From: Cellulomonas sp. S1-8
Lineage (GTDB): Bacteria; Actinomycetota; Actinomycetes; Actinomycetales; Cellulomonadaceae
Assembly: GCF_026184235.1 (NCBI RefSeq)
Contig: NZ_CP110806.1
Location: 3,658,001-3,722,000 of the forward strand
Reading direction: 5' to 3'
Length of the DNA stretch: 64,000 nucleotides
The translations under genes and the position numbers were made by a program. Each line of letters starts with the position of its first letter. The first letter of the stretch is position 1. The notes beneath the pieces were generated by a model. The model did no database searches. It was not told where the DNA came from and was given only the letters and a program-made list of their open reading frames with translations. This document shows positions 1-64,000 of the stretch, piece after piece.

Positions 1-3000
1 CCACCGGGTCCACCGAGTCGAACCGACCCGTCCCCGTGTCGTAGTTGCGCGCCCGCAGGTGGTACCTGCCCGACTGCGTGTCGTCGCGGTACCCACCGGT
101 GAACTGCATCGGGTTGCCCGGCGCGTCCTCCGCGAGCCGCTGCCCACCGGCCTCCAGGTCGGTGCCCCGCGCCCCACCGAACGGGTCGTAGTCGTAGGCC
201 CACTGCGCCTCACCGGCCGCCGACACCACCGCCGATGTGCCGCCCAGCCAGTCCCGCACGTAGTGCGAGAACTGCTCCCCGCCCTCGGCCAGACCCAGCG
301 GCGACCCGTCCGGCGCGTACAGGAACGAGGTCGTCCCCTCCCCGTCCGTCCCGGTCCGCGTCTCCGTCGCGATCGTCGGCAGCCCGCCGTTCACGTCCCA
401 CGCCCACGCCGTCGACCCGGTCGCCCCGGCCTCGTCCGTGCTCGTCGACGACAACCGCATCCCCGCCGCGTCGTACGCGTACGTCGTGGACGTCCCGTCC
501 GACGTCGCCGAGGCGAGCGTGCGGTCCAGGTGGTACTCGTACGTCTCCTCACCGTCCGACGTCAGGTTGCCCTCGGCGTCGTAGGTGTACTCCCGCGTCC
601 CGGCCTCGACGTCCGGGATCCCGGTGAGCGTCCCGGTGACGGTCGTCTGCTCGCGGGTGAGCTGGTCGCCCGCGTCGTACGTCGCCGTGGTCGTGGCCTT
701 GCCCGTCGCCGTGGTGACCGCGTGCGACGTGCGGTTGCCGACCAGGTCGTAGCCGTAGTCGTACCGCTCGGCGGCCGGCGCCCCCGGCTCGCAGCTCTGT
801 GCGCCGTAGCAGGCGGACGTCAGGCGGTGCGCCTTGTCGTACGCGTACGACGTCGCCTCGACGACCTCCGGCCCCCCGGCGTTGCGCGTCTCCGTGATGC
901 GTAACGGGTTGCCGACCGCGTCCCGCACGACGTCGTGAGCCGAGACGACCTCGCCCCCGGCGCGGGTCGTCGCGACGCGCGTCATGCGTCCCGCCGGGTC
1001 GTACGAGCGCTCCTCCGTCAGCCCGGTGGCCCCCGGGAACGTGATCGACGTGAGCTGGTCGGCGACGTCCCACCCGAAGCCGTACGTCGCCGAGCGCCCC
1101 GCGCCCGCCGCCGTGAGCGACGTCAGGCGGTCCGCGACGTCGTACGACGCCGTGACCGTGGTGCCGTCCGGGTACGTCCGCTCGGTGAGGTTGTCCTGGT
1201 CGTCGTAGCCGTAGGTGAACGTCTCCACCGCACCGCCGACATCGGTGCGCGTCACCTCGGACAACCGCCCGGTGGTGTCGAACTCGTGCGACCGCACGCC
1301 GCGCGGGTCGGCCATCGAGACGAGCCGGTTCTTGGCGTCGTACCCGAACGTGAACAGCTCACCCTGCGTGCCGAGCTTGCGGCTCACCAGCCGGTCGAGC
1401 GTGTCGTACTGCAGTGCGACCGTCCGCGCGTCGCGGTTCGGGTCGAGCCGCGGGTCGCCCTCGACGACGCGCGCCGTGACGAGCTGCGTGAGGTTGGAGT
1501 TCGCGTCGTACACGTACTCCCGGCGCCGCCCGTTGGCGTCGGTCGACGCGACCGTGCGCCCGGCACGGTCGTACTCGAGCTTCGTCTCGTGCCCCAGCGG
1601 GTCACGACGCCCCGTGATCTGGCCGTTGGCGTCGTAGGTGTACCGCAGGACCTGCTGGTCGCCCGTGGCGTCGGGTCCGCGGACGGTGAGCAGCCGGTCG
1701 GCGGCGTCGTAGCCGTACTGCACGGCCGAGCCCGCCGCGTCCGTGGCGCTGACGAGCCGCCCGACCGCGTCGTACGCCGAGCGCGTGACGTTGCCCAGCG
1801 GGTCACGGACCTCGACCGGGTTGCCGGCCTGGTCGTAGGTGTACCGGGTCGTGAACGCGGCCGGGTCGGCCCCCTCGAGGTGACCGCGCGGCTCGGTGAT
1901 CGCGACCGGTCGGCCGTCGTCGTCGTACTCCCACGTGATGACGCCACCCGAGGCGGTGACCTGACGCGTCGGGTTGCCGACCTGGTCGTACTCGATCTGC
2001 GCCGGGGACGCCACGCCCGAGCCGCCCGTGCGGCGGTTGGCGTCGTCGTACGTCATGCCGAGCGCGTCGCCGTCCTCGTCCTTCATGCCCGTGACGTTCC
2101 CGGCGGCGTCGTACGACATCTCCGTCGTCGCGCCGAGCTCGTCGATCTGCTCGACCGGGCGGCCCAGCTCGTCGAACCGCGAGTCGACCTGGACCAGACG
2201 CCCCTGGGCGTCCGGGCGCTCGGCGCGCACGAGGTTGCCCCGGAAGTCGTAGTGGAACGTCGTCGTGTACGCCGCGCGTCGCGTCGCCAGCGCCTCGTCC
2301 GACTCCCCGTCGCGCTGCGCCGCGTTGCCCAGCGGCAGGCGCTCGGTGGCGACCCGCCCCTGCCCGTCGTACGTCCAGGTGGACCGGTTGCCCTCGCCGT
2401 CCGTGACCGACGCCGTGCGCCCCGCCGCGGTGTACGTGTACTCCGTGACGTTGCCCTTCGGGTCCTTCAGCGTCACCAGGCGCGACGAGTCGTCGTACGT
2501 GTACCGGGAGGAGTTCGCGAGCTGGTCGGTGACCACGACGACGTTGCCGATCTCGTCGTACGTGGTCTTGACCGGCGCGTCCTTGCCCGGGTCACGGCGC
2601 TCGACGAGCCGGTCCTGCTGGTCGTAGGCGTAGCGCGTGCGGAACTGGTCCTTGTTCGCGCCGGCGACCGTGCCGCGCGGGTCGACGACCGACACGAGCC
2701 GGCCCGTCTGGTCGTAGGTGAACTCCGTGCGGCGTCCCGTGGGCGTGACCTCGGCGGTGCGGTTGCCCACGGCGTCGTACTCGTACCGCGTCACCTTGCC
2801 GCGCGGGTCGGTGCGCGTCTCGAGCAGGCCGCGGCTCTCGTACGTGTACTTGTACCCCTCGTCCTGCTCCGGGTCCTTCTGGCCGGTGATCCCGTTCTGC
2901 TCGTCGTACGTGTACGTCCAGGTGTTGCCGCGGCCGTCCGTGTGCGTCCGGAGGTTGTTGCCCGCGTCGAACGCGTTGCGCTCTCTCCAGTCGAACGGTG

Positions 3001-4729
3001 CCGGCGCCTGGCGCTCGACGGGGTTGCCGGCAGCGTCGTGCAGCGCACCGGACTGGTTGCCCTCCGGGTCGACGACGAGGGACTCGTTGAGCTTGTCGTC
3101 GTACCGGTACGTCACGGTGTCGCCCTGGCCGTTGCGCGACCACAGCAGCACGTTCTCGCGGTACCCGTCGCGCGAGACCACACCGTCGGGGTCGGTCGTC
3201 GTCGCGACCTCCTCGGCCGCGTCCCACGCGAACGTCGTCACCGCGCCCGCGGCGTCCGTCTGGCGCACCACGCGACCGTCCGCGTACTCGTTGGCGACGT
3301 CCCGCTTGCCCCGCGCGTCCTGCACGTGGTCGAGGCGCCCGGCCGAGTCGTAGTGGTACTGCCACGTGTAGTTCCGGGCGTCCTGCACCTTCAGCAGGCG
3401 GCCGTCCTGGTAGTCGAACTGCACGCTGCGCCCGTCGGGGAGCGTGAGCTTGCTGATGGCGCGCACGTCCTGGCGCATCTCGACGCGCACGACGCGGCCC
3501 GCGGCGTCCGTCAGCGAGGCGAGCAGGCCGTTCGACCCGTACGCCAGGGTCACGCCGTGGCCGCGGGCGTCGGTGACGGACAGCAGCTTGCCCTGGGCGT
3601 CGAACGTGAGCCGGCGCTGGTCGGGCGGGGTGAGCACCCAGCCGCCTCCGGCGCGGTCGGTCAGCACGGCGCGCACGCCCGCGGGGCGCTGGTAGCCGTC
3701 GGCGGTGCGCGCGTACACGGCCTCCGAGCCGTCCTCGGCGCGCACCCGCACGGCGTCGGCGCCGGCGTCGGGGGCGACGATGCGGGCGTCGTACGTCCAC
3801 GTCCACCCGGCGCCGAACATGCCGGTCCCGGTGTTGGCCGACGAGTAGAAGCGCACGGCCTCGAACGGGATGCCGTACGACGTCATCGTCAGGTCGCGCT
3901 CGGTGCGGTTGAACGCGCCGGTACCGGTGTTGACGAGCGCACCGCGCAGCTCCTGGCCGTCGACCGTGCGGCCCAGCACGTTGGCGCACGCGCAGCCCGC
4001 GGCCTGCTCGGCCGGCAGGGCGGGAGGGGTCGCCGTCGTGCGGGGGTTCGCGGGCGCCGACGGCGGCGAGTCGAGCGTCGTGCCGTCGTCCGCGAGCAGG
4101 GAGATCGTGACCGTGTACTGCCGGGCCGGGTCCAGCGTCCAGCCGTCGGCGGCACCGAAGCTGCGGCAGAACTCGCGCGGGGCACCACACCGCGACAGGT
4201 CCTCGCGGCCCAGGTCGGTGGACACCTGCTGGGTCCCGGCCTCGACGTCGGTGACGGTCGCGCGCCAGCGGGCCCACGAGGTCGGGTCCCCGTCCGCGAC
4301 GTCCGCGTCGAAGTACACGACGAGCGACGTGTCGCCCAGCAGGTACCCGGGACGCACGACGAGGTCACGGGCACCGCCGTCGGCGAGCACCTCCGCCGCC
4401 GTGGCGGCGAACGTCGGCGCCTCGCCGCTGAACTGCGACCCGGACGGCCGCGCGAGGCCGGGCAGCAGGGGCGGGTTGACCGGCGCCTGCTCGGACACCG
4501 GGACGGCCGGCGGCTCGATCGGGACGTCGTCGGGGTCGCCCTCGCGGACGGCGTTGGCCGGCAGCGGCCGCTCGACCGGTGCGGCTCCGTCCTGCGCGAC
4601 CGGCGCCGGGGGCGCCGGTGCCGCGGCGGCGATCGGTGGTGCGAGCACGACCCCGGTGACAGCGACGACAGGTGCCAGGACGTACGCCGTGAAGAGACGC
4701 ACGACGGAGCGACGCGGACGCGTGGACAT
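1..4729 (-). CDS. RHS/YD-repeat protein, N-terminal 1576 codons (3' end outside window)
   Basis: Large secreted or surface RHS-repeat protein of the polymorphic-toxin type. The start is the ATG at 4729, followed by a basic stretch and a hydrophobic segment (about residues 10-37) that look like a signal peptide or membrane anchor. An Ala/Pro-rich linker and a DUF6531-like region lead into dozens of YD repeats (pattern YDxxGRLxxxxDxxG) that should form the beta-cocoon. Near the left edge the RHS-associated core is clear: NPMQFTGGYRD, then RYHLRARNYD, then RFDSVDPV. In this family the variable toxin tip begins right after that core, so the tip and any immunity gene lie beyond base 1. The frame stays open throughout. 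The name is firm; the toxin activity cannot be seen. Confidence 0.93.
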   Translation of the reverse strand, partial: MSTRPRRSVVRLFTAYVLAPVVAVTGVVLAPPIAAAAPAPPAPVAQDGAAPVERPLPANAVREGDPDDVPIEPPAVPVSEQAPVNPPLLPGLARPSGSQFSGEAPTFAATAAEVLADGGARDLVVRPGYLLGDTSLVVYFDADVADGDPTSWARWRATVTDVEAGTQQVSTDLGREDLSRCGAPREFCRSFGAADGWTLDPARQYTVTISLLADDGTTLDSPPSAPANPRTTATPPALPAEQAAGCACANVLGRTVDGQELRGALVNTGTGAFNRTERDLTMTSYGIPFEAVRFYSSANTGTGMFGAGWTWTYDARIVAPDAGADAVRVRAEDGSEAVYARTADGYQRPAGVRAVLTDRAGGGWVLTPPDQRRLTFDAQGKLLSVTDARGHGVTLAYGSNGLLASLTDAAGRVVRVEMRQDVRAISKLTLPDGRSVQFDYQDGRLLKVQDARNYTWQYHYDSAGRLDHVQDARGKRDVANEYADGRVVRQTDAAGAVTTFAWDAAEEVATTTDPDGVVSRDGYRENVLLWSRNGQGDTVTYRYDDKLNESLVVDPEGNQSGALHDAAGNPVERQAPAPFDWRERNAFDAGNNLRTHTDGRGNTWTYTYDEQNGITGQKDPEQDEGYKYTYESRGLLETRTDPRGKVTRYEYDAVGNRTAEVTPTGRRTEFTYDQTGRLVSVVDPRGTVAGANKDQFRTRYAYDQQDRLVERRDPGKDAPVKTTYDEIGNVVVVTDQLANSSRYTYDDSSRLVTLKDPKGNVTEYTYTAAGRTASVTDGEGNRSTWTYDGQGRVATERLPLGNAAQRDGESDEALATRRAAYTTTFHYDFRGNLVRAERPDAQGRLVQVDSRFDELGRPVEQIDELGATTEMSYDAAGNVTGMKDEDGDALGMTYDDANRRTGGSGVASPAQIEYDQVGNPTRQVTASGGVITWEYDDDGRPVAITEPRGHLEGADPAAFTTRYTYDQAGNPVEVRDPLGNVTRSAYDAVGRLVSATDAAGSAVQYGYDAADRLLTVRGPDATGDQQVLRYTYDANGQITGRRDPLGHETKLEYDRAGRTVASTDANGRRREYVYDANSNLTQLVTARVVEGDPRLDPNRDARTVALQYDTLDRLVSRKLGTQGELFTFGYDAKNRLVSMADPRGVRSHEFDTTGRLSEVTRTDVGGAVETFTYGYDDQDNLTERTYPDGTTVTASYDVADRLTSLTAAGAGRSATYGFGWDVADQLTSITFPGATGLTEERSYDPAGRMTRVATTRAGGEVVSAHDVVRDAVGNPLRITETRNAGGPEVVEATSYAYDKAHRLTSACYGAQSCEPGAPAAERYDYGYDLVGNRTSHAVTTATGKATTTATYDAGDQLTREQTTVTGTLTGIPDVEAGTREYTYDAEGNLTSDGEETYEYHLDRTLASATSDGTSTTYAYDAAGMRLSSTSTDEAGATGSTAWAWDVNGGLPTIATETRTGTDGEGTTSFLYAPDGSPLGLAEGGEQFSHYVRDWLGGTSAVVSAAGEAQWAYDYDPFGGARGTDLEAGGQRLAEDAPGNPMQFTGGYRDDTQSGRYHLRARNYDTGTGRFDSVDPV

Positions 4730-4977
4730 ACCGACCCCCTACGCACGCCGACAGCCATGTCACCGTGCCTCGCGACCGCCCCCTGCGGCAGTCGAGCAGG
4801 GCTCACCCAAGGGGCAGCGACCAGCGGTCCGCCAGGTGTCGCCCGGATCGCGAGACGACCACAGGCCGCACGTCGCGGGCCTGACCGGCACGGACGCCGG
4901 CAGCTCGCGGAGGCGTCCTTGCAGGTCGCTCCGGCGCGTCCCACTTGCCCAGGATCATGGGCGTTTGTCCACAACGG
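4730..4977. other. Intergenic region upstream of the RHS gene
   Basis: No gene-like reading frame is convincing here. A G-rich stretch precedes the RHS ATG and could be its ribosome binding site, but no clear promoter hexamers are visible. Together with the two hairpins that follow, it forms a spacer of about 480 bases between the RHS gene and the acyl-CoA oxidase gene, both on the minus strand. Confidence 0.4.
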
Positions 4978-5009
4978 CGCCGAGCATGAGAAGACTCTCA
5001 TGCTCGGCG
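4978..5009. terminator. 13-bp perfect hairpin, probable terminator
   Basis: Perfect inverted repeat: arms 4978-4990 and 4997-5009, sequence CGCCGAGCATGAG and its complement, with a six-base loop AAGACT. It has no T-run. It lies between the acyl-CoA oxidase and RHS genes, both on the minus strand, so it could insulate the RHS gene. A regulatory palindrome is the alternative. Confidence 0.55.
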
Positions 5010-5106
5010 GGGGTTGAGGCCTGCCTGCGACTCAGGCCCTCAGCCGCTGTTCGACGGGCGTCCACCCCCGCACGCCGCGAGCCGCACGTCCGCCAGCACC
5101 GCCTGC

Positions 5107-5172
5107 GCCGCCGAGCTCGCAGTTCGGCGGTGACCGGCGGCCGAGAAGCCGCCGAAGTGCGAGCTCGGCGGC
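5107..5172 (-). terminator. 24-bp inverted repeat after the acyl-CoA oxidase stop
   Basis: Arms 5107-5130 and 5149-5172 match over 24 positions with one mismatch, around an 18-base spacer. The element starts 36 bases beyond the acyl-CoA oxidase stop. It fits a GC-rich actinobacterial terminator without a T-tail. Confidence 0.6.
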
Positions 5173-5207
5173 TACGCGACAGCCCGGCAGCCCGGCAGCC
5201 CCGTGCC

Positions 5208-7280
5208 TCAGCGCATCGCGTGCTTCTCCGGGATCGGCGCGTCGCCGCTGGCCCGCTGCGCCCGGTAGTGCGCCCGCGCCTCGTCCTGGCGGACGCGCTC
5301 GACGCCCGACGCGATCGGCGCGCGCAGGTGCTCCGGGCCGTAGCCGAACGCGTCGACGAGGTCCTGCGCGTGCGGCCGCAGGCGCCCCAGCAGGCGGTCG
5401 ATGTACGACGTCACCGTGCGCGCGCGGCCCGCCGACAGGCGCCCGTTGATGAGGTACCAGGCCAGGTTGCGCTCGATGAGCGTGAGGCCGAACAGGTCGC
5501 GCACCCACGTCAGGACCTGCCGGGTGCCGGGGTCCTCGACGCGCTCGACGGCCCGCGTGAACGCCTCCCAGTGCACGCGCTCGGCGTGCGCGCGCGCCGC
5601 CTCGATGAGCTGGTGCTGGTGGGTGTTGAACAGGTCCGCCGCCTTCTCCGGGCTGAGCCGGCGGGCCGGGGCGAGGGCCTGCGCGACGTGCGCGACCATC
5701 GTCTCGACGCGGTCCGTGAGCAGGTCGCGCTGGGTCTGCGTGTCGCGCAGCTGCCCGACCGACCGCCGCGCGTCCCCGCGGTCCCCGAGCGTCTGCACGG
5801 CCCGCACCAGCGGCGTGCGGTGCAGGGCGGCGTCCGTGACGCGGTCGACGACGAACCGCGCGAGGTCCCCGCGGTCCGTCTGCACCGCTGCGAGCGACTT
5901 CGCGTAGTCACCGAGCAGCCGCTTGGCGACGAGCTGGTAGAGGACGGTGTTGTCGCCCTCGAACGTCGCGTAGACGTCGAGGTCGGCGTGCAGTCCGGTG
6001 AGCCGGTTCTCCGCCAGGTAGCCGGCGCCGCCGCACGCCTCGCGGCAGACCTGCAGCGTGCGTAGGGCGTTCCACGACGACGTCGGCTTGAGCGCCGCGG
6101 CGAGCGTCTCGAGGTCCTCGCGCTGCTCGGGGGTGTCACCGCGGCCGGAGAACACCTCGTCGAACGCCGCGAGCAGCTCCTCGTGGGCGAACGACGTCGC
6201 GTACGCGTCGGCGAGCAGCGGCAGCAGCCGGCGCTGGTGCTGCCCGTAGTCCAGCAGCACGACCTCGTCGGCGGTGCCGCCCGCGAACTGGCGGCGCTGG
6301 TTGCCGTACGTCACCGCGATCGCGAGCGCCATCTTGCTGGCGTTCGCCGCGGCGCCGTCGAGCGAGACGCGGCCCTGCACGAGCGTGCCGAGCATCGTGA
6401 AGAACCGGCGACCCGGGCTGGCGATGGGCGAGGTGTACGTGCCGTCGGGGGCGACGTCGCCGTACCGGTTGAGCAGGTGGGTCCGCGGCACCCGGACGTG
6501 CGTGAAGTGCAGGCGCCCGTTGTCGATGCCGTTGAGGCCGCCCTTGACGCCGTCGTCCTCGCCCCCGACGCCCGGGAGGAACGCGAGCGTCTGCGGGTCG
6601 CGGATCGGGACGTAGAACGCGTGCACGCCGTGGTTCACGCGCTCACCGCCGGGGGTCGCCGTGACGAGCTGGGCGAACACGACCGCGGCCGTCCCGTGCA
6701 CGGCCGCGTTGCCCAGGTAGTCCTTCCACGCGTTGCGGAACGGCGTGTGGATCACGAACTCCTGCGTCGCGGCGTCGTACTCGGCGGTCGTGCCGATCGA
6801 CGCGACGTCGGACCCGTGCCCGGCCTCCGTCATCGCGAACGCGCCGGGCACGCGCAGGTGCATGGCGTCGGCCAGGAAGGTCTCGTGGTGGTGCTCGGTG
6901 CCCAGGTGCAGGATCGCGGACGCGAACAGCCCCCACTGCACCCCGGCCTTGATCTGCAGCGACGGGTCCCCCGTGACGAGCTCCTCGAACCGCGCCAGCG
7001 AGCCGCCGTGGTCGTCGGCGCCGCCCAGGTGCGTCGGGAAGGCGCGCAGGACGTCGTGGTCCGAGGCGAGGCGGCGGAGCTGCCCGAGGACGCGCTCGCG
7101 GTGCTCGGCCATCGGCTGGCCCTCGATCTTCTGGAAGTCGGGGTCGGCCGTGACGGCGCGCGCCTCGCGGCGCAGGTCCGCGTACTGCCCCAGCAGCAGG
7201 TTCTCCAGGGCGGCGACGTCGACGCGGGGGGTGGTCGCGTCGGTGGCGCGGGTCGTGGGGCGGTCGGTGGTGGTGGTCAT
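5208..7280 (-). CDS. Acyl-CoA oxidase / long acyl-CoA dehydrogenase
   Basis: FAD enzyme (690 aa) catalysing the first, alpha-beta dehydrogenation step of fatty acid beta-oxidation. The N-terminal half carries acyl-CoA dehydrogenase signatures: MTEAGHGSDV, the substrate/flavin loop, then the TPFRNAWKDYLGNA region. The C-terminal half has the oxidase-type ACGGAGYLAENR followed by YATFEGDNTVLYQ, in which the EGDN glutamate region is the usual catalytic site. Acyl-CoA oxidases are typically 650-700 aa and plain dehydrogenases about 380-600, so length favours the oxidase branch. The ATG at 7280 has GGGAG ten bases upstream and overlaps the TetR stop by four bases (ATGA), so the two are co-transcribed. 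Dehydrogenase versus oxidase cannot be settled from sequence alone. Confidence 0.87.
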   Translation of the reverse strand: MTTTTDRPTTRATDATTPRVDVAALENLLLGQYADLRREARAVTADPDFQKIEGQPMAEHRERVLGQLRRLASDHDVLRAFPTHLGGADDHGGSLARFEELVTGDPSLQIKAGVQWGLFASAILHLGTEHHHETFLADAMHLRVPGAFAMTEAGHGSDVASIGTTAEYDAATQEFVIHTPFRNAWKDYLGNAAVHGTAAVVFAQLVTATPGGERVNHGVHAFYVPIRDPQTLAFLPGVGGEDDGVKGGLNGIDNGRLHFTHVRVPRTHLLNRYGDVAPDGTYTSPIASPGRRFFTMLGTLVQGRVSLDGAAANASKMALAIAVTYGNQRRQFAGGTADEVVLLDYGQHQRRLLPLLADAYATSFAHEELLAAFDEVFSGRGDTPEQREDLETLAAALKPTSSWNALRTLQVCREACGGAGYLAENRLTGLHADLDVYATFEGDNTVLYQLVAKRLLGDYAKSLAAVQTDRGDLARFVVDRVTDAALHRTPLVRAVQTLGDRGDARRSVGQLRDTQTQRDLLTDRVETMVAHVAQALAPARRLSPEKAADLFNTHQHQLIEAARAHAERVHWEAFTRAVERVEDPGTRQVLTWVRDLFGLTLIERNLAWYLINGRLSAGRARTVTSYIDRLLGRLRPHAQDLVDAFGYGPEHLRAPIASGVERVRQDEARAHYRAQRASGDAPIPEKHAMR

Positions 7281-8242
7281 CGCTGCTCCCTGGGGGTGTG
7301 GGCGGCGGCGTCGCCGGCCGTGTGCTGCTGGTCCGCCGGGAGGGCGGGGTCTGCGGGGCCGGTCGGGCCTGCGTCGTCGTCGGGGCGGACGGACGTGGGG
7401 CGCGGGTGGGTGCGCGCGAGCATGCCGACGGGCCCGGCCCACAGCCATGCGGCAACCTGCGCGGTGAGCGTCGCGCGGTCGGGGCTGCCGGGCTCGGCGC
7501 GGTCGGCCAACCACCGCTCACCGGCCCCGCGGACGAAGCCGACGGCCCCCGCGGCCCAGGTCTCGGCGAGCGCCCTGGTCGCCGGGTCGGGGGTCGGGTC
7601 GGGGGTCGGGTCGGTGTCGTCGGTGCCGGGGCGGCGCGCGACGCTGCGGCCGTCGCGGTCCTCGGTGAGACCGCGCGCGAACGGTGCGGCGACCAGCGCG
7701 GTGACGGAGTCGAGGAAGTGACCGAGCGGCCCGCCGGACTCCACGGACCCGTCGCGCGTGACGAACGCGTAGACGTGCGGCGAGGACTCGATCATCTCGA
7801 GGTAGACCGCGACCATCGCGCGCAGGCCGTCGCGGGGGGTCGGCGCGACCCGCAGGACGCCCTCGAGGGCGCCCTGCATCTGCCCCACGACCATCTCGGC
7901 GACCGCGATCTGCAGCCCGGTCTTGTCGCTGAAGTACCGGTAGACGATCGACTTCGACGTGCCGGCCGCGGCGGCGATCTCCTCCATGGAGACGTCCGGC
8001 CCGCGGTGGTGGACCGTGCGGCGCGCGATGCGCACGAGCTCCGCGCGGCGGGCCTCGCGGTGGTCGGCCCAGCGGGTCGAACGGCCGTCCGCTGGGGCTT
8101 CGTCGGCCGCGTCGTCGGGCGCGTGCGCGCCCTGGTGGTCCGGCGCGGGCACGACGAGCCGCACGACGGACCTGTCCGTCGTGGCGGCACGGGCTCGGGT
8201 CGGGGAGGTCGTCGTCGACGTTCCCGGAGTGACGGGGCTCAC
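7277..8242 (-). CDS. TetR-family regulator of the adjoining fatty-acid genes
   Basis: Transcriptional repressor of 321 aa. The helix-turn-helix is at about residues 85-110 (EEIAAAAGTSKSIVYRYF), preceded by an unusually long, Pro/Asp-rich N-terminal tail of some 60 residues. The ligand-binding half contains a low-complexity linker of repeated DPTPDP. It is upstream of, and overlaps by four bases, the acyl-CoA oxidase gene, and diverges from the thiolase gene, so it probably controls both in response to an acyl-CoA. The GTG at 8242 is chosen because the frame upstream lacks TetR features. The imperfect palindrome GTATCAGGTAC just upstream in the shared intergenic region is a candidate operator. 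Confidence 0.88.
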   Translation of the reverse strand: MSPVTPGTSTTTSPTRARAATTDRSVVRLVVPAPDHQGAHAPDDAADEAPADGRSTRWADHREARRAELVRIARRTVHHRGPDVSMEEIAAAAGTSKSIVYRYFSDKTGLQIAVAEMVVGQMQGALEGVLRVAPTPRDGLRAMVAVYLEMIESSPHVYAFVTRDGSVESGGPLGHFLDSVTALVAAPFARGLTEDRDGRSVARRPGTDDTDPTPDPTPDPATRALAETWAAGAVGFVRGAGERWLADRAEPGSPDRATLTAQVAAWLWAGPVGMLARTHPRPTSVRPDDDAGPTGPADPALPADQQHTAGDAAAHTPREQR

Positions 8243-8365
8243 GCAACTGAAGGTATCAGGTACTGTGGGTTCTGGACACCGATCGGGGACGAACGTCCCT
8301 TCCGTCATGGGCAGGTCCACGACACGACCGCACGCCACCGACGCCGATGCGAGAGCGAGCGCCAC

Positions 8366-9703
8366 ATGGCCACCCGCAACCCGAGCACCTCGACCCCCCG
8401 CGCCGCGTACGTCCTGGGCGGCAACCGCATCCCCTTCGCCCGCGCCGGCGGGAAGTACGCGCAGTCCTCCAATCAGGACATGCTCACCGCCGCCCTCGAC
8501 GGGCTCGTCGCCCGTTACGGCCTGCAGGGCGAGTCGATCGGCGAGGTCGCCGCCGGCGCCGTGCTGAAGCACAGCCGCGACTTCAACCTCACGCGCGAGG
8601 CCGTGCTCGGCTCGGCGCTCGCGGCGACTACCCCCGCGTACGACGTGCAGCAGGCGTGCGCGACGGGCCTGGAGACCGTCGTCTCGCTGGCGAACAAGAT
8701 CCGCCTCGGCCAGCTCGAGTCGGCCGTCGCCGGCGGCGTCGACACGACGTCCGACGCCCCGATCGCCGTCAGCGACCGGCTGCGGCGCGTGCTGCTCGAC
8801 GTCTCGCACGCGAAGACCCCGCAGCAGCGGCTCAAGGCCCTCGCGCGGCTGCGCCCGAAGGACCTCGCCCCCGCCACGCCGCGCACGTCCGAGCCCCGCA
8901 CCCGGCTGTCTATGGGAGAGCACCAGGCCCTGACGACCGCCCAGTGGCAGATCACGCGCGAGGCGCAGGACGAGCTCGCGCTGCGCAGCCACCAGCGCCT
9001 GGCCGCCGCCTACGACTCCGGGTTCTTCGACGACCTCGTCACGCCGTACCGCGGCCTGACGCGGGACGCGAACCTGCGCGCGGACACCTCGCTGGAGAAG
9101 CTCGCGAAGCTCAGCCCCACGTTCGGCCTCGGCCTGGACACCCCCGCCACGATGACGGCCGGCAACTCGACGCCGCTGACCGACGGCGCGTCGACCGTGC
9201 TGCTCGGCTCCCCCGAGTGGGCCGCCGCGCACGACCTGACGCCGCTGGCCGCGGTCGTCGACGCCGAGGCCGGCGCCGTCGACTTCGTGCACGGCGTCGA
9301 CGGGCTGCTCATGGCGCCCGTGTTCGCGGTGCCGCGCCTGCTGGCCCGCCACGGCCTGCGCCTCGAGGACCTGCAGTACGTCGAGATCCACGAGGCGTTC
9401 GCGTCGACCGTGCTCACGACGCTCGCCGCGTGGGGGTCGCCGGAGTTCGGCCGCGAGCGCCTGGGGCTCGACGGCGCGTTCGGCACCGTCGACCCCGCAC
9501 GGCTCAACGTGCACGGGTCGTCGCTGGCGGCCGGGCACCCGTTCGCCGCGACGGGCGGACGCATCGTGGCGACCATCGCCAAGGAGCTGCACACCCGGCG
9601 CGCCGCCCAGGTCGCCGCCGGCGACGACTCCCCCGTCCGCGCGCTGATCTCGATCTGCGCCGCCGGGGGCCTGGGCCTCACGGCCCTCCTCGAAGCCGCC
9701 TGA
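8366..9703 (+). CDS. Acetyl-CoA C-acyltransferase (thiolase, FadA/FadI type)
   Basis: Thiolase (445 aa) that cleaves 3-ketoacyl-CoA to acetyl-CoA plus a shortened acyl-CoA, the last step of beta-oxidation. The nucleophile Cys98 lies in QQACATGLET. The second signature HPFAATGGR and the C-terminal ICAAGGLGLTALLE supply the catalytic His and second Cys. The EIHEAFAST motif is also present. The ATG at 8366 starts 124 bases from the divergent TetR start, and the spacer carries the presumed shared control region. The following fabG-like gene runs the same way but is separated by a repeat element that could attenuate read-through. Confidence 0.93.
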   Translation: MATRNPSTSTPRAAYVLGGNRIPFARAGGKYAQSSNQDMLTAALDGLVARYGLQGESIGEVAAGAVLKHSRDFNLTREAVLGSALAATTPAYDVQQACATGLETVVSLANKIRLGQLESAVAGGVDTTSDAPIAVSDRLRRVLLDVSHAKTPQQRLKALARLRPKDLAPATPRTSEPRTRLSMGEHQALTTAQWQITREAQDELALRSHQRLAAAYDSGFFDDLVTPYRGLTRDANLRADTSLEKLAKLSPTFGLGLDTPATMTAGNSTPLTDGASTVLLGSPEWAAAHDLTPLAAVVDAEAGAVDFVHGVDGLLMAPVFAVPRLLARHGLRLEDLQYVEIHEAFASTVLTTLAAWGSPEFGRERLGLDGAFGTVDPARLNVHGSSLAAGHPFAATGGRIVATIAKELHTRRAAQVAAGDDSPVRALISICAAGGLGLTALLEAA

Positions 9704-9740
9704 CCGGGCCGGACCGCCCTCCCACCCCACCCCCCCGGGC

Positions 9741-9801
9741 GTGAGAGGGCGATCCAGTCCCCCCGTTCCTCCCCTCTCTCCCCGCGAGAGAGCAATCCAG
9801 C
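9741..9801 (+). repeat. Two units of the GAGAGAGCAATCCAGC repeat family
   Basis: Unit 1, GTGAGAGGGCGATCCAGTCC, begins at 9741. Unit 2, GCGAGAGAGCAATCCAGC, ends at 9801. Between them CTCTCTC can pair with GAGAGAG to make a short stem. The element fills the space between thiolase and fabG. Related copies occur at 12131, 20462, 21809 and 26055. Confidence 0.75.
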
Positions 9802-9828
9802 ACCGCACCCGACGACGCAGGAGTCGTG

Positions 9829-11220
9829 ATGACCGACCGCTACCTCGAGCTCGTCAACAGCGGACTCACCCAGAAGCTCTCGAAGCAGCTCGGCCTGCCC
9901 CGGCCGGCCGTGCTGCGCCGCCACCGCCCCGGGCAGCCGCTGCTCGACGGTCCCGCGCTCGTCCTGGGCGACGGGCCCGACGCCGACGCGGTCGCGAGGC
10001 TGCTGTCGTCCCCCGCGGGCGGTGCGACGCCGACGGGCGACGGGCCGGCCGTCCTGGACGGCTGGGACGTCGAGGTGCACCGCCACGCCACGCCCGACGT
10101 CCGGTACGCCGCCGTGGTCCTCGTCCTCACGGCCGTCGAGCACCCGGACGACCTCACCGCGCCGGTCCTCGCCGCGGCGTCGACCCTCAAAGGCCTGCGG
10201 CCGGGTGCGCGCGTCGTGACCGTCTCGCACCCCGCCCTCGACTCCGACGCGCCCGCGGTCGCCGCCGCGCGGCAGGGCGTCGACGGGTTCCTGCGGTCGG
10301 TCGCCAAGGAGCTGCGCAACGGCGCGACCGGCAACGGCGTCGTCGTCGCGCCGGGCGTGCCCGTCACCGCAGCGAGCGTCGTCGCGGCCCTGCGGTTCTT
10401 CCTGTCGGCGCGCTCGGCATTCGTCGACGGGCAGCTGCTCGAGGTCGACTCCGACGCGGGCGAGCTCCCGACCGACTGGGAGAAGCCGCTGGCCGGCAAG
10501 GTCGCGGTCGTCACCGGCGCGGCGCGCGGCATCGGCGCCTCGATCGCGGACGTGCTCGCGCGCGACGGCGCCACCGTCGTGGCCGTCGACGTCCCCGCCG
10601 CCGGCGAGCAGCTCGCACAGGTCGCCAACCGCGTGCGCGGCACCGCGCTGCAGCTCGACGTCACCGCCCCCGACGCCGGCGACCGGATCCTCGCGCACGC
10701 CAAGGCGCGCCACGGCCGTCTCGACGTCGTCGTGCACAACGCCGGGATCACGCGGGACAAGCTGCTCGCCAACATGAGCGACGACAGGTGGGCGTCGGTG
10801 CTGGCCGTCAACATCGCGGCGCAGCTGCGGATCAACGAGGCCCTGCTGACGTCCGGCGACTTCGTCGACGCGCCGCGCATCGTGTCGCTCGCGTCGACGT
10901 CCGGCATCGCCGGCAACCGCGGGCAGACCAACTACGCGGCGTCCAAGGGCGGGGTCATCGGCATGGTCCGGGCGACCGCACCGCTGCTCGCACCGTTCGG
11001 CGGCACCGCCAACGCGGTGGCACCCGGGTTCATCGAGACCGAGATGACCGCTCGCATCCCCGCGGTGACGCGGCAGGTCGCGCGGCGGCTCAACTCCCTG
11101 CAGCAGGGCGGGCAGCCCGTCGACGTCGCCGAGGCCGTCGCGTTCCTCGCCTCGCCCGCGGCCGGCGGGATCGTGGGACGCACGCTGCGGGTCTGCGGGC
11201 AGAACATGGTGGGCCGGTGA
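9829..11220 (+). CDS. Large FabG-type 3-oxoacyl-(ACP/CoA) reductase
   Basis: NAD(P)-dependent short-chain dehydrogenase of 463 aa, about 220 residues longer than ordinary FabG. Residues 1-220 form an extra flavodoxin-like N-terminal domain. Residues 222-463 are the SDR domain with TGAARGIG (229-236), NAG (304-306), a Ser in the ASTSG segment and YAASK (Tyr369, Lys373). This architecture is that of mycobacterial FabG4 (high-molecular-weight FabG), which reduces 3-ketoacyl-CoA or ACP. The ATG at 9829 is preferred over the GTG three bases earlier because GGAG at 9820-9823 gives normal spacing. Its stop overlaps the start of the MaoC gene. Confidence 0.9.
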   Translation: MTDRYLELVNSGLTQKLSKQLGLPRPAVLRRHRPGQPLLDGPALVLGDGPDADAVARLLSSPAGGATPTGDGPAVLDGWDVEVHRHATPDVRYAAVVLVLTAVEHPDDLTAPVLAAASTLKGLRPGARVVTVSHPALDSDAPAVAAARQGVDGFLRSVAKELRNGATGNGVVVAPGVPVTAASVVAALRFFLSARSAFVDGQLLEVDSDAGELPTDWEKPLAGKVAVVTGAARGIGASIADVLARDGATVVAVDVPAAGEQLAQVANRVRGTALQLDVTAPDAGDRILAHAKARHGRLDVVVHNAGITRDKLLANMSDDRWASVLAVNIAAQLRINEALLTSGDFVDAPRIVSLASTSGIAGNRGQTNYAASKGGVIGMVRATAPLLAPFGGTANAVAPGFIETEMTARIPAVTRQVARRLNSLQQGGQPVDVAEAVAFLASPAAGGIVGRTLRVCGQNMVGR

Positions 11221-12119
11221 CCACGCCGGCGCCCACCACCGAGGTCACGCTGCCGCACGTGCCCGCGCTCGGCGGGCTCTACGCGCGCGGCCTGCTCGCA
11301 TCGGCCCGGCTCGGCGTCACCGGCGGGACGCGGTCCGGGGCGCGGGAGGTCCCGGACGTCACGTACGTCGTCGACGACGTCCGCGCCGACGCCGACCGCC
11401 TGACCACCTACCAGCACCTGCTGCACGAGCCCGCGACGGACACCCTGCCCGCCGGGTACGTCCACGTGCTCGCGTTCCCCGTCGCGACGGCGCTCATGGT
11501 GCGACCCGACTTCCCCCTGCCGCTGCTCGGCATGGTGCACCTGGCCAACCACGTGGAGCAGCGCAGGCCGCTGCTGCTCGGGGACCGGCTCGGCGTCCGG
11601 GCGTGGGCGCGGGGGCTGCGACCGCACCGGTCCGGGACGCAGGTCGACCTCGTGACGGAGGTCAGCGCGTCGGGCGAGGTCGCGTGGCAGGGCATCTCGA
11701 CGTACCTCGCCAAGGGTGTGCGCCTGCCGGACGCCCCGCGCGACGACGTCCCGCGCGCCGCCTTCACACCGCCGGTGCGCACGGGCCGCTGGGAGCTGCC
11801 CGCCGACACGGGCCGCCGCTACGCCGCCGTGTCCGGCGACCGCAACCCCATCCACCTGTCGCCGGTGACGGCCCGTGCGCTGGGGTTCAAGCGCACGATC
11901 GCCCACGGGATGTACACGGCCTCACGCGCGCTCGCGGACGTCGGCGCCGTGCGGGGCGACGCGTTCACGTGGTCGGTCGAGTTCGCCGCCCCCGTCCTGC
12001 TGCCGGCGACGGTCGACGTCCGCGTCGCCCGTGAGGACGACGGGCACACGTTCACCGCGTGGCACCCCCGCACGGGCCGCCTCCACCTCTCCGGCGCGGT
12101 CACCCCCCTCCCCGCCTGA
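11217..12119 (+). CDS. MaoC-like 3-hydroxyacyl-thioester dehydratase (HtdX-like)
   Basis: Double hot-dog hydratase (300 aa) that interconverts 3-hydroxyacyl and 2-enoyl thioesters. The C-terminal hot dog has the hydratase-2 signature SGDRNPIHL followed by an FKRTIAHGMYTAS segment; Asp and His of the first motif are the usual catalytic pair. The GTG start overlaps the FabG stop by four bases (GTGA), indicating translational coupling and joint work on the same acyl chain. The pair mirrors fabG4-htdX (Rv0242c-Rv0241c) of Mycobacterium tuberculosis. Confidence 0.9.
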   Translation: MTTPAPTTEVTLPHVPALGGLYARGLLASARLGVTGGTRSGAREVPDVTYVVDDVRADADRLTTYQHLLHEPATDTLPAGYVHVLAFPVATALMVRPDFPLPLLGMVHLANHVEQRRPLLLGDRLGVRAWARGLRPHRSGTQVDLVTEVSASGEVAWQGISTYLAKGVRLPDAPRDDVPRAAFTPPVRTGRWELPADTGRRYAAVSGDRNPIHLSPVTARALGFKRTIAHGMYTASRALADVGAVRGDAFTWSVEFAAPVLLPATVDVRVAREDDGHTFTAWHPRTGRLHLSGAVTPLPA

Positions 12120-12130
12120 CGGCCCGGGGC

Positions 12131-12223
12131 GGGATCGCCCTCTCCCGCCCTGCGGCGGGGTCCCCCCACCCCGTCCGCGAGAGAGCAATCCAGCTCCTAC
12201 CGGTCCGGCAGGGAGCGATCCGG
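12131..12223. repeat. Palindromic GAGAGAGCAATCC-family repeat after the MaoC gene
   Basis: The arm GGATCGCCCTCTC (from 12132) faces GCGAGAGAGCAATCC (12177-12191) and can pair as a long stem with few mismatches. A third, diverged unit GCAGGGAGCGATCCGG follows at about 12209. The stem sits just past the MaoC stop, so it may act as a terminator or mRNA 3'-end stabiliser. Confidence 0.7.
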
Positions 12224-12259
12224 CAACCGCGTGTCCGTGCGGGGTGGCAGGCTCGGGGG

Positions 12260-12865
12260 ATGCTGAGCGGCGACGCCTACGACCTCGAGCCCGACGCCGA
12301 CCTCGACGCCATGGCGTTCCGCGGCCTCGACCTGACGGGGCGTGACGCCTCACGCGCGCGGTTCCTCGACTGCGAGGTCGAGGACTGCGACCTCGAGGGG
12401 GTCGTGCTCGACGGTGCGCGCGTCCTCGACACGTCGTGGACGGCCGTGCGGGCCGGGGCGTTGCGCGCCCCGTCGTCGACATGGCGCGACGCGACGATGA
12501 CGGACGTGCGCATCGGCGCGTTCACCGCGTTCTCGTCGACGTGGACGCGGGTCACGGTCGTCGGAGGCAAGATCGACTACCTCGACCTGCGCGAGTCCAC
12601 CGTCGAGGAGCTGCGGCTCGAGAACGTCACGCTGGGCGACCTCGACCTGAGCCACGCACGCGTGCGCCGCCTCGTGGTCGTCGACTGCGACGTGCGCCGG
12701 CTCGACACGACCGACACCCGGCTCGCCGACTGCGACCTGCGCGGCGCGCGGCTGTCGGTGGTCGAGGGCGTCGGCGGGCTCGGCGGTGCGAAGGTCACAC
12801 CCGACCAGCTCCTCGACCTCGCGCCCCTGCTCGCGCGCCACGTGGGGCTCGTCGTCGACGACTGA
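12260..12865 (+). CDS. Pentapeptide-repeat-like protein
   Basis: Protein of 201 aa composed largely of imperfect pentapeptide-type repeats (A/C-D/N-L-x-x), for example LDCEVEDCDLEGVVLDGARVL and the later ADCDLRGARLS, predicting a right-handed quadrilateral beta-helix. The last 30 residues are helical and leave the repeat. Members of this family can mimic DNA (Qnr/MfpA), but many have no known job and nothing here identifies a target. The ATG at 12260 is preceded by CAGGCT six bases upstream, a weak version of the leaderless pattern seen elsewhere in the window. Confidence 0.83.
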   Translation: MLSGDAYDLEPDADLDAMAFRGLDLTGRDASRARFLDCEVEDCDLEGVVLDGARVLDTSWTAVRAGALRAPSSTWRDATMTDVRIGAFTAFSSTWTRVTVVGGKIDYLDLRESTVEELRLENVTLGDLDLSHARVRRLVVVDCDVRRLDTTDTRLADCDLRGARLSVVEGVGGLGGAKVTPDQLLDLAPLLARHVGLVVDD

Positions 12866-12892
12866 GGCGGTCCGCTCGCGCGCGGTCGCCGC

Positions 12893-13978
12893 TCACCACC
12901 CCGCGAGCGCGACGACCTCCGCGGCGACCTCGGCCGGCATGCGGCCATCGGTGGCGACGCGGTGCACGTCGCCCCCCGCTGCAGCCTCGAGACGCACTGC
13001 CGCCGCGCCCGAGCGGGCCACGTGCGCGTCGTACGACGCACCGTCCTCGCGCCGACCCAGCCGCTCCCGCGCCGTGGCGTCCGACGCCGTGAGCAGCACC
13101 GACGTCACGCGCGGCCGGTCCCCCACGGCCGCGGCCAGGGCGTCCGCCTCGAGGACGCTCACGGTGTTCGTGTAGACGAGCCGCCGGTGGCCCAGCGCCC
13201 GGTAGCGGCGCCACACGTCGGCGAGGTTGGCCGCGGCGACCCCGTGCTCCCACGGGGCGGGGTGGGCGAGGTCGAGCGCGTCGCCCTCGACGACGGCGTG
13301 CGGGACGTCGCGCGCGACGAGCAGGTCGTGCACGGCGGACGCGACGGTCGACTTGCCGACGCCGGACCGCCCGCCCAGCAGGAGCACCGACGTGCGCTCG
13401 TCGGTGACCGCCTGCCCCGCGAGCCGGGCCTCCAACCGCGCCCGGGCGTGCGGCCACTCGTCGGCGAGGACCGAGAAGTACAGCGAGTCCTGGCGCGTCC
13501 CGTCGGCGGCGACGCGGTGCCCGCGCAGCCGACCCTCGGGGCGCGCGCCGAGCTTGGTGACGGCCGCGATCGACCGCGCGTTGCGCGCCTCGACGCGGTA
13601 CGCCACCCGCGCGACGTCCCACGTCTCGAAGGCGTGCGACATCAGCAGCAGCTTGCACGCGGGGTTCACGTCGGTGCCCCACACGCGCGGGTCGTAGAAC
13701 GTGTGCCCGATCTCGAGCCGGCCCATTCGCAGGTCGACGTCGTAGTACGACGTCGACCCGACGACCTCGTCGTCGACGAGCACCGCGAACGCGTACCGCG
13801 CGGGCGTCGCCAGCGCCTGCTCGACGACCCCGCGCACGTCGTCGACGCCCCGCGGAGTCGCCGACGTCATGCCGGCCCACACGCGCGCGTCGACGAACCC
13901 CGCGAGCGCGCCCGCGTGCTCGACCCCCAACGGGACGAGCCGGACACCATGACCGTCGAGCGTCAGTTCGTGCAGCAC
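12893..13978 (-). CDS. GNAT acetyltransferase fused to a P-loop kinase-like domain
   Basis: Two-domain protein of 361 aa. Residues 1-185 are a RimJ/RimL-type GNAT fold (RLVPL strand, GSTSYYDVD, LEIGHTFYDPRVWGTDVN, ending in YFSVLADEW). Residues 196-361 begin with LLLGGRSGVGKST (Walker A 202-211) and resemble small-molecule kinases of the AAA_33/shikimate-kinase type. The GTG at 13978 has a GGAAGG ribosome site and matches where the GNAT fold begins; a longer start at 14053 adds no recognisable sequence. The substrate is unknown. The fusion suggests a single pathway using both acetylation and phosphorylation, for instance antibiotic or nucleotide-derivative inactivation, but that is speculation. 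Confidence 0.82.
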   Translation of the reverse strand: MLHELTLDGHGVRLVPLGVEHAGALAGFVDARVWAGMTSATPRGVDDVRGVVEQALATPARYAFAVLVDDEVVGSTSYYDVDLRMGRLEIGHTFYDPRVWGTDVNPACKLLLMSHAFETWDVARVAYRVEARNARSIAAVTKLGARPEGRLRGHRVAADGTRQDSLYFSVLADEWPHARARLEARLAGQAVTDERTSVLLLGGRSGVGKSTVASAVHDLLVARDVPHAVVEGDALDLAHPAPWEHGVAAANLADVWRRYRALGHRRLVYTNTVSVLEADALAAAVGDRPRVTSVLLTASDATARERLGRREDGASYDAHVARSGAAAVRLEAAAGGDVHRVATDGRMPAEVAAEVVALAGW

Positions 13979-14037
13979 GCGCCCTTCCTGCCACCGCCCC
14001 GGAGAACCCGTCGCCACCCGTCCACCCCAGCACCCCA

Positions 14038-14115
14038 CCGCCGAGCGCGGCACTCGACCGCCGAGCGCCGTACTCGTTCCTCCCGCGCTCGACCGTTGAC
14101 CACCGCGCTCGGCGG
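14038..14115 (-). terminator. 13-bp inverted repeat after the class V aminotransferase
   Basis: CCGCCGAGCGCGG (14038-14050) and its exact complement (14103-14115) enclose a loop that itself contains further GCCGAGCGC/GCGCTC pairs. It lies about 30 bases past the aminotransferase stop and before the GNAT-kinase gene on the same strand, fitting a terminator. Confidence 0.5.
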
Positions 14116-14143
14116 CGTGGGTGGTGGGGCCGGGTGTGGGTCG

Positions 14144-15592
14144 TCAGTCGTCGAGGGCCGGGCCGCAGGCCGCCGCCGCCGTGGCCGCCAGGTGGTCCAG
14201 GCCCTGCACCTCGATGAGGGGGCGGGTGTCGTCGACGACGGTCCAGCAGCCGTCGACGACCTCGTACTCGGCCTGCGCCCCGCGGCGCAGCAGGGCCGCG
14301 AGGGCGTCGACGAGCCGGTCGACGTGCTCGGCCGTCGTTCCCACGCCCACCGACGCGCGGACGGCACCGTGCGACGCGCCGAGGTGCGCGAGCAGCGGGT
14401 GGGCGCAGAACCGGCCGTCGCGGACGCCGATGCCGTGCTCGGCGGACAGGTACGCGGCGACCAGACCCGGGTTGAGGTCGGCGACGGTGAACGTGACGAC
14501 TCCCACCGGGGCGGACGAGTCGGGCCAGATGCGGGCGACCCGCACCCCGTCGAGCGCCTCGAGGCCCGCGACCAGGCGCGACCGCAGAGCCTGCTCGTGC
14601 TCCTCCAGCGCGCCGGCGGGCAGCGCGGCGAGCGTGTCGCACGCCTGCGCGAGGGCGATCGCGCCCAGCACGTTGGGCGACCCGGCCTCGTGCCGCGCCG
14701 GGGCCGGCTGCCAGACCGTCCGGTCCGCGCGCACGTCGCGCACCGCACCTCCCCCTGCGAGGTACGGCGTGCCCGTGTCGAGCCAGTCCCGGCGGCCCAC
14801 GAGTGCGCCGGCGCCGAACGGCGCGTACGTCTTGTGCCCGGAGAAGGCGACGTAGTCGACGTCGGTCTCCGCGAGCGAGAAGCCGCGGTGCGGCACCAGC
14901 TGGGCGCCGTCGACCGCGACGCGCGTCCCGACCGCGTGCGCGATCTCGACGACGCGGTCGATCGGCAGCGCCTCGCCCGTGACGTTGGACGCGCCGGTGA
15001 TCGTGAGCAGCGCGTACGGGCGGCGCGCGAGCTCGGCGCGCAGGGCGTCGAGCGTCGCGGCGACCGTCGGCTCCAGCGGCAGGATCGTCGCGATGCGACC
15101 GGTGCCGGCCTGCGCCCCGCCGCTGCGCTGCACCCACGGCAGCAGGTTGGCGTGGTGCTCGACGTCGAGGACGAGCACCGCACCACCGGCCGGGACGACG
15201 CCCGCGAGCAGGTTGAGGGAGTCGGTGGTGTTGCGCGTGATGACGGCGACGTCGTCCTCGCGCGCGCCGACGAACCGCGCGACGGCCTGCCGCGACGTCT
15301 CGTACAGCGCGGTCGACACCTGGGACAGGTAGCCGGCGCCGCGGTGCACGGACGCGTACAGGGGCAGCACCTCGACGACGCGGTCGTTCACGGCCTCGAG
15401 GGCCGGGGCGCTGGCGGCGCAGTCCAGGTTGGCGTAGGTGCGGCTGGTGCCGTCGACGAGGGGCACGGTCGTGGCCGCGCCGACGACGGGCAGCAGGGGC
15501 GTGGCACCGACGGGCGACGCGGGGGCCGAGGTCGCGGTCGCCGTGCCCGAGACCTCGTCGACACACGCGAACAGCTCGGTGATCGTCGTCAT
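14144..15592 (-). CDS. PLP-dependent class V aminotransferase (cysteine desulfurase-like)
   Basis: Fold-type I PLP enzyme of 482 aa related to SufS/CsdA cysteine desulfurases and isopenicillin-epimerase-like enzymes. Visible features are the N-terminal NLDCAASAP, the cofactor His in VLDVEHHAN, Asp228 in AVDGAQL, and the Schiff-base Lys254 in AFSGHKTYAPFG. A conserved Cys lies in RDGRFCAHPLL. It is longer than ordinary desulfurases (about 400 aa) because of an N-terminal extension and a C-terminal tail with CWTVVDD. A SAM-IV riboswitch fills its leader, so expression should fall when S-adenosylmethionine is plentiful, placing it in sulfur amino acid or methylation metabolism. The ATG at 15592 follows GGAGGAG. 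The exact substrate is unknown. Confidence 0.87.
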   Translation of the reverse strand: MTTITELFACVDEVSGTATATSAPASPVGATPLLPVVGAATTVPLVDGTSRTYANLDCAASAPALEAVNDRVVEVLPLYASVHRGAGYLSQVSTALYETSRQAVARFVGAREDDVAVITRNTTDSLNLLAGVVPAGGAVLVLDVEHHANLLPWVQRSGGAQAGTGRIATILPLEPTVAATLDALRAELARRPYALLTITGASNVTGEALPIDRVVEIAHAVGTRVAVDGAQLVPHRGFSLAETDVDYVAFSGHKTYAPFGAGALVGRRDWLDTGTPYLAGGGAVRDVRADRTVWQPAPARHEAGSPNVLGAIALAQACDTLAALPAGALEEHEQALRSRLVAGLEALDGVRVARIWPDSSAPVGVVTFTVADLNPGLVAAYLSAEHGIGVRDGRFCAHPLLAHLGASHGAVRASVGVGTTAEHVDRLVDALAALLRRGAQAEYEVVDGCWTVVDDTRPLIEVQGLDHLAATAAAACGPALDD

Positions 15593-15617
15593 GGTGCTCC
15601 TCCGGAACGTCCGGGGA

Positions 15618-15744
15618 CCGAGCAGGTCCCGCGCTTGCCGGCACCGAACGGGGCGCGGCCAGGTCGTCACCCGGGGCACCCCACCGCGGAGGAGGGTTGC
15701 CGGCCAGCGAGCCGGGGCTTGACGCTGGCGCTCATGACCTGGGA
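15618..15744 (-). ncRNA. SAM-IV riboswitch
   Basis: Read on the minus strand, the leader shows the SAM-IV core: CATGAGCGCCAGCGTCAAG, then CCCCGGCTCGCTGGCCGG, CAACCCTCC, GCGGTGGGGTGCCCCGGG and TGACGACCTGG, whose last part closes P1 with CCAGGTCAT. A second domain with GGCAAGCGCGGG follows, as expected for the SAM-IV extra pseudoknot. Two small hairpins (GGGACC/GGTCCC and CCGGA/TCCGG) come just before the GGAGGAG ribosome site and are the likely expression platform. The 3' limit is approximate. Confidence 0.88.
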
Positions 15745-15786
15745 CGAGGATCGGCCTCACGGCGCATCCGTGTCAACGCAGACTCT

Positions 15787-15817
15787 CATCATGCGAGACG
15801 CACCGTCTCGCATGATG
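15787..15817. promoter_or_regulatory. 14-bp perfect palindrome upstream of vapB, probable operator
   Basis: CATCATGCGAGACG (15787-15800) and its exact complement (15804-15817) are separated by CAC. The palindrome lies 50-80 bases before the antitoxin start, upstream of its -10 hexamer TATGCT (15856-15861). That position suits VapB/VapBC autoregulation. It could also be a transcript hairpin. Confidence 0.5.
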
Positions 15818-15868
15818 TCGCGCCGGCGGGCTTCGCCATACCCGCATCCGGTGCGTATGCTTTTCTGC

Positions 15869-16111
15869 ATGCGAACAACGCTGCACCTGCCGGACGCCCT
15901 GTACCGGGACGTCAAGGCCGCCGCCGCGCAGTCCGGTCGGACGGTCACCTCCGTCGTCGAGGACGCGCTGCGGGCCGAGCTCGCCCGGTTCCGTGCCGGC
16001 ACCACCGACCGCACACCGTTCCGCATCGACGCCGTCGGCACGGGCGGCGTGCTGGCGGGCGTCGACCTGGACGACTCCGCCGCGCTCCTCGACCTGGTGG
16101 AGGGCCGGTGA
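15869..16111 (+). CDS. VapB-type ribbon-helix-helix antitoxin
   Basis: Antitoxin of 80 aa. The N-terminal RHH motif (MRTTLHLPDALYRDVKAAAA, then TVTSVVEDALRAEL) binds operator DNA. The acidic C-terminal tail (about residues 45-80, with VDLDDSAALLDLVEGR) is the part that typically wraps the toxin. It overlaps the toxin gene by four bases. The start is the ATG at 15869: TATGCT lies seven bases upstream and there is no Shine-Dalgarno, so a leaderless mRNA is likely. An ATG at 15857 would add MLFC but falls within the -10 hexamer. Confidence 0.87.
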   Translation: MRTTLHLPDALYRDVKAAAAQSGRTVTSVVEDALRAELARFRAGTTDRTPFRIDAVGTGGVLAGVDLDDSAALLDLVEGR

Positions 16112-16539
16112 TCCTGCCGGACGTCAACGTCCTCGTCGGGGCCTTCCGTGCCGACGCCGCGCGGCACGACGCGTTGCGCACCTGGCTCGAGGCCGCGGTG
16201 GAGGCACCCGAGCCGCTCGGCCTCACCGACGCGGTGCTCGGCGGCACCGTGCGCGTCCTGACGCACCCCCGGGTCTTCGTCCGGCCCAGCCCGCTGCGCA
16301 CCGCGCTCGACCTCGTCGAGCAGCTGCGCTCGCACCCCGGGACCGTGCGCGTGGCACCAGGCTCGCGGCACTGGGAGCTGGTCGCCGACCTGTGCCGGGC
16401 CGCCGACGCCCGCGGCAACCTCGTGGCCGACGCCCAGCACGCCGCCGTGGCGGTCGAGCAGGGCGCGACGTGGGTCTCGCAGGACCGCGACTTCGCGCGC
16501 TTCCCCGGTCTGCGTTGGAAGGTCGCCGTCGAGGCATGA
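16108..16539 (+). CDS. VapC-type PIN-domain toxin
   Basis: PIN-domain ribonuclease of 143 aa, expected to cut tRNA or rRNA when freed from VapB. The first conserved acid is in ILPDVNVLVGAFR, the second around TDAVLGG, and the third pair lies in NLVADAQHAAVAVEQG; the C-terminal WVSQDRDFARFPGL is typical of the family. The GTG start overlaps the antitoxin stop (GTGA), so translation is coupled. The four acidic positions look intact, so the toxin is probably active. Confidence 0.88.
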   Translation: MILPDVNVLVGAFRADAARHDALRTWLEAAVEAPEPLGLTDAVLGGTVRVLTHPRVFVRPSPLRTALDLVEQLRSHPGTVRVAPGSRHWELVADLCRAADARGNLVADAQHAAVAVEQGATWVSQDRDFARFPGLRWKVAVEA

Positions 16540-16552
16540 GGCGCTGCGAGGG

Positions 16553-17092
16553 TCAGGCGACGCGGGGGCGCCTCAGGTCGTGCACCATCACGACGCTGCG
16601 GTACGACTTGCCGGGCCACTGCACGACGTCCGCGTCGACGAACCCCCACCGGCCGTACATCTCCCGCAGCGGCCCCGCGGGCTGGGCGGTGTCGAGACCG
16701 ACCGACCGCATGCCCCGCGCGCGCGACCACTCGCGCACGACCCCCCACAGGAACGTCGCCAGCCCCCGGCCGCGCACGTCCGGGTGCACCGCGAGCTGGT
16801 TGAGCCACACGCGGTCCGGCTCGAGGGCCAGGCCCGTCAGCGCCTTGATGCCGCGCCCGGGCGGGCTCGTCGCCGTGACCGTGCCGACCAGCGCGCCCGT
16901 CGGGTCGACCAGCACCCACGAGGCACCGACCCCGAGGCTGCGGTTCGCGGTCGTCACCTCGTCCTGGCTCGCGCCGGTGAAGTTCAGGCCGCGGGCCGCC
17001 AGGTCGGCGTAGGACTCGTGGAGCAGCCGCGTCAGCGCCGGCACGTCGTGGGGCGTCACGGGTCGCAGCACGAGGTCGTCGGGGGCGTCCAT
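16553..17092 (-). CDS. GNAT-family N-acetyltransferase
   Basis: Single-domain GNAT of 179 aa. The acetyl-CoA-binding motif A is LNQLAVHPDVRGRGLATFL, followed by WSRARGMRSVGLDT and YGRWGFVDAD. The substrate cannot be inferred. It converges on the VapC gene with only 13 bases between the stops. The ATG at 17092 is taken because upstream codons lack family similarity. Confidence 0.87.
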   Translation of the reverse strand: MDAPDDLVLRPVTPHDVPALTRLLHESYADLAARGLNFTGASQDEVTTANRSLGVGASWVLVDPTGALVGTVTATSPPGRGIKALTGLALEPDRVWLNQLAVHPDVRGRGLATFLWGVVREWSRARGMRSVGLDTAQPAGPLREMYGRWGFVDADVVQWPGKSYRSVVMVHDLRRPRVA

Positions 17093-17193
17093 CGCGCCCC
17101 AGCCTGGCACGCCTCCCCGACCGGGCGCAGTGGACGACGCGCGACGTGAGACACCCCGCCGACGTCCACCACCCGTGGCGTAGCATCCCCTCG

Positions 17194-17286
17194 ACCATCC
17201 AGAGCGGCCGAGAGATCTGGCTCGACGACGCCGCAGCAACCCGCACGGGCAACCGTGGCCGAGGGTGCTACCGCCAGACGATGGGA
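17194..17286 (+). ncRNA. SAM-I (S-box) riboswitch
   Basis: The sequence carries the S-box landmarks in order: ATCCAGAGCGGCCGAGAGAT, CTGGCTCGACGACGCC, GCAGCAACC, then GAGGGTGCTACCGCC and the closing GATGGGA. P1 pairs CCATC (about 17195) with GATGG (17280-17284). The 3' strand of P1 runs into the GGGAGG ribosome site (17283-17288) of the rhodanese gene, so ligand binding could block translation directly without a separate terminator. Confidence 0.9.
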
Positions 17287-17291
17287 GGACC

Positions 17292-17735
17292 ATGAGCGTG
17301 CAGCCACGTCCCGCCCCGGGCTACGCCGGGGACATCACGCCGACCGAGGCGTGGGACCTGCTGGAGAACCGCGAGGACGCCGTGCTCGTCGACGTCCGCA
17401 CCGACGCCGAGTGGCGCTACGTCGGCGTGCCGGACCTGCGGGGCCTCGGCCGCCAGGCCGCGCTCGTCGAGTGGGTGTCCTACCCGTCGGGGCAGCCGAA
17501 CCCGCGCTTCCTCGAGCAGATCGCCGCGGCCGGCGTGACGCCCGGCGACGGGCGCCCCGTGGTGTTCCTGTGCCGCTCGGGGCAGCGGTCGATCGGCGCC
17601 GCGCGCGCCGCGACCGACGCCGGGTACGGGCCCGCGTACAACGTCCTCGAGGGCTTCGAGGGCGCGACGGGTCCCGACGGGCACCGCGGCCACGTGGGCT
17701 GGCGCGCCGACGGCCTGCCCTGGGTGCAGCCGTGA
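17292..17735 (+). CDS. Rhodanese-like sulfurtransferase
   Basis: Single rhodanese domain of 147 aa. The persulfide-carrying Cys94 is in VFLCRSGQRS, and VLVDVRTDAEWRYVG is the conserved N-terminal motif. It probably moves sulfane sulfur for the sulfhydrylase encoded immediately downstream, whose GTG overlaps its stop by four bases. The ATG at 17292 follows GGGAGG, which is also the 3' strand of the SAM-I aptamer, so it should be repressed by S-adenosylmethionine. Rhodanese-metZ pairs are common in actinobacteria. Confidence 0.9.
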   Translation: MSVQPRPAPGYAGDITPTEAWDLLENREDAVLVDVRTDAEWRYVGVPDLRGLGRQAALVEWVSYPSGQPNPRFLEQIAAAGVTPGDGRPVVFLCRSGQRSIGAARAATDAGYGPAYNVLEGFEGATGPDGHRGHVGWRADGLPWVQP

Positions 17736-18991
17736 GCACGGCACCGCCGCCCGGCCCGGGCGACTGGGACGACCACCGCCTGGACCGCACCGCCCTGCGG
17801 CCCGACACGCTCGCCGTGCGCGGCGGGCTGGTGCGCAGCGAGTTCGGCGAGATGTCCGAGGCCGTCTTCCTCACGCAGGGCTACGCCTACGCGTCGGCTG
17901 CGCAGGCCGAGGCGGGGTTCGCCGGTGAGGTCGACCGGTTCCTCTACTCCCGCTACGGCAACCCGACCGTCACGACGTTCGAGGAGCGCCTGCGCCTGCT
18001 CGAGGGCGCCGAGGCCTGCTACGCGACCGCCACCGGGATGTCCGCGGTGTTCACGTCGCTCGCCGCACTCGTCCGCTCGGGCTCGCGCATCGTCGCGGCC
18101 CGCGCGCTGTTCGGCTCGTCCGTCGTGATCTTCGAGGAGATCCTGGCGAAGTGGGGCGTGCGCACCGACTACGTCGACGGGCACGTCCCCGCACAGTGGG
18201 AGCAGGCGCTCGCCACGCCGGCCGACGTCGTCTTCTTCGAGACGCCGTCCAACCCGATGCAGGACCTCGTGGACATCGGAGAGGTCAGCCGCCTCGCGCA
18301 CGCCGCGGGTGCGACCGTCATCGTGGACAACGTCTTCGCCACCCCCGTCTTCTCGCGCCCGCTCGACCACGGCGCCGACGTCGTCGTGTACTCCGCGACC
18401 AAGCACATCGACGGGCAGGGCCGGGTCCTGGGCGGGGCGATCCTCGGATCGACGGAGTACGTGCGCGGACCCGTGCAGACGCTGCTGCGCAACACCGGAC
18501 CGTCGCTGTCGCCGTTCAACGCGTGGGTCCTGCTCAAGGGCCTGGAGACGCTGAGCCTGCGGGTGCGTCACCAGGCAGCAGTCGCCCAGACGCTCGCGCA
18601 GTGGCTCGAGGAGCAGCCGGGCGTCGCGCGCGTCCGCTACCCGTTCCTCGAGTCGCACCCGCAGCACGACCTGGCGCGCGCGCAGCAGTCGGGGGGCGGC
18701 ACCGTCGTCACGTTCGACCTCGCCGTCCCGCAGGACGCGCCGCCCGAGGTCGCCAAGAAGGCCACGTTCGGCGTGCTCGACGCCCTGCGCATCGTCGACA
18801 TCTCCAACAACCTCGGCGACGCCAAGTCGATCGTCACGCACCCGGCGACGACGACGCACCGCAGGCTCGGCCCCGCAGGGCGCGCGGCGGTCGGCATCGG
18901 CGAGGCGACGGTCCGGCTGTCGGTCGGCCTCGAGGACGTCGAGGACCTGCGCGAGGACCTCGGGCACGCACTCGCCACGCTCGGGGCCTGA
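17732..18991 (+). CDS. metZ: O-succinylhomoserine sulfhydrylase
   Basis: Cys/Met-metabolism PLP enzyme (419 aa) that makes homocysteine from O-succinylhomoserine and sulfide, the direct-sulfhydrylation branch of methionine synthesis. The PLP lysine is Lys224 in VYSATKHIDGQGR. YSRYGNPT, EACYATATGMSA and FFETPSNPMQDLVDI are the family's substrate and cofactor loops. The GTG overlaps the rhodanese stop, and both genes share the SAM-I riboswitch. O-acetylhomoserine use cannot be excluded. Confidence 0.9.
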   Translation: MSTAPPPGPGDWDDHRLDRTALRPDTLAVRGGLVRSEFGEMSEAVFLTQGYAYASAAQAEAGFAGEVDRFLYSRYGNPTVTTFEERLRLLEGAEACYATATGMSAVFTSLAALVRSGSRIVAARALFGSSVVIFEEILAKWGVRTDYVDGHVPAQWEQALATPADVVFFETPSNPMQDLVDIGEVSRLAHAAGATVIVDNVFATPVFSRPLDHGADVVVYSATKHIDGQGRVLGGAILGSTEYVRGPVQTLLRNTGPSLSPFNAWVLLKGLETLSLRVRHQAAVAQTLAQWLEEQPGVARVRYPFLESHPQHDLARAQQSGGGTVVTFDLAVPQDAPPEVAKKATFGVLDALRIVDISNNLGDAKSIVTHPATTTHRRLGPAGRAAVGIGEATVRLSVGLEDVEDLREDLGHALATLGA

Positions 18992-19010
18992 CGCCTCGGG
19001 CGTGGCGGGT

Positions 19011-19061
19011 GCTCAGCCCGCTGCGGCGCTCAGCCCGCTGCGCCGCTCAGCCCGCTGCGAC
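19011..19061. repeat. Three tandem copies of a 17-base repeat
   Basis: GCTCAGCCCGCTGCGNN is repeated at 19011, 19028 and 19045, differing only in the last two bases. The third copy contains the C-terminal codons and stop of the minus-strand lipoprotein; read on that strand each copy ends in Ala-Gly-stop. It probably arose by slippage or duplication of the gene end. Confidence 0.75.
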
Positions 19062-19553
19062 CAGGCCGACGGCGACGACGGCCTCCGTCGCCGCCACGAC
19101 GCTCACGTCGAGCGCGCCGGCCGGCACGTCGAACGGGTCGCTGTCCGCGACCGTCGTGCCGCCCTGGAAGACGGGGGTGCACGGCGCCTGGTAGGACGTC
19201 AGCTCGGCGCCGGCGGCGGTGACGGTGACGATCACCGGGGCGCCGTCCTTCGAGGTGCAGGCGACGCGCAGCAGGTGCGGCCCGGCTGTCGCCTCGGCGA
19301 CCTGAGCGGTCTCGGTCGCACCCTCGGCCAGCGGCGCCGCGAGCACCTCGGTCGCGTCGCCCGCCGCGCCGAGCGCCCCCTGCTGGTCCTCGACCGACGG
19401 CAGCTCGGTCCCGCCCCGGCCCTCACCGGTGATGGCGGGGACCGACGCACTGTCCTCCGGCGCCGCCGTCGGCTCCGGTGCGGCGTCGTCGGAGCACGCC
19501 GCGAGCGCGAGCAGGAGGAAGGGGACCGCAGCGAGGCGTCGTCTCAGTCGCAT
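19047..19553 (-). CDS. Small secreted lipoprotein, function unknown
   Basis: Lipoprotein of 168 aa. The signal peptide begins MRLRRRLAAVPFLLLALAAC, and the lipobox LAAC puts the lipidated Cys at residue 20. A Ser/Pro/Glu-rich linker follows, then a compact beta-rich domain from about residue 80 with two further cysteines (RVACTSKDG and QAPCTPVF) that could form a disulfide. The ATG at 19553 is favoured over an upstream one because TACCGT lies six bases before it (leaderless pattern) and the lipobox distance is right. The gene faces metZ convergently. Confidence 0.8.
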   Translation of the reverse strand: MRLRRRLAAVPFLLLALAACSDDAAPEPTAAPEDSASVPAITGEGRGGTELPSVEDQQGALGAAGDATEVLAAPLAEGATETAQVAEATAGPHLLRVACTSKDGAPVIVTVTAAGAELTSYQAPCTPVFQGGTTVADSDPFDVPAGALDVSVVAATEAVVAVGLVAAG

Positions 19554-19745
19554 GGCGGGACGGTAGCGCAGCGACCTGTGCGGCGGCACCCCCGTCCACC
19601 GAAGGGACGAACCCGGACGAACCGGTCCGGTCGCGCCTCACCCGCACGGTCGCGGTCGACAGGCCGAGCGGCGGTCGCGGGGCCGTCGCGGTGCCGTCGC
19701 GGCGCCGTCGGCGGGCCGTCGTCGGGCGCGGTCGGGCCGTCGTGC
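19554..19745. other. Intergenic region between lipoprotein and short LLM-like gene
   Basis: Apart from the -10-like TACCGT for the lipoprotein next to 19560, this stretch is Arg/Pro-coding-like GC-rich sequence with GCCGTCG runs and no reading frame that resembles a protein. Nothing further can be supported. Confidence 0.4.
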
Positions 19746-20285
19746 TCAGCCTGCGGCGATCGCCGCCGCGTGGTGGCGGGAGCCGCCGACGAGCGCCAGA
19801 GCGACCGTGTCGACACCCGTGCGCGCCGCGAGCGCCGCCGCGTCCTGCGTCAGCCGGCCGACGGGCGCGACGAGCCACGTCGACGACGGCGACCAGGTGA
19901 GCGCCGCGAACGCCTCGGCGTACGCGACGGACGTGCGGCGGCGGGCGGCGTCCGCGGCGTCGGCGGCCACGACCGCCTCGACCTCGAGGACGAGCCGCAG
20001 GTCGTCACGGTCCCGGCCGACGGCCCGGACCTCGTCCTCCAGCACGCTGACGAGCGCGCGGACGGCGGCGACGGTCGGCAGGGCCGCGGAGTGGACGATC
20101 CGGACGACGTCGGCGCGGGCGGCCGCGAGCGCGAGCGTCGTGGGGTCGAGCGCGTCAGCGGCGAGCCGGAACTCGGTCGCGCCGGTGCGCGGCGCGTGCC
20201 CGACCACCTCGACCGTCGGGGCTGCGGGGCGGGCGGGACGAGTGGTGCGGGTCGCGCGGACGGGCGCGAGAACGTGCTGTGCCAC
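19746..20285 (-). CDS. Short protein resembling the C-terminal part of LLM flavin oxidoreductases
   Basis: Protein of 179 aa with the GC3 pattern of a real gene. The stretch AVGRDRDDLRLVLEVEAVVAAD and the later LAARTGVDTVALAL look like the C-terminal third of luciferase-like (NTA-monooxygenase type) flavin enzymes, in which GR-x-P-x-D-LR-x-x and a closing AGVD-x-x-x-L are usual. The flavin-binding barrel is missing, so it is either a truncated derivative or a separate regulatory protein. The GTG at 20285 has GAGGA eight bases upstream. Annotation is tentative. Confidence 0.55.
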   Translation of the reverse strand: MAQHVLAPVRATRTTRPARPAAPTVEVVGHAPRTGATEFRLAADALDPTTLALAAARADVVRIVHSAALPTVAAVRALVSVLEDEVRAVGRDRDDLRLVLEVEAVVAADAADAARRRTSVAYAEAFAALTWSPSSTWLVAPVGRLTQDAAALAARTGVDTVALALVGGSRHHAAAIAAG

Positions 20286-20461
20286 GGGGATGTCCTCGGG
20301 TCGAGCTCGGGTGCGCAGCGAGGGCGGGGCCACAGGCGCGCGGGGTCGTCAGGTCAGCGACAACACACCCGGGTCGAGAACATGCGCACACGCTACCGGC
20401 AGCACCCGCACCGAGGCCAGCCCCCGCGCCCCCGAGATCCGCACCCACCCCGCCCCCCGGC

Positions 20462-20515
20462 GTGAGGTCGATCCAGCCCTGCCCCACCCCGTGACAGGTC
20501 GATCCAGCCTGCGTC
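20462..20515. repeat. Two GGTCGATCCAGCC units, variant of the repeat family
   Basis: GTGAGGTCGATCCAGCC (20462) and GTGACAGGTCGATCCAGCC (from 20491) are direct repeats between two minus-strand genes, just beyond the stop of the DUF72 gene. They keep the GATCCAGC half of the longer repeat but have lost the GAGAG run. Confidence 0.55.
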
Positions 20516-21242
20516 ACGCGCTCAGCAGCCCGCGCAGCGTCCACGCGTTCCGCACCGCGTGCCCGCCGCCGTCGTTGTTGAAGTACGCGACGACGTCGTG
20601 CCCGCCCGCCGACCACTCACCGATGCGGTCGGCCCACCAGCGCAGGTCGTCGTCGGAGTACGAGCCCGCGTAGAGGTGCTCGTGGTCGGGCCCGTGCAGG
20701 CGCACGTAGACGAGCCGGGACGTCGCCCGCAGGACGCACGGGATCCCGGCCCCCGACACCACGCAGTACGCGGCGCCGTGCCGGGCCAGCAGGTCGAACA
20801 CCGCGTCCGTCTGCCACGACGGGTGCCGCAGCTCGACCGCGACCTGCACCCACGGCGGCAGCGTGCCGAGGAAGTAGTCCAGGCGGGCGTCGTCGCGCTG
20901 CGCGTCGGGCCGCAGCTGGACCAGCAGCGCCTCGCGGTGGCCGCGCAGCTCGTGCCACGAGCGCGCGATCCGCTCCGACCACACCTCGGGCCCGTACAGC
21001 CGACGCGCGTGCGTCAGCCCGCGCGGCGCCTTGACCGACATCGTGAAGCCGTCGGGCAGCCGGTCGCGCCAGGAGGCGAACGCCGCCTCGCGCGGCCAGC
21101 GGTAGAAGCTCGCGTTCAGCTCGACGGTGTCGAACGCCTCGACGTAGCGCGCCAGCCGCTCGCGCGCCGGGAGACCCGGGCGGTACAGGACGCCGTCCCA
21201 GTGGTCGTACGACCACCCCGACGTGCCGATGCGGATCGTCAC
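20514..21242 (-). CDS. DUF72 protein (YecE-like TIM barrel)
   Basis: Protein of 242 aa in the DUF72 family, a TIM-barrel fold of unknown reaction. Diagnostic features are the N-terminal IGTSGWSYDHW, VELNASFYRWP, FTMSVKAPRGLTHARRL, the AVELRHPSW motif and the C-terminal YFNNDGGGHAVRNA, all well conserved. Length is typical (about 240 aa). It stands alone on the minus strand, 54 bases beyond the double GNAT gene, so its context gives no functional clue. Confidence 0.9.
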   Translation of the reverse strand: MTIRIGTSGWSYDHWDGVLYRPGLPARERLARYVEAFDTVELNASFYRWPREAAFASWRDRLPDGFTMSVKAPRGLTHARRLYGPEVWSERIARSWHELRGHREALLVQLRPDAQRDDARLDYFLGTLPPWVQVAVELRHPSWQTDAVFDLLARHGAAYCVVSGAGIPCVLRATSRLVYVRLHGPDHEHLYAGSYSDDDLRWWADRIGEWSAGGHDVVAYFNNDGGGHAVRNAWTLRGLLSA

Positions 21243-21296
21243 CCTCGTACCCTCGCGCGACCCGCGCCGGTGCGCACGGCGTCGCAGTGACCTCTG

Positions 21297-22334
21297 TCAG
21301 ACGTCGCGCGCGAACCACAGCGAGACGGGGAGCGCCTCCCAGGAACCCGCGGGCGGCGTCACCGGCCGGTAGCCGAGCCTCCGGTACAGCGCGATCGCCT
21401 CGGGCTGCCGGATGCCGGTGTCGAGGACCACACGCGCCGCCCCCTGCGCGCGGGCGTCGTCCTCGACCAGGCCGACGAGCCGGCGCGCGGTCCCGAGCCC
21501 CCGTGCCGCGGGGGCGACGTAGAGCCGCTTGAGCTCGGCGACGCCCGCGCCCCATCCCGCGGACGCGCGCCGGTGCGTCACGCACGCGACGGGGATCCCG
21601 TCGTGCCGGACGAGGAACGTCGTCACCGCGCTCGTGCCCTGCTCGGCGTCGAGGTGCTCGAACCCGTCGGACTCGCCGAACGCGTGCTCGGGGTACAGCG
21701 GCGCGAGCTCGTCGACCATCGCCCGCCGCAGCGCGACCGCGTCAGGGTGGTCCCAGGTCACCCGCTCGACGGCGTCGGCGGCCGGGGTGGGACCGGCGTG
21801 CGTCCGGGGCTGGATCGCCCTCTCGCCGGCAGCGGGGGTGGCGGGCGACGACGCGGGCCGCAGCAGCTTCGCGAAGCACCGGGACTCCACTACGCCCACG
21901 TACTCGCCGTAGTTCTCGACGGGGTGGTAGCCGGCGGCCAGGTACAGCCCGATCGCCTCGGGCTGGAGCACACCGGTCTCGAGCACCAGCCGGTCGAGCG
22001 CGTGCTCCGCGGCGGCGTCCTCGAGCGCAGTGAGCACCTGCCGCGACAGGCCGCGACCGCGCGCGTCGGGGCGCACGTACATCCGCTTGAGCTCGCCCGT
22101 GCCGGGACCATGCTCGTCCGACACGTCACGCAGCGCGCCGCACGCGACGGCACGGCCGTCGACGCGCAGCAGCAGCATCGCCACGATCCCGTCGCCGGTC
22201 ATCGTGTGGCCGATGTCGTCGTCGTCGTAACGCTCGCGCAGCTCGGCCTGCTGGGCGGCCCGCAGCGCGTCCGCGTCCGCGTCGTCCCACGCGACGTGCT
22301 CGACGCGCACGTCCTGCTCCGCCTGCGCCGTCAC
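21297..22334 (-). CDS. Two-domain GNAT acetyltransferase with repeat-derived linker
   Basis: Protein of 345 aa made of two similar GNAT domains. The first (about 1-160) has ELKRMYVRPDARGRGLSRQV and VLETGVLQPEAIGLY; the second (about 185-345) has ELKRLYVAPAARGLGTARRL and VLDTGIRQPEAIALY. The domains look like a gene duplication. The linker includes AAGERAIQPRT, encoded by a copy of the dispersed palindromic repeat (21809-21829), so the element appears to have become coding. The GTG is five bases after the purQ stop, suggesting co-transcription with purS-purQ, although a role in purine synthesis is not evident. Confidence 0.85.
   Translation of the reverse strand: MTAQAEQDVRVEHVAWDDADADALRAAQQAELRERYDDDDIGHTMTGDGIVAMLLLRVDGRAVACGALRDVSDEHGPGTGELKRMYVRPDARGRGLSRQVLTALEDAAAEHALDRLVLETGVLQPEAIGLYLAAGYHPVENYGEYVGVVESRCFAKLLRPASSPATPAAGERAIQPRTHAGPTPAADAVERVTWDHPDAVALRRAMVDELAPLYPEHAFGESDGFEHLDAEQGTSAVTTFLVRHDGIPVACVTHRRASAGWGAGVAELKRLYVAPAARGLGTARRLVGLVEDDARAQGAARVVLDTGIRQPEAIALYRRLGYRPVTPPAGSWEALPVSLWFARDV
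21809..21829. repeat. Copy of the dispersed palindromic repeat inside a GNAT gene
   Basis: The segment GCTGGATCGCCCTCTCGCC starts at 21809 and matches the intergenic family (compare 12132 and 26055). It is read in frame by the minus-strand double GNAT gene, where it gives Gly-Glu-Arg-Ala-Ile-Gln in the interdomain linker. Confidence 0.75.
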
Positions 22335-22339
22335 GCGCG

Positions 22340-23035
22340 TCAGCCGACGAGCGCCTGCAGGACCGACGTGAAGAACCGCAGCCCGTCGGTGCCGGAGCGC
22401 GGCCCCTGCGGGCCGTCGGGGCCGAAGCCGGCCTCGACCGCGTGCTCGGGGTGCGGCATGAGGCCCACGACGTTGCCGGCGGCGTTGGCGATGCCCGCGA
22501 TGTCGCGACGCGACCCGTTCGGGTTGTCGCCCTGGTAGCGGAACACGACCCGCCCCTCGCCCTCGAGCTCGTCGAGGGTGCGCTCGTCGGCGACGTACTG
22601 GCCGTCCTGGTTCTTCAGCGGGATCGTGATCCGCTCACCAGGCGCGTACGCGTTGGTCCACGCGGTGCTCGCGTTCTCGACGGTGAGCACCTGCTCACGG
22701 CACACGAAGTGCAGGTCGTCGTTCTTGATCATCGACCCGGGCAGCAGGTGCGCCTCGGTGAGGACTTGGAAGCCGTTGCAGATCCCCAGCACGGGCAGGC
22801 CCCTGCCCGCCGCGTCGACGATCTCGCCCATGACGGGCGCGAACCGGCTGATCGCCCCGGCGCGCAGGTAGTCGCCGTAGGAGAAGCCGCCGGGCAGCAC
22901 GACCGCGTCGACACCCTTGAGGTCGGCGTCCGCGTGCCACAGCGCGACCGGCTCGCCGCCCGCGAGGCGCACGGCGCGCGCGGCGTCCCGGTCGTCCAAC
23001 GTCCCGGGGAACGTGACGACCCCGATGCGACCCAT
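22340..23035 (-). CDS. purQ: Phosphoribosylformylglycinamidine synthase, glutaminase subunit
   Basis: Class I glutamine amidotransferase of 231 aa that feeds ammonia to PurL in the fourth step of purine synthesis. The nucleophile Cys lies in [10 protein letters not shown], and the catalytic His-x-Glu is in [10 protein letters not shown] near the C terminus. [18 protein letters not shown] is the family's late conserved block. The ATG at 23035 overlaps the purS stop by one base (TGATG). No purL is in the window. Confidence 0.95.
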
Positions 23036-23322
23036 CAGGCCAGGCCCTGCGACGTGACGGTCGCGGCGGCGTCGGCCTCGATGTCCGCGACGCGCACGAC
23101 GTCCTCGATCACCGGGTTCGACAGGACCTGCTCGGCGGCGGCCGCGGCGGCCTCGAGCACCTCCGGCGTGACGGGGCCGTCGACCTCGAGCTCGAACCGC
23201 TTGCCCTGGCGGACGGCGGTGAACTGACCGAAGCCGAGGCGCGGCAGCGCGTTCGCGACGGCCTTGCCCTGCGGGTCGAGGATCTCGGGCTTGGGCATGA
23301 CGTCGACGACGACTCGTCCCAC
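23035..23322 (-). CDS. purS: Phosphoribosylformylglycinamidine synthase subunit PurS
   Basis: Small subunit (95 aa) that bridges PurQ and PurL in the Gram-positive type complex. The pattern [26 protein letters not shown] is diagnostic. The start is GTG at 23322; length is normal for the family (about 80-95 aa). It is the first gene of a purS-purQ-GNAT transcription unit. Confidence 0.95.
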
Positions 23323-23434
23323 GGGTGCTCCCTGGTTCGCGACGGGGGTTGGGTGCTGATCCTACGGCGCCGCACCCGCTCCCCCGGAGGCCGTCCGCCC
23401 ACCGGTCGACGGCAGTGCCGCCGGCCGGCCGGGG

Positions 23435-24916
23435 TCAGAGGGTGGTGTGGGTCCAGGTGGCGGCGACGAGGGTGGCGGCGACGCGGGTGGTCCGGACGGC
23501 CCCCGGGGTCGTCGCGAGCGTCAGCGGGTCGTCGTCGAGGACCACGAGGTCCGCCGGGTCGCCGACGCGCAGGCCGAGCGGCCGCCCGTCGACCGACGAC
23601 GCGAGCGCCGTGGTCGCGGAGATCGCCTGCTCGGGGTGCCACGACGGGCGCGCGTCGGCCGTGCGCCACACGGCCGCGTCGACCGCGCGCCACGGGTCCA
23701 GCGGCGCGACGGGGGCGTCGGACCCGAACGCCAGCGGGACGCCCGCCGCGTGCAGGTCCGCGAACGGGAACGCGCGGTGCGTGCGGCCCGCCCAGTGCCG
23801 GTCGGCGACGTCCCGGTCGTCGGGCAGGTGCGCGGGCTGGACGCTCGCCGTCAGGCCGAGCGCCGCGAACCGCGCGACGTCGGCGGTCGCCAGGAGCTGC
23901 GCGTGCTCGACCGACCCGCGGGCGCCGGTCGCCGCGAACGCGTCGAGGACGAGCGCGTTGGCGGCGTCCCCGATGGCGTGCACGGCGCAGCGCAGGCCGT
24001 GCGCGTGCGCGTGGCGCAGCAGCGGGACCAGCTCGTCCGCGGGCACGTTGAGCACACCGTGCGCGAGCGCGCCGTCGACCCCCGGGTACGGGTCGTGGCA
24101 CCAGGCGGTGCGCGTGTTGAGCGACCCGTCGACGATGACCTTGAGCGGGCCCTGCGTGACGCGCGCACCCGCGACACGGTCACCGGTGTGCAGGTCCTCG
24201 CCGACGACGCGGTCCAGGTACGGCGGCCACACGCCTGCGCGCACGCGCACGGCCGGGTCGCCCGCGGCGACCCGGCGCCGCCAGACGCTCACGTTGTCCG
24301 CGATCTCCAGGTCGACGACCCCGACGACGCCCCGCGCGGCCGCGGCCCGCAGCGCGTCGGCGACGAGTGCGTCCTGCACGTCGTCGGGCACGTGGTCCAG
24401 CGCACCCATGAGCGGCATCCACTCCGTCTCGCGCAGGACGCCCGTGGGATGCGCGGGGACGCCGAACAGGCGCAGGCCCGCGGTCGAGACCCACGCGCAG
24501 TGCAGGTCCCCGGACACGAGCACCACGGGCACGTCGCCCGCGACCGCGTCGAGCAGGGCCGCCGACGGCGCGTCGGGCCACGTCCCGTCGCGGAACCCGA
24601 GGCCCACCAGGGGACGACCCGGGGGCGGAGGGTCGGTGCGCAGCCGCGCGGCGACGAGGTCGACGGCCTGCGCGGCCGACGCGGCACCGGACACGTCGAG
24701 CCGCCCGCGCGCCAGCGCCCACTGCGTCAGGTGCGTGTGCTGGTCCCACAGCCCCGGCAGCAGCAGCCGCCCGTCGACGTCGACGACGTCGGCGGACGCC
24801 ATGTCCGGTGCGCTGCCGACCGCGGCGATCCGCCCGTCGCGCAGCACGACGTCAACGGGTGCGTCCTGCCCGAGCAGGCGCGCGCGGCGCAGGACGAGGG
24901 CGCGGGAGACGTCCAC
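23435..24916 (-). CDS. Amidohydrolase of the YtcJ type
   Basis: Metal-dependent hydrolase of 493 aa from the amidohydrolase superfamily, YtcJ/exoenzyme-regulatory-like branch. The metal site HxH is in LWDQHTHLTQW; GPLKVIVDGSLNTRTAWCHDPY is the branch signature; the later metal ligands are in CAVHAIGDAANALVLDAF and FGSDAPVAPLDPW. Substrates of this branch are often N-acyl or cyclic amides, but none can be named. The GTG at 24916 has GGAGG six bases upstream. It diverges from the endonuclease gene. Confidence 0.85.
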   Translation of the reverse strand: MDVSRALVLRRARLLGQDAPVDVVLRDGRIAAVGSAPDMASADVVDVDGRLLLPGLWDQHTHLTQWALARGRLDVSGAASAAQAVDLVAARLRTDPPPPGRPLVGLGFRDGTWPDAPSAALLDAVAGDVPVVLVSGDLHCAWVSTAGLRLFGVPAHPTGVLRETEWMPLMGALDHVPDDVQDALVADALRAAAARGVVGVVDLEIADNVSVWRRRVAAGDPAVRVRAGVWPPYLDRVVGEDLHTGDRVAGARVTQGPLKVIVDGSLNTRTAWCHDPYPGVDGALAHGVLNVPADELVPLLRHAHAHGLRCAVHAIGDAANALVLDAFAATGARGSVEHAQLLATADVARFAALGLTASVQPAHLPDDRDVADRHWAGRTHRAFPFADLHAAGVPLAFGSDAPVAPLDPWRAVDAAVWRTADARPSWHPEQAISATTALASSVDGRPLGLRVGDPADLVVLDDDPLTLATTPGAVRTTRVAATLVAATWTHTTL

Positions 24917-25085
24917 CGGGACCTCCGTGACGTGGGGACGGGACGGCTGCGTGGCGACCGTGGGAGGGGCCGCGGGTGGGGACGCTCGGAGACTACGCGC
25001 CCGCCCGACGACCCCGCCGCCGTCGGACCACCGACCCGCCGACCACCGACCGCCGCGGCGTCCCACCATCCGGGACGACCCCCGT

Positions 25086-25143
25086 GCGAGACCGGGCTGA
25101 GTAGTCCTTCGACCCTCCTGACGACGACTCGGCCCGGTCTCGC
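25086..25143. repeat. 17-bp inverted repeat in a divergent promoter region
   Basis: GCGAGACCGGGCTGAGT (25086-25102) faces ACTCGGCCCGGTCTCGC (25127-25143), complementary at 16 of 17 positions, with a 24-base spacer. It lies between the divergent amidohydrolase and endonuclease genes, where a terminator is not needed, so it could be a regulator-binding site or a 5'-UTR hairpin of the endonuclease mRNA. Confidence 0.55.
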
Positions 25144-25223
25144 GGAGGCCTCGTCCCACCCACCGGACGCCTCCGGGTCGGTACCGTGTGGCGTCCGGCG
25201 GTCCGCTCGTGGCAGGGGTGCAG

Positions 25224-26042
25224 ATGGCGTACGACCCGACGTTCCTCGGCCCCGTGGTGCCGCTCCCGGCCCCCGCACAGCCCGTGCGGGACCTGCCGTC
25301 GACGCACTTCACGGTGCTGCTCGACCCGGTCCGCCGGCTCGCGGCGGCGACGGCCGTCAACGTCGACGGCCGGGCGCTGCGCGACGTCCCGCGCGGCGAC
25401 GACTGGTTCCTGGACCCGCGGGTGCCCGCCCGCGAGCAGGCGGGGCCGGAGCTGTACGCGCGCAACGACCTCGACCGCGGGCACCTGGTGCGCCGGCGTG
25501 ACCCGGTGTGGGGTGCGCCGGGCGTCGCGGCGCAGGCCAACCGCGAGACGTTCGCGTACCCGAACGCGGCGCCGCAGGCGTCGGGGTTCAACCAGAGCCG
25601 CGAGCTGTGGCTGGGGCTCGAGGACCACGTGCTGGAGCACGCGCGCGTGCACCGCCTGCGGCTGACGGTGCTCACGGGCCCGGTGCTCGCCGGCGACGAC
25701 CCGGTCTACCGGGGCGTGGGCCTGCCGCGCCGGTTCTGGAAGGTCGCGGTGTGGGCGCTCGACGACGGGCAGCACCTGGCCGCCGCCGCGTTCCTGCTCG
25801 ACCAGACGCCGCTGCTGCCCGCGACCGAGCTCGCGGCCGCGACGCACGCGGCCGCCGAGGTCGACGCGCCGCCGCCGCTCGGGCCGTTCCGGACGTTCCA
25901 GGTGCCGGTCGCGGACGTCGCCGACCTCACGGGCCTCGACCTGGGCCCGCTCCCGGCGGCCGACGTGCTCGGCGTGACCGCACCGCAGGCGCTCGCGTGG
26001 CGCGAGCTGCACGCGCTGCCGGACGTCGACCTCGGCGCCTGA
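25224..26042 (+). CDS. DNA/RNA non-specific endonuclease (NUC family)
   Basis: Beta-beta-alpha-metal nuclease of 272 aa. The catalytic motif D-R-G-H is in NDLDRGHLVRRRDPVWG, and the metal-binding Asn region is TFAYPNAAPQASGFNQ, as in NucA/Serratia nuclease. No signal peptide is seen, which is unusual, as most relatives are secreted; it may act inside the cell or leave by another route. The ATG at 25224 is chosen with AGGGG upstream; an in-frame GTG at 25188 would add 12 residues. Confidence 0.86.
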   Translation: MAYDPTFLGPVVPLPAPAQPVRDLPSTHFTVLLDPVRRLAAATAVNVDGRALRDVPRGDDWFLDPRVPAREQAGPELYARNDLDRGHLVRRRDPVWGAPGVAAQANRETFAYPNAAPQASGFNQSRELWLGLEDHVLEHARVHRLRLTVLTGPVLAGDDPVYRGVGLPRRFWKVAVWALDDGQHLAAAAFLLDQTPLLPATELAAATHAAAEVDAPPPLGPFRTFQVPVADVADLTGLDLGPLPAADVLGVTAPQALAWRELHALPDVDLGA

Positions 26043-26054
26043 CGCACGCGGCGA

Positions 26055-26249
26055 GCTGGATCGCTCTCTCACCACCCGGTGAGAGAGCAATCCAGCACGC
26101 ACCGCACCCCGGCGAGAGAGCAATCCAGCACGCACCGCACCCCGGCGAGAGAGCAATCCACCACCCACCCCGGTGAGAGCAATCCAGCACGCACCGCACC
26201 CCGGCGAGAGAGCAATCCAGCACCCACCCCGGTGAGAGAGCAATCCAGC
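26055..26249. repeat. Six-copy array of the GAGAGAGCAATCCAGC repeat with a terminator-like hairpin
   Basis: An opening palindrome pairs GCTGGATCGCTCTCTCACC (26055-26073) with GGTGAGAGAGCAATCCAGC (26078-26096), 18 of 19 positions. The right arm is then repeated in direct orientation at 26111, 26144, 26172, 26203 and 26231, at intervals of 33, 33, 28, 31 and 28 bases; spacers are ACGCACCGCACCC or ACCCACCC. Copy 4 has lost one GA. The opening hairpin is 13 bases past the endonuclease stop and suits a terminator between that gene and the convergent MazF-like gene. The array holds no gene. Confidence 0.85.
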
Positions 26250-26288
26250 ACGCACCCGGCGCGGAACGGGCTCCGGCAAGCGGGTCGC

Positions 26289-26609
26289 TCAGAGGTCGAG
26301 CAGGCCTGTGAGCGCCTCGTCGATGCGCTGCAGCTCGCCCAACGTCAGGTAGCCGACGTGCTCGCCGAGCCGCGCCTGCGGATCGACCGCGGTGAGCGCG
26401 TCGCAGAGCGCGAGCGTCGGGCCGTGGCCGGGCACCTCGATCTCGGGTCGGAACACGTACGTGTTCGCCCGGGTCGACGTCGGGACGACCAACCACGTGC
26501 TCAGGTGGTCGAACCGCGAGGCGAGGACGACGACCGCGAACCTGTCCTCCCGCTGCTCGTGGCCGCGCGCGTCCGCCGGTGCGCGGACCCGGTGGACGTC
26601 GCCCCGCAT
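26289..26609 (-). CDS. MazF/PemK-type toxin
   Basis: Toxin of 106 aa. The order MRGDVHRVRAP, RFAVVVLASRFD, STWLVVPTST, then the FRPEIEV strand and LCDALTAVDPQARLGEHVGYL matches the MazF/PemK (CcdB-fold) mRNA interferases. The Arg and Ser/Thr positions used by active relatives (WLVVPTST) are present. It starts one base inside the upstream antitoxin stop (TGATG), so it is coupled to it. Activity is inferred from family. Confidence 0.82.
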   Translation of the reverse strand: MRGDVHRVRAPADARGHEQREDRFAVVVLASRFDHLSTWLVVPTSTRANTYVFRPEIEVPGHGPTLALCDALTAVDPQARLGEHVGYLTLGELQRIDEALTGLLDL

Positions 26610-26833
26610 CAGCCGAGCAGGTCGCGCAGGACCGACGCGACCTCGGCGCGGTCGCCCGCGTCGGCCGCAGCGGACCGGGCGTCGATCTCGGCCTGGCGAC
26701 GCCACTGCTCGCGTCGCAGCAGCGCGATCCCCTCGCGGATGACGGCCTCGACGGGCTCGTCGCGCTCGGCGCTCAGCGCGTTGAGCTCGTCGCGTGTGGT
26801 CGTGCGAACGCGAACGGTCGTCGTGTCGGCCAT
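26609..26833 (-). CDS. Ribbon-helix-helix antitoxin of the MazEF-like pair
   Basis: Antitoxin of 74 aa with an N-terminal RHH strand (TTVRVRTTTRDELNALSAE) and helix (EPVEAVIREGIALLRRE), followed by an acidic Ala-rich tail that would bind the toxin. TAGACT lies six bases before the ATG at 26833 with no Shine-Dalgarno, indicating a leaderless mRNA. The direct repeat GTCTACA upstream is a probable self-operator. Confidence 0.82.
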   Translation of the reverse strand: MADTTTVRVRTTTRDELNALSAERDEPVEAVIREGIALLRREQWRRQAEIDARSAAADAGDRAEVASVLRDLLG

Positions 26834-26840
26834 CGCACCA

Positions 26841-26858
26841 GTCTACATCTCGTCTACA
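26841..26858 (-). promoter_or_regulatory. Direct repeat GTCTACA, probable operator/promoter of the MazEF-like pair
   Basis: GTCTACA occurs at 26841-26847 and 26852-26858, one helical turn apart. On the minus strand the inner copy provides TAGACT (26845-26840), placed as a -10 hexamer six bases before the start codon. RHH antitoxins commonly bind such spaced repeats. Confidence 0.5.
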
Positions 26859-26874
26859 CGGCCCGTCGATGCCC

Positions 26875-27801
26875 TCACAGGTCGAGCGCGCGTCCCGTCA
26901 GCCGCTCGTACGCCTCGAGGTAGCGGTCGCGGGTGCGCGCCACGACGTCGGGGGGCAGCGGCGGCGGGGGCACGTCGGACGCGCGGTCCCACCCCGACGC
27001 CGGCGACGTCAGCCAGTCCCGGACGAACTGCTTGTCGAAGCTCGGCTGCGCCCGCCCCGGCTCCCACGCGTCCGCGGGCCAGAAGCGCGACGAGTCCGGC
27101 GTCAGGACCTCGTCCCCCAGCGTGAGGTCGCCGGTCGCCGGGTCGGTGCCGAACTCGAGCTTGGTGTCCGCGAGGATCACGCCGCGCTCGCGCGCCACGG
27201 CCTCGGCGCGCGCGTACACGGCCAGCGTCAGGTCCCGCAGCTGCTCGGCGACGGCGGGACCGACGGTGTCGACGACCACCGAGAACCGCACGTTCTCGTC
27301 GTGCTCCCCCAGCGCGGCCTTCGTCGCGGGCGTGAAGATCGGCTCCGGCAGCCGCGACCCGTCGACCAGCCCGGCGGGCAGCTCGATCCCCGTGACCTCG
27401 CCCGCGTTGCGGTACTCCGCGAGGCCCGACCCCGTGAGGTACCCGCGCGCGACGCACTCCACGGGGATCATCTCCAGGCGCCGGCACACCATCGCGCGCC
27501 CGGCGACGGCGACGGGCACGTCGGTCGTCACGACGTGGTTCGGGACCAGGTCGGCGAGCTGCTCGAACCACCACAGGCTCAACGCCGTGAGCACCGCACC
27601 CTTGTCCGGGATCGGCGTGCTCAGGACGTGGTCGTACGCCGACACCCGGTCCGAGGCGACGACGAGCACGACGTCACCGTGCCGGTCGCGCAGCGCGACA
27701 CCCACGACCGAGCCGTCGGGCTCGTACAGGTCGCGGACCTTGCCGGAGTAGACGTGCCGCCAACCGGGCAGCGGGGGGACCGGGGAGGGTGCGTCGTTCA
27801 C
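26875..27801 (-). CDS. purC: SAICAR synthetase
   Basis: Phosphoribosylaminoimidazole-succinocarboxamide synthase (308 aa), which joins aspartate to CAIR with ATP in purine synthesis. The [11 protein letters not shown] segment, the [13 protein letters not shown] signature, [14 protein letters not shown], and LADTKLEFG are clear. The length matches the long form of the enzyme. The GTG at 27801 is preferred; there is no ribosome site, and a CAGACT six bases upstream again fits a leaderless start. It follows the surface-protein gene on the same strand after a strong hairpin, so it likely has its own promoter. Confidence 0.94.
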
Positions 27802-27828
27802 GTGCACAGTCTGGCCTGCGGCACGGGT

Positions 27829-27871
27829 GCGTCGCGACGTGCGACCGGGGGACGGTCGCACGTCGCGACGC
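27829..27871 (-). terminator. 19-bp perfect hairpin after the surface-protein gene
   Basis: Arms 27829-27847 and 27853-27871 are perfectly complementary (GCGTCGCGACGTGCGACCG and its complement) with a GGGGA loop. The hairpin starts five bases after the stop of the minus-strand surface protein. There is no T-run. Confidence 0.7.
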
Positions 27872-27876
27872 GGCAC

Positions 27877-30183
27877 TCAGGCCCGGGCGGTGCGTCGGCG
27901 CGACACCAGGACGAGCGCGGTGCCCAGCACGAGCCACACGGCTGCGAGGGCAGCACCGGACGCAGCCGGTGTACCGGTGACCGCCAGCGTCGTCGCCGAC
28001 GCCGCGGCCGGAGCCGCAGCCACGACCGGCGCCGCCGGGACCGGGGTCGCGGGGACCGGGGTCGCGGGGACGGGGATCGCCGGGACCGGGCCCGCCACCA
28101 CGCGGGCGTCGCCGATCGCGAGGAACGTCCCGTCCGCGGCGAGCTCGAACGTCAGCGCGGCGCGCGCAGGCGACCCGTCGGCGGCGGTGCCGTACGCGAC
28201 GAGCTCGTGCTCCCCGACCTCCAGGTCCGCGGGCAGCACGCCCGCGGCGAGGACCGACCCGTCGGCCTCGACGACGGCCGTCGCGAGCAGGCGGGGCTCC
28301 GAGCCGAGGACGAGCGTCACCTCGGACCCCGGGAGCAGGCCCTGGCCGACGGTGAAGACGGACGCACCGGCGGACGGGTCCTCGAGGACCGCCGCGATCA
28401 TGGGCTCGAGCCCCGGCGCGGGCGCGGTCGTCCCGATCGTCACGCGCGCCGAGGCGGGCAGCGTGTGCCGGTCACCGGCGGTGCTCGCGGTGATGACGCA
28501 CGCGCCGACCCGCACGGCGGTGAGGTACCCGTCGGTCAGGGTGCATGCGCCCGACACCTCGAGGACGACCGGCAGGCCGTGCTGCGACGACGCGTCGGGA
28601 GCCGGCTCCGGCTGCCCGAGCCGCAGGGCCGGCAGCTCGCCGAGCGTGACGACGTCCGCACGCTGCGCGATCACGCCGGTGCGCTCCACCGACTCCCCGG
28701 CGGACGTGCCCGGGTCGCCGTCCTGGAACGCGACCACCGTGCACGGACCGACATCGGTCGGGATGAGCATCCCGTCCTCGATCTGGCACGGGCCCGTGAC
28801 CGTGAGGGTGACGGGGAGCCCGACGCTCGACTCGGCAGCAGGGACCGGGACCGAGGTGCCGTAGACCAGCGGCGGCAGCTCGGCCATCGTGATGACCTGG
28901 GTGCGCGCGACGACCTCGGTGGTGAGGGTCTGCGCGGCGGGCTCGGTGTCACCGTCGCCCGGGTGGGACGCGGTGACCTCGCAGGTGCCCGCGGCGACGA
29001 GGCGGACGACGTCGCCCTCGACGGCGCACGCACCGGCGGCCGTGTACGTCAGCGGCAGGCCGAGGCTCGACGTCCCGGTGACGGTGAACGAGGGGTCGCC
29101 GTACGTCAGGTCGACCGGCAGGGCGCTGAGGGTGACGGTGTGCGCGCGGCGCGCCACCGTGACGTCGACGGAGCCCGTGGACTCGCCCACGGTCGCGGTG
29201 CCGGCGTAGACGGCCGAGGCGGTGAGCGGCCCACCCGACGCGACGAGACCCTGGACGGTCGCGCTACCGGCGACCAGCGCCAGGCCGGGGTACGTCGTGC
29301 CGCCGACGGTCACGTCGACCGTGCCCTCGGCGGTGCCGCTGCTCGCGCCGACCGTGACGTGCACGTCGAACGTCTGGCCGGCCACGAGGTCGGCCGGGTC
29401 GACGGTGACGGTCGTCGTCGTGGTCGCGCGCGGGACGGCGCTGACCGTCGCCGACGACTCCGACACGCCGACCAGGTTGACCGCCACGACGCGGAAGGCG
29501 ACGGACTGCCCGTTCGTCAGGCCCGTGATCGTCGTGGACGTTCCCGGGGGCGTGCCGTAGGTCTCCGTGCAGACCTGCTCGGCACTCTCGGGGAGCGTGC
29601 AGTACACGGTGTAGCGCGTGATCCCGCCGGCCGCGTCGGTGGGCGCCGACCATTCGAGGACGACCGAGCCGTCGCCGGCCGTGGCCGTCAGGTCGGTGGG
29701 TGCCGAGGGGACGCGGGTGGCGAGCTGCATCGTCACCGAGCCCCGGCTGTTGGAGCTGTAGCCCCCCAGGCCGAGCTGGTAGGTCGTGCCGGCCGTGAGG
29801 TCCAGCAGCAGGGCCGCGTCGAGGCCGTACGAGTCGTCGTTGTGCGTGATGAACGTGTCGCCGGACCACAGCTCGAGGGTGTTGTCCCACTCGGGCGAGG
29901 TCGCACGGACGTACAGCCGCACGTCCTCCGTCGGCGTCACGGAGTACCAGGCGACGTTGTTCCAGACCTGACCGTTGGTCCCCGAGGGCGTCGAGATGTG
30001 CGCGTTGCTCCCCGTGAACTGCCCGTCGAGCGCGGACACCGGCAGCACCACGGCCGTGGCGCGCGTCGTACCGCCCGGTTCCGCGTGTGCCGCGGTGGGC
30101 GCGAGGGTCGCGGCGAGCGCGAGCACCAGGACAAGGGCTGCGCGGCCACGCAGGCCACGCCGTCCGGTCAGGCGGTTGTGCAT
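27877..30183 (-). CDS. Cell-wall surface protein with fibronectin III and repeated Ig-like domains, LAVTG sorting signal
   Basis: Secreted protein of 768 aa. Residues 1-35 are a Sec signal ending AAHA. A region of about 120 residues resembles pre-peptidase/PKD-like beta domains; then a fibronectin III domain (PSAPTDLTATAGDGSVVLEWSA) and several Ig/MBG-like repeats, each with a paired-Cys pattern such as GACAVEG and GTCEVTA. Near the C terminus comes a Pro-Val repeat (PVPATPVPATP), then LAVTGTP, a hydrophobic helix and the RRRTARA tail. LAxTG is the motif class E sortases use in high-GC actinobacteria, so wall anchoring is likely. The Pro-Val linker DNA is itself a short tandem repeat. The ATG at 30183 has GAG upstream. 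The ligand is unknown. Confidence 0.85.
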   Translation of the reverse strand: MHNRLTGRRGLRGRAALVLVLALAATLAPTAAHAEPGGTTRATAVVLPVSALDGQFTGSNAHISTPSGTNGQVWNNVAWYSVTPTEDVRLYVRATSPEWDNTLELWSGDTFITHNDDSYGLDAALLLDLTAGTTYQLGLGGYSSNSRGSVTMQLATRVPSAPTDLTATAGDGSVVLEWSAPTDAAGGITRYTVYCTLPESAEQVCTETYGTPPGTSTTITGLTNGQSVAFRVVAVNLVGVSESSATVSAVPRATTTTTVTVDPADLVAGQTFDVHVTVGASSGTAEGTVDVTVGGTTYPGLALVAGSATVQGLVASGGPLTASAVYAGTATVGESTGSVDVTVARRAHTVTLSALPVDLTYGDPSFTVTGTSSLGLPLTYTAAGACAVEGDVVRLVAAGTCEVTASHPGDGDTEPAAQTLTTEVVARTQVITMAELPPLVYGTSVPVPAAESSVGLPVTLTVTGPCQIEDGMLIPTDVGPCTVVAFQDGDPGTSAGESVERTGVIAQRADVVTLGELPALRLGQPEPAPDASSQHGLPVVLEVSGACTLTDGYLTAVRVGACVITASTAGDRHTLPASARVTIGTTAPAPGLEPMIAAVLEDPSAGASVFTVGQGLLPGSEVTLVLGSEPRLLATAVVEADGSVLAAGVLPADLEVGEHELVAYGTAADGSPARAALTFELAADGTFLAIGDARVVAGPVPAIPVPATPVPATPVPAAPVVAAAPAAASATTLAVTGTPAASGAALAAVWLVLGTALVLVSRRRTARA

Positions 30184-30200
30184 GTCAGCTCCGTCGATAA

Positions 30201-30212
30201 GGACCTAGGTCC
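30201..30212. promoter_or_regulatory. GGACCTAGGTCC palindrome upstream of the surface-protein gene
   Basis: A 12-base perfect palindrome, 18 bases before the start codon of the surface-protein gene on the minus strand, next to a second imperfect one (CCGCGAGCATGCGCGG). It could be an operator or a leader hairpin. No matching regulator is adjacent. Confidence 0.35.
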
Positions 30213-30323
30213 CCGCGAGCATGCGCGGACACGCCGCCTGACGTGCGGTTCGACCCCCGTCCCGCAGGCCGTCGCCGGGAACGCCCCGGTTCGTCGCAGC
30301 GCAGTGCACACCCCCGACGGCGG

Positions 30324-31616
30324 TCAGCCCCGGCTTGCCGCCAGCGCGATGTCGGTGCGGTGGTGCGAGCCCGCCAGGTTCACCTGGTCGACTGCGACGT
30401 ACGCGGCCCGGCGCGCCGCGGCCAGGGTCTCCCCCACGCCGACCACCGACAGCACCCGTCCGCCGTCGGAGACCAGCAGCGGGGCGTTGAGCGGGTTCTC
30501 GGGGTCGTCGCCCGTCGTGCGCACCGCCGTGCCCGCGTGCAGGACGTGCACGCCGGGGACCGTCTCCGCGGCGTCGAGGCCCGTGATCGGGTCACCCGTG
30601 CGGACCTGCCCGGGGTACCCGTGCGACGCCACGACGACCGTGACGGCCGCGTCCGCGCGCCAGTGCAGCGGCTCGACGTCCGCCAGCCGACCCTGCGCCG
30701 CGGCCAGCAGGACGCCCGACAGGGGCGTGGCCAGGCGGGCGAGCACGACCTGCGTCTCGGGGTCGCCGAACCGCGCGTTGAACTCCACGACCCGCATGCC
30801 GCGGCTGGTCAGCGCCAGCCCGCAGTACAGGACGCCGACGAACGGCGTGCCCCGGCGCGCCATCTCGGCGACCGTGGGGCGCGCGACCGTCTCGACGACC
30901 TCGTCGACCAGCCCCGCGGGCGCCCACGGCAGCGGCGAGTACGCGCCCATGCCGCCGGTGTTGGGCCCCTGGTCGTCGTCCAGCGCGCGCTTGAAGTCCT
31001 GCGCGGGCACCAGCGGCACGACGTCCGTCCCGTCGCACAGCACGAACAGCGAGACCTCGGGGCCGTCGAGGAACTCCTCGACGACGACGCGGCCGCCCTC
31101 CTTGGCCAGGCACGCCGCCGCGTGCGCGAGCGCGGCGTCCCGGTCGTCGGTCACGACGACACCCTTGCCCGCGGCCAGCCCGTCCTCCTTGACGACGTGC
31201 GGCGCACCGAACTCGTCGAGCGCGGCGGCGACCTCGTCGAGCGTCGTCGCGACGCGCGCGGCCGCCGTCGGGACGCCCGCCGCGGCCATGACCTCCTTGG
31301 CGAACGACTTCGACCCCTCGAGGCGCGCGGCCTGCGCCGACGGGCCAAACACCGGGACGCCCGCGGCGCGCACGGCGTCCGCGACGCCCGCGACGAGCGG
31401 CGCCTCCGGGCCGACGACCACGAGGTCGACCCCCAGCGACGTCGCGAGCGCCGCGACCGCGGGACCGTCGAGCGGGTCCACGGCGTGCAGCGTCGCGCGC
31501 TGCGCGATCCCCGGGTTGCCGGGCGCCACGTGGACCGCGGTCACGGCCGGGTCGAGGCACAGCGTGCGGGCGAGGGCGTGCTCACGGGCACCGGTGCCGA
31601 CGACGAGGATCTCCAC
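30324..31616 (-). CDS. purD: Phosphoribosylamine-glycine ligase
   Basis: GAR synthetase (430 aa), the ATP-grasp enzyme of the second purine step. The N-terminal [54 protein letters not shown] and the metal-binding [14 protein letters not shown] are all in place. The GTG at 31616 has TAGGGT six bases upstream and no ribosome site, so a leaderless transcript is likely. It lies downstream of purA on the same strand. Confidence 0.95.
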
Positions 31617-31673
31617 GGCGCGACCCTACCGGCCGACCGCGCGACCCCCGGTCGCGCGTCCGGCGCGGCGGTG

Positions 31674-33567
<1,894 letters not shown>

Positions 33568-33750
33568 GGCGCCAGTCTCGCACCGGGCCGCGGGGCCGAC
33601 GGCCGATCGTGCGACGCCGGACCTGGGCGAACCGCCGCGACCCGGACCCGCACTCGCGTGCCGCGGGACGCGCCGTTACAGTCGAACGGCTGACCAGGAC
33701 CCGACCCCGCGGGCCCCACCCCGGCCCGCCACGAAGCTCAGGGACCACTC

Positions 33751-34116
33751 ATGATCGAGATCTCGACGTCGTCCACCACCACGACGCTGCTCGTCGCGGG
33801 GGATCTCGACCTGGCCGAGCGTGACCAGTTCCCCGAGGTGACCGCCCGGGTCGTGGGGCTGCGTCGCCAGCTGCTGGTCATCGACATGTGCCGCGTCACG
33901 TTCATGGACTCCACCGGTGCCGCGTTCCTCATCTCGCTGGCCGACGCGGGCCGTCGTCGCGGCGGGGCGACCGTGCTGCGGGGCGCGGCCGACCGCGACC
34001 TGTTCGTCCTGGAGATCTGCGGTGCGCTCGAGCTGTTCCGCATCGACCCCGACCACCGCTGCGAGCTGGGCGCCGAGTCGCCCCACGGCTCGCAGGACGC
34101 GCCCGCGCCGGCCTGA
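33751..34116 (+). CDS. STAS-domain anti-anti-sigma factor
   Basis: STAS protein of 121 aa of the SpoIIAA/RsbV type. The phosphorylatable Ser is in VTFMDSTGAAFL. It should bind an anti-sigma kinase when unphosphorylated and release a sigma factor. It converges on the SpoIIE phosphatase gene, the enzyme class that would reactivate it. The ATG at 33751 lies about 70 bases past a TACAGT hexamer that may be its promoter. Confidence 0.87.
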   Translation: MIEISTSSTTTTLLVAGDLDLAERDQFPEVTARVVGLRRQLLVIDMCRVTFMDSTGAAFLISLADAGRRRGGATVLRGAADRDLFVLEICGALELFRIDPDHRCELGAESPHGSQDAPAPA

Positions 34117-34134
34117 CGCCGCCGCTCGGTCCCC

Positions 34135-36330
34135 CTACGTCTGCCGCGTGGCCGGCAGCGCGCCCGGACGCACCTTCGCCCACACCACCTTGCCGTCGCG
34201 CGACTGCCGCCACCCCCAGTCGGCGAGCCGCTCGACGATCTGCATGCCGAACCCGCCGACCCGGCCCGGGTGCCCGTCGGTCGTGACCGGCGGCGTCGGG
34301 TTGGCGTCCTCGACCTCGATGCGCAGGCCGTCACCCGTGTCGTGGAGCTGCAGCGCGACGTGCCCCCAGCCGTGCAGCACGGCGTTGGCGACGAGCTCGG
34401 AGACCACCAGCTCGGCATTCGACGCGTCCTCGATCTCCCACGCCTCGCACGTGCGCAGCACGGCGTGGCGCGCCCGCCCGATCGACGCGGGCTCGCTGGG
34501 CAGCGCCCAGCGCCGCCGCCGCGGGCTGACGGCCCCGGCCAGCTGGTCGTCGACCACCGGCACCCGCACCACGACGACGGCGACGTCGTCCTCGGGGTGG
34601 TCCGCGAGCCGCGAGAGCAGGTCCTCGCCGATGCCGGCCGCGTCGCGGGCGGTCACGCCGGCGGCGACGGTCTCCAGGACGGTCAGCCCGTCGCGCAGGT
34701 CGCGGTCCCGACGCTCGACCAGGCCGTCGGTGTAGTAGACGACGACGTCGCCGGGCTCGAGCGCGAACTCGTCGGTCACCCGCCCCCCGCTGCCGTACCC
34801 GACGAGCCGCCCGCCCGTGCCGCGCAGCTGCTGGGCGTGCCCGTCGCGGACGTGCAGCAGCGGCAGGTGCCCCGCCCGCGTGAACTGCAGGAGCCACCCG
34901 CCCGCGTCGTCGCGCCGGAGCGCGGAGTAGACCATGCTCGCGGCGCGCGGGATGCGCATGCCGCCGAAGAGCTGGTCGACCCGGTCGAGCACGGGCCCCG
35001 GTGTCGTGATGTCGAACGCGTAGGACCGCACGACGGAGCGCAGCTGGCCCATCGTCGCGGCCGCCTCGACGTCGTGGCCCACGACGTCACCGATGACGAC
35101 GCTCACGGTCTGCGGGTCGATCTGCAGGACGTCGTACCAGTCCCCGCCCACCTGGGCGTCGTCGGCGCTGGGCGAGTAGTACGTCCACACGTCGAGGCCG
35201 TCGACCTCGGCCTGCTCGGGGAGCATCGCGCGCTGCAGCGTGTCGGCCAGGCGGTGCTCGCGGTCGTAGAGCCGGACGTTGTCGACGGACAGCCCGACGC
35301 GCCGCGCGACGATGTCGACGACGGTGCGCTGCGCGGCGCCGAACCCGGCCAGGCCACCGCCGCCCGGCGGCCGCACGACGAGCAGCCCGACGGTGCGCCG
35401 ACGCCCCGGGACCGGCTGCACGACGACCCGCGGGTCGGCGTCGCCCACGTCGGGTCCGAGCCGCCGGGCGAGCCACCGGGCGTACGTGCCCTCGGGGTGG
35501 TCGGCCCCCAGGTCGAGCTCGACCGCGGCGTCGCGCGCACCCGACAGGAGCTGCCCCACCGGGTCGAGCGGGCAGCGCGACAGCATGCGGCCGACGGGCT
35601 CCTGGTGCCGGCCCGCGGCGCCGCGGTACGGCTGGAGGCCGTCGGCGGCCCACAGCCCGTTGTCGAACAGGAAGAACTGCGCCCGGTCGACGACCTCGGA
35701 CTCCAGCAGATCGGCGATCTCGCGCAAGCCCTGAGGCTCGTCGACGTCGGTCAGCAGGTTCGAGACGCGCGCGATCAGGGACAGGCTGCGGCGTTCGCGA
35801 CGTTCCTCGGCGGCGATCGCCGCCTGCTCCGCGGACGCCGCCAGCTCGGCCGTGAGGTCGTGCACGGCGGCGACGAGCGTGCCCGGCGGGACACCGGGGC
35901 CCACGGGGACGGGTGCCACGTGGGCGACGCACCGCACCTGCACGCCGTCCGCGCGGCGCAGCACCACCGGGTGGGAGGTCGGCCCGTCCCCGACGTCCCG
36001 GGCGGCGTCCGGGTCCGACGGCAGCACGTGCGGGTCGCCGAGCACGTCGACGCCGACGACGTCGCGCGCGTCGTACCCCACGGCCCGCGCGAGGGCGTCG
36101 TTCACCCAGGTGACCCGCAGGTGCGAGCGGGTGGTGCGCAGCAGCGCGACGGGGACCTGGGTCGCGCCCAGAGCCGCCTCGAGGACGCCGTGACCCACGC
36201 CACGCGTGGCGAGCGGACGTCGCAGCAGCAGGTCCGGCGTAGGCTCTGTCGGCGATCCGATGGCGTGGGAGTTGACCTCCACCACCTCCGATCGTCTAGC
36301 GTGCCGACCAGACGGACGACTCGACCACAC
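34135..36330 (-). CDS. PAS-GAF-SpoIIE phosphatase with C-terminal anti-sigma HATPase domain
   Basis: Cytosolic partner-switch regulator of 731 aa. Order: PAS (about 40-160, with VTWVNDALARAVGYDARDVVG), a GAF sensor (about 190-370), a PP2C-type SpoIIE phosphatase (about 375-590, beginning with ERAMLPEQ-like LQRAMLPEQAEVDG and holding GGDWYDVLQ, IGDVVGHDVEAA and TDGLVERRDRDL), and an RsbW-like ATPase (about 610-731, with SELVANAVLHGW and GGFGMQIVERLAD). One chain thus carries both phosphatase and presumed anti-sigma kinase. The GTG at 36330 is supported by GGAGG seven bases upstream; later GTGs near 36285 have poorer spacing. It lies between two STAS genes, its likely substrates. Confidence 0.9.
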   Translation of the reverse strand: MWSSRPSGRHARRSEVVEVNSHAIGSPTEPTPDLLLRRPLATRGVGHGVLEAALGATQVPVALLRTTRSHLRVTWVNDALARAVGYDARDVVGVDVLGDPHVLPSDPDAARDVGDGPTSHPVVLRRADGVQVRCVAHVAPVPVGPGVPPGTLVAAVHDLTAELAASAEQAAIAAEERRERRSLSLIARVSNLLTDVDEPQGLREIADLLESEVVDRAQFFLFDNGLWAADGLQPYRGAAGRHQEPVGRMLSRCPLDPVGQLLSGARDAAVELDLGADHPEGTYARWLARRLGPDVGDADPRVVVQPVPGRRRTVGLLVVRPPGGGGLAGFGAAQRTVVDIVARRVGLSVDNVRLYDREHRLADTLQRAMLPEQAEVDGLDVWTYYSPSADDAQVGGDWYDVLQIDPQTVSVVIGDVVGHDVEAAATMGQLRSVVRSYAFDITTPGPVLDRVDQLFGGMRIPRAASMVYSALRRDDAGGWLLQFTRAGHLPLLHVRDGHAQQLRGTGGRLVGYGSGGRVTDEFALEPGDVVVYYTDGLVERRDRDLRDGLTVLETVAAGVTARDAAGIGEDLLSRLADHPEDDVAVVVVRVPVVDDQLAGAVSPRRRRWALPSEPASIGRARHAVLRTCEAWEIEDASNAELVVSELVANAVLHGWGHVALQLHDTGDGLRIEVEDANPTPPVTTDGHPGRVGGFGMQIVERLADWGWRQSRDGKVVWAKVRPGALPATRQT

Positions 36331-36362
36331 CGGCGAGCCTCCGAGCGCCCGGAAGGAGCATC

Positions 36363-36779
36363 GTGCGAGACGGTAACAGCCCTTCCGCCGACGAGGACGC
36401 CGCCACGTCGGATGCGGCAGCCTCGACGGTCGCCGGCGAGCCCGGCGCCGTGCAGGTGATCGTCGGGACCGACCGTACCCGGATCGTGCTCTCGGGAGAG
36501 GTCGACGCCGACCTCGGCCCGGAGCTGCAGGAGGCCACCGCGGAGGCCGAGCAGCGCGGTCTGCCGATCGAGGTCGACGCGCACCACGTGACGTTCATGG
36601 ACTCGTCGGGCGTGGCGTTCCTCGCCCGGCTGTCCATCCGCAGCGAGCACCGCGTCCGCCTGCTGCGCGTGCCGCCGACCGTGCGGTTCCTCCTCGAGGT
36701 CACCCGCATCGGCGAGCTGCTGGACGTCGTCGACGACGACAACGGTGAACCGTTCGAGCCGGTCGAGCCGACGGCCTGA
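36363..36779 (+). CDS. STAS-domain anti-anti-sigma factor, second copy
   Basis: STAS protein of 138 aa with a 30-residue Asp/Ala-rich N-terminal extension. The switch Ser is in VTFMDSSGVAFLARLS, and the C terminus is very acidic (DVVDDDNGEPFEPVEP). It diverges from the SpoIIE gene with 32 bases between the starts, so they probably share regulation. The GTG at 36363 follows GGAAGGAG. It ends at a strong bidirectional terminator shared with fba. Confidence 0.87.
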   Translation: MRDGNSPSADEDAATSDAAASTVAGEPGAVQVIVGTDRTRIVLSGEVDADLGPELQEATAEAEQRGLPIEVDAHHVTFMDSSGVAFLARLSIRSEHRVRLLRVPPTVRFLLEVTRIGELLDVVDDDNGEPFEPVEPTA

Positions 36780-36784
36780 CGCGG

Positions 36785-36853
36785 GTCACCCTCACGACGA
36801 CGGCCTCGGTCCCCCGTACGGGGACCGAGGCCGTCGTCGTTCGTCAGGGTGAC
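36785..36853. terminator. Bidirectional terminator between STAS gene and fba
   Basis: Inner stem of 21 bp: 36794-36814 pairs with 36820-36840 (sequence ACGACGACGGCCTCGGTCCC and complement) around CGTAC. An outer stem GTCACCCT/AGGGTGAC (36785-36792 and 36846-36853) extends it. It lies exactly between the convergent STAS and fba stops. Confidence 0.85.
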
Positions 36854-36854
36854 G

Positions 36855-37877
<1,023 letters not shown>

Positions 37878-38049
37878 GGAGGTTCTCCTGATGGCTCGGG
37901 GTGCGGTACGACCCGAGTCTGCCACCACGGGCCCCGTGGCGTTCCAGGACGTCCACCGGGACCGTCGGCCGCCGCCGACCGTCACCTCACTCCCCGATCC
38001 GGCCCGCCGACGGTGAGTCGGGTTCCGGTGGGCGACCCCCCCGACCCGC

Positions 38050-38103
38050 GACCGGAACACCGGTCACCGGTGGGCGCTGGGAACCGTGAGTGGTGTTCCG
38101 GTC
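38050..38103 (-). terminator. 12-bp inverted repeat after the SpoU methylase gene
   Basis: GACCGGAACACC (38050-38061) is complementary to GGTGTTCCGGTC (38092-38103), around a 30-base loop that includes the small palindrome CACCGG/CCGGTG. It starts 14 bases past the stop of the SpoU gene. Confidence 0.5.
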
Positions 38104-38116
38104 TGTGTGGGGGGCG

Positions 38117-38770
38117 TCAGCGGGGGGCGTGCTGGAGCAACCACGTGTGCATGGCGATCGCCGCGGCCGCGCCCGCGTTGAGCGAGCGCGTGCTGCCGTG
38201 CTGGGTGATGTGCAGGACGACGTCGCACGCGTCCTGCGCCTGCGGGGTCAGGCCCGTCGACTCCTGGCCGAGCAGCAGCACGCACGCGCGTGGCAGCGCG
38301 TACCCCTCGATCGCGACGGAGCCGGGCAGGTTGTCGATGCCGACGACCGGCAGGCGGGTGCCGTCGGGACCCGCGCCGGCGGCCCACGTCGCGAGCGCCG
38401 CAGCGTCGGGGTGGTGGTGCACGTGCAGGTAGCGGTCGGTCACCATCGCCCCGCGTCGGTTCCAGCGGCGGCGCCCCACGACGTGCACGCCGACGGCGTT
38501 GAACGCGTTGGCGGTCCGGACGACCGACCCGATGTTGAGGTCGTGCGCCCAGTTCTCGATCGCGACGTGGAACGGGTGCCGCCGGGTGTCGAGGTCCGCG
38601 ACGACCGCCTCGACCGTCCAGTACCGGTAGGCGTCGACGACGTTGCGCCGGTCGCCGTGCGCGAGCAGCTCCCGGTCGTACCGCGGGTCGTCGGGCCAGG
38701 CGTCGGGGCCGCCGGGCCACGGCCCGACGCCGACCTCGTGCACGTCGTGCGCGCCGATCTCGTCCGTCAC
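38117..38770 (-). CDS. SpoU/TrmH-family RNA 2'-O-methyltransferase
   Basis: SPOUT methylase of 217 aa. The three conserved blocks are ENWAHDLNIGSVVRTANAF (motif 1, catalytic Arg and Asn), LLLGQESTGL (motif 2) and ITQHGSTRSLNAGAAAAIAMH (motif 3), which form the trefoil knot binding S-adenosylmethionine. It methylates a ribose in tRNA or rRNA; the target is not predictable. The GTG at 38770 has a GAGGA site upstream and diverges from dedA. Confidence 0.9.
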   Translation of the reverse strand: MTDEIGAHDVHEVGVGPWPGGPDAWPDDPRYDRELLAHGDRRNVVDAYRYWTVEAVVADLDTRRHPFHVAIENWAHDLNIGSVVRTANAFNAVGVHVVGRRRWNRRGAMVTDRYLHVHHHPDAAALATWAAGAGPDGTRLPVVGIDNLPGSVAIEGYALPRACVLLLGQESTGLTPQAQDACDVVLHITQHGSTRSLNAGAAAAIAMHTWLLQHAPR

Positions 38771-38809
38771 GGCTCGATCCTCCCGCGTCCGGCGCCGTAC
38801 GCTGGGCAC

Positions 38810-39673
38810 ATGCTGACGACGACGGTGCTCGCCGCCGCCCTGACGACCGACGCGGCCCTGCCGCTCCTCGCGGGCGGCCCGCTCCCGGCGCTGGGGCCGG
38901 AGTTCCTCGAGCCCGAGAACCTCATCAACTCGTTCGGGACGGCCGCGCTGATCGGCATCGTCGCCATCGTCTTCATCGAGACCGGGCTGCTGTTCCCGTT
39001 CCTGCCCGGCGACTCGCTGCTGTTCACCGCCGGGGCGCTCGTCGCGCAGGACTCGCTGCAGCTCAACATCTGGGTGCTGTGCCTCCTGCTGTTCGCCGCG
39101 GCGTTCCTCGGGGACCAGGTGGCGTACGGGATCGGTCGCAAGCTCGGGCCCAAGGTCTTCAGCCGCCCCGACTCGCGCTTCTTCAAGCAGAAGTACATCG
39201 ACCAGACGTACGCGTACTTCGACAGGTACGGCGGCCGGACCATCATCGTGGCGCGTTTCGTGCCGTTCGTGCGGACGTACGCACCGGTCGCGGCGGGCGT
39301 CGGCAAGATGAGCTACCGGCACTTCGTGTCGTACAACGTCGTCGGCGCGCTGCTGTGGGGCGCCGGGGTGACGCTCCTGGGCTACTGGCTGGGCAACTTC
39401 TCCTTTATCAAGGACAACATCGAGGCCCTGCTCATCCTCATCGTCGGTGTCTCGGTGCTGCCCGTGGCGTTCGAGCTCCTGCGTGCGCGCCGCAAGGAGA
39501 AGACCGGCGAGACCGTCGAGGGCCGCGACCCCGCGTTCGACGAGCCCGTGGAGCGCGCGGCGGTCGAGCGCGAGGTCTTCGGCCGGGCGACCACCGCGCC
39601 CGTGACGGGCCAGGCGGGCACCGAGGCCGTCGAGGGTGCGCCCGACGACATCGGGGAGCGAGCCGAGCGATGA
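38810..39673 (+). CDS. DedA-family membrane protein
   Basis: SNARE-associated/VTT-domain membrane protein of 287 aa, a family implicated in undecaprenyl-phosphate or lipid flipping. The motifs ETGLLFPFLPGDSLLF, GDQVAYGIGRKLG and FVPFVRTYAPVAAGVGKMSY are intact, with membrane segments at about 40-65, 80-105, 165-190 and 200-230. The acidic C-terminal tail (about 230-287) is soluble. TACGCT lies six bases before the ATG at 38810, with no Shine-Dalgarno, so the mRNA is probably leaderless. Its stop overlaps the HAD gene by four bases. Confidence 0.92.
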   Translation: MLTTTVLAAALTTDAALPLLAGGPLPALGPEFLEPENLINSFGTAALIGIVAIVFIETGLLFPFLPGDSLLFTAGALVAQDSLQLNIWVLCLLLFAAAFLGDQVAYGIGRKLGPKVFSRPDSRFFKQKYIDQTYAYFDRYGGRTIIVARFVPFVRTYAPVAAGVGKMSYRHFVSYNVVGALLWGAGVTLLGYWLGNFSFIKDNIEALLILIVGVSVLPVAFELLRARRKEKTGETVEGRDPAFDEPVERAAVEREVFGRATTAPVTGQAGTEAVEGAPDDIGERAER

Positions 39674-40443
39674 CCCGTGAGATCCGGTCGTGGCTGTCCG
39701 ACATGGACGGCGTCCTCGTCCACGAAGGCACGGCGCTGCCGGGGGCGGCGGACTTCATCGACGCGCTCCAGGCCGCCGAGCGACCGTTCCTCATCCTGAC
39801 GAACAACTCGATCTTCACGCCGCGCGACCTGCGCGCACGTCTGGTCGCCACGGGCATCGACGTGCCCGAGGCGGCGATCTGGACCTCGGCCCTGGCCACC
39901 GCGCAGTTCCTCACCGACCAGATGCCCGGCGGGTCCGCGTACGTCATCGGCGAGGCCGGCCTGACGACGGCGCTCTACGAGGCCGGCTACACGCTGACGG
40001 CCGCGCAGCCGGACTTCGTGGTGCTGGGCGAGACGCGGACGTACTCGTTCGAGGCCATCACGCAGGCCGTCCGCCTCATCCAGGGCGGTTCGCGGTTCAT
40101 CGCGACGAACCCCGACGTCACCGGCCCCAGCAAGGACGGTGACCTGCCGGCGACCGGGGCCGTGGCCGCGATGATCTCCGCCGCGACGGGCCGCAAGCCG
40201 TACTTCGTCGGCAAGCCGAACCCCATGATGATCCGCTCCGCCCTCAACCGGATCGACGCGCACTCCGAGACGACCGTCATGGTCGGCGACCGCATGGACA
40301 CCGACATCGTCGCGGGCATCGAGGCCGGTCTGCGGACCTACCTCGTGCTCACGGGGTCGACGCGGGCCCACGACGTCGAGCGGTTCCCGTTCCGTCCGAC
40401 CCAGGTGCTCGACTCCGTGCAGGACCTGATCGCGCTCGTCTGA
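39670..40443 (+). CDS. HAD-IIA phosphatase (NagD-like)
   Basis: Haloacid-dehalogenase phosphatase of 257 aa, class IIA. The nucleophile pair is in WLSDMDGVLVH, motif II is ILTNNS, the Lys is in YFVGKPNPMM, and motif IV is VMVGDRMDTDIVAG. NagD relatives hydrolyse nucleotide or sugar phosphates. The ATG overlaps the dedA stop (ATGA), so the two are co-translated. Confidence 0.92.
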   Translation: MTREIRSWLSDMDGVLVHEGTALPGAADFIDALQAAERPFLILTNNSIFTPRDLRARLVATGIDVPEAAIWTSALATAQFLTDQMPGGSAYVIGEAGLTTALYEAGYTLTAAQPDFVVLGETRTYSFEAITQAVRLIQGGSRFIATNPDVTGPSKDGDLPATGAVAAMISAATGRKPYFVGKPNPMMIRSALNRIDAHSETTVMVGDRMDTDIVAGIEAGLRTYLVLTGSTRAHDVERFPFRPTQVLDSVQDLIALV

Positions 40444-40456
40444 CGCGTCGGGGTGC

Positions 40457-41302
40457 TCACGGTGCCGCTCCCCACCGCCGCTGCACCACGGCCGCCGTGG
40501 CGACCAGCAGCGCCAGCATGACGAGGCCCTCGGGTCGCGCCGCGAGCACCAGCGGGGTGTCGATGGTCACGACCGCGGGGTCGAGCAGCGGGTAGGCGAT
40601 CGCGTTGGCGACGCCGTGGCCGAGGACGGCGGGCCACACGCTGCCCGTCCGGTCCCGCGCGACGCCCCAGATCACGGCCATCGCGAGGCACGCGAGCACG
40701 AACAGCGGGAGCTGCACGGCCAGGTGCAGCTCGGTGTACTGCGAGCCCATCGCGACGATGTACGGCACGTGCCACACCGCCCACAGCGCGCCGACCGCCA
40801 GGTGCCGGCGCAGCGGCGGGACGCCCAGCGCGGCGAGCCGCGGCTCGAGGTACCCACGCCAGCCCCACTCCTCGAACGCCGCGAACAGCAGCCGGGGCAC
40901 CAGGCCGGCGACCGTCAGGGTGACGAGCAGCGACAGCCCCCCGGACCCGGGGGACATCCCCCCGCTGAGGAGGCCGACGGCGACGACGACCGCCGTCAGG
41001 ACGGGGAACATCAGCGCGGTGACCAGGTACCAGCGGCGGCGGTGTCCGAGCCGCAGGCCCGCGTCGGCCCAGCCCTCGCGCCCGAGCGTGCGCAGCGCGA
41101 CCGCCATGAGCACGGGGCCCAGGACGAACAGGAGCGCGCCGGGGCTCGTGGCCTTGTCGGCGGCGCCGGCCAGGAGGAGGGACCCGAGCACGGACAGCGT
41201 CAGGACGCCGACGGCGTAGACGGCGACGCCGCGCCAGGAGGCGGGGCGCGGTGGTCGGCGCCCGGGACGGTGAGGGGCGGTGGTGGGCGACGCGACGGAC
41301 AT
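40457..41302 (-). CDS. CPBP/CAAX intramembrane protease
   Basis: Membrane protein of 281 aa with about seven hydrophobic segments. The Abi/CPBP motif 1 is AAFEEWGWRGYLEP (two catalytic Glu and Arg), motif 2 is WHVPYIV, and motif 3 is LGHGVANAIAYP. Such proteins act in bacteriocin immunity, prenyl-protein processing or regulated proteolysis. It follows the PadR gene with 38 bases between, so they form an operon, and it may be induced when PadR is relieved. Confidence 0.87.
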   Translation of the reverse strand: MSVASPTTAPHRPGRRPPRPASWRGVAVYAVGVLTLSVLGSLLLAGAADKATSPGALLFVLGPVLMAVALRTLGREGWADAGLRLGHRRRWYLVTALMFPVLTAVVVAVGLLSGGMSPGSGGLSLLVTLTVAGLVPRLLFAAFEEWGWRGYLEPRLAALGVPPLRRHLAVGALWAVWHVPYIVAMGSQYTELHLAVQLPLFVLACLAMAVIWGVARDRTGSVWPAVLGHGVANAIAYPLLDPAVVTIDTPLVLAARPEGLVMLALLVATAAVVQRRWGAAP

Positions 41303-41340
41303 GAGGGCTCCTCGGGGAGGGTGCGGGGGCGCGTGCGGGG

Positions 41341-41895
41341 TCAGGCGGGCGGGTCGTCGAGGGCGGCGAGCAGGTCGAGGGCCCAGGCGAGCTCGCCGCG
41401 GGCGTGCACGAGGCCGTTCTCGAGGGTCGCCACGCGCAGGCGGACGTCGAGGCCGACGGGCGACCCGTGGGCGGCCACGGCCTCGAGGGTGGCGTGCCGC
41501 GTGTGCTCGAGGACGGCGACGAGCTCGCGTGCCTCGTCGCCACGCTCCGCGATGACGGCGCGCGCCCGGTCGGGCCCGAGCCGCGCGACGAAGAAGAGGC
41601 GGACCAGGAACGACTCGCGACCGGGCACGTACTCGACGGGGCCTGCGAGCCAGGTGTCGAGCTCGGACGCGCCCGCGTCGGTGATCGTGTGCTCGCGCCG
41701 GTCGGGGCGACCGGCCTGGGGCACGGTGCGGACCTCGACCAGGCCGTCGGCGGCCAGCTGCGCGAGCGTGCGGTAGATCTGCGCCTGGTCCGCCGGCCAG
41801 AAGTGCGCGACCGACTCCTGCATGTGCTTGCGCAGGTCGTAGCCGGTCATGGGCTGGACGGAGAGGAAGCCCAGGACTGCGTGCTTCAGCGACAT
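41341..41895 (-). CDS. PadR-family transcriptional regulator
   Basis: Regulator of 184 aa. The winged helix is at residues 1-85 (AVLGFLSVQPMTGYDLRKHMQ, IYRTLAQLAADGLVEV, DRREHTITDAG), followed by the long helical dimerisation domain of the PadR-s2 type. TATGAT lies six bases before the ATG at 41895, a near-consensus -10 with leaderless spacing. The AT-rich stretch 41900-41940, containing GGAGACACATCC and TATATGACTAG, is unlike its surroundings and is the likely operator region shared with the plus-strand ATPase. Confidence 0.88.
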   Translation of the reverse strand: MSLKHAVLGFLSVQPMTGYDLRKHMQESVAHFWPADQAQIYRTLAQLAADGLVEVRTVPQAGRPDRREHTITDAGASELDTWLAGPVEYVPGRESFLVRLFFVARLGPDRARAVIAERGDEARELVAVLEHTRHATLEAVAAHGSPVGLDVRLRVATLENGLVHARGELAWALDLLAALDDPPA

Positions 41896-42047
41896 GTCCC
41901 GATCATAGGAGACACATCCTCTATATGACTAGTCCCCTATGCGCTCACCCCGGACCAAGGGCCGCAGACCCGCGTCGCCGCCGCCCACGCCAGCACCGAG
42001 GGCCGTTCGTCCCGGCGCCGATGCCCCGGACGGGTCCAGGCTGGGGC

Positions 42048-43067
42048 ATGCGCAACATCGAGCTCGCCCCGGTGCTGCGCGCGGCCAACCCCTGGTGGTC
42101 GCGCCGCAGCCGCGCGTCCTGGGTGGTGGGCGACCCCGAGCTCGCGACCCGCGCCCGGCACGAGTGGGTGCCCGCGACGGCAGGTGCTCGCGCCATGCTC
42201 GGGAACCTCCTCGCGCACCCGCGCCCCGGCACCGTCACGCTCGTCGTCGGCCCGCGCGGCGTCGGCAAGACCACGGCCGTCAAGGACGTCGTCGCGCACC
42301 TCGTCGCCGAGCCCGCGACCGACCCGCGACGCGTCGTGCTCGTCCCCGTGCAGCGGACCGAGGTGGACGGCCTCACGGCCGTCCTCGCGCCCGCCGACCT
42401 CGCGACGGTCGTCCGCGCCCCCACCCGCACGGGCGCACCCGCGTGCGACGGGGCGCGCGTCCTCGTCCTCGACGAGGTCGGGGCCGTCGCCGGATGGCCG
42501 CAGGTCGTCACCGACGCGCACCGCCGCGGGGACCAGGTGCTCGTCACGACGTCCGTGCTCGAGCCCGCCGACGTCGCCGCGCTCGCCGCCGCCGGCGTGC
42601 CCGCGGTCGTGCACCACCTGCGCCCCGCCAGCCTGTCCGAGATCCTCGTCGCCTCGCCCGCCGGCGCCGCCCAGGACGTGCGCACGGCCTACCTGCGCCA
42701 CGGCGGACTGCCCCGCGCGCTCGCCGAGCACCGCGACCTCGGGGACGTCGGCGACGAGCTCGTCGCGCGCGTCGCCGCGGGCCTGCACCTCGACGTGTGC
42801 CGCGGCGAGGACGGCTGCCCCGTCGACCGGCTGCTGGCCGCCGTGTGCGCGACGACCGGCCGCTTCGTGGAGCCGCGCGAGATCGCCCGGACCCTCGACC
42901 TGCCGACGTCCCGGGTCGCGGTGCTGCTCGACCGCCTCGAGCACGCGCACGTGCTCGACCCGCGGCGCGGCCTGGTCGACCCGCTGCTGCACCGCCTGCC
43001 GTCGCTCGTCGCCCCGGGGCTGCACCCGTGCCCGTCGGCGCAGCACATCGCGACGTTCTCGCGCTGA
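42048..43067 (+). CDS. Archaeal-type AAA ATPase with winged-helix tail
   Basis: P-loop ATPase of 339 aa. The Walker A is VVGPRGVGKTTAVKD (about residue 65), Walker B is RVLVLDEVGAV, and the C-terminal 90 residues form a winged helix (CATTGRFVEPREIARTLDLPTSRVAVLLDRLEHAHVLDP). This is the AAA_14/DUF4143-like or STAND-related layout seen in many plasmid- and island-borne ATPases; a client is not evident. The ATG at 42048 begins a conserved-looking MRNIELAPVLRAANPWW; upstream codons look non-coding. Confidence 0.82.
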   Translation: MRNIELAPVLRAANPWWSRRSRASWVVGDPELATRARHEWVPATAGARAMLGNLLAHPRPGTVTLVVGPRGVGKTTAVKDVVAHLVAEPATDPRRVVLVPVQRTEVDGLTAVLAPADLATVVRAPTRTGAPACDGARVLVLDEVGAVAGWPQVVTDAHRRGDQVLVTTSVLEPADVAALAAAGVPAVVHHLRPASLSEILVASPAGAAQDVRTAYLRHGGLPRALAEHRDLGDVGDELVARVAAGLHLDVCRGEDGCPVDRLLAAVCATTGRFVEPREIARTLDLPTSRVAVLLDRLEHAHVLDPRRGLVDPLLHRLPSLVAPGLHPCPSAQHIATFSR

Positions 43068-43100
43068 GCGCGACGCGCGCGCCCGACGCGCGCGGGGACG

Positions 43101-43670
43101 TCAGAAGCTGACGGACGGCGCCTGGCGGACCTGCGGGTCGTTGACCTCGAAGTACTCGGCGCGCGTGAAGCCGAACATGTTGGCGATGACGTTCGCCGGG
43201 AACGTCTCGACCTTGGTGTTCAGCTCGCGGACGTTGGCGTTGTAGAACCGGCGGCCGGCGGCGATGCGGTCCTCGGTGTTGGCCAGCTCGGCCTGCAGCT
43301 GCTGGAAGTTCTCGCTCGCGCGCAGCACCGGGTAGTTCTCGGCGACGGCGAACAGCCGGCCGAGGGCAGAGCTCAGCGCGTCCTCCTGCGCGGCCTGCTG
43401 GGCGGGGGTCGCACCGGCGCCCGATGCGGCGGCGCGGGCGCGCGTGACCTCGTCGAAGACCCCGCGCTCGTGCGACGCGTACCCCTTGACGGTCTCGACC
43501 AGGTTGGGGATCAGGTCGTGCCGGCGGTGCAGCTCGACGTCGATCTGGCGCCACGACTCCTGCACGAGGTTCCGCAGGCGGACGAACCCGTTGTACTGCG
43601 CGACCGCCCACAGCAGGACGATGAGGATGATCGCGACGACGACGATCACGACGACGGTGGTGGTGCTCAC
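43101..43670 (-). CDS. LemA family protein
   Basis: LemA protein of 189 aa: one N-terminal membrane helix (residues 5-25) then a long helical bundle with the family pattern YNGFVRLRNLVQESWRQIDVELHRRHDLIPNLVE, AENYPVLRASENF and FPANVIANMFGF. The family is linked to membrane-stress or secretion systems, often with DUF3137 or TPM proteins. The next gene upstream encodes such a membrane partner candidate. The start is GTG at 43670, following GGAGGAG. Confidence 0.93.
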   Translation of the reverse strand: MSTTTVVVIVVVAIILIVLLWAVAQYNGFVRLRNLVQESWRQIDVELHRRHDLIPNLVETVKGYASHERGVFDEVTRARAAASGAGATPAQQAAQEDALSSALGRLFAVAENYPVLRASENFQQLQAELANTEDRIAAGRRFYNANVRELNTKVETFPANVIANMFGFTRAEYFEVNDPQVRQAPSVSF

Positions 43671-43724
43671 GTGCTCCTCCAGGGTTCGAGGCGCCCAGCC
43701 TATCGACCCCCGGTCACCGCTCCG

Positions 43725-44555
43725 TCAGACCTGCGGCGGAGGTGGTGCCCAAGGCGCCCACCGGGACGCGCGCGCGCCGGGCGGCCCGTCGACCACCGGG
43801 TCGTAGCCGTGGTCCTGCCAGACGTGCCGAGGGACCCCGCGCACGACCCCGGACAGCACCCCGAGGCGCGGCGCGATGCGCGCCGTGTCGGTCGACCCCG
43901 GCTCCCACGACTGCAGCCACGTCCCCTCGACGCGCCAGGCCAGCCCGACGGCGTCCGGGCGCAGCAGCCGCTCGAGGGTGCGCGGGTGCAGGATCGCGTG
44001 GGCCGTGCGCGGGTCGGCCGCGTCCACGCGGTACGCCGCGTTGAACGCCTCGGACTCCAGCTGGAGGTCCCGCGCGCCCAGGGTCTTCGCGAGCCGCGCA
44101 CCGACGCCCTCGGCCGTGAGCTCGAGCGTCGGCAGGTACGCGGGCAACGGGACGCCGACGACGTGCGCCCGGTGGTCGCGCTCCTCCTTGCCGCTGCCGG
44201 TGGTCCACCCGTACGTGAAGGAGACGGCCGGCAGGTCCTCGTACGCCCCGGTGAGGACCTCCGTCACGGAGCGGCTGTGCCCCTGGCCGAACGGGCGGCC
44301 CGACTGCAGCGTCGCGAGCCCGATCCCGGGGTCGCGCGGCGCGTACGTCCACCCCGCGGCCGACGCCCACGCGGCGAGCTGCTGCTGCCGCTGCTGGTGC
44401 AGCCACCGGCCGCCGACCCCGACGGCGACCAGCACGACGAGCCCCAGCACGACCGCGACGCCGAACGAGCCGCCCCCCGGGACGTGCGCGCCCGCGACCC
44501 CCGTCCCGACGAGCCCGAGCACCACGACCGCCCCGACCTGCACCCCCCGGCGCAC
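43725..44555 (-). CDS. Two-helix membrane protein with a soluble domain, possible LemA partner
   Basis: Protein of 276 aa. Two hydrophobic segments lie at about residues 7-25 and 33-52, then a soluble domain with WASAAGWTYAPRDPG, SFTYGWTTGSGKEER and VVGVPLPAYLPTLELTAEGV, in which the Trp-rich N-terminal part recalls DUF3137-like proteins that accompany LemA. The last 20 residues are Pro/Trp-rich (APWAPPPPQV). The GTG at 44555 has GGGAG nine bases upstream. It lies 13 bases beyond the pyrE stop, so it may be read through from pyrE. The assignment to a family is tentative. Confidence 0.68.
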   Translation of the reverse strand: MRRGVQVGAVVVLGLVGTGVAGAHVPGGGSFGVAVVLGLVVLVAVGVGGRWLHQQRQQQLAAWASAAGWTYAPRDPGIGLATLQSGRPFGQGHSRSVTEVLTGAYEDLPAVSFTYGWTTGSGKEERDHRAHVVGVPLPAYLPTLELTAEGVGARLAKTLGARDLQLESEAFNAAYRVDAADPRTAHAILHPRTLERLLRPDAVGLAWRVEGTWLQSWEPGSTDTARIAPRLGVLSGVVRGVPRHVWQDHGYDPVVDGPPGARASRWAPWAPPPPQV

Positions 44556-44568
44556 GGCCGCGCGCTCC

Positions 44569-45144
44569 CTAGACCAGGCCGAGGTCGGCCGCGCCGAACA
44601 GGTGGTGGTACGGGACGCCCAGGGCCTCGATCGCCTCGCGTGCACCGGTGTCGCGGTCGACGATCGTCGCGACCCCGACGACCACGCCGCCGGCCTCGCG
44701 GACGGCCTGCACGGCGGTGATCGGCGACCCGCCCGTCGTCGAGGTGTCCTCCACGACGACGACGCGCCGGCCGGCCACGTCGGGACCCTCGATGCGGCGC
44801 TGCATGCCGTGCGCCTTGGTCTCCTTGCGTACGACGAACGCGTCGAGGTCCTGGCCGCGCGACGCCGCCGCGTGCAGCAGCGCCGTCGCGACCGGGTCGG
44901 CACCGAGCGTCAGGCCGCCGACGGCGTCGATCTCCGCCGTGCCCAGCCCGGCCTCCTCGAGCATGTCGAGCATGAGGTGCCCGATGAGCGGGGCGGCGCG
45001 GTGGTGCAGCGTCGCCCGCCGCAGGTCGACGTAGTAGTCGGCCTGCTTGCCGGACGACAGCGTGACCCGGCCGTGCACGACGGCGAGGTCACGGACGAGG
45101 GCGACGAGCTGGTCGCGGGGCGTTGCGGCGGGGGCGTCGGTCAC
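44569..45144 (-). CDS. pyrE: Orotate phosphoribosyltransferase
   Basis: Type I PRTase (191 aa) joining orotate to PRPP in UMP synthesis. The PRPP motif is VVVVEDTSTTGGS; GRVTLSSGKQADYYVDLR and VGGLTLGADPVATALL bind substrate, and FVVRKETKAHGMQRRIEG is the flexible loop. The GTG at 45144 has TACCCT seven bases upstream and no ribosome site, fitting leaderless translation. Confidence 0.95.
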   Translation of the reverse strand: MTDAPAATPRDQLVALVRDLAVVHGRVTLSSGKQADYYVDLRRATLHHRAAPLIGHLMLDMLEEAGLGTAEIDAVGGLTLGADPVATALLHAAASRGQDLDAFVVRKETKAHGMQRRIEGPDVAGRRVVVVEDTSTTGGSPITAVQAVREAGGVVVGVATIVDRDTGAREAIEALGVPYHHLFGAADLGLV

Positions 45145-45211
45145 GGCCCCGAGGGTACCGGCCGGCGGACGTGCCGCACGGACGCGCCGGACGCGGCGGG
45201 CGGGTGACGCG

Positions 45212-45823
45212 TCAGCCCGTGACGCGCAGCTCGACGCGCCGGTTCAGCGCCCGGCCCGCGGGGTCGTCGCGGCCGTCGGCGCTCTCCCCGGCGACGGGCA
45301 GCGTGCTGCCGCGACCGGTGACCGTCAGGACGAGGTCGGGGCGCGCGGCCGCGAGCACGTCGGCCACCGCCTGCGCACGCGCCTGCGACAGGGGAACGTT
45401 CACGTCGTCTCCGCCCAGGCCGTCGGTGTGGCCGTCGACGGCCACCGCCGCGCCCTGCGGCAGGGCCGCGGCGAGCTCGCCGACGGCGGCCTGCGCGGCC
45501 GGCCGCAGCGCCGCGCTGTCGAACTCGAACAGCAGGTCGGAGGTGAGCGTCGTGACGCCGTCGGCCTGGCGCTGCAGCTCGCTCACCGACCCCGCCGGGT
45601 CGGGCACCAGGGGTCCGCCGAGGAGCGGCAGCGGGCCGCCGAGCAGGTCGAGCGTGGCGCCCCGGACCATGTCGGCGGTGACCGGCGTGCCGGCGAGCTC
45701 GGCCCACGGGGGCCCGTCGGCCGCGCCGGCGGGTGCCGCCTGCCCCACGAGCCCGGCGCACGTCAGGCCGGCGAGCAGCAGGCCGGCGGAGCGGCGACGC
45801 ACGCGGCGGTCCGGGCGGATCAC
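45212..45823 (-). CDS. Secreted OmpA-family protein
   Basis: Protein of 203 aa with an N-terminal signal (RRRSAGLLLAGLTCAGLVG) and an OmpA/MotB-like C-terminal domain (about 95-203): LLFEFDSAALRPAA, VDGHTDGLGGDDVNVPLSQARAQAVADVL and ALNRRVELRVTG. Such domains bind peptidoglycan non-covalently. A Gram-positive without a porin layer would use it as a wall anchor. Its GTG overlaps the upstream lipoprotein stop by four bases, so the two are likely partners. Confidence 0.86.
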   Translation of the reverse strand: MIRPDRRVRRRSAGLLLAGLTCAGLVGQAAPAGAADGPPWAELAGTPVTADMVRGATLDLLGGPLPLLGGPLVPDPAGSVSELQRQADGVTTLTSDLLFEFDSAALRPAAQAAVGELAAALPQGAAVAVDGHTDGLGGDDVNVPLSQARAQAVADVLAAARPDLVLTVTGRGSTLPVAGESADGRDDPAGRALNRRVELRVTG

Positions 45824-46461
45824 GACGCGGCCACCGCCGTGACCCCGGAGAAGACCGGCAGCCCCTCGGCGATCAGCACGTCGAGCGACCCGCCCTCCGG
45901 GTCGGGCGCGGGCAGCGCGGCCCAGCCCTCCAGGGTGGAGCCGTTGGCGATCTGGGTCGACGTCGTGCTCACGGGCGAGGCGAGCATGCTGCCCCGGCAC
46001 AGCGAGCGCTCCGCGCCGCCCGCGTTCCACGCGCCCTGCGTGCACAGCGGCATGTACGCCCGCAGGTTCGTGGTGTCCGTGACGACCGGCGTCGGCTCGA
46101 CGCCCAGGGAGAACAGGCTCATCGACCCCTCGGACCCCGGGTCCGCGGCGTCCCACCGCAGCGCCCACCGGAGGGTCATGACCTCGGCGTCGACGCGCAC
46201 GTCGCGCAGCGTCAGCGTCAGGGTGCCGCCCGCGTTCTCGCTGCCCACCGGGGTGTCGATGGTCTGCTCCGCGATCACCTGCGCCGCGACGTCGTCGACG
46301 GGCGGCGGTGCGGGCTCCCCCGCGGTCTGCGACGCGCTCCCCGACGGCGGGTCCACCGGGCCGTCGGCGTCACCGGTGCAGCCGCCGAGCAGGACGAGCA
46401 CTCCCCCGACGGCCAGCCCCGTCAGCGCGCGGCGGGCGGGGGGACGGGTGGTCGGACGCAT
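45820..46461 (-). CDS. Lipoprotein coupled to the OmpA-like protein
   Basis: Lipoprotein of 213 aa. The signal ends in VLLGGC, so the lipidated Cys is at about residue 31. A Ser/Pro linker precedes a beta-rich domain with GTLTLTLRDVRVDAEVMTLRWAL and two Cys (MPLCTQGAWN, SLCRGSM). No family was recognised. The ATG at 46461 is chosen for signal-peptide length; an earlier ATG at 46491 is possible. It is translationally coupled to the OmpA-like gene, suggesting an envelope complex. Confidence 0.78.
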   Translation of the reverse strand: MRPTTRPPARRALTGLAVGGVLVLLGGCTGDADGPVDPPSGSASQTAGEPAPPPVDDVAAQVIAEQTIDTPVGSENAGGTLTLTLRDVRVDAEVMTLRWALRWDAADPGSEGSMSLFSLGVEPTPVVTDTTNLRAYMPLCTQGAWNAGGAERSLCRGSMLASPVSTTSTQIANGSTLEGWAALPAPDPEGGSLDVLIAEGLPVFSGVTAVAAS

Positions 46462-46573
46462 GCGGGGTCCTCCGATGGTCGCGGGCAGCACCGGCAGGCT
46501 AACGCGGGAACCGGACGACCTCCCCGAAAGGTGACGGACCGGGCGCGAGGGAGGCGTGCACGCCTACCGGCCG

Positions 46574-47371
46574 TCAGGCGTCGGCGACCTGCGAGTCGAG
46601 GGCCTCGTCGGCCAGCGCCCTGCGGTAGCCGCCGAAGGCCCGCACGGCGGGGCGGGGCGCGAGCCGCAGGACCGCGGAGACGACCTTGTACCGCAGGCTC
46701 GGTGTCGAGATGACGACGCCCCGGCGCACGTCCGCGAGGGCTGCCGCGACCACGTCCTCGGCGTCCAGCCAGGCCGCCTCGGGGTAGTGCGCCGTGTCGA
46801 TGCGGCCGCGCTCGTGGAACTCGGTGTGCGTGAACCCGGGGCACACGACGGTGGCGGTCACGCCGGTGTCCTTCAGCTCGACCGCGAGCGCCTCGGTGAA
46901 GACCCGCACCCACGCCTTGTGCGCCGAGTACGTGCCCGACGCGATGAGGCCGCCGACCGAGCCGACGTTGAGGATCGCGCCGCGCCCGCGCGCGACCATC
47001 GCGCCCGCCGCGACGTTCGACAGCACCAGGACCGCACGGACCATGAGGTCGAGCGCCTTCTCCTCGGCCGCGAGGTCGCCGCCGACGAAGTGCTGGTTGA
47101 GCCCGAGCCCGGCGTTGTTGACGAGCAGGCCGACGGGACGCTCGTCGGCGCGGAGCCGGTCGGAGACGCGCTCGAGGCCTGCCCGGTCCGTCAGGTCGGC
47201 GACCAGCACCTCCGCCCGGACGCCCGCGGCGGCCTCGAGCTGGCCCGCGAGGCGGGTCAGCTTCTGCTCGTCGCGCGCCACGAGGACGACGTCGTGCCGC
47301 GCCGTGGCGAGCTGCCAGGCGAACTCCAGACCGAGGCCGGCGCTCGCGCCGGTGACCAGTGCGGTACCCAT
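46574..47371 (-). CDS. Short-chain dehydrogenase/reductase
   Basis: Classical SDR of 265 aa. TGASAGLGLEFA is the cofactor loop (residues 7-18), NNAGLG the NNAG motif, Ser in NVGSVGG and YSAHK the catalytic Tyr and Lys. The CPGFTHTEFHERG loop fits the DltE/YqjQ-like group, whose members reduce ketones or aldehydes with NADPH. TAGGGT lies seven bases before the ATG at 47371, the leaderless pattern. It diverges from recQ with 121 bases between. Confidence 0.9.
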   Translation of the reverse strand: MGTALVTGASAGLGLEFAWQLATARHDVVLVARDEQKLTRLAGQLEAAAGVRAEVLVADLTDRAGLERVSDRLRADERPVGLLVNNAGLGLNQHFVGGDLAAEEKALDLMVRAVLVLSNVAAGAMVARGRGAILNVGSVGGLIASGTYSAHKAWVRVFTEALAVELKDTGVTATVVCPGFTHTEFHERGRIDTAHYPEAAWLDAEDVVAAALADVRRGVVISTPSLRYKVVSAVLRLAPRPAVRAFGGYRRALADEALDSQVADA

Positions 47372-47492
47372 GGACGCCACCCTACGGAACCGGGGGGCCG
47401 GTGCGCCTGTCGTCGGGTGCCGGCGGACGCGTCCGTCCACAGGCCGGGCACCGACGCCGCCCGGTGTCGCCGACGGCTCGTAGGGTGGGCGC

Positions 47493-49592
47493 GTGCAGCC
47501 GGACCCCGTCGCTCCCGAGCCCCGTCGACGACGGACGGCCGGCCCCGCCGACGACGCGCCACCACCCGAGCCCCCCGCCTGGGACGACGCGGCCGCGGAC
47601 CCGTGGTGGGACGACGCGCCCCCGCCGGACGACGACGCCCCACCACCCGACGCGTGGGCGCCCGACGCGGACGGACCGGGGCGGGGTGCGGGCGGCGGCC
47701 GCACGACGTCACGGCGGCCGGACGCGCCGCGCAGCACGGCGGCGGGGAAGCCCGCGCCCTCGCACGGCACCCCGGCCGAGGTCCTGCACCGCGTGTGGGG
47801 CTACGACGCGTTCCGCGGCGACCAGGCCGCGATCGTCGACACCGTGGTGGCGGGCGGGGACGCGGTGGTCCTCATGCCCACCGGCGGCGGCAAGTCGCTG
47901 TGCTACCAGGTGCCGGCGCTCGTGCGCGAGGGCACGGGGATCGTCGTGTCCCCGCTGATCGCGCTCATGCAGGACCAGGTCGACGCGCTGTCCGCCCTGG
48001 GCGTGCGGGCCGGGTTCCTCAACTCGTCGCAGGAGCGGGACCAGCGTCGGGCGGTCGAGGACGCGTTCCTCGCCGGCGAGCTCGACCTGCTGTACCTCGC
48101 CCCGGAGCGGCTGCGCGTCCCGGAGACGCTCGACCTGCTGGACCGCGGGCACGTCGCGCTGTTCGCGATCGACGAGGCGCACTGCGTGTCCCAGTGGGGG
48201 CACGACTTCCGGCCCGACTACCTGGCGCTGTCGCTGCTGCACGAGCGCTGGCCGGACGTCCCGCGGGTCGCCCTGACGGCGACCGCGACGCACGCGACGC
48301 ACCGCGAGATCGGCGAGCGCCTGCAGCTCACCGAGGCCGCGCAGTTCGTCGCGAGCTTCGACCGCCCCAACATCCGGTACCGGATCGTGCCCAAGGACAA
48401 CCCGCGCGCGCAGCTGCTGCACCTGCTGCGCACCGAGCACGACGGCGACGCGGGCATCGTGTACTGCCTGTCGCGCGCGTCGGTGGAGCAGACGGCCGAG
48501 ACCCTGCGCAAGGAGGGCATCGACGCGCTGCCGTACCACGCGGGGCTCGACCGGCGGGTCCGCGCGGCCAACCAGTCGCGGTTCCTGCGCGACGACGGCG
48601 TCGTGATGGTCGCGACCATCGCGTTCGGCATGGGCATCGACAAGCCCGACGTGCGGTTCGTCGCGCACCTCGACCTGCCGAAGTCGGTCGAGGGCTACTA
48701 CCAGGAGACGGGACGCGCCGGCCGTGACGGGCTGCCGTCGACGGCGTGGCTCGCGTACGGGCTCGCCGACGTCGTGCAGCAGCGCCGCATGATCGACACG
48801 TCCGAGGGCGACGCCGCGCACAAGCGCCGCCTCACGCAGCACCTCGACGCGATGCTCGCGCTGTGCGAGACGATCGACTGCCGCCGCACCCAGCTGCTCG
48901 CGTACTTCGGTCAGGCGTCGGACGGGCCGTGCGGCAACTGCGACACGTGCCTCGAGCCACCGCAGTCGTGGGACGGGACGGTCCCGGCGCAGAAGCTGCT
49001 GTCGACCGTGGTCCGCCTGGACCAGCGCGGCCAGCGGTACGGCGCGGGGCACCTGGTCGACATCCTGCGCGGCAAGGCGACGCCGCGCGTCCAGCAGCTC
49101 GGGCACGACGCGCTGTCGACGTTCGGCATCGGGCAGGACCTGTCGGACGGCGAGTGGCGCGGGGTCGTGCGCCAGCTGCTGGCGGCGGAGCTGCTGGCCG
49201 TCGACACCGAGGGGTACGGCACGGTCCGCCTGCTGCCCGCGTCGGCCGAGGTCCTGCGCGGGGAGCGTGAGGTCCGGCTGCGCCGCGAGCCCGAGCGCAC
49301 GGGCCGCGCGTCGCGCGAGCGCCGCGGGACGGGGCGCCCGTCGGCGGCGGCCGCGGACCTCACCGGAGACGACGCGGGGGTGTTCGAGGCGCTGCGGGCC
49401 TGGCGCGCGGGCGCCGCGAAGGAGCAGGGCGTGCCCGCGTACGTCGTGTTCCACGACGCGACGCTGCGGGAGATCGCGACGCGCCGGCCGACGTCACGGG
49501 TCGAGCTGGGGACGATCAGCGGGGTCGGCGCGACCAAGCTGGAGCGGTACGCCGAGGGCGTCCTGGCCGCGCTGGGGAGCGGCGAGGGCTGA
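47493..49592 (+). CDS. recQ: ATP-dependent DNA helicase RecQ
   Basis: 3'-5' helicase of 699 aa. Residues 1-92 are an extra Pro/Asp/Trp-rich, probably disordered, tail. Motif 0 is [11 protein letters not shown], Walker [10 protein letters not shown] (129-136), DEAH in [20 protein letters not shown], and motif VI in [12 protein letters not shown]. The Zn-binding Cys cluster CGNCDTC, RQC winged helix (about 500-590) and HRDC domain (about 620-695) complete the canonical layout. TAGGGT lies six bases before the GTG at 47493, so the transcript is probably leaderless. RecQ serves in recombination repair. Confidence 0.95.
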
Positions 49593-49607
49593 GGGTGGGA
49601 TGCCCCC

Positions 49608-50660
49608 TCAGCCCACCGGCCCCGTCGACGACCTGACCACCAGGTGCGTCGGCAGCAGCACGGGGTCGGCCGCGTCGCGGGGGTCGACCACGGGGTCGTC
49701 GTCCAGGTCGCGGGCGAGGCCGTCCTCGTCGTCCGGGCGGTCTCCCTCGAGGCGGGCGAGGAGCAGGTCGGCGGCCATGCGACCGGCGCGCTCGACGGGT
49801 GACTCGACGGTCGTCAGCGCGGGGCGGACGAGGTCGGCGCCGAAGATGTCGTCGCAGCCGATGACGCTCATGCGCTCGGGCACGGGGACGCCCCGCGCGT
49901 CGAGGCGTTCGAGGACCCCGAACGCGAGCAGGTCGTTGAACGTGATGACCGCGGTCGCGTCCGCCGCCAGGGCTGCGTCGGCGGCCTGCGCGCCGGACGT
50001 GCGGACGGGCGCGTACGGCCCGAGCACGACGAGCTCGACGCCGAGCCGGGAGGCCGCGGGCACCAGCGCCTCGCGCCGGCGCCGGTCGGACCACGACGTG
50101 GCGGGCCCCGACGCGTAGACGATGCGCGTGTGCCCCAGGCCGGCGAGGTGCTCGAGCGCCTGGACCATGCCGCCGGCGGTGTCGAGCAGCACGCCGGGCG
50201 TGCCGGGGATCGTGCGGTTGACGACGACGAGCGCGAGGTCGGCGGCCGCGGCCGCGATCTGCTCGTCGGACAGCCGCGAGGCCGCGAGGACGGCGCCGTC
50301 GACCTGGCCGCGCAGCTTGCGCAGCGTGTCGAGCTCGACCTCGGCGGACTCCTCGGTGTCCGCGAGCACCTGCACGTACCCGGACTCCCGCAGCCGCGCG
50401 CTGGTGCCGCGCACGAGGCCGAAGAAGAACGGGTTGGTGACGTCGGGCAGGACGAGCGCGACGGTCGCGGTGCGCCCGGACAGCAGCGCGCGCGCCGACG
50501 CGCTGGGGATGTAGCCGAGCTCCTGCGCCGCGGCGACGACGCGGTCGGCGGTGTCGGAGTTGACGCGACCGGGCCGGGTGAGGGCGCGCGAGGCGGTCGA
50601 CACCGCGACCCCTGCCGCCGCGGCGACGTCGCGCAACGTGGGCTGCCGCCTGACGGCCAT
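49608..50660 (-). CDS. LacI-family repressor of the glucuronate/GH67 operon
   Basis: Repressor of 350 aa. The N-terminal HTH and hinge are [27 protein letters not shown], with the hinge in [10 protein letters not shown]. The periplasmic-binding-like sugar domain follows ([51 protein letters not shown]). It diverges from the mannonate dehydratase gene and a perfect LacI-type operator (50717-50736) lies between, so it should repress that operon and itself until a uronate or aldouronate appears. A 30-residue acidic insertion near the C terminus ([19 protein letters not shown]) is unusual. Confidence 0.92.
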
Positions 50661-50716
50661 GCACCCTCCTGGTCGGTCGTCCGGTCCTGCGCGACGGTGC
50701 GCAGAACCCCAATCTT

Positions 50717-50736
50717 GCTGGCAAACGATTGCCAGC
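50717..50736. promoter_or_regulatory. Perfect LacI-family operator
   Basis: GCTGGCAA and TTGCCAGC flank ACGA with the central CG that LacI-family hinges intercalate. TTGCCA (50729-50734) can serve as the -35 for TAGTCT (50753-50758, 18-base spacer) reading towards the mannonate dehydratase gene, so bound repressor would cover the promoter. Confidence 0.85.
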
Positions 50737-50805
50737 CTACCGTGTCCGTGCCTAGTCTCACTAGTGCCTTCGCGACGACGCGAACGGCGGAAGGAGCATG
50801 TCACG

Positions 50806-52041
50806 ATGCCCGGCACCACCATCCGCACGGCCGAGGTTCTGGTCTCCAGTCCCGGCCGCAATTTCGTGACGTTACGCGTCGTCACCGAGGACGGCGTCGA
50901 GGGCCTCGGGGACGCCACCCTCAACGGACGCGAGCTGTCGGTCGCCAGCTACCTCACGGACCACGTCGTCCCCCTGCTCATCGGCAGGGACGCACACACG
51001 ATCGAGGACACGTGGCAGTTCCTGTACCGCAGCGCGTACTGGCGGCGCGGCCCGGTGACGATGGCCGCCATCGCCGCCGTCGACGTGGCGCTGTGGGACA
51101 TCAAGGCGAAGGTCGCGGGCCTGCCGCTGTACCAGCTGCTCGGCGGGGCGTCGCGCTCCGGGATCATGGCGTACGGGCACGCGTCCGGCCGTGACCTGCC
51201 CGAGCTGTTCGACTCCGTCCGCGAGCACCTCGACCTGGGCTTCCGCTCGATCCGGATCCAGACCGCCGTCCCCGGCATCGATGCGGTGTACGGGGTCGCC
51301 GCGCAGCCGTCGTCGTCGGGACGCTACGACTACGAGCCCGCCCAGCGCGCGCCCCTGCCGGCCGAGGAGGACTGGGACACCCGCGCCTACCTGCGGCACA
51401 TCCCGCAGGTCTTCGAGGCCGTGCGCAACGAGTTCGGCCCCGAGCTGCCGCTGCTGCACGACGGCCACCACCGCATGACGCCCATCCAGGCCGCGCGCCT
51501 CGGCAGGGACCTCGAGCCGTACGACCTGTTCTGGCTCGAGGACTGCACCCCCGCCGAGAACCAGGACGCGCTGCGGCTGGTGCGGCAGCACACCGTGACG
51601 CCGCTGGCGATCGGTGAGGTGTTCAACACCGTCTGGGACTACCAGACCCTCATCCGCGAGCAGCTCATCGACTACGTGCGCTCGGCCGTCACGCACACCG
51701 GCGGCATCACCGCGCTGCGCCGCATCCTCGACTACGCCGCGCAGTACCAGATCAAGTCCGGCATCCACGGGCCCACCGACATCTCACCCGTCGGCATGGC
51801 GGCCGCGCTGCACCTGGACCTCGCGATCCACAACTTCGGCATCCAGGAGTACATGCAGCACTCCGCGACGTCGCACGAGGTCTTCCGGACGTCGTTCACG
51901 TTCACCGACGGCTACCTGCACCCGGGGAACGAGCCGGGCCTGGGCGTCACGTACGACGACGACGCGGCCTCCCGGCACCCCTACCAGGCGGCGTACCTGC
52001 CGTTCAACCGACTCAAGGACGGCACGGTGCACGACTGGTGA
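50806..52041 (+). CDS. manD: D-mannonate dehydratase (enolase superfamily, ManD type)
   Basis: Mandelate-racemase-like enolase-superfamily enzyme of 411 aa that dehydrates D-mannonate to 2-keto-3-deoxygluconate in the hexuronate pathway. Metal ligands are in [23 protein letters not shown] and LAIGEVFNT, with [21 protein letters not shown] and HNFGIQEYM closing the site; the ManD-specific RPAL-like loop appears as AYGHASGRD. It overlaps the GH67 gene by four bases, so breakdown of released glucuronate is coupled to its release. The ATG at 50806 follows AAGGAG. RspA-type relatives with no activity exist, so the catalytic call is from context and motifs. Confidence 0.9.
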
Positions 52042-54053
52042 ACGACACGACCTCTCCCTCCGTTCATCCCGCGTGGCTCCCCGACGCCGCCTTCGCGCCG
52101 CTCGGCTCCCGACGCGTGCTCGTCGCGCTCGGACCCGACGCGGGACCCGTCGGCGCGACCGTCGTCGACGAGGTCCGCCGCGCGACCACGGCGCACGGCG
52201 GGTCGCTGACGGTTGCCGACGTCGCCTCGACGGCGGACGGTCACGACCTCGTCCTGCGCGTCGCCCCCGACGGCCCGGAAGCCGGGTCCACCCGACTGCG
52301 GACCGGTGGTGTCACCGTCGTCGTCGCCGGCGACGCCACCGGTCTGCTGCACGGCCTGCACGACGTGGTCCGCACGGGCGAGTCGGCCTTCGGGGCGGAT
52401 CATCCGCCTGTCGTCTCGCGGCCCGGCTCCCCGGTCCGCATGCTCGACCACTGGGACAACATCGACGTCCACCCCGTCATGGGCCAGGTCGAGCGCGGCT
52501 ACGCCGGTGGCTCGATCTTCTACGCCGACGGACGTGTGCGCGACGACCTGTCCCGCGTCGCGGCGTACGCGCGGCTGCTCGGGTCGATCGGCGTGAACGC
52601 GGTGGCGATCAACAACGTCAACGTGCACCGGGCCGAGGCGCGGCTGCTGACCGACGGGTTGCCGGACGTGGCACGCGTCGCCGACGTGTTCCGTCCGCAC
52701 GGGGTCCGCACGTACCTGTCGGTGTCGTTCGCGTCGCCCGTGACGCTGGGCGGCCTGTCGACGTCCGACCCCGCCGACCCGCAGGTGCAGGCGTGGTGGG
52801 CGGCGGCGGCCGACCGCGTCTACGCGACGATCCCGGACTTCGGGGGGTTCGTCGTCAAGGCGGACTCCGAGGGGCAGCCGGGGCCGTTCGCCTACGGGCG
52901 CGACCATGCCGACGGGGCGAACCTGCTGGCCAGGGCGCTGCGCCCGCACGGCGGCACCGTGTTCTGGCGTGCGTTCGTCTACAACCACGAGCAGGACTGG
53001 CGCGACCGACGCACCGACCGGGCCCGCGCGGCCTACGACCACTTCGCGCCGCTCGACGGCCGGTTCGACGACAACGTGGTTCTGCAGGTCAAGTACGGTC
53101 CCGTCGACTTCCAGACGCGCGAGCCGATCTCGCCCGTCCTGGCCGCGATGCCGCGCACCCGTCTGGCGGTCGAGCTGCAGGTCACGCAGGAGTACACCGG
53201 GCACCAGAAGCACGTGTGCTACCTGGGGCCGCTGTGGTCGCAGGTCCTCACGTTCCCGCTGGCGGACGACGCCACGCGGGCCGTCGCGTCGATCGTCGCG
53301 GGGCTGCCGAGCGGACCGGCCGGTGGCATCACGGCCGTGTCGAACGTCGGCGACGACGAGTTCTGGACGGGGCACCCGCTCGCGCAGGCGAACCTCTACG
53401 CGTACGGGCGGCTCGCGTGGTCCCCCGAGGCGGACCCCGTCGACCTGCTCGACGAGTGGATCGGCCTGACGTTCCCCGATGCCGACCCGCGCGTGCGCTC
53501 GACCCTGCACACGCTCATGGACGAGTCGTGGCTGACGTACGAGGCGTACACCGCACCGCTCGGCGTCGGCTTCATGGTCGACCCGCTGCGTGGGCACTAC
53601 GGCCCCAACGTCGACGGGTACGAGTACTCCAAGTGGGGCACGTACCACTTCGCCGACCGCGACGGCATCGGCGTCGACCGGACGGTCGCGACGGGCACGG
53701 GCTTCGCGGGCCAGTACCCGTCACCGTGGCGCGAGACGTACGAGGACCTCGCCACCTGCCCGGACGAGCTGCTGCTGTTCTTCCACCACGTGCCGTACGG
53801 GCACGTCCTGCACAGCGGGAAGACCGTCATCCAGCACATCTACGACACGCGCGCGGACGCGGTGGACGTCGTGACGTCGTGGGTGGAGGAGTGGGCGGCG
53901 CTGCACGGACTGGTCGACGAGCGGCTGCACGCGCGCGTCGCCGAGCGGCTGACCGAGCAGGTCCGCTCGGCCACCGAGTGGCGCGACCAGCTCCGCTCGT
54001 ACTTCTCCCGCAAGTCCGGCGTCCCCGACGCGACGGGCCGCCCGATCTACTGA
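52038..54053 (+). CDS. Alpha-glucuronidase, glycoside hydrolase family 67
   Basis: GH67 enzyme of 671 aa that removes (4-O-methyl)glucuronic acid from the ends of aldouronic acids derived from glucuronoxylan. The [14 protein letters not shown] block, [46 protein letters not shown] (cut here as [14 protein letters not shown]), [18 protein letters not shown] and [20 protein letters not shown] are typical of the family. There is no signal peptide, so it acts inside the cell on imported oligosaccharides. It is coupled to manD and ends at a good terminator. Control by the neighbouring LacI protein is likely. Confidence 0.94.
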
Positions 54054-54069
54054 TCCGGGCGCCGAGAGT

Positions 54070-54108
54070 GTGAAGGGTTGTTGCCGGATCCCGGCAACAA
54101 CCCTTCAC
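54070..54108. terminator. Terminator between GH67 gene and aldo-keto reductase
   Basis: Perfect 18-bp stem: GTGAAGGGTTGTTGCCGG (54070-54087) and its complement (54091-54108) around ATC, followed by GCTTTC. It separates convergent genes and should work in both directions. Confidence 0.85.
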
Positions 54109-54127
54109 GCTTTCGCAGGGCGGCGGT

Positions 54128-55168
54128 TCAGCGGCCCGTGCCGTCGATGGCGTGCTCGTCGATCGCCGTCAGCTCGTCGCCCGTGAGCGGGGGTGCCGTC
54201 AGCGCCGCCACGTTGGCCTCGAGCTGGGCCACCGAGCTCGCGCCGACCAGCGCGGACGTGACGCGCTCGTCGCGCAGCACCCACGTCAGCGCGAGCTGGG
54301 CGAGGGTCTGCCCGCGGCTCGACGCGATGTCGTTCAGCGCCCGCGCCCGCGTCAGGTAGGTCTCCGAGAGCGCGCGCTCCGACAGGAACGGGCTGGCACC
54401 GGCGATCCGCGACCCGGCCGGCGCGTCCCCGCCCAGGTAGCGGTCCGTCAGCAGGCCCTGCGCGAGCGGCGAGAACACGATGGTCCCGACGCCCAGGTCG
54501 CCCACGGCGTCCAGCAGCGACTCGCGCTGCCCCTCCCCCGCCTTCTCGACGTGCCGGTTGAACATCGAGTAGCTGGGCTGGTGGATGAGCAGCCGCACGC
54601 CCATCTCGGCGAGCACCGCGTGCGCCTCACGGGTCTGCGACGGCGAGTAGTTGGAGACGCCGACGTACAGCGCCTTGCCGCTGCGCACGGCCTGCGCGAG
54701 CGCACCCATGGTCTCCTCGATCGGCGTCGAGGGGTCCGGGCGGTGGTGGTAGAAGACGTCGACGTACTCCAGGCCCATGCGGCGCAACGACGCGTCGAGC
54801 GACGCCAGCAGGTACTTGCGCGACCCGCCGTCCTGGTACGGGCCCGACCACATGTCGTAGCCCGCCTTGGTGGAGATGACGAGCTCGTCGCGGTACGGGC
54901 GCAGGTCCGCCGCCAGGTGCCGACCGAAGTTCTCCTCCGCCGCGCCCGGCTGCGGGCCGTAGTTGTTGGCCAGGTCCAGGTGCGTGATGCCCAGGTCCAG
55001 CGCCCGACGCAGCACGTCGCGCTGCGTCGCGAACGGTGTGAGGTCACCGAAGTTGTGCCACAGCCCCAGCGACAGCGCCGGCAGGTCGAGGCCCGAGCGT
55101 CCCGTGCGGCGGTAGGTCATCGTGGCGTACCGGTCGTCGGCGGCGCGGTACGGGTCGAGCGCGGGCAT
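54128..55168 (-). CDS. Aldo/keto reductase (YghZ/Kv-beta-like)
   Basis: NADPH-dependent reductase of 346 aa, probably acting on L-glyceraldehyde 3-phosphate or methylglyoxal. The catalytic tetrad is visible: Asp and Tyr in THLDLANNYGPQPGAAEENFG, Lys in VISTKAGYDMW and His in YVDVFYHHRPDP. The C terminus has the cofactor block SALVGASSVAQLEANVAAL. Length and the VFSPLAQGLLTDRYL loop favour the YghZ group. It stands alone, convergent with the GH67 gene. Confidence 0.91.
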   Translation of the reverse strand: MPALDPYRAADDRYATMTYRRTGRSGLDLPALSLGLWHNFGDLTPFATQRDVLRRALDLGITHLDLANNYGPQPGAAEENFGRHLAADLRPYRDELVISTKAGYDMWSGPYQDGGSRKYLLASLDASLRRMGLEYVDVFYHHRPDPSTPIEETMGALAQAVRSGKALYVGVSNYSPSQTREAHAVLAEMGVRLLIHQPSYSMFNRHVEKAGEGQRESLLDAVGDLGVGTIVFSPLAQGLLTDRYLGGDAPAGSRIAGASPFLSERALSETYLTRARALNDIASSRGQTLAQLALTWVLRDERVTSALVGASSVAQLEANVAALTAPPLTGDELTAIDEHAIDGTGR

Positions 55169-55226
55169 GAGGTGCTCCTCGTCGTCGGGTGTCGTCCAGG
55201 CTATGTCCGGCGTCGCCAGGCGTCCG

Positions 55227-55243
55227 GCATGCTTGGTTCATGC
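55227..55243. promoter_or_regulatory. GCATG-N7-CATGC palindrome, probable operator of the second VapBC
   Basis: GCATG (55227-55231) and CATGC (55239-55243) frame CTTGGTT. The right arm touches the -10 hexamer TACCGT (55244-55249), seven bases before the antitoxin ATG, a typical place for autoregulation. Confidence 0.5.
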
Positions 55244-55256
55244 TACCGTCATGCCC

Positions 55257-55508
55257 ATGGCGACTCTGCAGGTCAAGCACCTTCCTGACGACCTCCATGC
55301 GCGGTTGGCGGACCGCGCGCGTCGGTCGGGGACCACCATGTCGGACTACGTCACCCGCTTGCTGGAGCGAGACCTCGACCGTCCTACCGTCGACGAGTGG
55401 CTCACCGCCCACCCGCTCCCCGCGTCCGGGCCGCAGATCGACGTGGTCGTGGCGCTCGACGCCGTGCGAGCCGAGTACGCGCCGGACGTCGCCGTCACGA
55501 GACCGTGA
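55257..55508 (+). CDS. FitA/VapB-type antitoxin
   Basis: RHH antitoxin of 83 aa: MATLQVKHLPDDLHARLADRA, then TTMSDYVTRLLERDL, the FitA/VapB pattern. The C-terminal part (about 45-83) is acidic and Pro-rich and should block the toxin. The ATG at 55257 is chosen over the ATG at 55251 since TACCGT ends seven bases before it and no Shine-Dalgarno is present. It overlaps the toxin start by four bases. Confidence 0.85.
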   Translation: MATLQVKHLPDDLHARLADRARRSGTTMSDYVTRLLERDLDRPTVDEWLTAHPLPASGPQIDVVVALDAVRAEYAPDVAVTRP

Positions 55509-55897
55509 GAGTCGTGCTCGACGCGAGCGTTGCTGTCCACGTCGTCACAGGGGGCACGCTCGCGGCCTCTGCCCGTCGACGACTGTCCGGAACGACGCCC
55601 GTAGCCCCCTCGCTCATCGACACCGAGGTGATGTCGGCGCTCGCCCGGCTGGAGCGCGGCGGGCACCTCACGTCGGAGGCGGCGGACGACGCACTCGCCG
55701 CCTGGACCGGGTTCCCGTGCGATCGCCTGGACACGACCCGACTCATGCCGCACGTGTGGGCGCTGCGCGGACGGGTGCGCGTCGCCGACGCACAGTACGT
55801 CGCGCTCGCTGCTGCGCTCGACGCGCCGCTGCTCACCGCCGACCGCCGCCTCGTCGGTGCGCACGTCCCCGGTGTGAGCGTGCTGCTCGTGCAATGA
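55505..55897 (+). CDS. VapC-type PIN-domain toxin, second module
   Basis: PIN ribonuclease of 130 aa. Acidic residues are placed as expected: VVLDASVAVHVV, SLIDTEVMSALARLE, and RVADAQYVALAAALDAPLLTADRRL. The GTG start overlaps the antitoxin stop (GTGA). This is the second VapBC in the window; the two toxins share only family-level similarity by eye. It is followed, 74 bases on, by the TAC-like operon. Confidence 0.87.
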   Translation: MRVVLDASVAVHVVTGGTLAASARRRLSGTTPVAPSLIDTEVMSALARLERGGHLTSEAADDALAAWTGFPCDRLDTTRLMPHVWALRGRVRVADAQYVALAAALDAPLLTADRRLVGAHVPGVSVLLVQ

Positions 55898-55971
55898 CGT
55901 GCACGGCACGGGCGCATCGCGGCGACCCGCGACGGCACGGCCCTGTCCCGTGCACCCGGTATCGTCCCGGC

Positions 55972-56547
55972 ATGCCGACGCCCGGGCGCTCGTCCAGCAG
56001 CAGCGGTGGGTTGCCGGTCGACGTCTTCTGGCACGCGATCCCGGACCGGCACCTGCTGTCGGAGCACGTCGACGCGATCACCGAGGTCCTCATGGACGTC
56101 GTCACCGCCCCGGCCGGCCGCCGCTGGAACCCGTACAACGCGACGATGGCGCGCCGGGAGTTCCGGCACCGGCTCGTCGAGGCGAGCCGCGGCGCGCTCA
56201 CGCCGCTCGACCACGTCAAGAGCATCGAGCACCCGCTGGCGGCCGAGATGTTCGAGGTCCGCTGGCAGCACGTCCGGGTCACCGAGGAGCGGCCGGACGG
56301 GCGGCTGCGGCACCGGGACGCCCAGGTGCGGCTGCTGCACGCCGAGCCCGGGGCGCTCGGCGTGGTCGCCCTGGGGCTGCACGCGCACGAGAAGGTGGTC
56401 GTGCCCGGCGACGCACGCGCGACGCGCGCGGCGCAGGACGCCGAGATCGTCCGCGCGACGTCCGTCTACGCGACGGCGCTGCCCGTCTGGCTCACCCGCT
56501 CACCCGTGCAGCCGTTGCAGCGGGACCTCGACGGCAGCATAGGATAG
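55972..56547 (+). CDS. Putative HigB/RelE-like toxin of a toxin-antitoxin-chaperone operon
   Basis: Protein of 191 aa. The middle and end resemble Gp49/HigB toxins of the RelE fold: HVKSIEHPLAAEMFEVRW recalls the strand around the active-site loop, then a VVALGLHAHEKVVVP strand and a final helix DAEIVRATSVY where relatives have the Lys/Arg-rich tP-x-x-EI-x-x-A helix. Catalytic residues are not certain, and the N-terminal 60 residues are extra. The main support is context: an XRE antitoxin starts five bases downstream and a SecB-like gene follows. TATCGT lies six bases before the ATG at 55972 (leaderless). GCACGG-N7-CCGTGC at 55935-55953 overlaps the expected -35. A different RNA- or protein-acting toxin is possible. 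Confidence 0.6.
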   Translation: MPTPGRSSSSSGGLPVDVFWHAIPDRHLLSEHVDAITEVLMDVVTAPAGRRWNPYNATMARREFRHRLVEASRGALTPLDHVKSIEHPLAAEMFEVRWQHVRVTEERPDGRLRHRDAQVRLLHAEPGALGVVALGLHAHEKVVVPGDARATRAAQDAEIVRATSVYATALPVWLTRSPVQPLQRDLDGSIG

Positions 56548-56555
56548 AACCTATG
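56538..56555 (+). promoter_or_regulatory. CATAGG-N6-CCTATG palindrome, probable HigA operator and internal promoter
   Basis: Perfect 6-bp arms around ATAGAA. It spans the toxin stop and the antitoxin start codon. It also contains TAGGAT (56540-56545), a -10 hexamer seven bases before the antitoxin ATG, implying a separate leaderless transcript for antitoxin and chaperone. As I recall, the M. tuberculosis HigA operator is ATATAGG-N6-CCTATAT, the same core and spacing. Confidence 0.7.
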
Positions 56556-56939
56556 GCAGACGAGGACCTCGACACGATCACCCGTCGTGCCGACGCGCTC
56601 ATCGAGGACCACGCGGCGCTGCGCACGCGGCTCGTCGCGCTGCGCAAGGAGCACGGGCTCTCCCAGGCCCTCGTCGCCGAGCGCATGGGCGTCAGCCAGC
56701 CGACCGTCGCCGGCTTCGAGCGCTACGACGCCAACCCCACGCTCGCGACGCTGCGCCGCTACGCGCTGGCCGTCGGCGCGCGTACCCGCTCCACCGTCAT
56801 CGACGACTGCGCGGACGCGCACCGGTCGTTCGTCGCCGTCGTGACGGCGGCGACGCTCACCCCCGCTCCCGCCGCGAGGCCGCTGAGCGTCCCCTCGTGG
56901 AGCACCCGCACGACCGTCCTGGCGACGACCGGTGCCTGA
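56553..56939 (+). CDS. XRE-family antitoxin (HigA-like) with C-terminal extension
   Basis: Protein of 128 aa. The helix-turn-helix is at about residues 26-75 (RLVALRKEHGLSQALVAERM, then VSQPTVAGFERYD). A C-terminal extension of about 50 residues (from 76) ends in a Ser/Pro/Trp segment LSVPSWSTRT, comparable in place to the chaperone-addiction segment of TAC antitoxins, which SecB-like chaperones bind. It follows the toxin by five bases and overlaps the SecB-like gene by eight. It should repress through the palindrome at its own start. A nearly identical piece of this gene lies at 60086-60190. Confidence 0.82.
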   Translation: MADEDLDTITRRADALIEDHAALRTRLVALRKEHGLSQALVAERMGVSQPTVAGFERYDANPTLATLRRYALAVGARTRSTVIDDCADAHRSFVAVVTAATLTPAPAARPLSVPSWSTRTTVLATTGA

Positions 56940-57366
56940 GCAGTCCGACGCGCTGGCCGCGCTCACGGCGTCCGCCGCTCTCGAGGACCTGTCCTTCGTC
57001 GAGCTGCACGCCCTGCGCCGGCTCGACGCCCCGCCCGACGCCACCGGCGCGGGAGAACCGCAGTTCACGCTCCAGGCGCAGCAGAACGACGAGGACGACC
57101 GCCGGTTCCGCCTGCTGCTGTCGGTCGAGGTGGATGTCGGCATCGGCGAGCTGCGGGTCGCGACGCTCGCGCAGTACGTGGTCACCGACGCGGCGCTCCC
57201 CCTGCCGCAGCGGCTCGTCGTGGAGTTCGCCAACGACAGCGGCATCGCGACGATGCTGCCGTTCCTGCGGCACGGCATCGCGGACCTGACCCAGCGGGTG
57301 TTCGGCTCGACCCTGCTGATGCCGCTGCTCCCTCGCGGCGCGGTGGCCTTCCCGCTCCCCGACTGA
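56932..57366 (+). CDS. SecB-like chaperone of the TAC operon
   Basis: Protein of 144 aa with the SecB fold pattern: a first strand region FVELHALRRLD, strands FTLQAQQNDEDDRRFRLLLSVEVDVGIGE (shown shortened as FTLQAQQND), then the LAQYVVTDAALPLPQ helix-loop, and the closing ATMLPFLRHGIADLTQRVFG-S-TLLMPLLPRG, matching SecB's L-x-PY-x-R-x-x-I-x-x-L-T motif (here LPFLRHGIADLT). Mono-derm actinobacteria do not normally use SecB for export; stand-alone SecB-like proteins there serve antitoxins (Rv1957 in M. tuberculosis). The GTG at 56932 overlaps the antitoxin stop by eight bases. Confidence 0.75.
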   Translation: MPEQSDALAALTASAALEDLSFVELHALRRLDAPPDATGAGEPQFTLQAQQNDEDDRRFRLLLSVEVDVGIGELRVATLAQYVVTDAALPLPQRLVVEFANDSGIATMLPFLRHGIADLTQRVFGSTLLMPLLPRGAVAFPLPD

Positions 57367-57383
57367 CCCGTGAGCCGGTCCGG

Positions 57384-57914
57384 TCACGCGATACGGGCCC
57401 GTTCGGAGCCGATGCCGGTCAGGCCTGCGTCGTTCAGTGCGGCCAGGACGTCGTCGGTGACGATCGTGATGTCGTTCAGCTCGGGCACGATGAAGACGCG
57501 GTGCCCGTCGAGCTTGGCGCGGTCCAGGACCCAGCGGATCGGCAGACCGCTGGGACCCCAGTTCGTGCTGCTGTGCAAGAGGTCGTAGAAGACCGGGAAG
57601 TGCATCACCCAGTACGGGAGATGTTCACCGGCCGGCATGGTGAGGGTGGCTGGGAGCCACTGGATCGCGTCGCGCTCACCGAGGCAGTCCTCCAGGATGG
57701 TCCGCACGCTGGGCGAGACCAGCCGAGTCATGTCCGCCGTTCCCACCCAGTCCTCTGCGGGACCCTCAAGCGGCCACCGCCAGATCAGCTCGGGGACATC
57801 CGCAAGGTAGCCCTCGTCCGTCAAGCGCCGCCTGAATCGTCTGTCGCTGGGCGCCACTCGCTCGGCGAGCCGGACCGCCTGTGACGGGCTGAGCACGTGG
57901 AAGTCAGTTGCCAT
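57384..57914 (-). CDS. Probable immunity protein for the AHH nuclease toxin
   Basis: Cytosolic protein of 176 aa. The C-terminal FIVPELNDITIVTDDVLAAL, followed by a GLTGI turn, resembles the DUF1629/Imm11 (MXAN_0049-type) immunity fold. Its position immediately after the toxin gene, with the ATG at 57914 eleven bases inside the toxin's 3' end, is the classical toxin-immunity arrangement. No signal peptide is present, as expected for a protein guarding the cytoplasm. The family call is tentative; the role rests on context. Confidence 0.68.
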   Translation of the reverse strand: MATDFHVLSPSQAVRLAERVAPSDRRFRRRLTDEGYLADVPELIWRWPLEGPAEDWVGTADMTRLVSPSVRTILEDCLGERDAIQWLPATLTMPAGEHLPYWVMHFPVFYDLLHSSTNWGPSGLPIRWVLDRAKLDGHRVFIVPELNDITIVTDDVLAALNDAGLTGIGSERARIA

Positions 57915-60033
57915 ACTTGTCACAGTTCCAGTAAGAGTGGCGCACGATGCTGGGATCGGCTTTGACGACATCGACGACCCAGGCCGTGAAGAGTCGCTTG
58001 AACTCGACGACGTCGCCGTCAGCCACTTTGTCTGCCTTGATCAGATTGTTGAGCACCCACTGGTGGTAACCGACTGGGTGAGGGCCGCGGTGTGGGATCT
58101 GAACCAGGTTCCACGCCTTGGCTGCGTCGTCGATGCTGAGACCATAAGCGTCCGCGATCTCCTGAAATCGCTGTCGCCAGGCACCGTACTTCGTCGCCAT
58201 GTGGTGGTCCTGGTCGGGCATCGACTCGACGAGCTTGCCGCGGACCCATGGGTCTTCGATGCAGCTGGGCGGCGGCTTGATCCCTGCGCCGGCAGGGTCG
58301 GGTTCAGGCTCCGGCGCGGCCGTGGGTTCCTCGCTGGGCGCGCCCTCGTCGATGCATCCCGGCTCGTCGCGCTCGGAGTACATGCAGTCCGGATCGAGCA
58401 CCGGCGGTTCGGGTCCGTACGGGGCGTCGAGCAGCGCAGCGAAGACACCGGCGCTGCCCGGGCTCCCGCTGGTACGGGCGGCGACACGCAGCGCGTCCTG
58501 GACGCCGTGGGCGCGGCAGACGATGACGACGTCGGGGATCCACAGATCGGGCGCCTGGGGGCGCAGCTTCTCGCCGAGGACGGCGCAGCCCTGCTCGAGG
58601 CCGTACCGGTCGACCAGGCGAGCGCGCAGGGTAGCGACGGGTGCTGACTCGAGGTCGAGGGCCGGCCAGGACGCGACCGTGATGGTGCCGTCGGGACCGA
58701 TCGACCCGTTCGGTAGCAGTTGGCCGGGGTCGCGGAAGATCGAGCAGAACGACAGGTCGACCTGGTAGGGCCCAAATCCGCAGCCGTACGTGAGTGCCCG
58801 GTCCGGGTCGACGTACCAGTCCCCGCAGTCCACAGCGCCGAGCCCGCAGCTGGACGGCGGCGTGGTGTCGGTCCGGTACAGGTGCAACCGGCAATCGGCA
58901 CCTGGCGCGAGGCACTCGGGGTAGGCGGAGGGGAGGCCGCGAACCCACGCCGGGGTCTGGGTTTCGGGCACTACCGTGACGCGCGGCGCGTGGGAGCTTC
59001 GGGGGATCCAGTCGGAGCCGAAGAAGGAGACGACCGAGCCGGGCGGGCAGGTCAGCGCGTCCAGGTGGTACCGGCCCCCGGAAGTGACATCTCCGTCCCA
59101 GCGTTGCGTGAGACTCGTGACCCGCCCGTCGGCGTCGACACAGGTGATGCTGCGCTCCAGCGTGCCCTCGCCAGGTTCCGCGTCGTCGCGCAGGGGGTGC
59201 CCCGGCGGGTAGTAGTGTCCCAGAACTTGGTTGTCGTACGCCGCGACGAAATCAACGTGACTGAACCCACCTTTGGAGGTGCCTTGGCATGCGGTGGCGC
59301 CAGGTTTGAAGGTATAACTGAGAGTCCCGGAGCTGTCAGACCCAGGCTTGAGGCCTCGATATGCCAGCGGTTGTGTTCCTAGCGCCGCGGTGCCGTTCTT
59401 GCAGCGGACGATCATCCCAATCGACGGAAGCTCATTCCATGCTGTCCACTTCCCCGTCCAGACGACGCTGTAATCGAAAGCGAAGGTGCCGGTCGGGGCC
59501 CCGTAATCGGGTAGTGACGGGTTCGACCATGTGATGAACGCGCTGGACTCGGGGTAGACATTCGCCCGCCGAACGCGCTCGTACGTCTCCGTCGGGGCGA
59601 ATCCCGGGGCAGGTGGCACGGGCAAGCCCCCTGCGCCCGGCGATGCCTCGGTGCCGTCTCCGATGACCAGCTCGGTGGCGGCGTACCCCACCGCAGTCAC
59701 GCCAGCGGCGGTGTTCAGGCCCAGCTGCGTCGCGGTGGTGACGCCGGTGACGCCAGCGCTCGAACCGGCAGTCGCGACAGTCGCACTGCCCAGGCCCGCG
59801 CCTGCGTCGAGAGCACTCAGGACGGCGAGCCCGGTGGGGTTGCACAGCGACGACATCGGAGGGCAACCAGTCGAGGTGCCGGCGACCATCGCGGTGACGG
59901 GGACCGGCACGGCGAGAAGAGCAGCGGCTGGTGGTGCGGCTACCACCCCGGACACGCCAAGCAGGAGGACGACACCGATCGACATCTGTCGCGTACGCAC
60001 GTTCACGAGCCCCGTTCGTGTGGACCTGGTCAT
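57904..60033 (-). CDS. Secreted polymorphic toxin with C-terminal AHH nuclease domain
   Basis: Protein of 709 aa. A Sec-type signal (about residues 18-40, MSIGVVLLLGVSGVVAAPPA) is followed by a Gly/Ala/Thr-rich stretch, a Cys-rich beta region of some 350 residues with many paired Cys (for example DCGDWYVDP, YGCGFGPYQVDLSFC), a Pro/Glu linker, and at the end the AHH signature DQDHHMATKYGAWRQRF, then QIPHRGPHPVGYHQW, giving the HH, H and H-x-x-H positions of this HNH-like nuclease family. There is no LXG, WXG or T6 marker, so export is probably by Sec. Base composition is lower in GC than the neighbours in 57900-59500. The ATG at 60033 precedes the signal; an earlier one at 60081 is possible. 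Confidence 0.78.
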   Translation of the reverse strand: MTRSTRTGLVNVRTRQMSIGVVLLLGVSGVVAAPPAAALLAVPVPVTAMVAGTSTGCPPMSSLCNPTGLAVLSALDAGAGLGSATVATAGSSAGVTGVTTATQLGLNTAAGVTAVGYAATELVIGDGTEASPGAGGLPVPPAPGFAPTETYERVRRANVYPESSAFITWSNPSLPDYGAPTGTFAFDYSVVWTGKWTAWNELPSIGMIVRCKNGTAALGTQPLAYRGLKPGSDSSGTLSYTFKPGATACQGTSKGGFSHVDFVAAYDNQVLGHYYPPGHPLRDDAEPGEGTLERSITCVDADGRVTSLTQRWDGDVTSGGRYHLDALTCPPGSVVSFFGSDWIPRSSHAPRVTVVPETQTPAWVRGLPSAYPECLAPGADCRLHLYRTDTTPPSSCGLGAVDCGDWYVDPDRALTYGCGFGPYQVDLSFCSIFRDPGQLLPNGSIGPDGTITVASWPALDLESAPVATLRARLVDRYGLEQGCAVLGEKLRPQAPDLWIPDVVIVCRAHGVQDALRVAARTSGSPGSAGVFAALLDAPYGPEPPVLDPDCMYSERDEPGCIDEGAPSEEPTAAPEPEPDPAGAGIKPPPSCIEDPWVRGKLVESMPDQDHHMATKYGAWRQRFQEIADAYGLSIDDAAKAWNLVQIPHRGPHPVGYHQWVLNNLIKADKVADGDVVEFKRLFTAWVVDVVKADPSIVRHSYWNCDKYGN

Positions 60034-60085
60034 GAACCTAGGGCGCAGCAGCCAGGCTGACGTGCGGCGTTCGGGTGACATGGCG

Positions 60086-60190
60086 GACGCTGCGCCGCGA
60101 CACGCCGACCGTCGGCACGAGCACCCGCTCCACCGTCATCGACGACTGCGCCGACGCGCACCGGTCGTTCGTCGCCGTCGTGACGGCTGC
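60086..60190 (+). pseudogene. Truncated duplicate of the TAC antitoxin gene
   Basis: Read in frame, this segment gives TLRRDTPTVG, then TRSTVIDDCADAHRSFVAVV. That matches residues about 66-100 of the intact antitoxin. At base level 60125-60187 equals 56786-56848 at 62 of 63 positions, in the same orientation; the upstream 40 bases are more diverged. The HTH, start codon, operator and chaperone gene are missing, so it cannot work. It lies 50 bases upstream of the start of the AHH toxin gene. Confidence 0.85.
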
Positions 60191-60232
60191 TGAGCGGCGC
60201 AGACACTCATGCGCTCGCTCGTCGGCCCCACC

Positions 60233-62185
60233 TCACCGCGTCAGCGAGCGCAGCACCTCGTCCGCCTGCTCGTCGCGGCCCGCGGCGCGCAGCACGTCGA
60301 CCAGCGCCGACGCCGCCTCGCCGCGTGGTTCGCGCTGCCGGGCCATCGTGAAGCCCTCGACCGCCGACTCGAGGTTCCACACCGCGTCGTCGACCTGGCC
60401 CAGGCCGCCGTGCAGGCGGCCCGCGAGCCAGAACGCGTGCGCGGCGTCGTTCACGGCGTCGACACCCGCGTAGCCCTCGGCGGCCTTCGACGCGCGGCGC
60501 GCGGCGTCGGCGACGCGGTCGCCGCCCATCGAGGCGAGCACGCGCGCCGCGGTGTCGTGCAGGTCGGCGCGGGCGCGGCGCCGCGCGTACGACAGGCGCT
60601 CGTCGAGGTCGGCCCCGGCGGCGAGCGCGGCGGGGTCGGCGGACGCCCCCGGCGCGGACGCGTCGGTGAGCTCGTCGAGCAGCCCGTCGATGGCGTCGAG
60701 CACCGCCTGACCTGTCCCGGTGGTGACGGCCACGGGCGCCCACGCCACGACGACGGGCACGACGTCCGGTGCGGCGACCCCGCCGGCACGCATCCGGGCG
60801 ACCGCGTCCGGGTACGTCGCGGCCGCGCCGTCGTCGTCCCCGGCCTCCTGCGCGCACCGGGCGGCCTCCGCCCGCGCGAGGCCCGCGTCGGCGAGCCGGC
60901 CCTCGACGTCCGCCTCGCCCGCGACCGCGAGCCACGCGGCTGCCGCGGCGACCAGGTCACCGGCCGTCGTCAGGCGCTCGGCACGCGCCACGAGGGTCTC
61001 CTCGAGGGCGTCCTCGTCCGACGTGCCCGCAGGGGCGACGACGTGCGTCGGGGCTCCGGACGTGCTCGCGGCGCCCTCGGCGACGGGGATCACCTCCAGG
61101 TCGAGGCGCACGTCTGCCGGGCGCGTCGTCCTGGCGCGCGCGAGGTGCTGCGCGAACCGGTCGGTCCCGTTGCGCTCGTCGAACGCGCGCGCCAGCTCCG
61201 CGGCCTGGGCGTCCGCCCACGCGTGCAGCCCGGCGACGTCGGTGACGGGGATGTCGGCGAGCGCGACGGGGGTGCCCGCGTGCTCCGGCAGCAGCGCCGC
61301 CGTCCCCGCGACGACGAAGGCGAGGAACCCGAACCGGTCGTGCGGGGTGTCCGCGCGCAGCAGGAGAGTCGCGTCGGACGCGAGGGCCCGCAGCGCGCGC
61401 GTGGGCTGGCCGCCCCGCGCGAGGAGCACGAAGCGCCGGCCGCGCGCACCGGCCATGTCCGACTGCGAGCCCGCGAGGGCCGCGACCGCGCGCCGGTGCA
61501 CCGCGACCGCGTCCTGCGGACGGCCCGCGTCGAGGTGCAGCAGCGCGAGCGTCGACAGCATGTCGGCGGGCTCGGTCGCGCACGTCTCCCCGGAGTCGAG
61601 GGTCTGCTCGATGAGACGGACCGCCTCCGGCACGTCGCCGCGCTCCGCGAGGTACCCGGCGCGGTCGCCCGGGTCGCACGCCTCGCACTGCGAGTAGTCG
61701 TCACGCGGTGTGCGGACCCACTCCTCGTAGAGCGCGTCCACGTCGGCCGCGCCGCGCGACCGCGCCCACGAGAACTTCTCGTACGCGACCGCGTCACGTC
61801 CGAGGCCGGCGACGGCGTAGCGCCGCTCCATGTCCTCGACGGTCGCGTCGATCTGCTCCGCGGGGACGTTCGGGAAGTCCGACAGGTGCCCGACCATCCA
61901 CTTGAACGACCAGAACAGGCCCTGCACGTCCTGCTCGTCGAGGTGCTCGGGGTGCTGCTCGTACCAGCGCACGGCCTGCGTGAACGGCAGGTACGCCCGG
62001 TCGACCTCACCGCCCCACACGAGCGACTCGACCAGCACGAGCAGCGCGAACGCGCGCGCCCCGTCAGGCCCCTCGGCCTCGGAGAGCCGCACCTGCTGCT
62101 CCGCCGCCTGCGTGCGCGCCGCCCCGTAGGGCAGCGCACGCACGCGGGAGATCTCGCGGTTCGCCTCGTCGAGCGAGCGGGTCAC
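60233..62185 (-). CDS. Large TPR-like helical protein coupled to the Hsp90 gene
   Basis: Protein of 650 aa, almost wholly helical, with TPR-like pairs such as EPADMLSTLALLHLDAGRPQ, FWLAGRLHGGLGQVDDAVWNLESAV (second helix) and VDVLRAAGRDEQADEVL. No catalytic motif is seen. The GTG at 62185 overlaps the Hsp90 stop by four bases (GTGA), so the two are made together, and a scaffold or co-chaperone role is plausible but unproven. A CxxC (QCEACDPG) is present once. Confidence 0.75.
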   Translation of the reverse strand: MTRSLDEANREISRVRALPYGAARTQAAEQQVRLSEAEGPDGARAFALLVLVESLVWGGEVDRAYLPFTQAVRWYEQHPEHLDEQDVQGLFWSFKWMVGHLSDFPNVPAEQIDATVEDMERRYAVAGLGRDAVAYEKFSWARSRGAADVDALYEEWVRTPRDDYSQCEACDPGDRAGYLAERGDVPEAVRLIEQTLDSGETCATEPADMLSTLALLHLDAGRPQDAVAVHRRAVAALAGSQSDMAGARGRRFVLLARGGQPTRALRALASDATLLLRADTPHDRFGFLAFVVAGTAALLPEHAGTPVALADIPVTDVAGLHAWADAQAAELARAFDERNGTDRFAQHLARARTTRPADVRLDLEVIPVAEGAASTSGAPTHVVAPAGTSDEDALEETLVARAERLTTAGDLVAAAAAWLAVAGEADVEGRLADAGLARAEAARCAQEAGDDDGAAATYPDAVARMRAGGVAAPDVVPVVVAWAPVAVTTGTGQAVLDAIDGLLDELTDASAPGASADPAALAAGADLDERLSYARRRARADLHDTAARVLASMGGDRVADAARRASKAAEGYAGVDAVNDAAHAFWLAGRLHGGLGQVDDAVWNLESAVEGFTMARQREPRGEAASALVDVLRAAGRDEQADEVLRSLTR

Positions 62186-64000
62186 ACGTCCTCCTGGGTC
62201 TCGTCGGGCACGCGCGGGACGTCGGACGCGAGTCCGGCGTCGAGCAGCACACCCATGGCGTCGTTCATCAGCTCGGCCTCGCGCACCCGCAGCGGCTCGC
62301 CCGCCAGCAGCACGGCCGTGACGTACAGCGAGCGCACGCCCGCGGCCAGGACCGGGGCGTCGGGCGCGGCCGTCAGCAGGCGTCGTACCGTCGGGTTGTC
62401 GTCGTTCAGGACGAGCCTGCGCCCCGGCGCGTCACCCTCGCCCGCGAACCCCGCCAGGACCCCGCCCCACAGGTCGTCCGCCTCGGACACCGCCCGCAGG
62501 ACGTCGTCGCGGTGCCGCGCGTCCCGGTCCTCGAGCAGCATGGCGGGCACCTGCTCGGGCGCGAAGCGCCGCACGACGAGGTCGCAGTCCAGCGGCAGGA
62601 CCACGCGACGGGCCGCCTGCACCTGGTCGAGGACCTCGAGCTCGCGGTGCGGCTCCAGGGGCTCGAGCACCTGGGCGACGTCCTGCGCGCGCAGCTCGCG
62701 CACCCGCCAGCCGGGTCTGCGCGCCAGACGCTCGAGCAGGTCCGCGTCGTACACGTAGCCGGCGTTGACGACCGTCATGCCCTGGGCGCGCGCGACGGAC
62801 GCGACGCGGCGGAAGTCCTCGACGCGCGTGGCGTGCAGGACCTCACCGTGCGCGTCGCGCACGTCGACGAGCGTCTGCGCGCCGTCGGTCGTCTCGAACG
62901 GGAGGACCTGCGCGACGAGGTCCAGCACCTCGTCGTCGACGACCGCGAGGGAGCGCAGCGCCAGGTGGTGCGTCGTGACGACCTCCCGGCTCGCGGCCGA
63001 CGACGACGTCAGGGTGCCGACCGCCCACGCGCGCACCTGCGCCGCCAGCGCCTCCTGCGCCGCGAGGAGCGTGTCGTCAGTGTAGAGCTGCTCGCGCGAC
63101 GCGGTCGGCCGCAGCACCGTGGTGTCGACGACGCACCGGACGAAGAACGCCCAGTCCGGCAGCAGGTCCTCGACGTGGGCGCCCAGCAGCATGCGCTTGA
63201 GGTAGACCCGGTGCCGCGAGCCCGCGCCGGGCGGCACCGCGGTCGGCAGGACGTAGGCGACCCCGGACAACCCGGCGAGCGGCACCGCGAGGTCGATGTG
63301 CGCCAGCGGCGTGAAGCCCAGGGTGCGCTCGCAGTAGGCGGCGAGCGCGGCGGTGCGCGCGTCCTCGTCCGCGTACGTCGCACGCCACGGCAGGACCGGC
63401 TCGCTGGTCCGGCGCCACGCGTAGCCGTCGGTCCCCGTCAACGGGACCTCGACGGCGACGTCGAACGGCAGCAGCGCGCCGAACTCCTCCGCGAGCGCGA
63501 CCACGGTCTCGGCGGCCAGCCAGTGCTCCATGTCGCGGCGCGCACGCAGCCGCACGGTGCTGCCCGCCGGGACGTCGGCGTCGGCCGGGAGCACCGTGAG
63601 GTCGTACCGCCCGTCGGCATACCCGACCCAGCGCACGGGCGGCGCGTCGGGGTCGGTCGCGGAGCGCGACACCAGCTCGATCTCGTCGGCGACCATGAAC
63701 GCCGACAGCAGCCCGATGCCGAACTGCCCCAGGAACTCCTCACGCCCCAGCCCCAGGTCCAGGTCCCGCTTGGACGAGCGACCCACCGTGGCGAGCAGCT
63801 CCTCCGCCTGCGCCGGCGTGAGCCCGACGCCCGTGTCGGTGACCTCGAGGGTGCCGTCGGGACCCGGGCGCAGCCGCACGGCGGCGGGCGCGTCCGGGTC
63901 GACGGCACGCCGTGCCGTGATCGCGTCGACACCGTTCTGCAGCAGCTCGCGCACGTAGACCCGCGGCCCCGAGTACAGGTGCCGTGCCAGCAGGTCGACG
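62182..64000 (-). CDS. Hsp90-family chaperone (HtpG-like), 5' end outside window
   Basis: GHKL ATPase, 605 codons plus stop visible; the start lies beyond base 64000. The ATP site is clear: RELLQNGVDAI (catalytic Glu and Mg-binding Asn), VTDTGVGLT and FLGQFGIGLLSAFMVADE. The middle domain follows with RVYLKRMLLGAHVEDLLPDWAFFVR-type sequence (KRMLLGAHVEDLLP) and the Arg loop RPTASREQLY. The C-terminal part is diverged from E. coli HtpG, as in the short actinobacterial Hsp90-like group. It is the first of two coupled genes, with the TPR-like gene behind it. Confidence 0.9.
   Translation of the reverse strand, partial: VDLLARHLYSGPRVYVRELLQNGVDAITARRAVDPDAPAAVRLRPGPDGTLEVTDTGVGLTPAQAEELLATVGRSSKRDLDLGLGREEFLGQFGIGLLSAFMVADEIELVSRSATDPDAPPVRWVGYADGRYDLTVLPADADVPAGSTVRLRARRDMEHWLAAETVVALAEEFGALLPFDVAVEVPLTGTDGYAWRRTSEPVLPWRATYADEDARTAALAAYCERTLGFTPLAHIDLAVPLAGLSGVAYVLPTAVPPGAGSRHRVYLKRMLLGAHVEDLLPDWAFFVRCVVDTTVLRPTASREQLYTDDTLLAAQEALAAQVRAWAVGTLTSSSAASREVVTTHHLALRSLAVVDDEVLDLVAQVLPFETTDGAQTLVDVRDAHGEVLHATRVEDFRRVASVARAQGMTVVNAGYVYDADLLERLARRPGWRVRELRAQDVAQVLEPLEPHRELEVLDQVQAARRVVLPLDCDLVVRRFAPEQVPAMLLEDRDARHRDDVLRAVSEADDLWGGVLAGFAGEGDAPGRRLVLNDDNPTVRRLLTAAPDAPVLAAGVRSLYVTAVLLAGEPLRVREAELMNDAMGVLLDAGLASDVPRVPDETQEDV

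What the first reader, a model, noticed from the sequence alone, without database searches (positions are those of the whole stretch)
55972..57366. A probable toxin-antitoxin-chaperone (TAC) operon with a SecB-like chaperone
Seen: three overlapping or nearly touching genes encode a HigB/RelE-like protein, an XRE antitoxin with a 50-residue C-terminal tail, and a protein with SecB landmarks (LPFLRHGIADLT and the closing PLLPRG). Known: in M. tuberculosis HigB1-HigA1-Rv1957, the SecB-like chaperone protects an aggregation-prone antitoxin through a C-terminal addiction segment. Inferred: this is a divergent TAC in a different actinobacterial lineage, with an unusually long (191 aa) toxin. The toxin's extra N-terminal region and poorly conserved active site make it potentially a new toxin class.
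Basis: partly seen in the sequence, partly recalled or inferred. Interest (0 to 1): 0.8.

Follow-up and report, generated by a model that had tools for sequence, protein, structure and literature searches.

The report
Divergent actinobacterial toxin-antitoxin-chaperone operon
Three neighbouring genes look like a bacterial toxin, its antidote and a SecB-type chaperone that probably keeps the antidote alive, in a version so divergent that the protein-family libraries tried here do not recognise the toxin or the chaperone.

The parts
55972..56547 (+). Gene 1: HigB/RelE-fold toxin candidate, 191 aa (helices 29-45 and 54-72, strands between 80 and 140, long last helix 148-176)
56218..56394 (+). Codons of the presumed active-site positions K83, E95, R97, R120 and K141 of gene 1 (first to last)
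   Evidence: E95, R97, R120, K141 invariant and K83 at 90% or more in 27 rows; in register with Gp49-family K, E-x-R, R and K, whose score is not above reversed controls; HigB1 residues from PMC9098466
56515..56520 (+). TTGCAG, -35-like hexamer inside the toxin gene, 19 nt before the -10-like hexamer
   Evidence: A TTG between -45 and -26 of the antitoxin start in 12 of 15 loci
56538..56555 (+). Palindrome CATAGG-N6-CCTATG over the toxin stop codon and the antitoxin start codon; holds TAGGAT (56540-56545) seven nt before the ATG
   Evidence: TANNNT-N7-ATG in 15 of 15 loci kept (the 16th, L019, does not fit and was left out); pair -10/-3 complementary in 14 of 15, G-C in 6 and A-T in 8
56553..56939 (+). 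Gene 2: XRE antitoxin candidate, 128 aa
   Evidence: Translation; HTH_3 E 3.8e-11; relatives next to the toxin in 16 of 16 loci
56805..56936 (+). Codons of the 44-residue C-terminal tail, chaperone-addiction candidate with VPSW
   Evidence: Trp in 13 of 15 tails; VPx(1-2)W in 8 of 15, shuffle mean 0.32, maximum 4 in 2000; published ChAD peptide EVPTWHRLSSYRG (PMC6377645)
56932..57366 (+). Gene 3: SecB-like chaperone, 144 aa, GTG start overlapping gene 2
55900..60231 (.). Segment absent from a same-genus genome (L070): holds the operon, an AHH-nuclease gene and the gene beside it
   Evidence: (pieces over 120 bits): L070 is collinear with window 49972-55899 and 60232-64000; about 22 nt lie between the flanks there; AHH E 7.2e-7

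Best explanation
This is a toxin-antitoxin-chaperone (TAC) operon of the HigB type, in a divergent actinobacterial clade. Gene 1 is a RelE-fold toxin that, when free, most likely enters the ribosomal A site and cuts mRNA, as HigB1 does. Gene 2 binds and inhibits it and represses its own promoter through a palindrome that covers the antitoxin start codon. The tail of gene 2 is a chaperone-addiction segment that keeps the antitoxin unfolded or degradable unless the SecB-like gene 3 protein binds it. Anything that takes the chaperone away (phage structural proteins, export or folding stress) would let the antitoxin be degraded and free the toxin. Shown here: gene content and order, conservation at other loci, the predicted SecB fold of gene 3, predicted fold similarity of gene 1 to HigB, the tail, the conserved element at the antitoxin start, absence from a sister genome. 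Inferred: RNA cleavage, inhibition, chaperone dependence, autoregulation, trigger.
Against: Foldseek alone found no gene 1 match with E below 0.001; its top rows are ketosteroid isomerases and CaMKII hubs at E 0.019 and above. The HigB match appears only in the second-look aligner. Profile-profile comparison of gene 1 with 12 Gp49-family rows scored no better than reversed controls (18.7 against 20.2 and 19.3), so residue equivalence with HigB is not proven by sequence. The window's own genes 1 and 3 hit no SecB, HigB, Gp49 or RelE family. L006, L007 and L019 have a third gene that the chaperone profile misses; two tails (L003, L007) lack tryptophan. In the palindrome only the pair -10/-3 varies informatively: two of the three invariant pairs are forced by the start codon, and the pairs outside and inside the core match in only 5 of 15 loci. 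No function was measured.
Confidence: 0.82

Rival explanations
1. Same anatomy, but the toxin does something other than ribosome-dependent mRNA cleavage: the family's own RRWNPY, RLLHAEP and HAHEK blocks and the long hairpin mark a new activity or target on the RelE fold.
For: Gene 1 is unlike every family model tried, as are 20 family members in Pfam; blocks not seen in the Gp49 rows are largely conserved; RelE/ParE-fold toxins differ in target (start of the abstract of PMC11980606, listing).
Against: Best structural matches are HigB toxins, of which HigB1 is a ribosome-bound mRNA cutter; E-x-R, R and K sit at corresponding places.
Confidence: 0.25
2. An abortive-infection device: the chaperone is the sensor, titrated by phage capsid or tail proteins, as in CmdTAC and HigBAC.
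For: CmdTAC (passages of PMC11618068) and HigBAC (passage in PMC11980606) work so; gene 3 relatives hit PD-T4-9_C; patchy spread and a variable site; phage integrase next to L007 and relaxase next to L009.
Against: No phage data. Defence genes nearby were hardly looked for: only genes between 52038 and 60081 went to Pfam and only the three operon genes to PADLOC. Viral and plasmid scans found no relative of gene 1. It is compatible with the best explanation rather than opposed to it.
Confidence: 0.45
3. Gene 3 is an ordinary SecB export chaperone that happens to lie next to a two-gene toxin-antitoxin pair.
For: SecB fold.
Against: 8-nt overlap with the antitoxin; a third gene in the same place in relatives; natural antitoxin-chaperone fusion L008; closest structure is the TAC chaperone, not export SecB; no PF02556 match in this genome at all, as expected if export SecB is not used.
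Confidence: 0.03

Closest known systems
TAC of Mycobacterium tuberculosis, HigB1-HigA1-Rv1957 (Rv1955-Rv1957)
   Same: Gene order toxin, antitoxin, SecB-like chaperone (PMC5105189); gene 3 fold closest to Rv1957; gene 1 aligns to HigB1; long last helix in the toxin; antitoxin tail with VP-S/T-W.
   Different: Toxin 191 aa with a long hairpin and conserved blocks of its own; gene 3 is 17% identical to Rv1957 in the structural alignment; no sequence-family hit for toxin or chaperone; antitoxin start codon within a palindrome.
HigBAC of E. coli (HigB, HigA, SecB-like HigC)
   Same: HigB-type toxin, antitoxin, SecB-like chaperone (passage in PMC11980606).
   Different: No phage trigger tested here; gene 1 does not match Pfam Gp49 or HigB models.
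CmdTAC (called PD-T4-9 in PADLOC; that equation is recalled)
   Same: SecB-like chaperone; relatives of gene 3 hit the PD-T4-9_C model.
   Different: CmdT is an ADP-ribosyltransferase (PMC11618068); gene 1 aligns to HigB. The window's own gene 3 does not hit PD-T4-9_C.
Gp49/HigB toxins (PF05973)
   Same: RelE fold with long last helix; E-x-R and LH...K motifs in register.
   Different: No PF05973 match to gene 1 or any of 20 family members.

Membership tests
Toxin-antitoxin-chaperone (TAC) systems | Adjacent toxin, antitoxin and SecB-like chaperone genes in one operon | tested here: met
   order kept in relatives; co-transcription itself not tested
Toxin-antitoxin-chaperone (TAC) systems | Third protein has the SecB fold | tested here: met
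Toxin-antitoxin-chaperone (TAC) systems | Antitoxin carries a C-terminal chaperone-addiction extension | tested here: inconclusive
   A 44-residue tail beyond the HTH with VPSW is there; binding to the chaperone not tested
Toxin-antitoxin-chaperone (TAC) systems | Chaperone is needed for antitoxin stability and toxin inhibition | not testable with these tools
   Needs expression assays
HigB/RelE-fold toxins | RelE fold | tested here: met
HigB/RelE-fold toxins | Catalytic K, E-x-R, R, K of HigB1 | tested here: inconclusive
   Candidates K83, E95, R97, R120, K141 conserved and in register, whose score is not above reversed controls
HigB/RelE-fold toxins | Ribosome-dependent mRNA cleavage | not testable with these tools
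   Needs biochemistry
Pfam Gp49 PF05973 | Score over the Pfam cut-off | tested here: not met
   No match for gene 1 or any of 20 members
Pfam SecB PF02556 | Score over the Pfam cut-off | tested here: not met
   No match for gene 3; best of 16 chaperone relatives tested 18.4 bits, cut-off 26
CmdTAC | ADP-ribosyltransferase toxin | tested here: not met
   Gene 1 has no family hit and its model aligns to HigB

The most novel reading that the evidence does not exclude
A clade of RelE-fold toxins with its own active-site blocks and target, run with a dedicated SecB-like chaperone as sensor and a leaderless, self-repressed antitoxin promoter; in one lineage the chaperone is covalently part of the antitoxin, so that sensing and neutralising sit in one protein.
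Probability: 0.25. Interest if true: 0.7.

Novelty: new variant of a known kind. Interest (0 to 1): 0.52.

Why it matters
A 2014 survey of SecB started from the Pfam SecB domain plus a separate approach that added 33 TAC chaperones outside that domain (PMC4257090, passages). Here both outer genes escape the family models tried, so TACs may be undercounted in monoderm bacteria. The family gives a toxin clade with strong motifs for mutagenesis, natural fusions for structural work, and a test of whether chaperone and antitoxin tail change together (L006 and L007, which share the tail motif VHPDS, are two of the three loci whose third gene the chaperone profile misses).

Tried and rejected
Rejected: 'poorly conserved active site'. 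Dropped before counting: L005 (G151, E 7e-4), whose match lies in the frame of a 590-aa ORF that reads, by eye, as an acyl-CoA ligase, so taken as chance and left out of the script; duplicates of loci already counted (L001, L002, L013, L014, L021-L029, L055; duplicates judged by place, contig length and score). L019 was left out of the count at the antitoxin start because its upstream sequence does not fit; L015 was left out of the tail count because its contig ends inside the antitoxin. L015 and L020 come from one genome and are near-identical.

Led nowhere: sequence search of the PDB with gene 3, gene 1 and the gene 1 alignment (only chance-level rows or none); first genome-contig scan with one sequence; viral contigs; plasmids; profile-profile test of gene 1 with Gp49 (not above controls); a look by eye for a shared element before the toxin start in 7 of the 16 loci (none seen). 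Folds missing are no evidence. How widely gene 3 alone is spread in whole genomes was not measured beyond the own genome (one match), because that search did not complete.

Full report
What is there. Three genes on the + strand: gene 1, 55972-56547, 191 aa; gene 2, 56553-56939, 128 aa; gene 3, GTG 56932 to 57366, 144 aa, overlapping gene 2 by 8 nt. Gene 2 is an XRE protein (HTH_3, E 3.8e-11). Genes 1 and 3 match no family in Pfam, NCBIfam, PADLOC or PHROGs, apart from one weak and unrelated NCBIfam row for gene 3 (E 0.17), and no solved structure by sequence above chance level.

Relatives. Gene 1 has 22 relatives besides itself in the protein collection. Gene 3 has two besides itself in a single-sequence search; a search with an alignment of nine gave 34 rows, itself included, with only the 7999 best candidates scored. 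Genome scans with gene 1, all on samples of larger groups: 4 of 200 genomes of the family, of which one is the window's own and one (L005) I take as chance; 7 of 396 of the order, own included; 1 of 394 of the class, the own one. The named collection, scanned for two short patterns, gave 7 loci, all Actinomycetota by their titles: a Bifidobacteriaceae and a Propionibacteriaceae assembly, Actinomyces ruminis, A. oris, an Actinomyces assembly, Schaalia cardiffensis and Schaalia sp. lx-260. Viral contigs and plasmids gave none. The spread is patchy and, as far as these scans reach, actinobacterial.

Operon conservation. Over 16 distinct loci (window included) a gene 2 relative follows the toxin in 16 of 16, and the chaperone profile hits the next gene in 12 of 16. 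Of those 12, eight (window, L004, L008-L012, L016) are in the profile or have a near-identical counterpart there; L003, L017, L018 and L020 are independent. In L006 and L007 a third gene is present but missed; in L019/L027 likewise; in L015 the contig ends inside the antitoxin. Two single-ORF fusions occur: antitoxin plus chaperone, 289 aa, in A. ruminis (L008), and toxin plus antitoxin, 332 aa, in P0011, a metagenome protein. L003 looks truncated at the antitoxin-chaperone junction; its antitoxin tail is 15 residues.

The antitoxin tail. In 15 tails (L015 left out) there are 22 tryptophans in 679 residues against 1 in 1273 core residues; 13 of 15 tails have at least one; VPx(1-2)W occurs in 8 of 15 against a shuffle mean of 0.32 and a maximum of 4 in 2000 shuffles. 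Five of the eight (L008, L009, L010, L012, L016) are close relatives, so the eight are not independent. The published addiction peptide is EVPTWHRLSSYRG, whose W108 is buried in the chaperone (PMC6377645, passages); the window has SVPSWSTRTTV. L006 and L007 share VHPDS instead.

A promoter-operator candidate at the antitoxin start. Upstream of the antitoxin ATG 15 of 16 loci (all but L019) have TANNNT seven nt before the ATG; ATA at -14 to -12, T at -8 and T at -1 are invariant. The pair -10/-3 is G-C in six, A-T in eight and unpaired in one; -11/-2 is complementary in 11 of 15; -15/+2 and -9/-4 in only 5 of 15; two of the three invariant pairs are forced by the start codon. Mean pairwise identity is 0.56 in the last 18 nt, against 0.29-0.30 further upstream and 0.42 in the first codons after the ATG. 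In the window this is CATAGGATAGAACCTATG, 56538-56555, overlapping the toxin stop codon. Perfect arms of six or more occur in 6 of 16 loci and in 837 of 8000 mononucleotide shuffles, about 10%, so a single site means little; the fixed register across loci is the evidence. Reading: a leaderless antitoxin promoter under autorepression. That actinobacterial leaderless promoters look so is recalled, not looked up.

Surroundings. A same-genus genome (L070) is collinear with window 49972-55899 and 60232-64000 and lacks what lies between (about 22 nt there instead; BLAST pieces over 120 bits only). So the operon, together with a 725-aa AHH-nuclease gene and the gene next to it, was gained here or lost there. 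The FitA-like/PIN pair just upstream (55257-55897) lies within the part shared with L070. Two other relatives (L068, L069) lose similarity right after the aldo/keto reductase gene, and L071 has other content before the flank resumes. Elsewhere the family lies next to a phage integrase (L007) and a relaxase (L009).

How it works, and what is known. TAC systems generally use HigBA, HicAB or MqsRA pairs with a SecB-like chaperone that protects the antitoxin through a C-terminal segment (PMC5105189, passages). CmdTAC and HigBAC are set off by phage proteins that take the chaperone away (PMC11618068 passages; PMC11980606 passages). The window's operon has the same parts in the same order, so the same logic is the best explanation; every functional step is inferred. 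Paper searches (listings only, apart from the papers named) showed no title or abstract start about this family. Sala 2013, cited in PMC4257090 for TAC systems, is not held, and subscription papers are mostly missing from the library, so an earlier mention cannot be excluded.

Verdict. Real, well supported as a TAC, divergent enough to be a new variant; not a new kind.

Noticed in passing
window 57904-60081 (-) and 57384-57971 (-): A 725-aa protein with a C-terminal AHH nuclease domain (E 7.2e-7) and, by eye, a signal-like N-terminal stretch; the 195-aa gene after it has no Pfam hit and may be its immunity gene: a polymorphic-toxin pair beside the operon.
   Followed up: partly
window 55257-55897 (+): A FitA-like ribbon-helix-helix antitoxin (27 bits, exactly at the Pfam cut-off) and a PIN-domain gene directly upstream, within the stretch shared with sister genome L070.
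   Followed up: partly
L069 4791-5135 (-): In another same-genus genome a 114-aa gene that by eye resembles MazF lies next to the aldo/keto reductase gene, so the site may be a hotspot for toxin-antitoxin genes.
   Followed up: no
L008 5529-6398 (+): Antitoxin and SecB-like chaperone in one 289-aa open frame in Actinomyces ruminis.
   Followed up: partly
L054 680-1980 (+): A different actinobacterial locus with a Gp49-family gene, a gene that reads by eye as HTH, and a Pfam SecB match below the curated cut-off in a row: possibly a more conventional TAC.
   Followed up: no
L004 1492-2025 (+): The toxin relative loses similarity after its conserved lysine; the end of the gene looks unrelated or shifted.
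   Followed up: no
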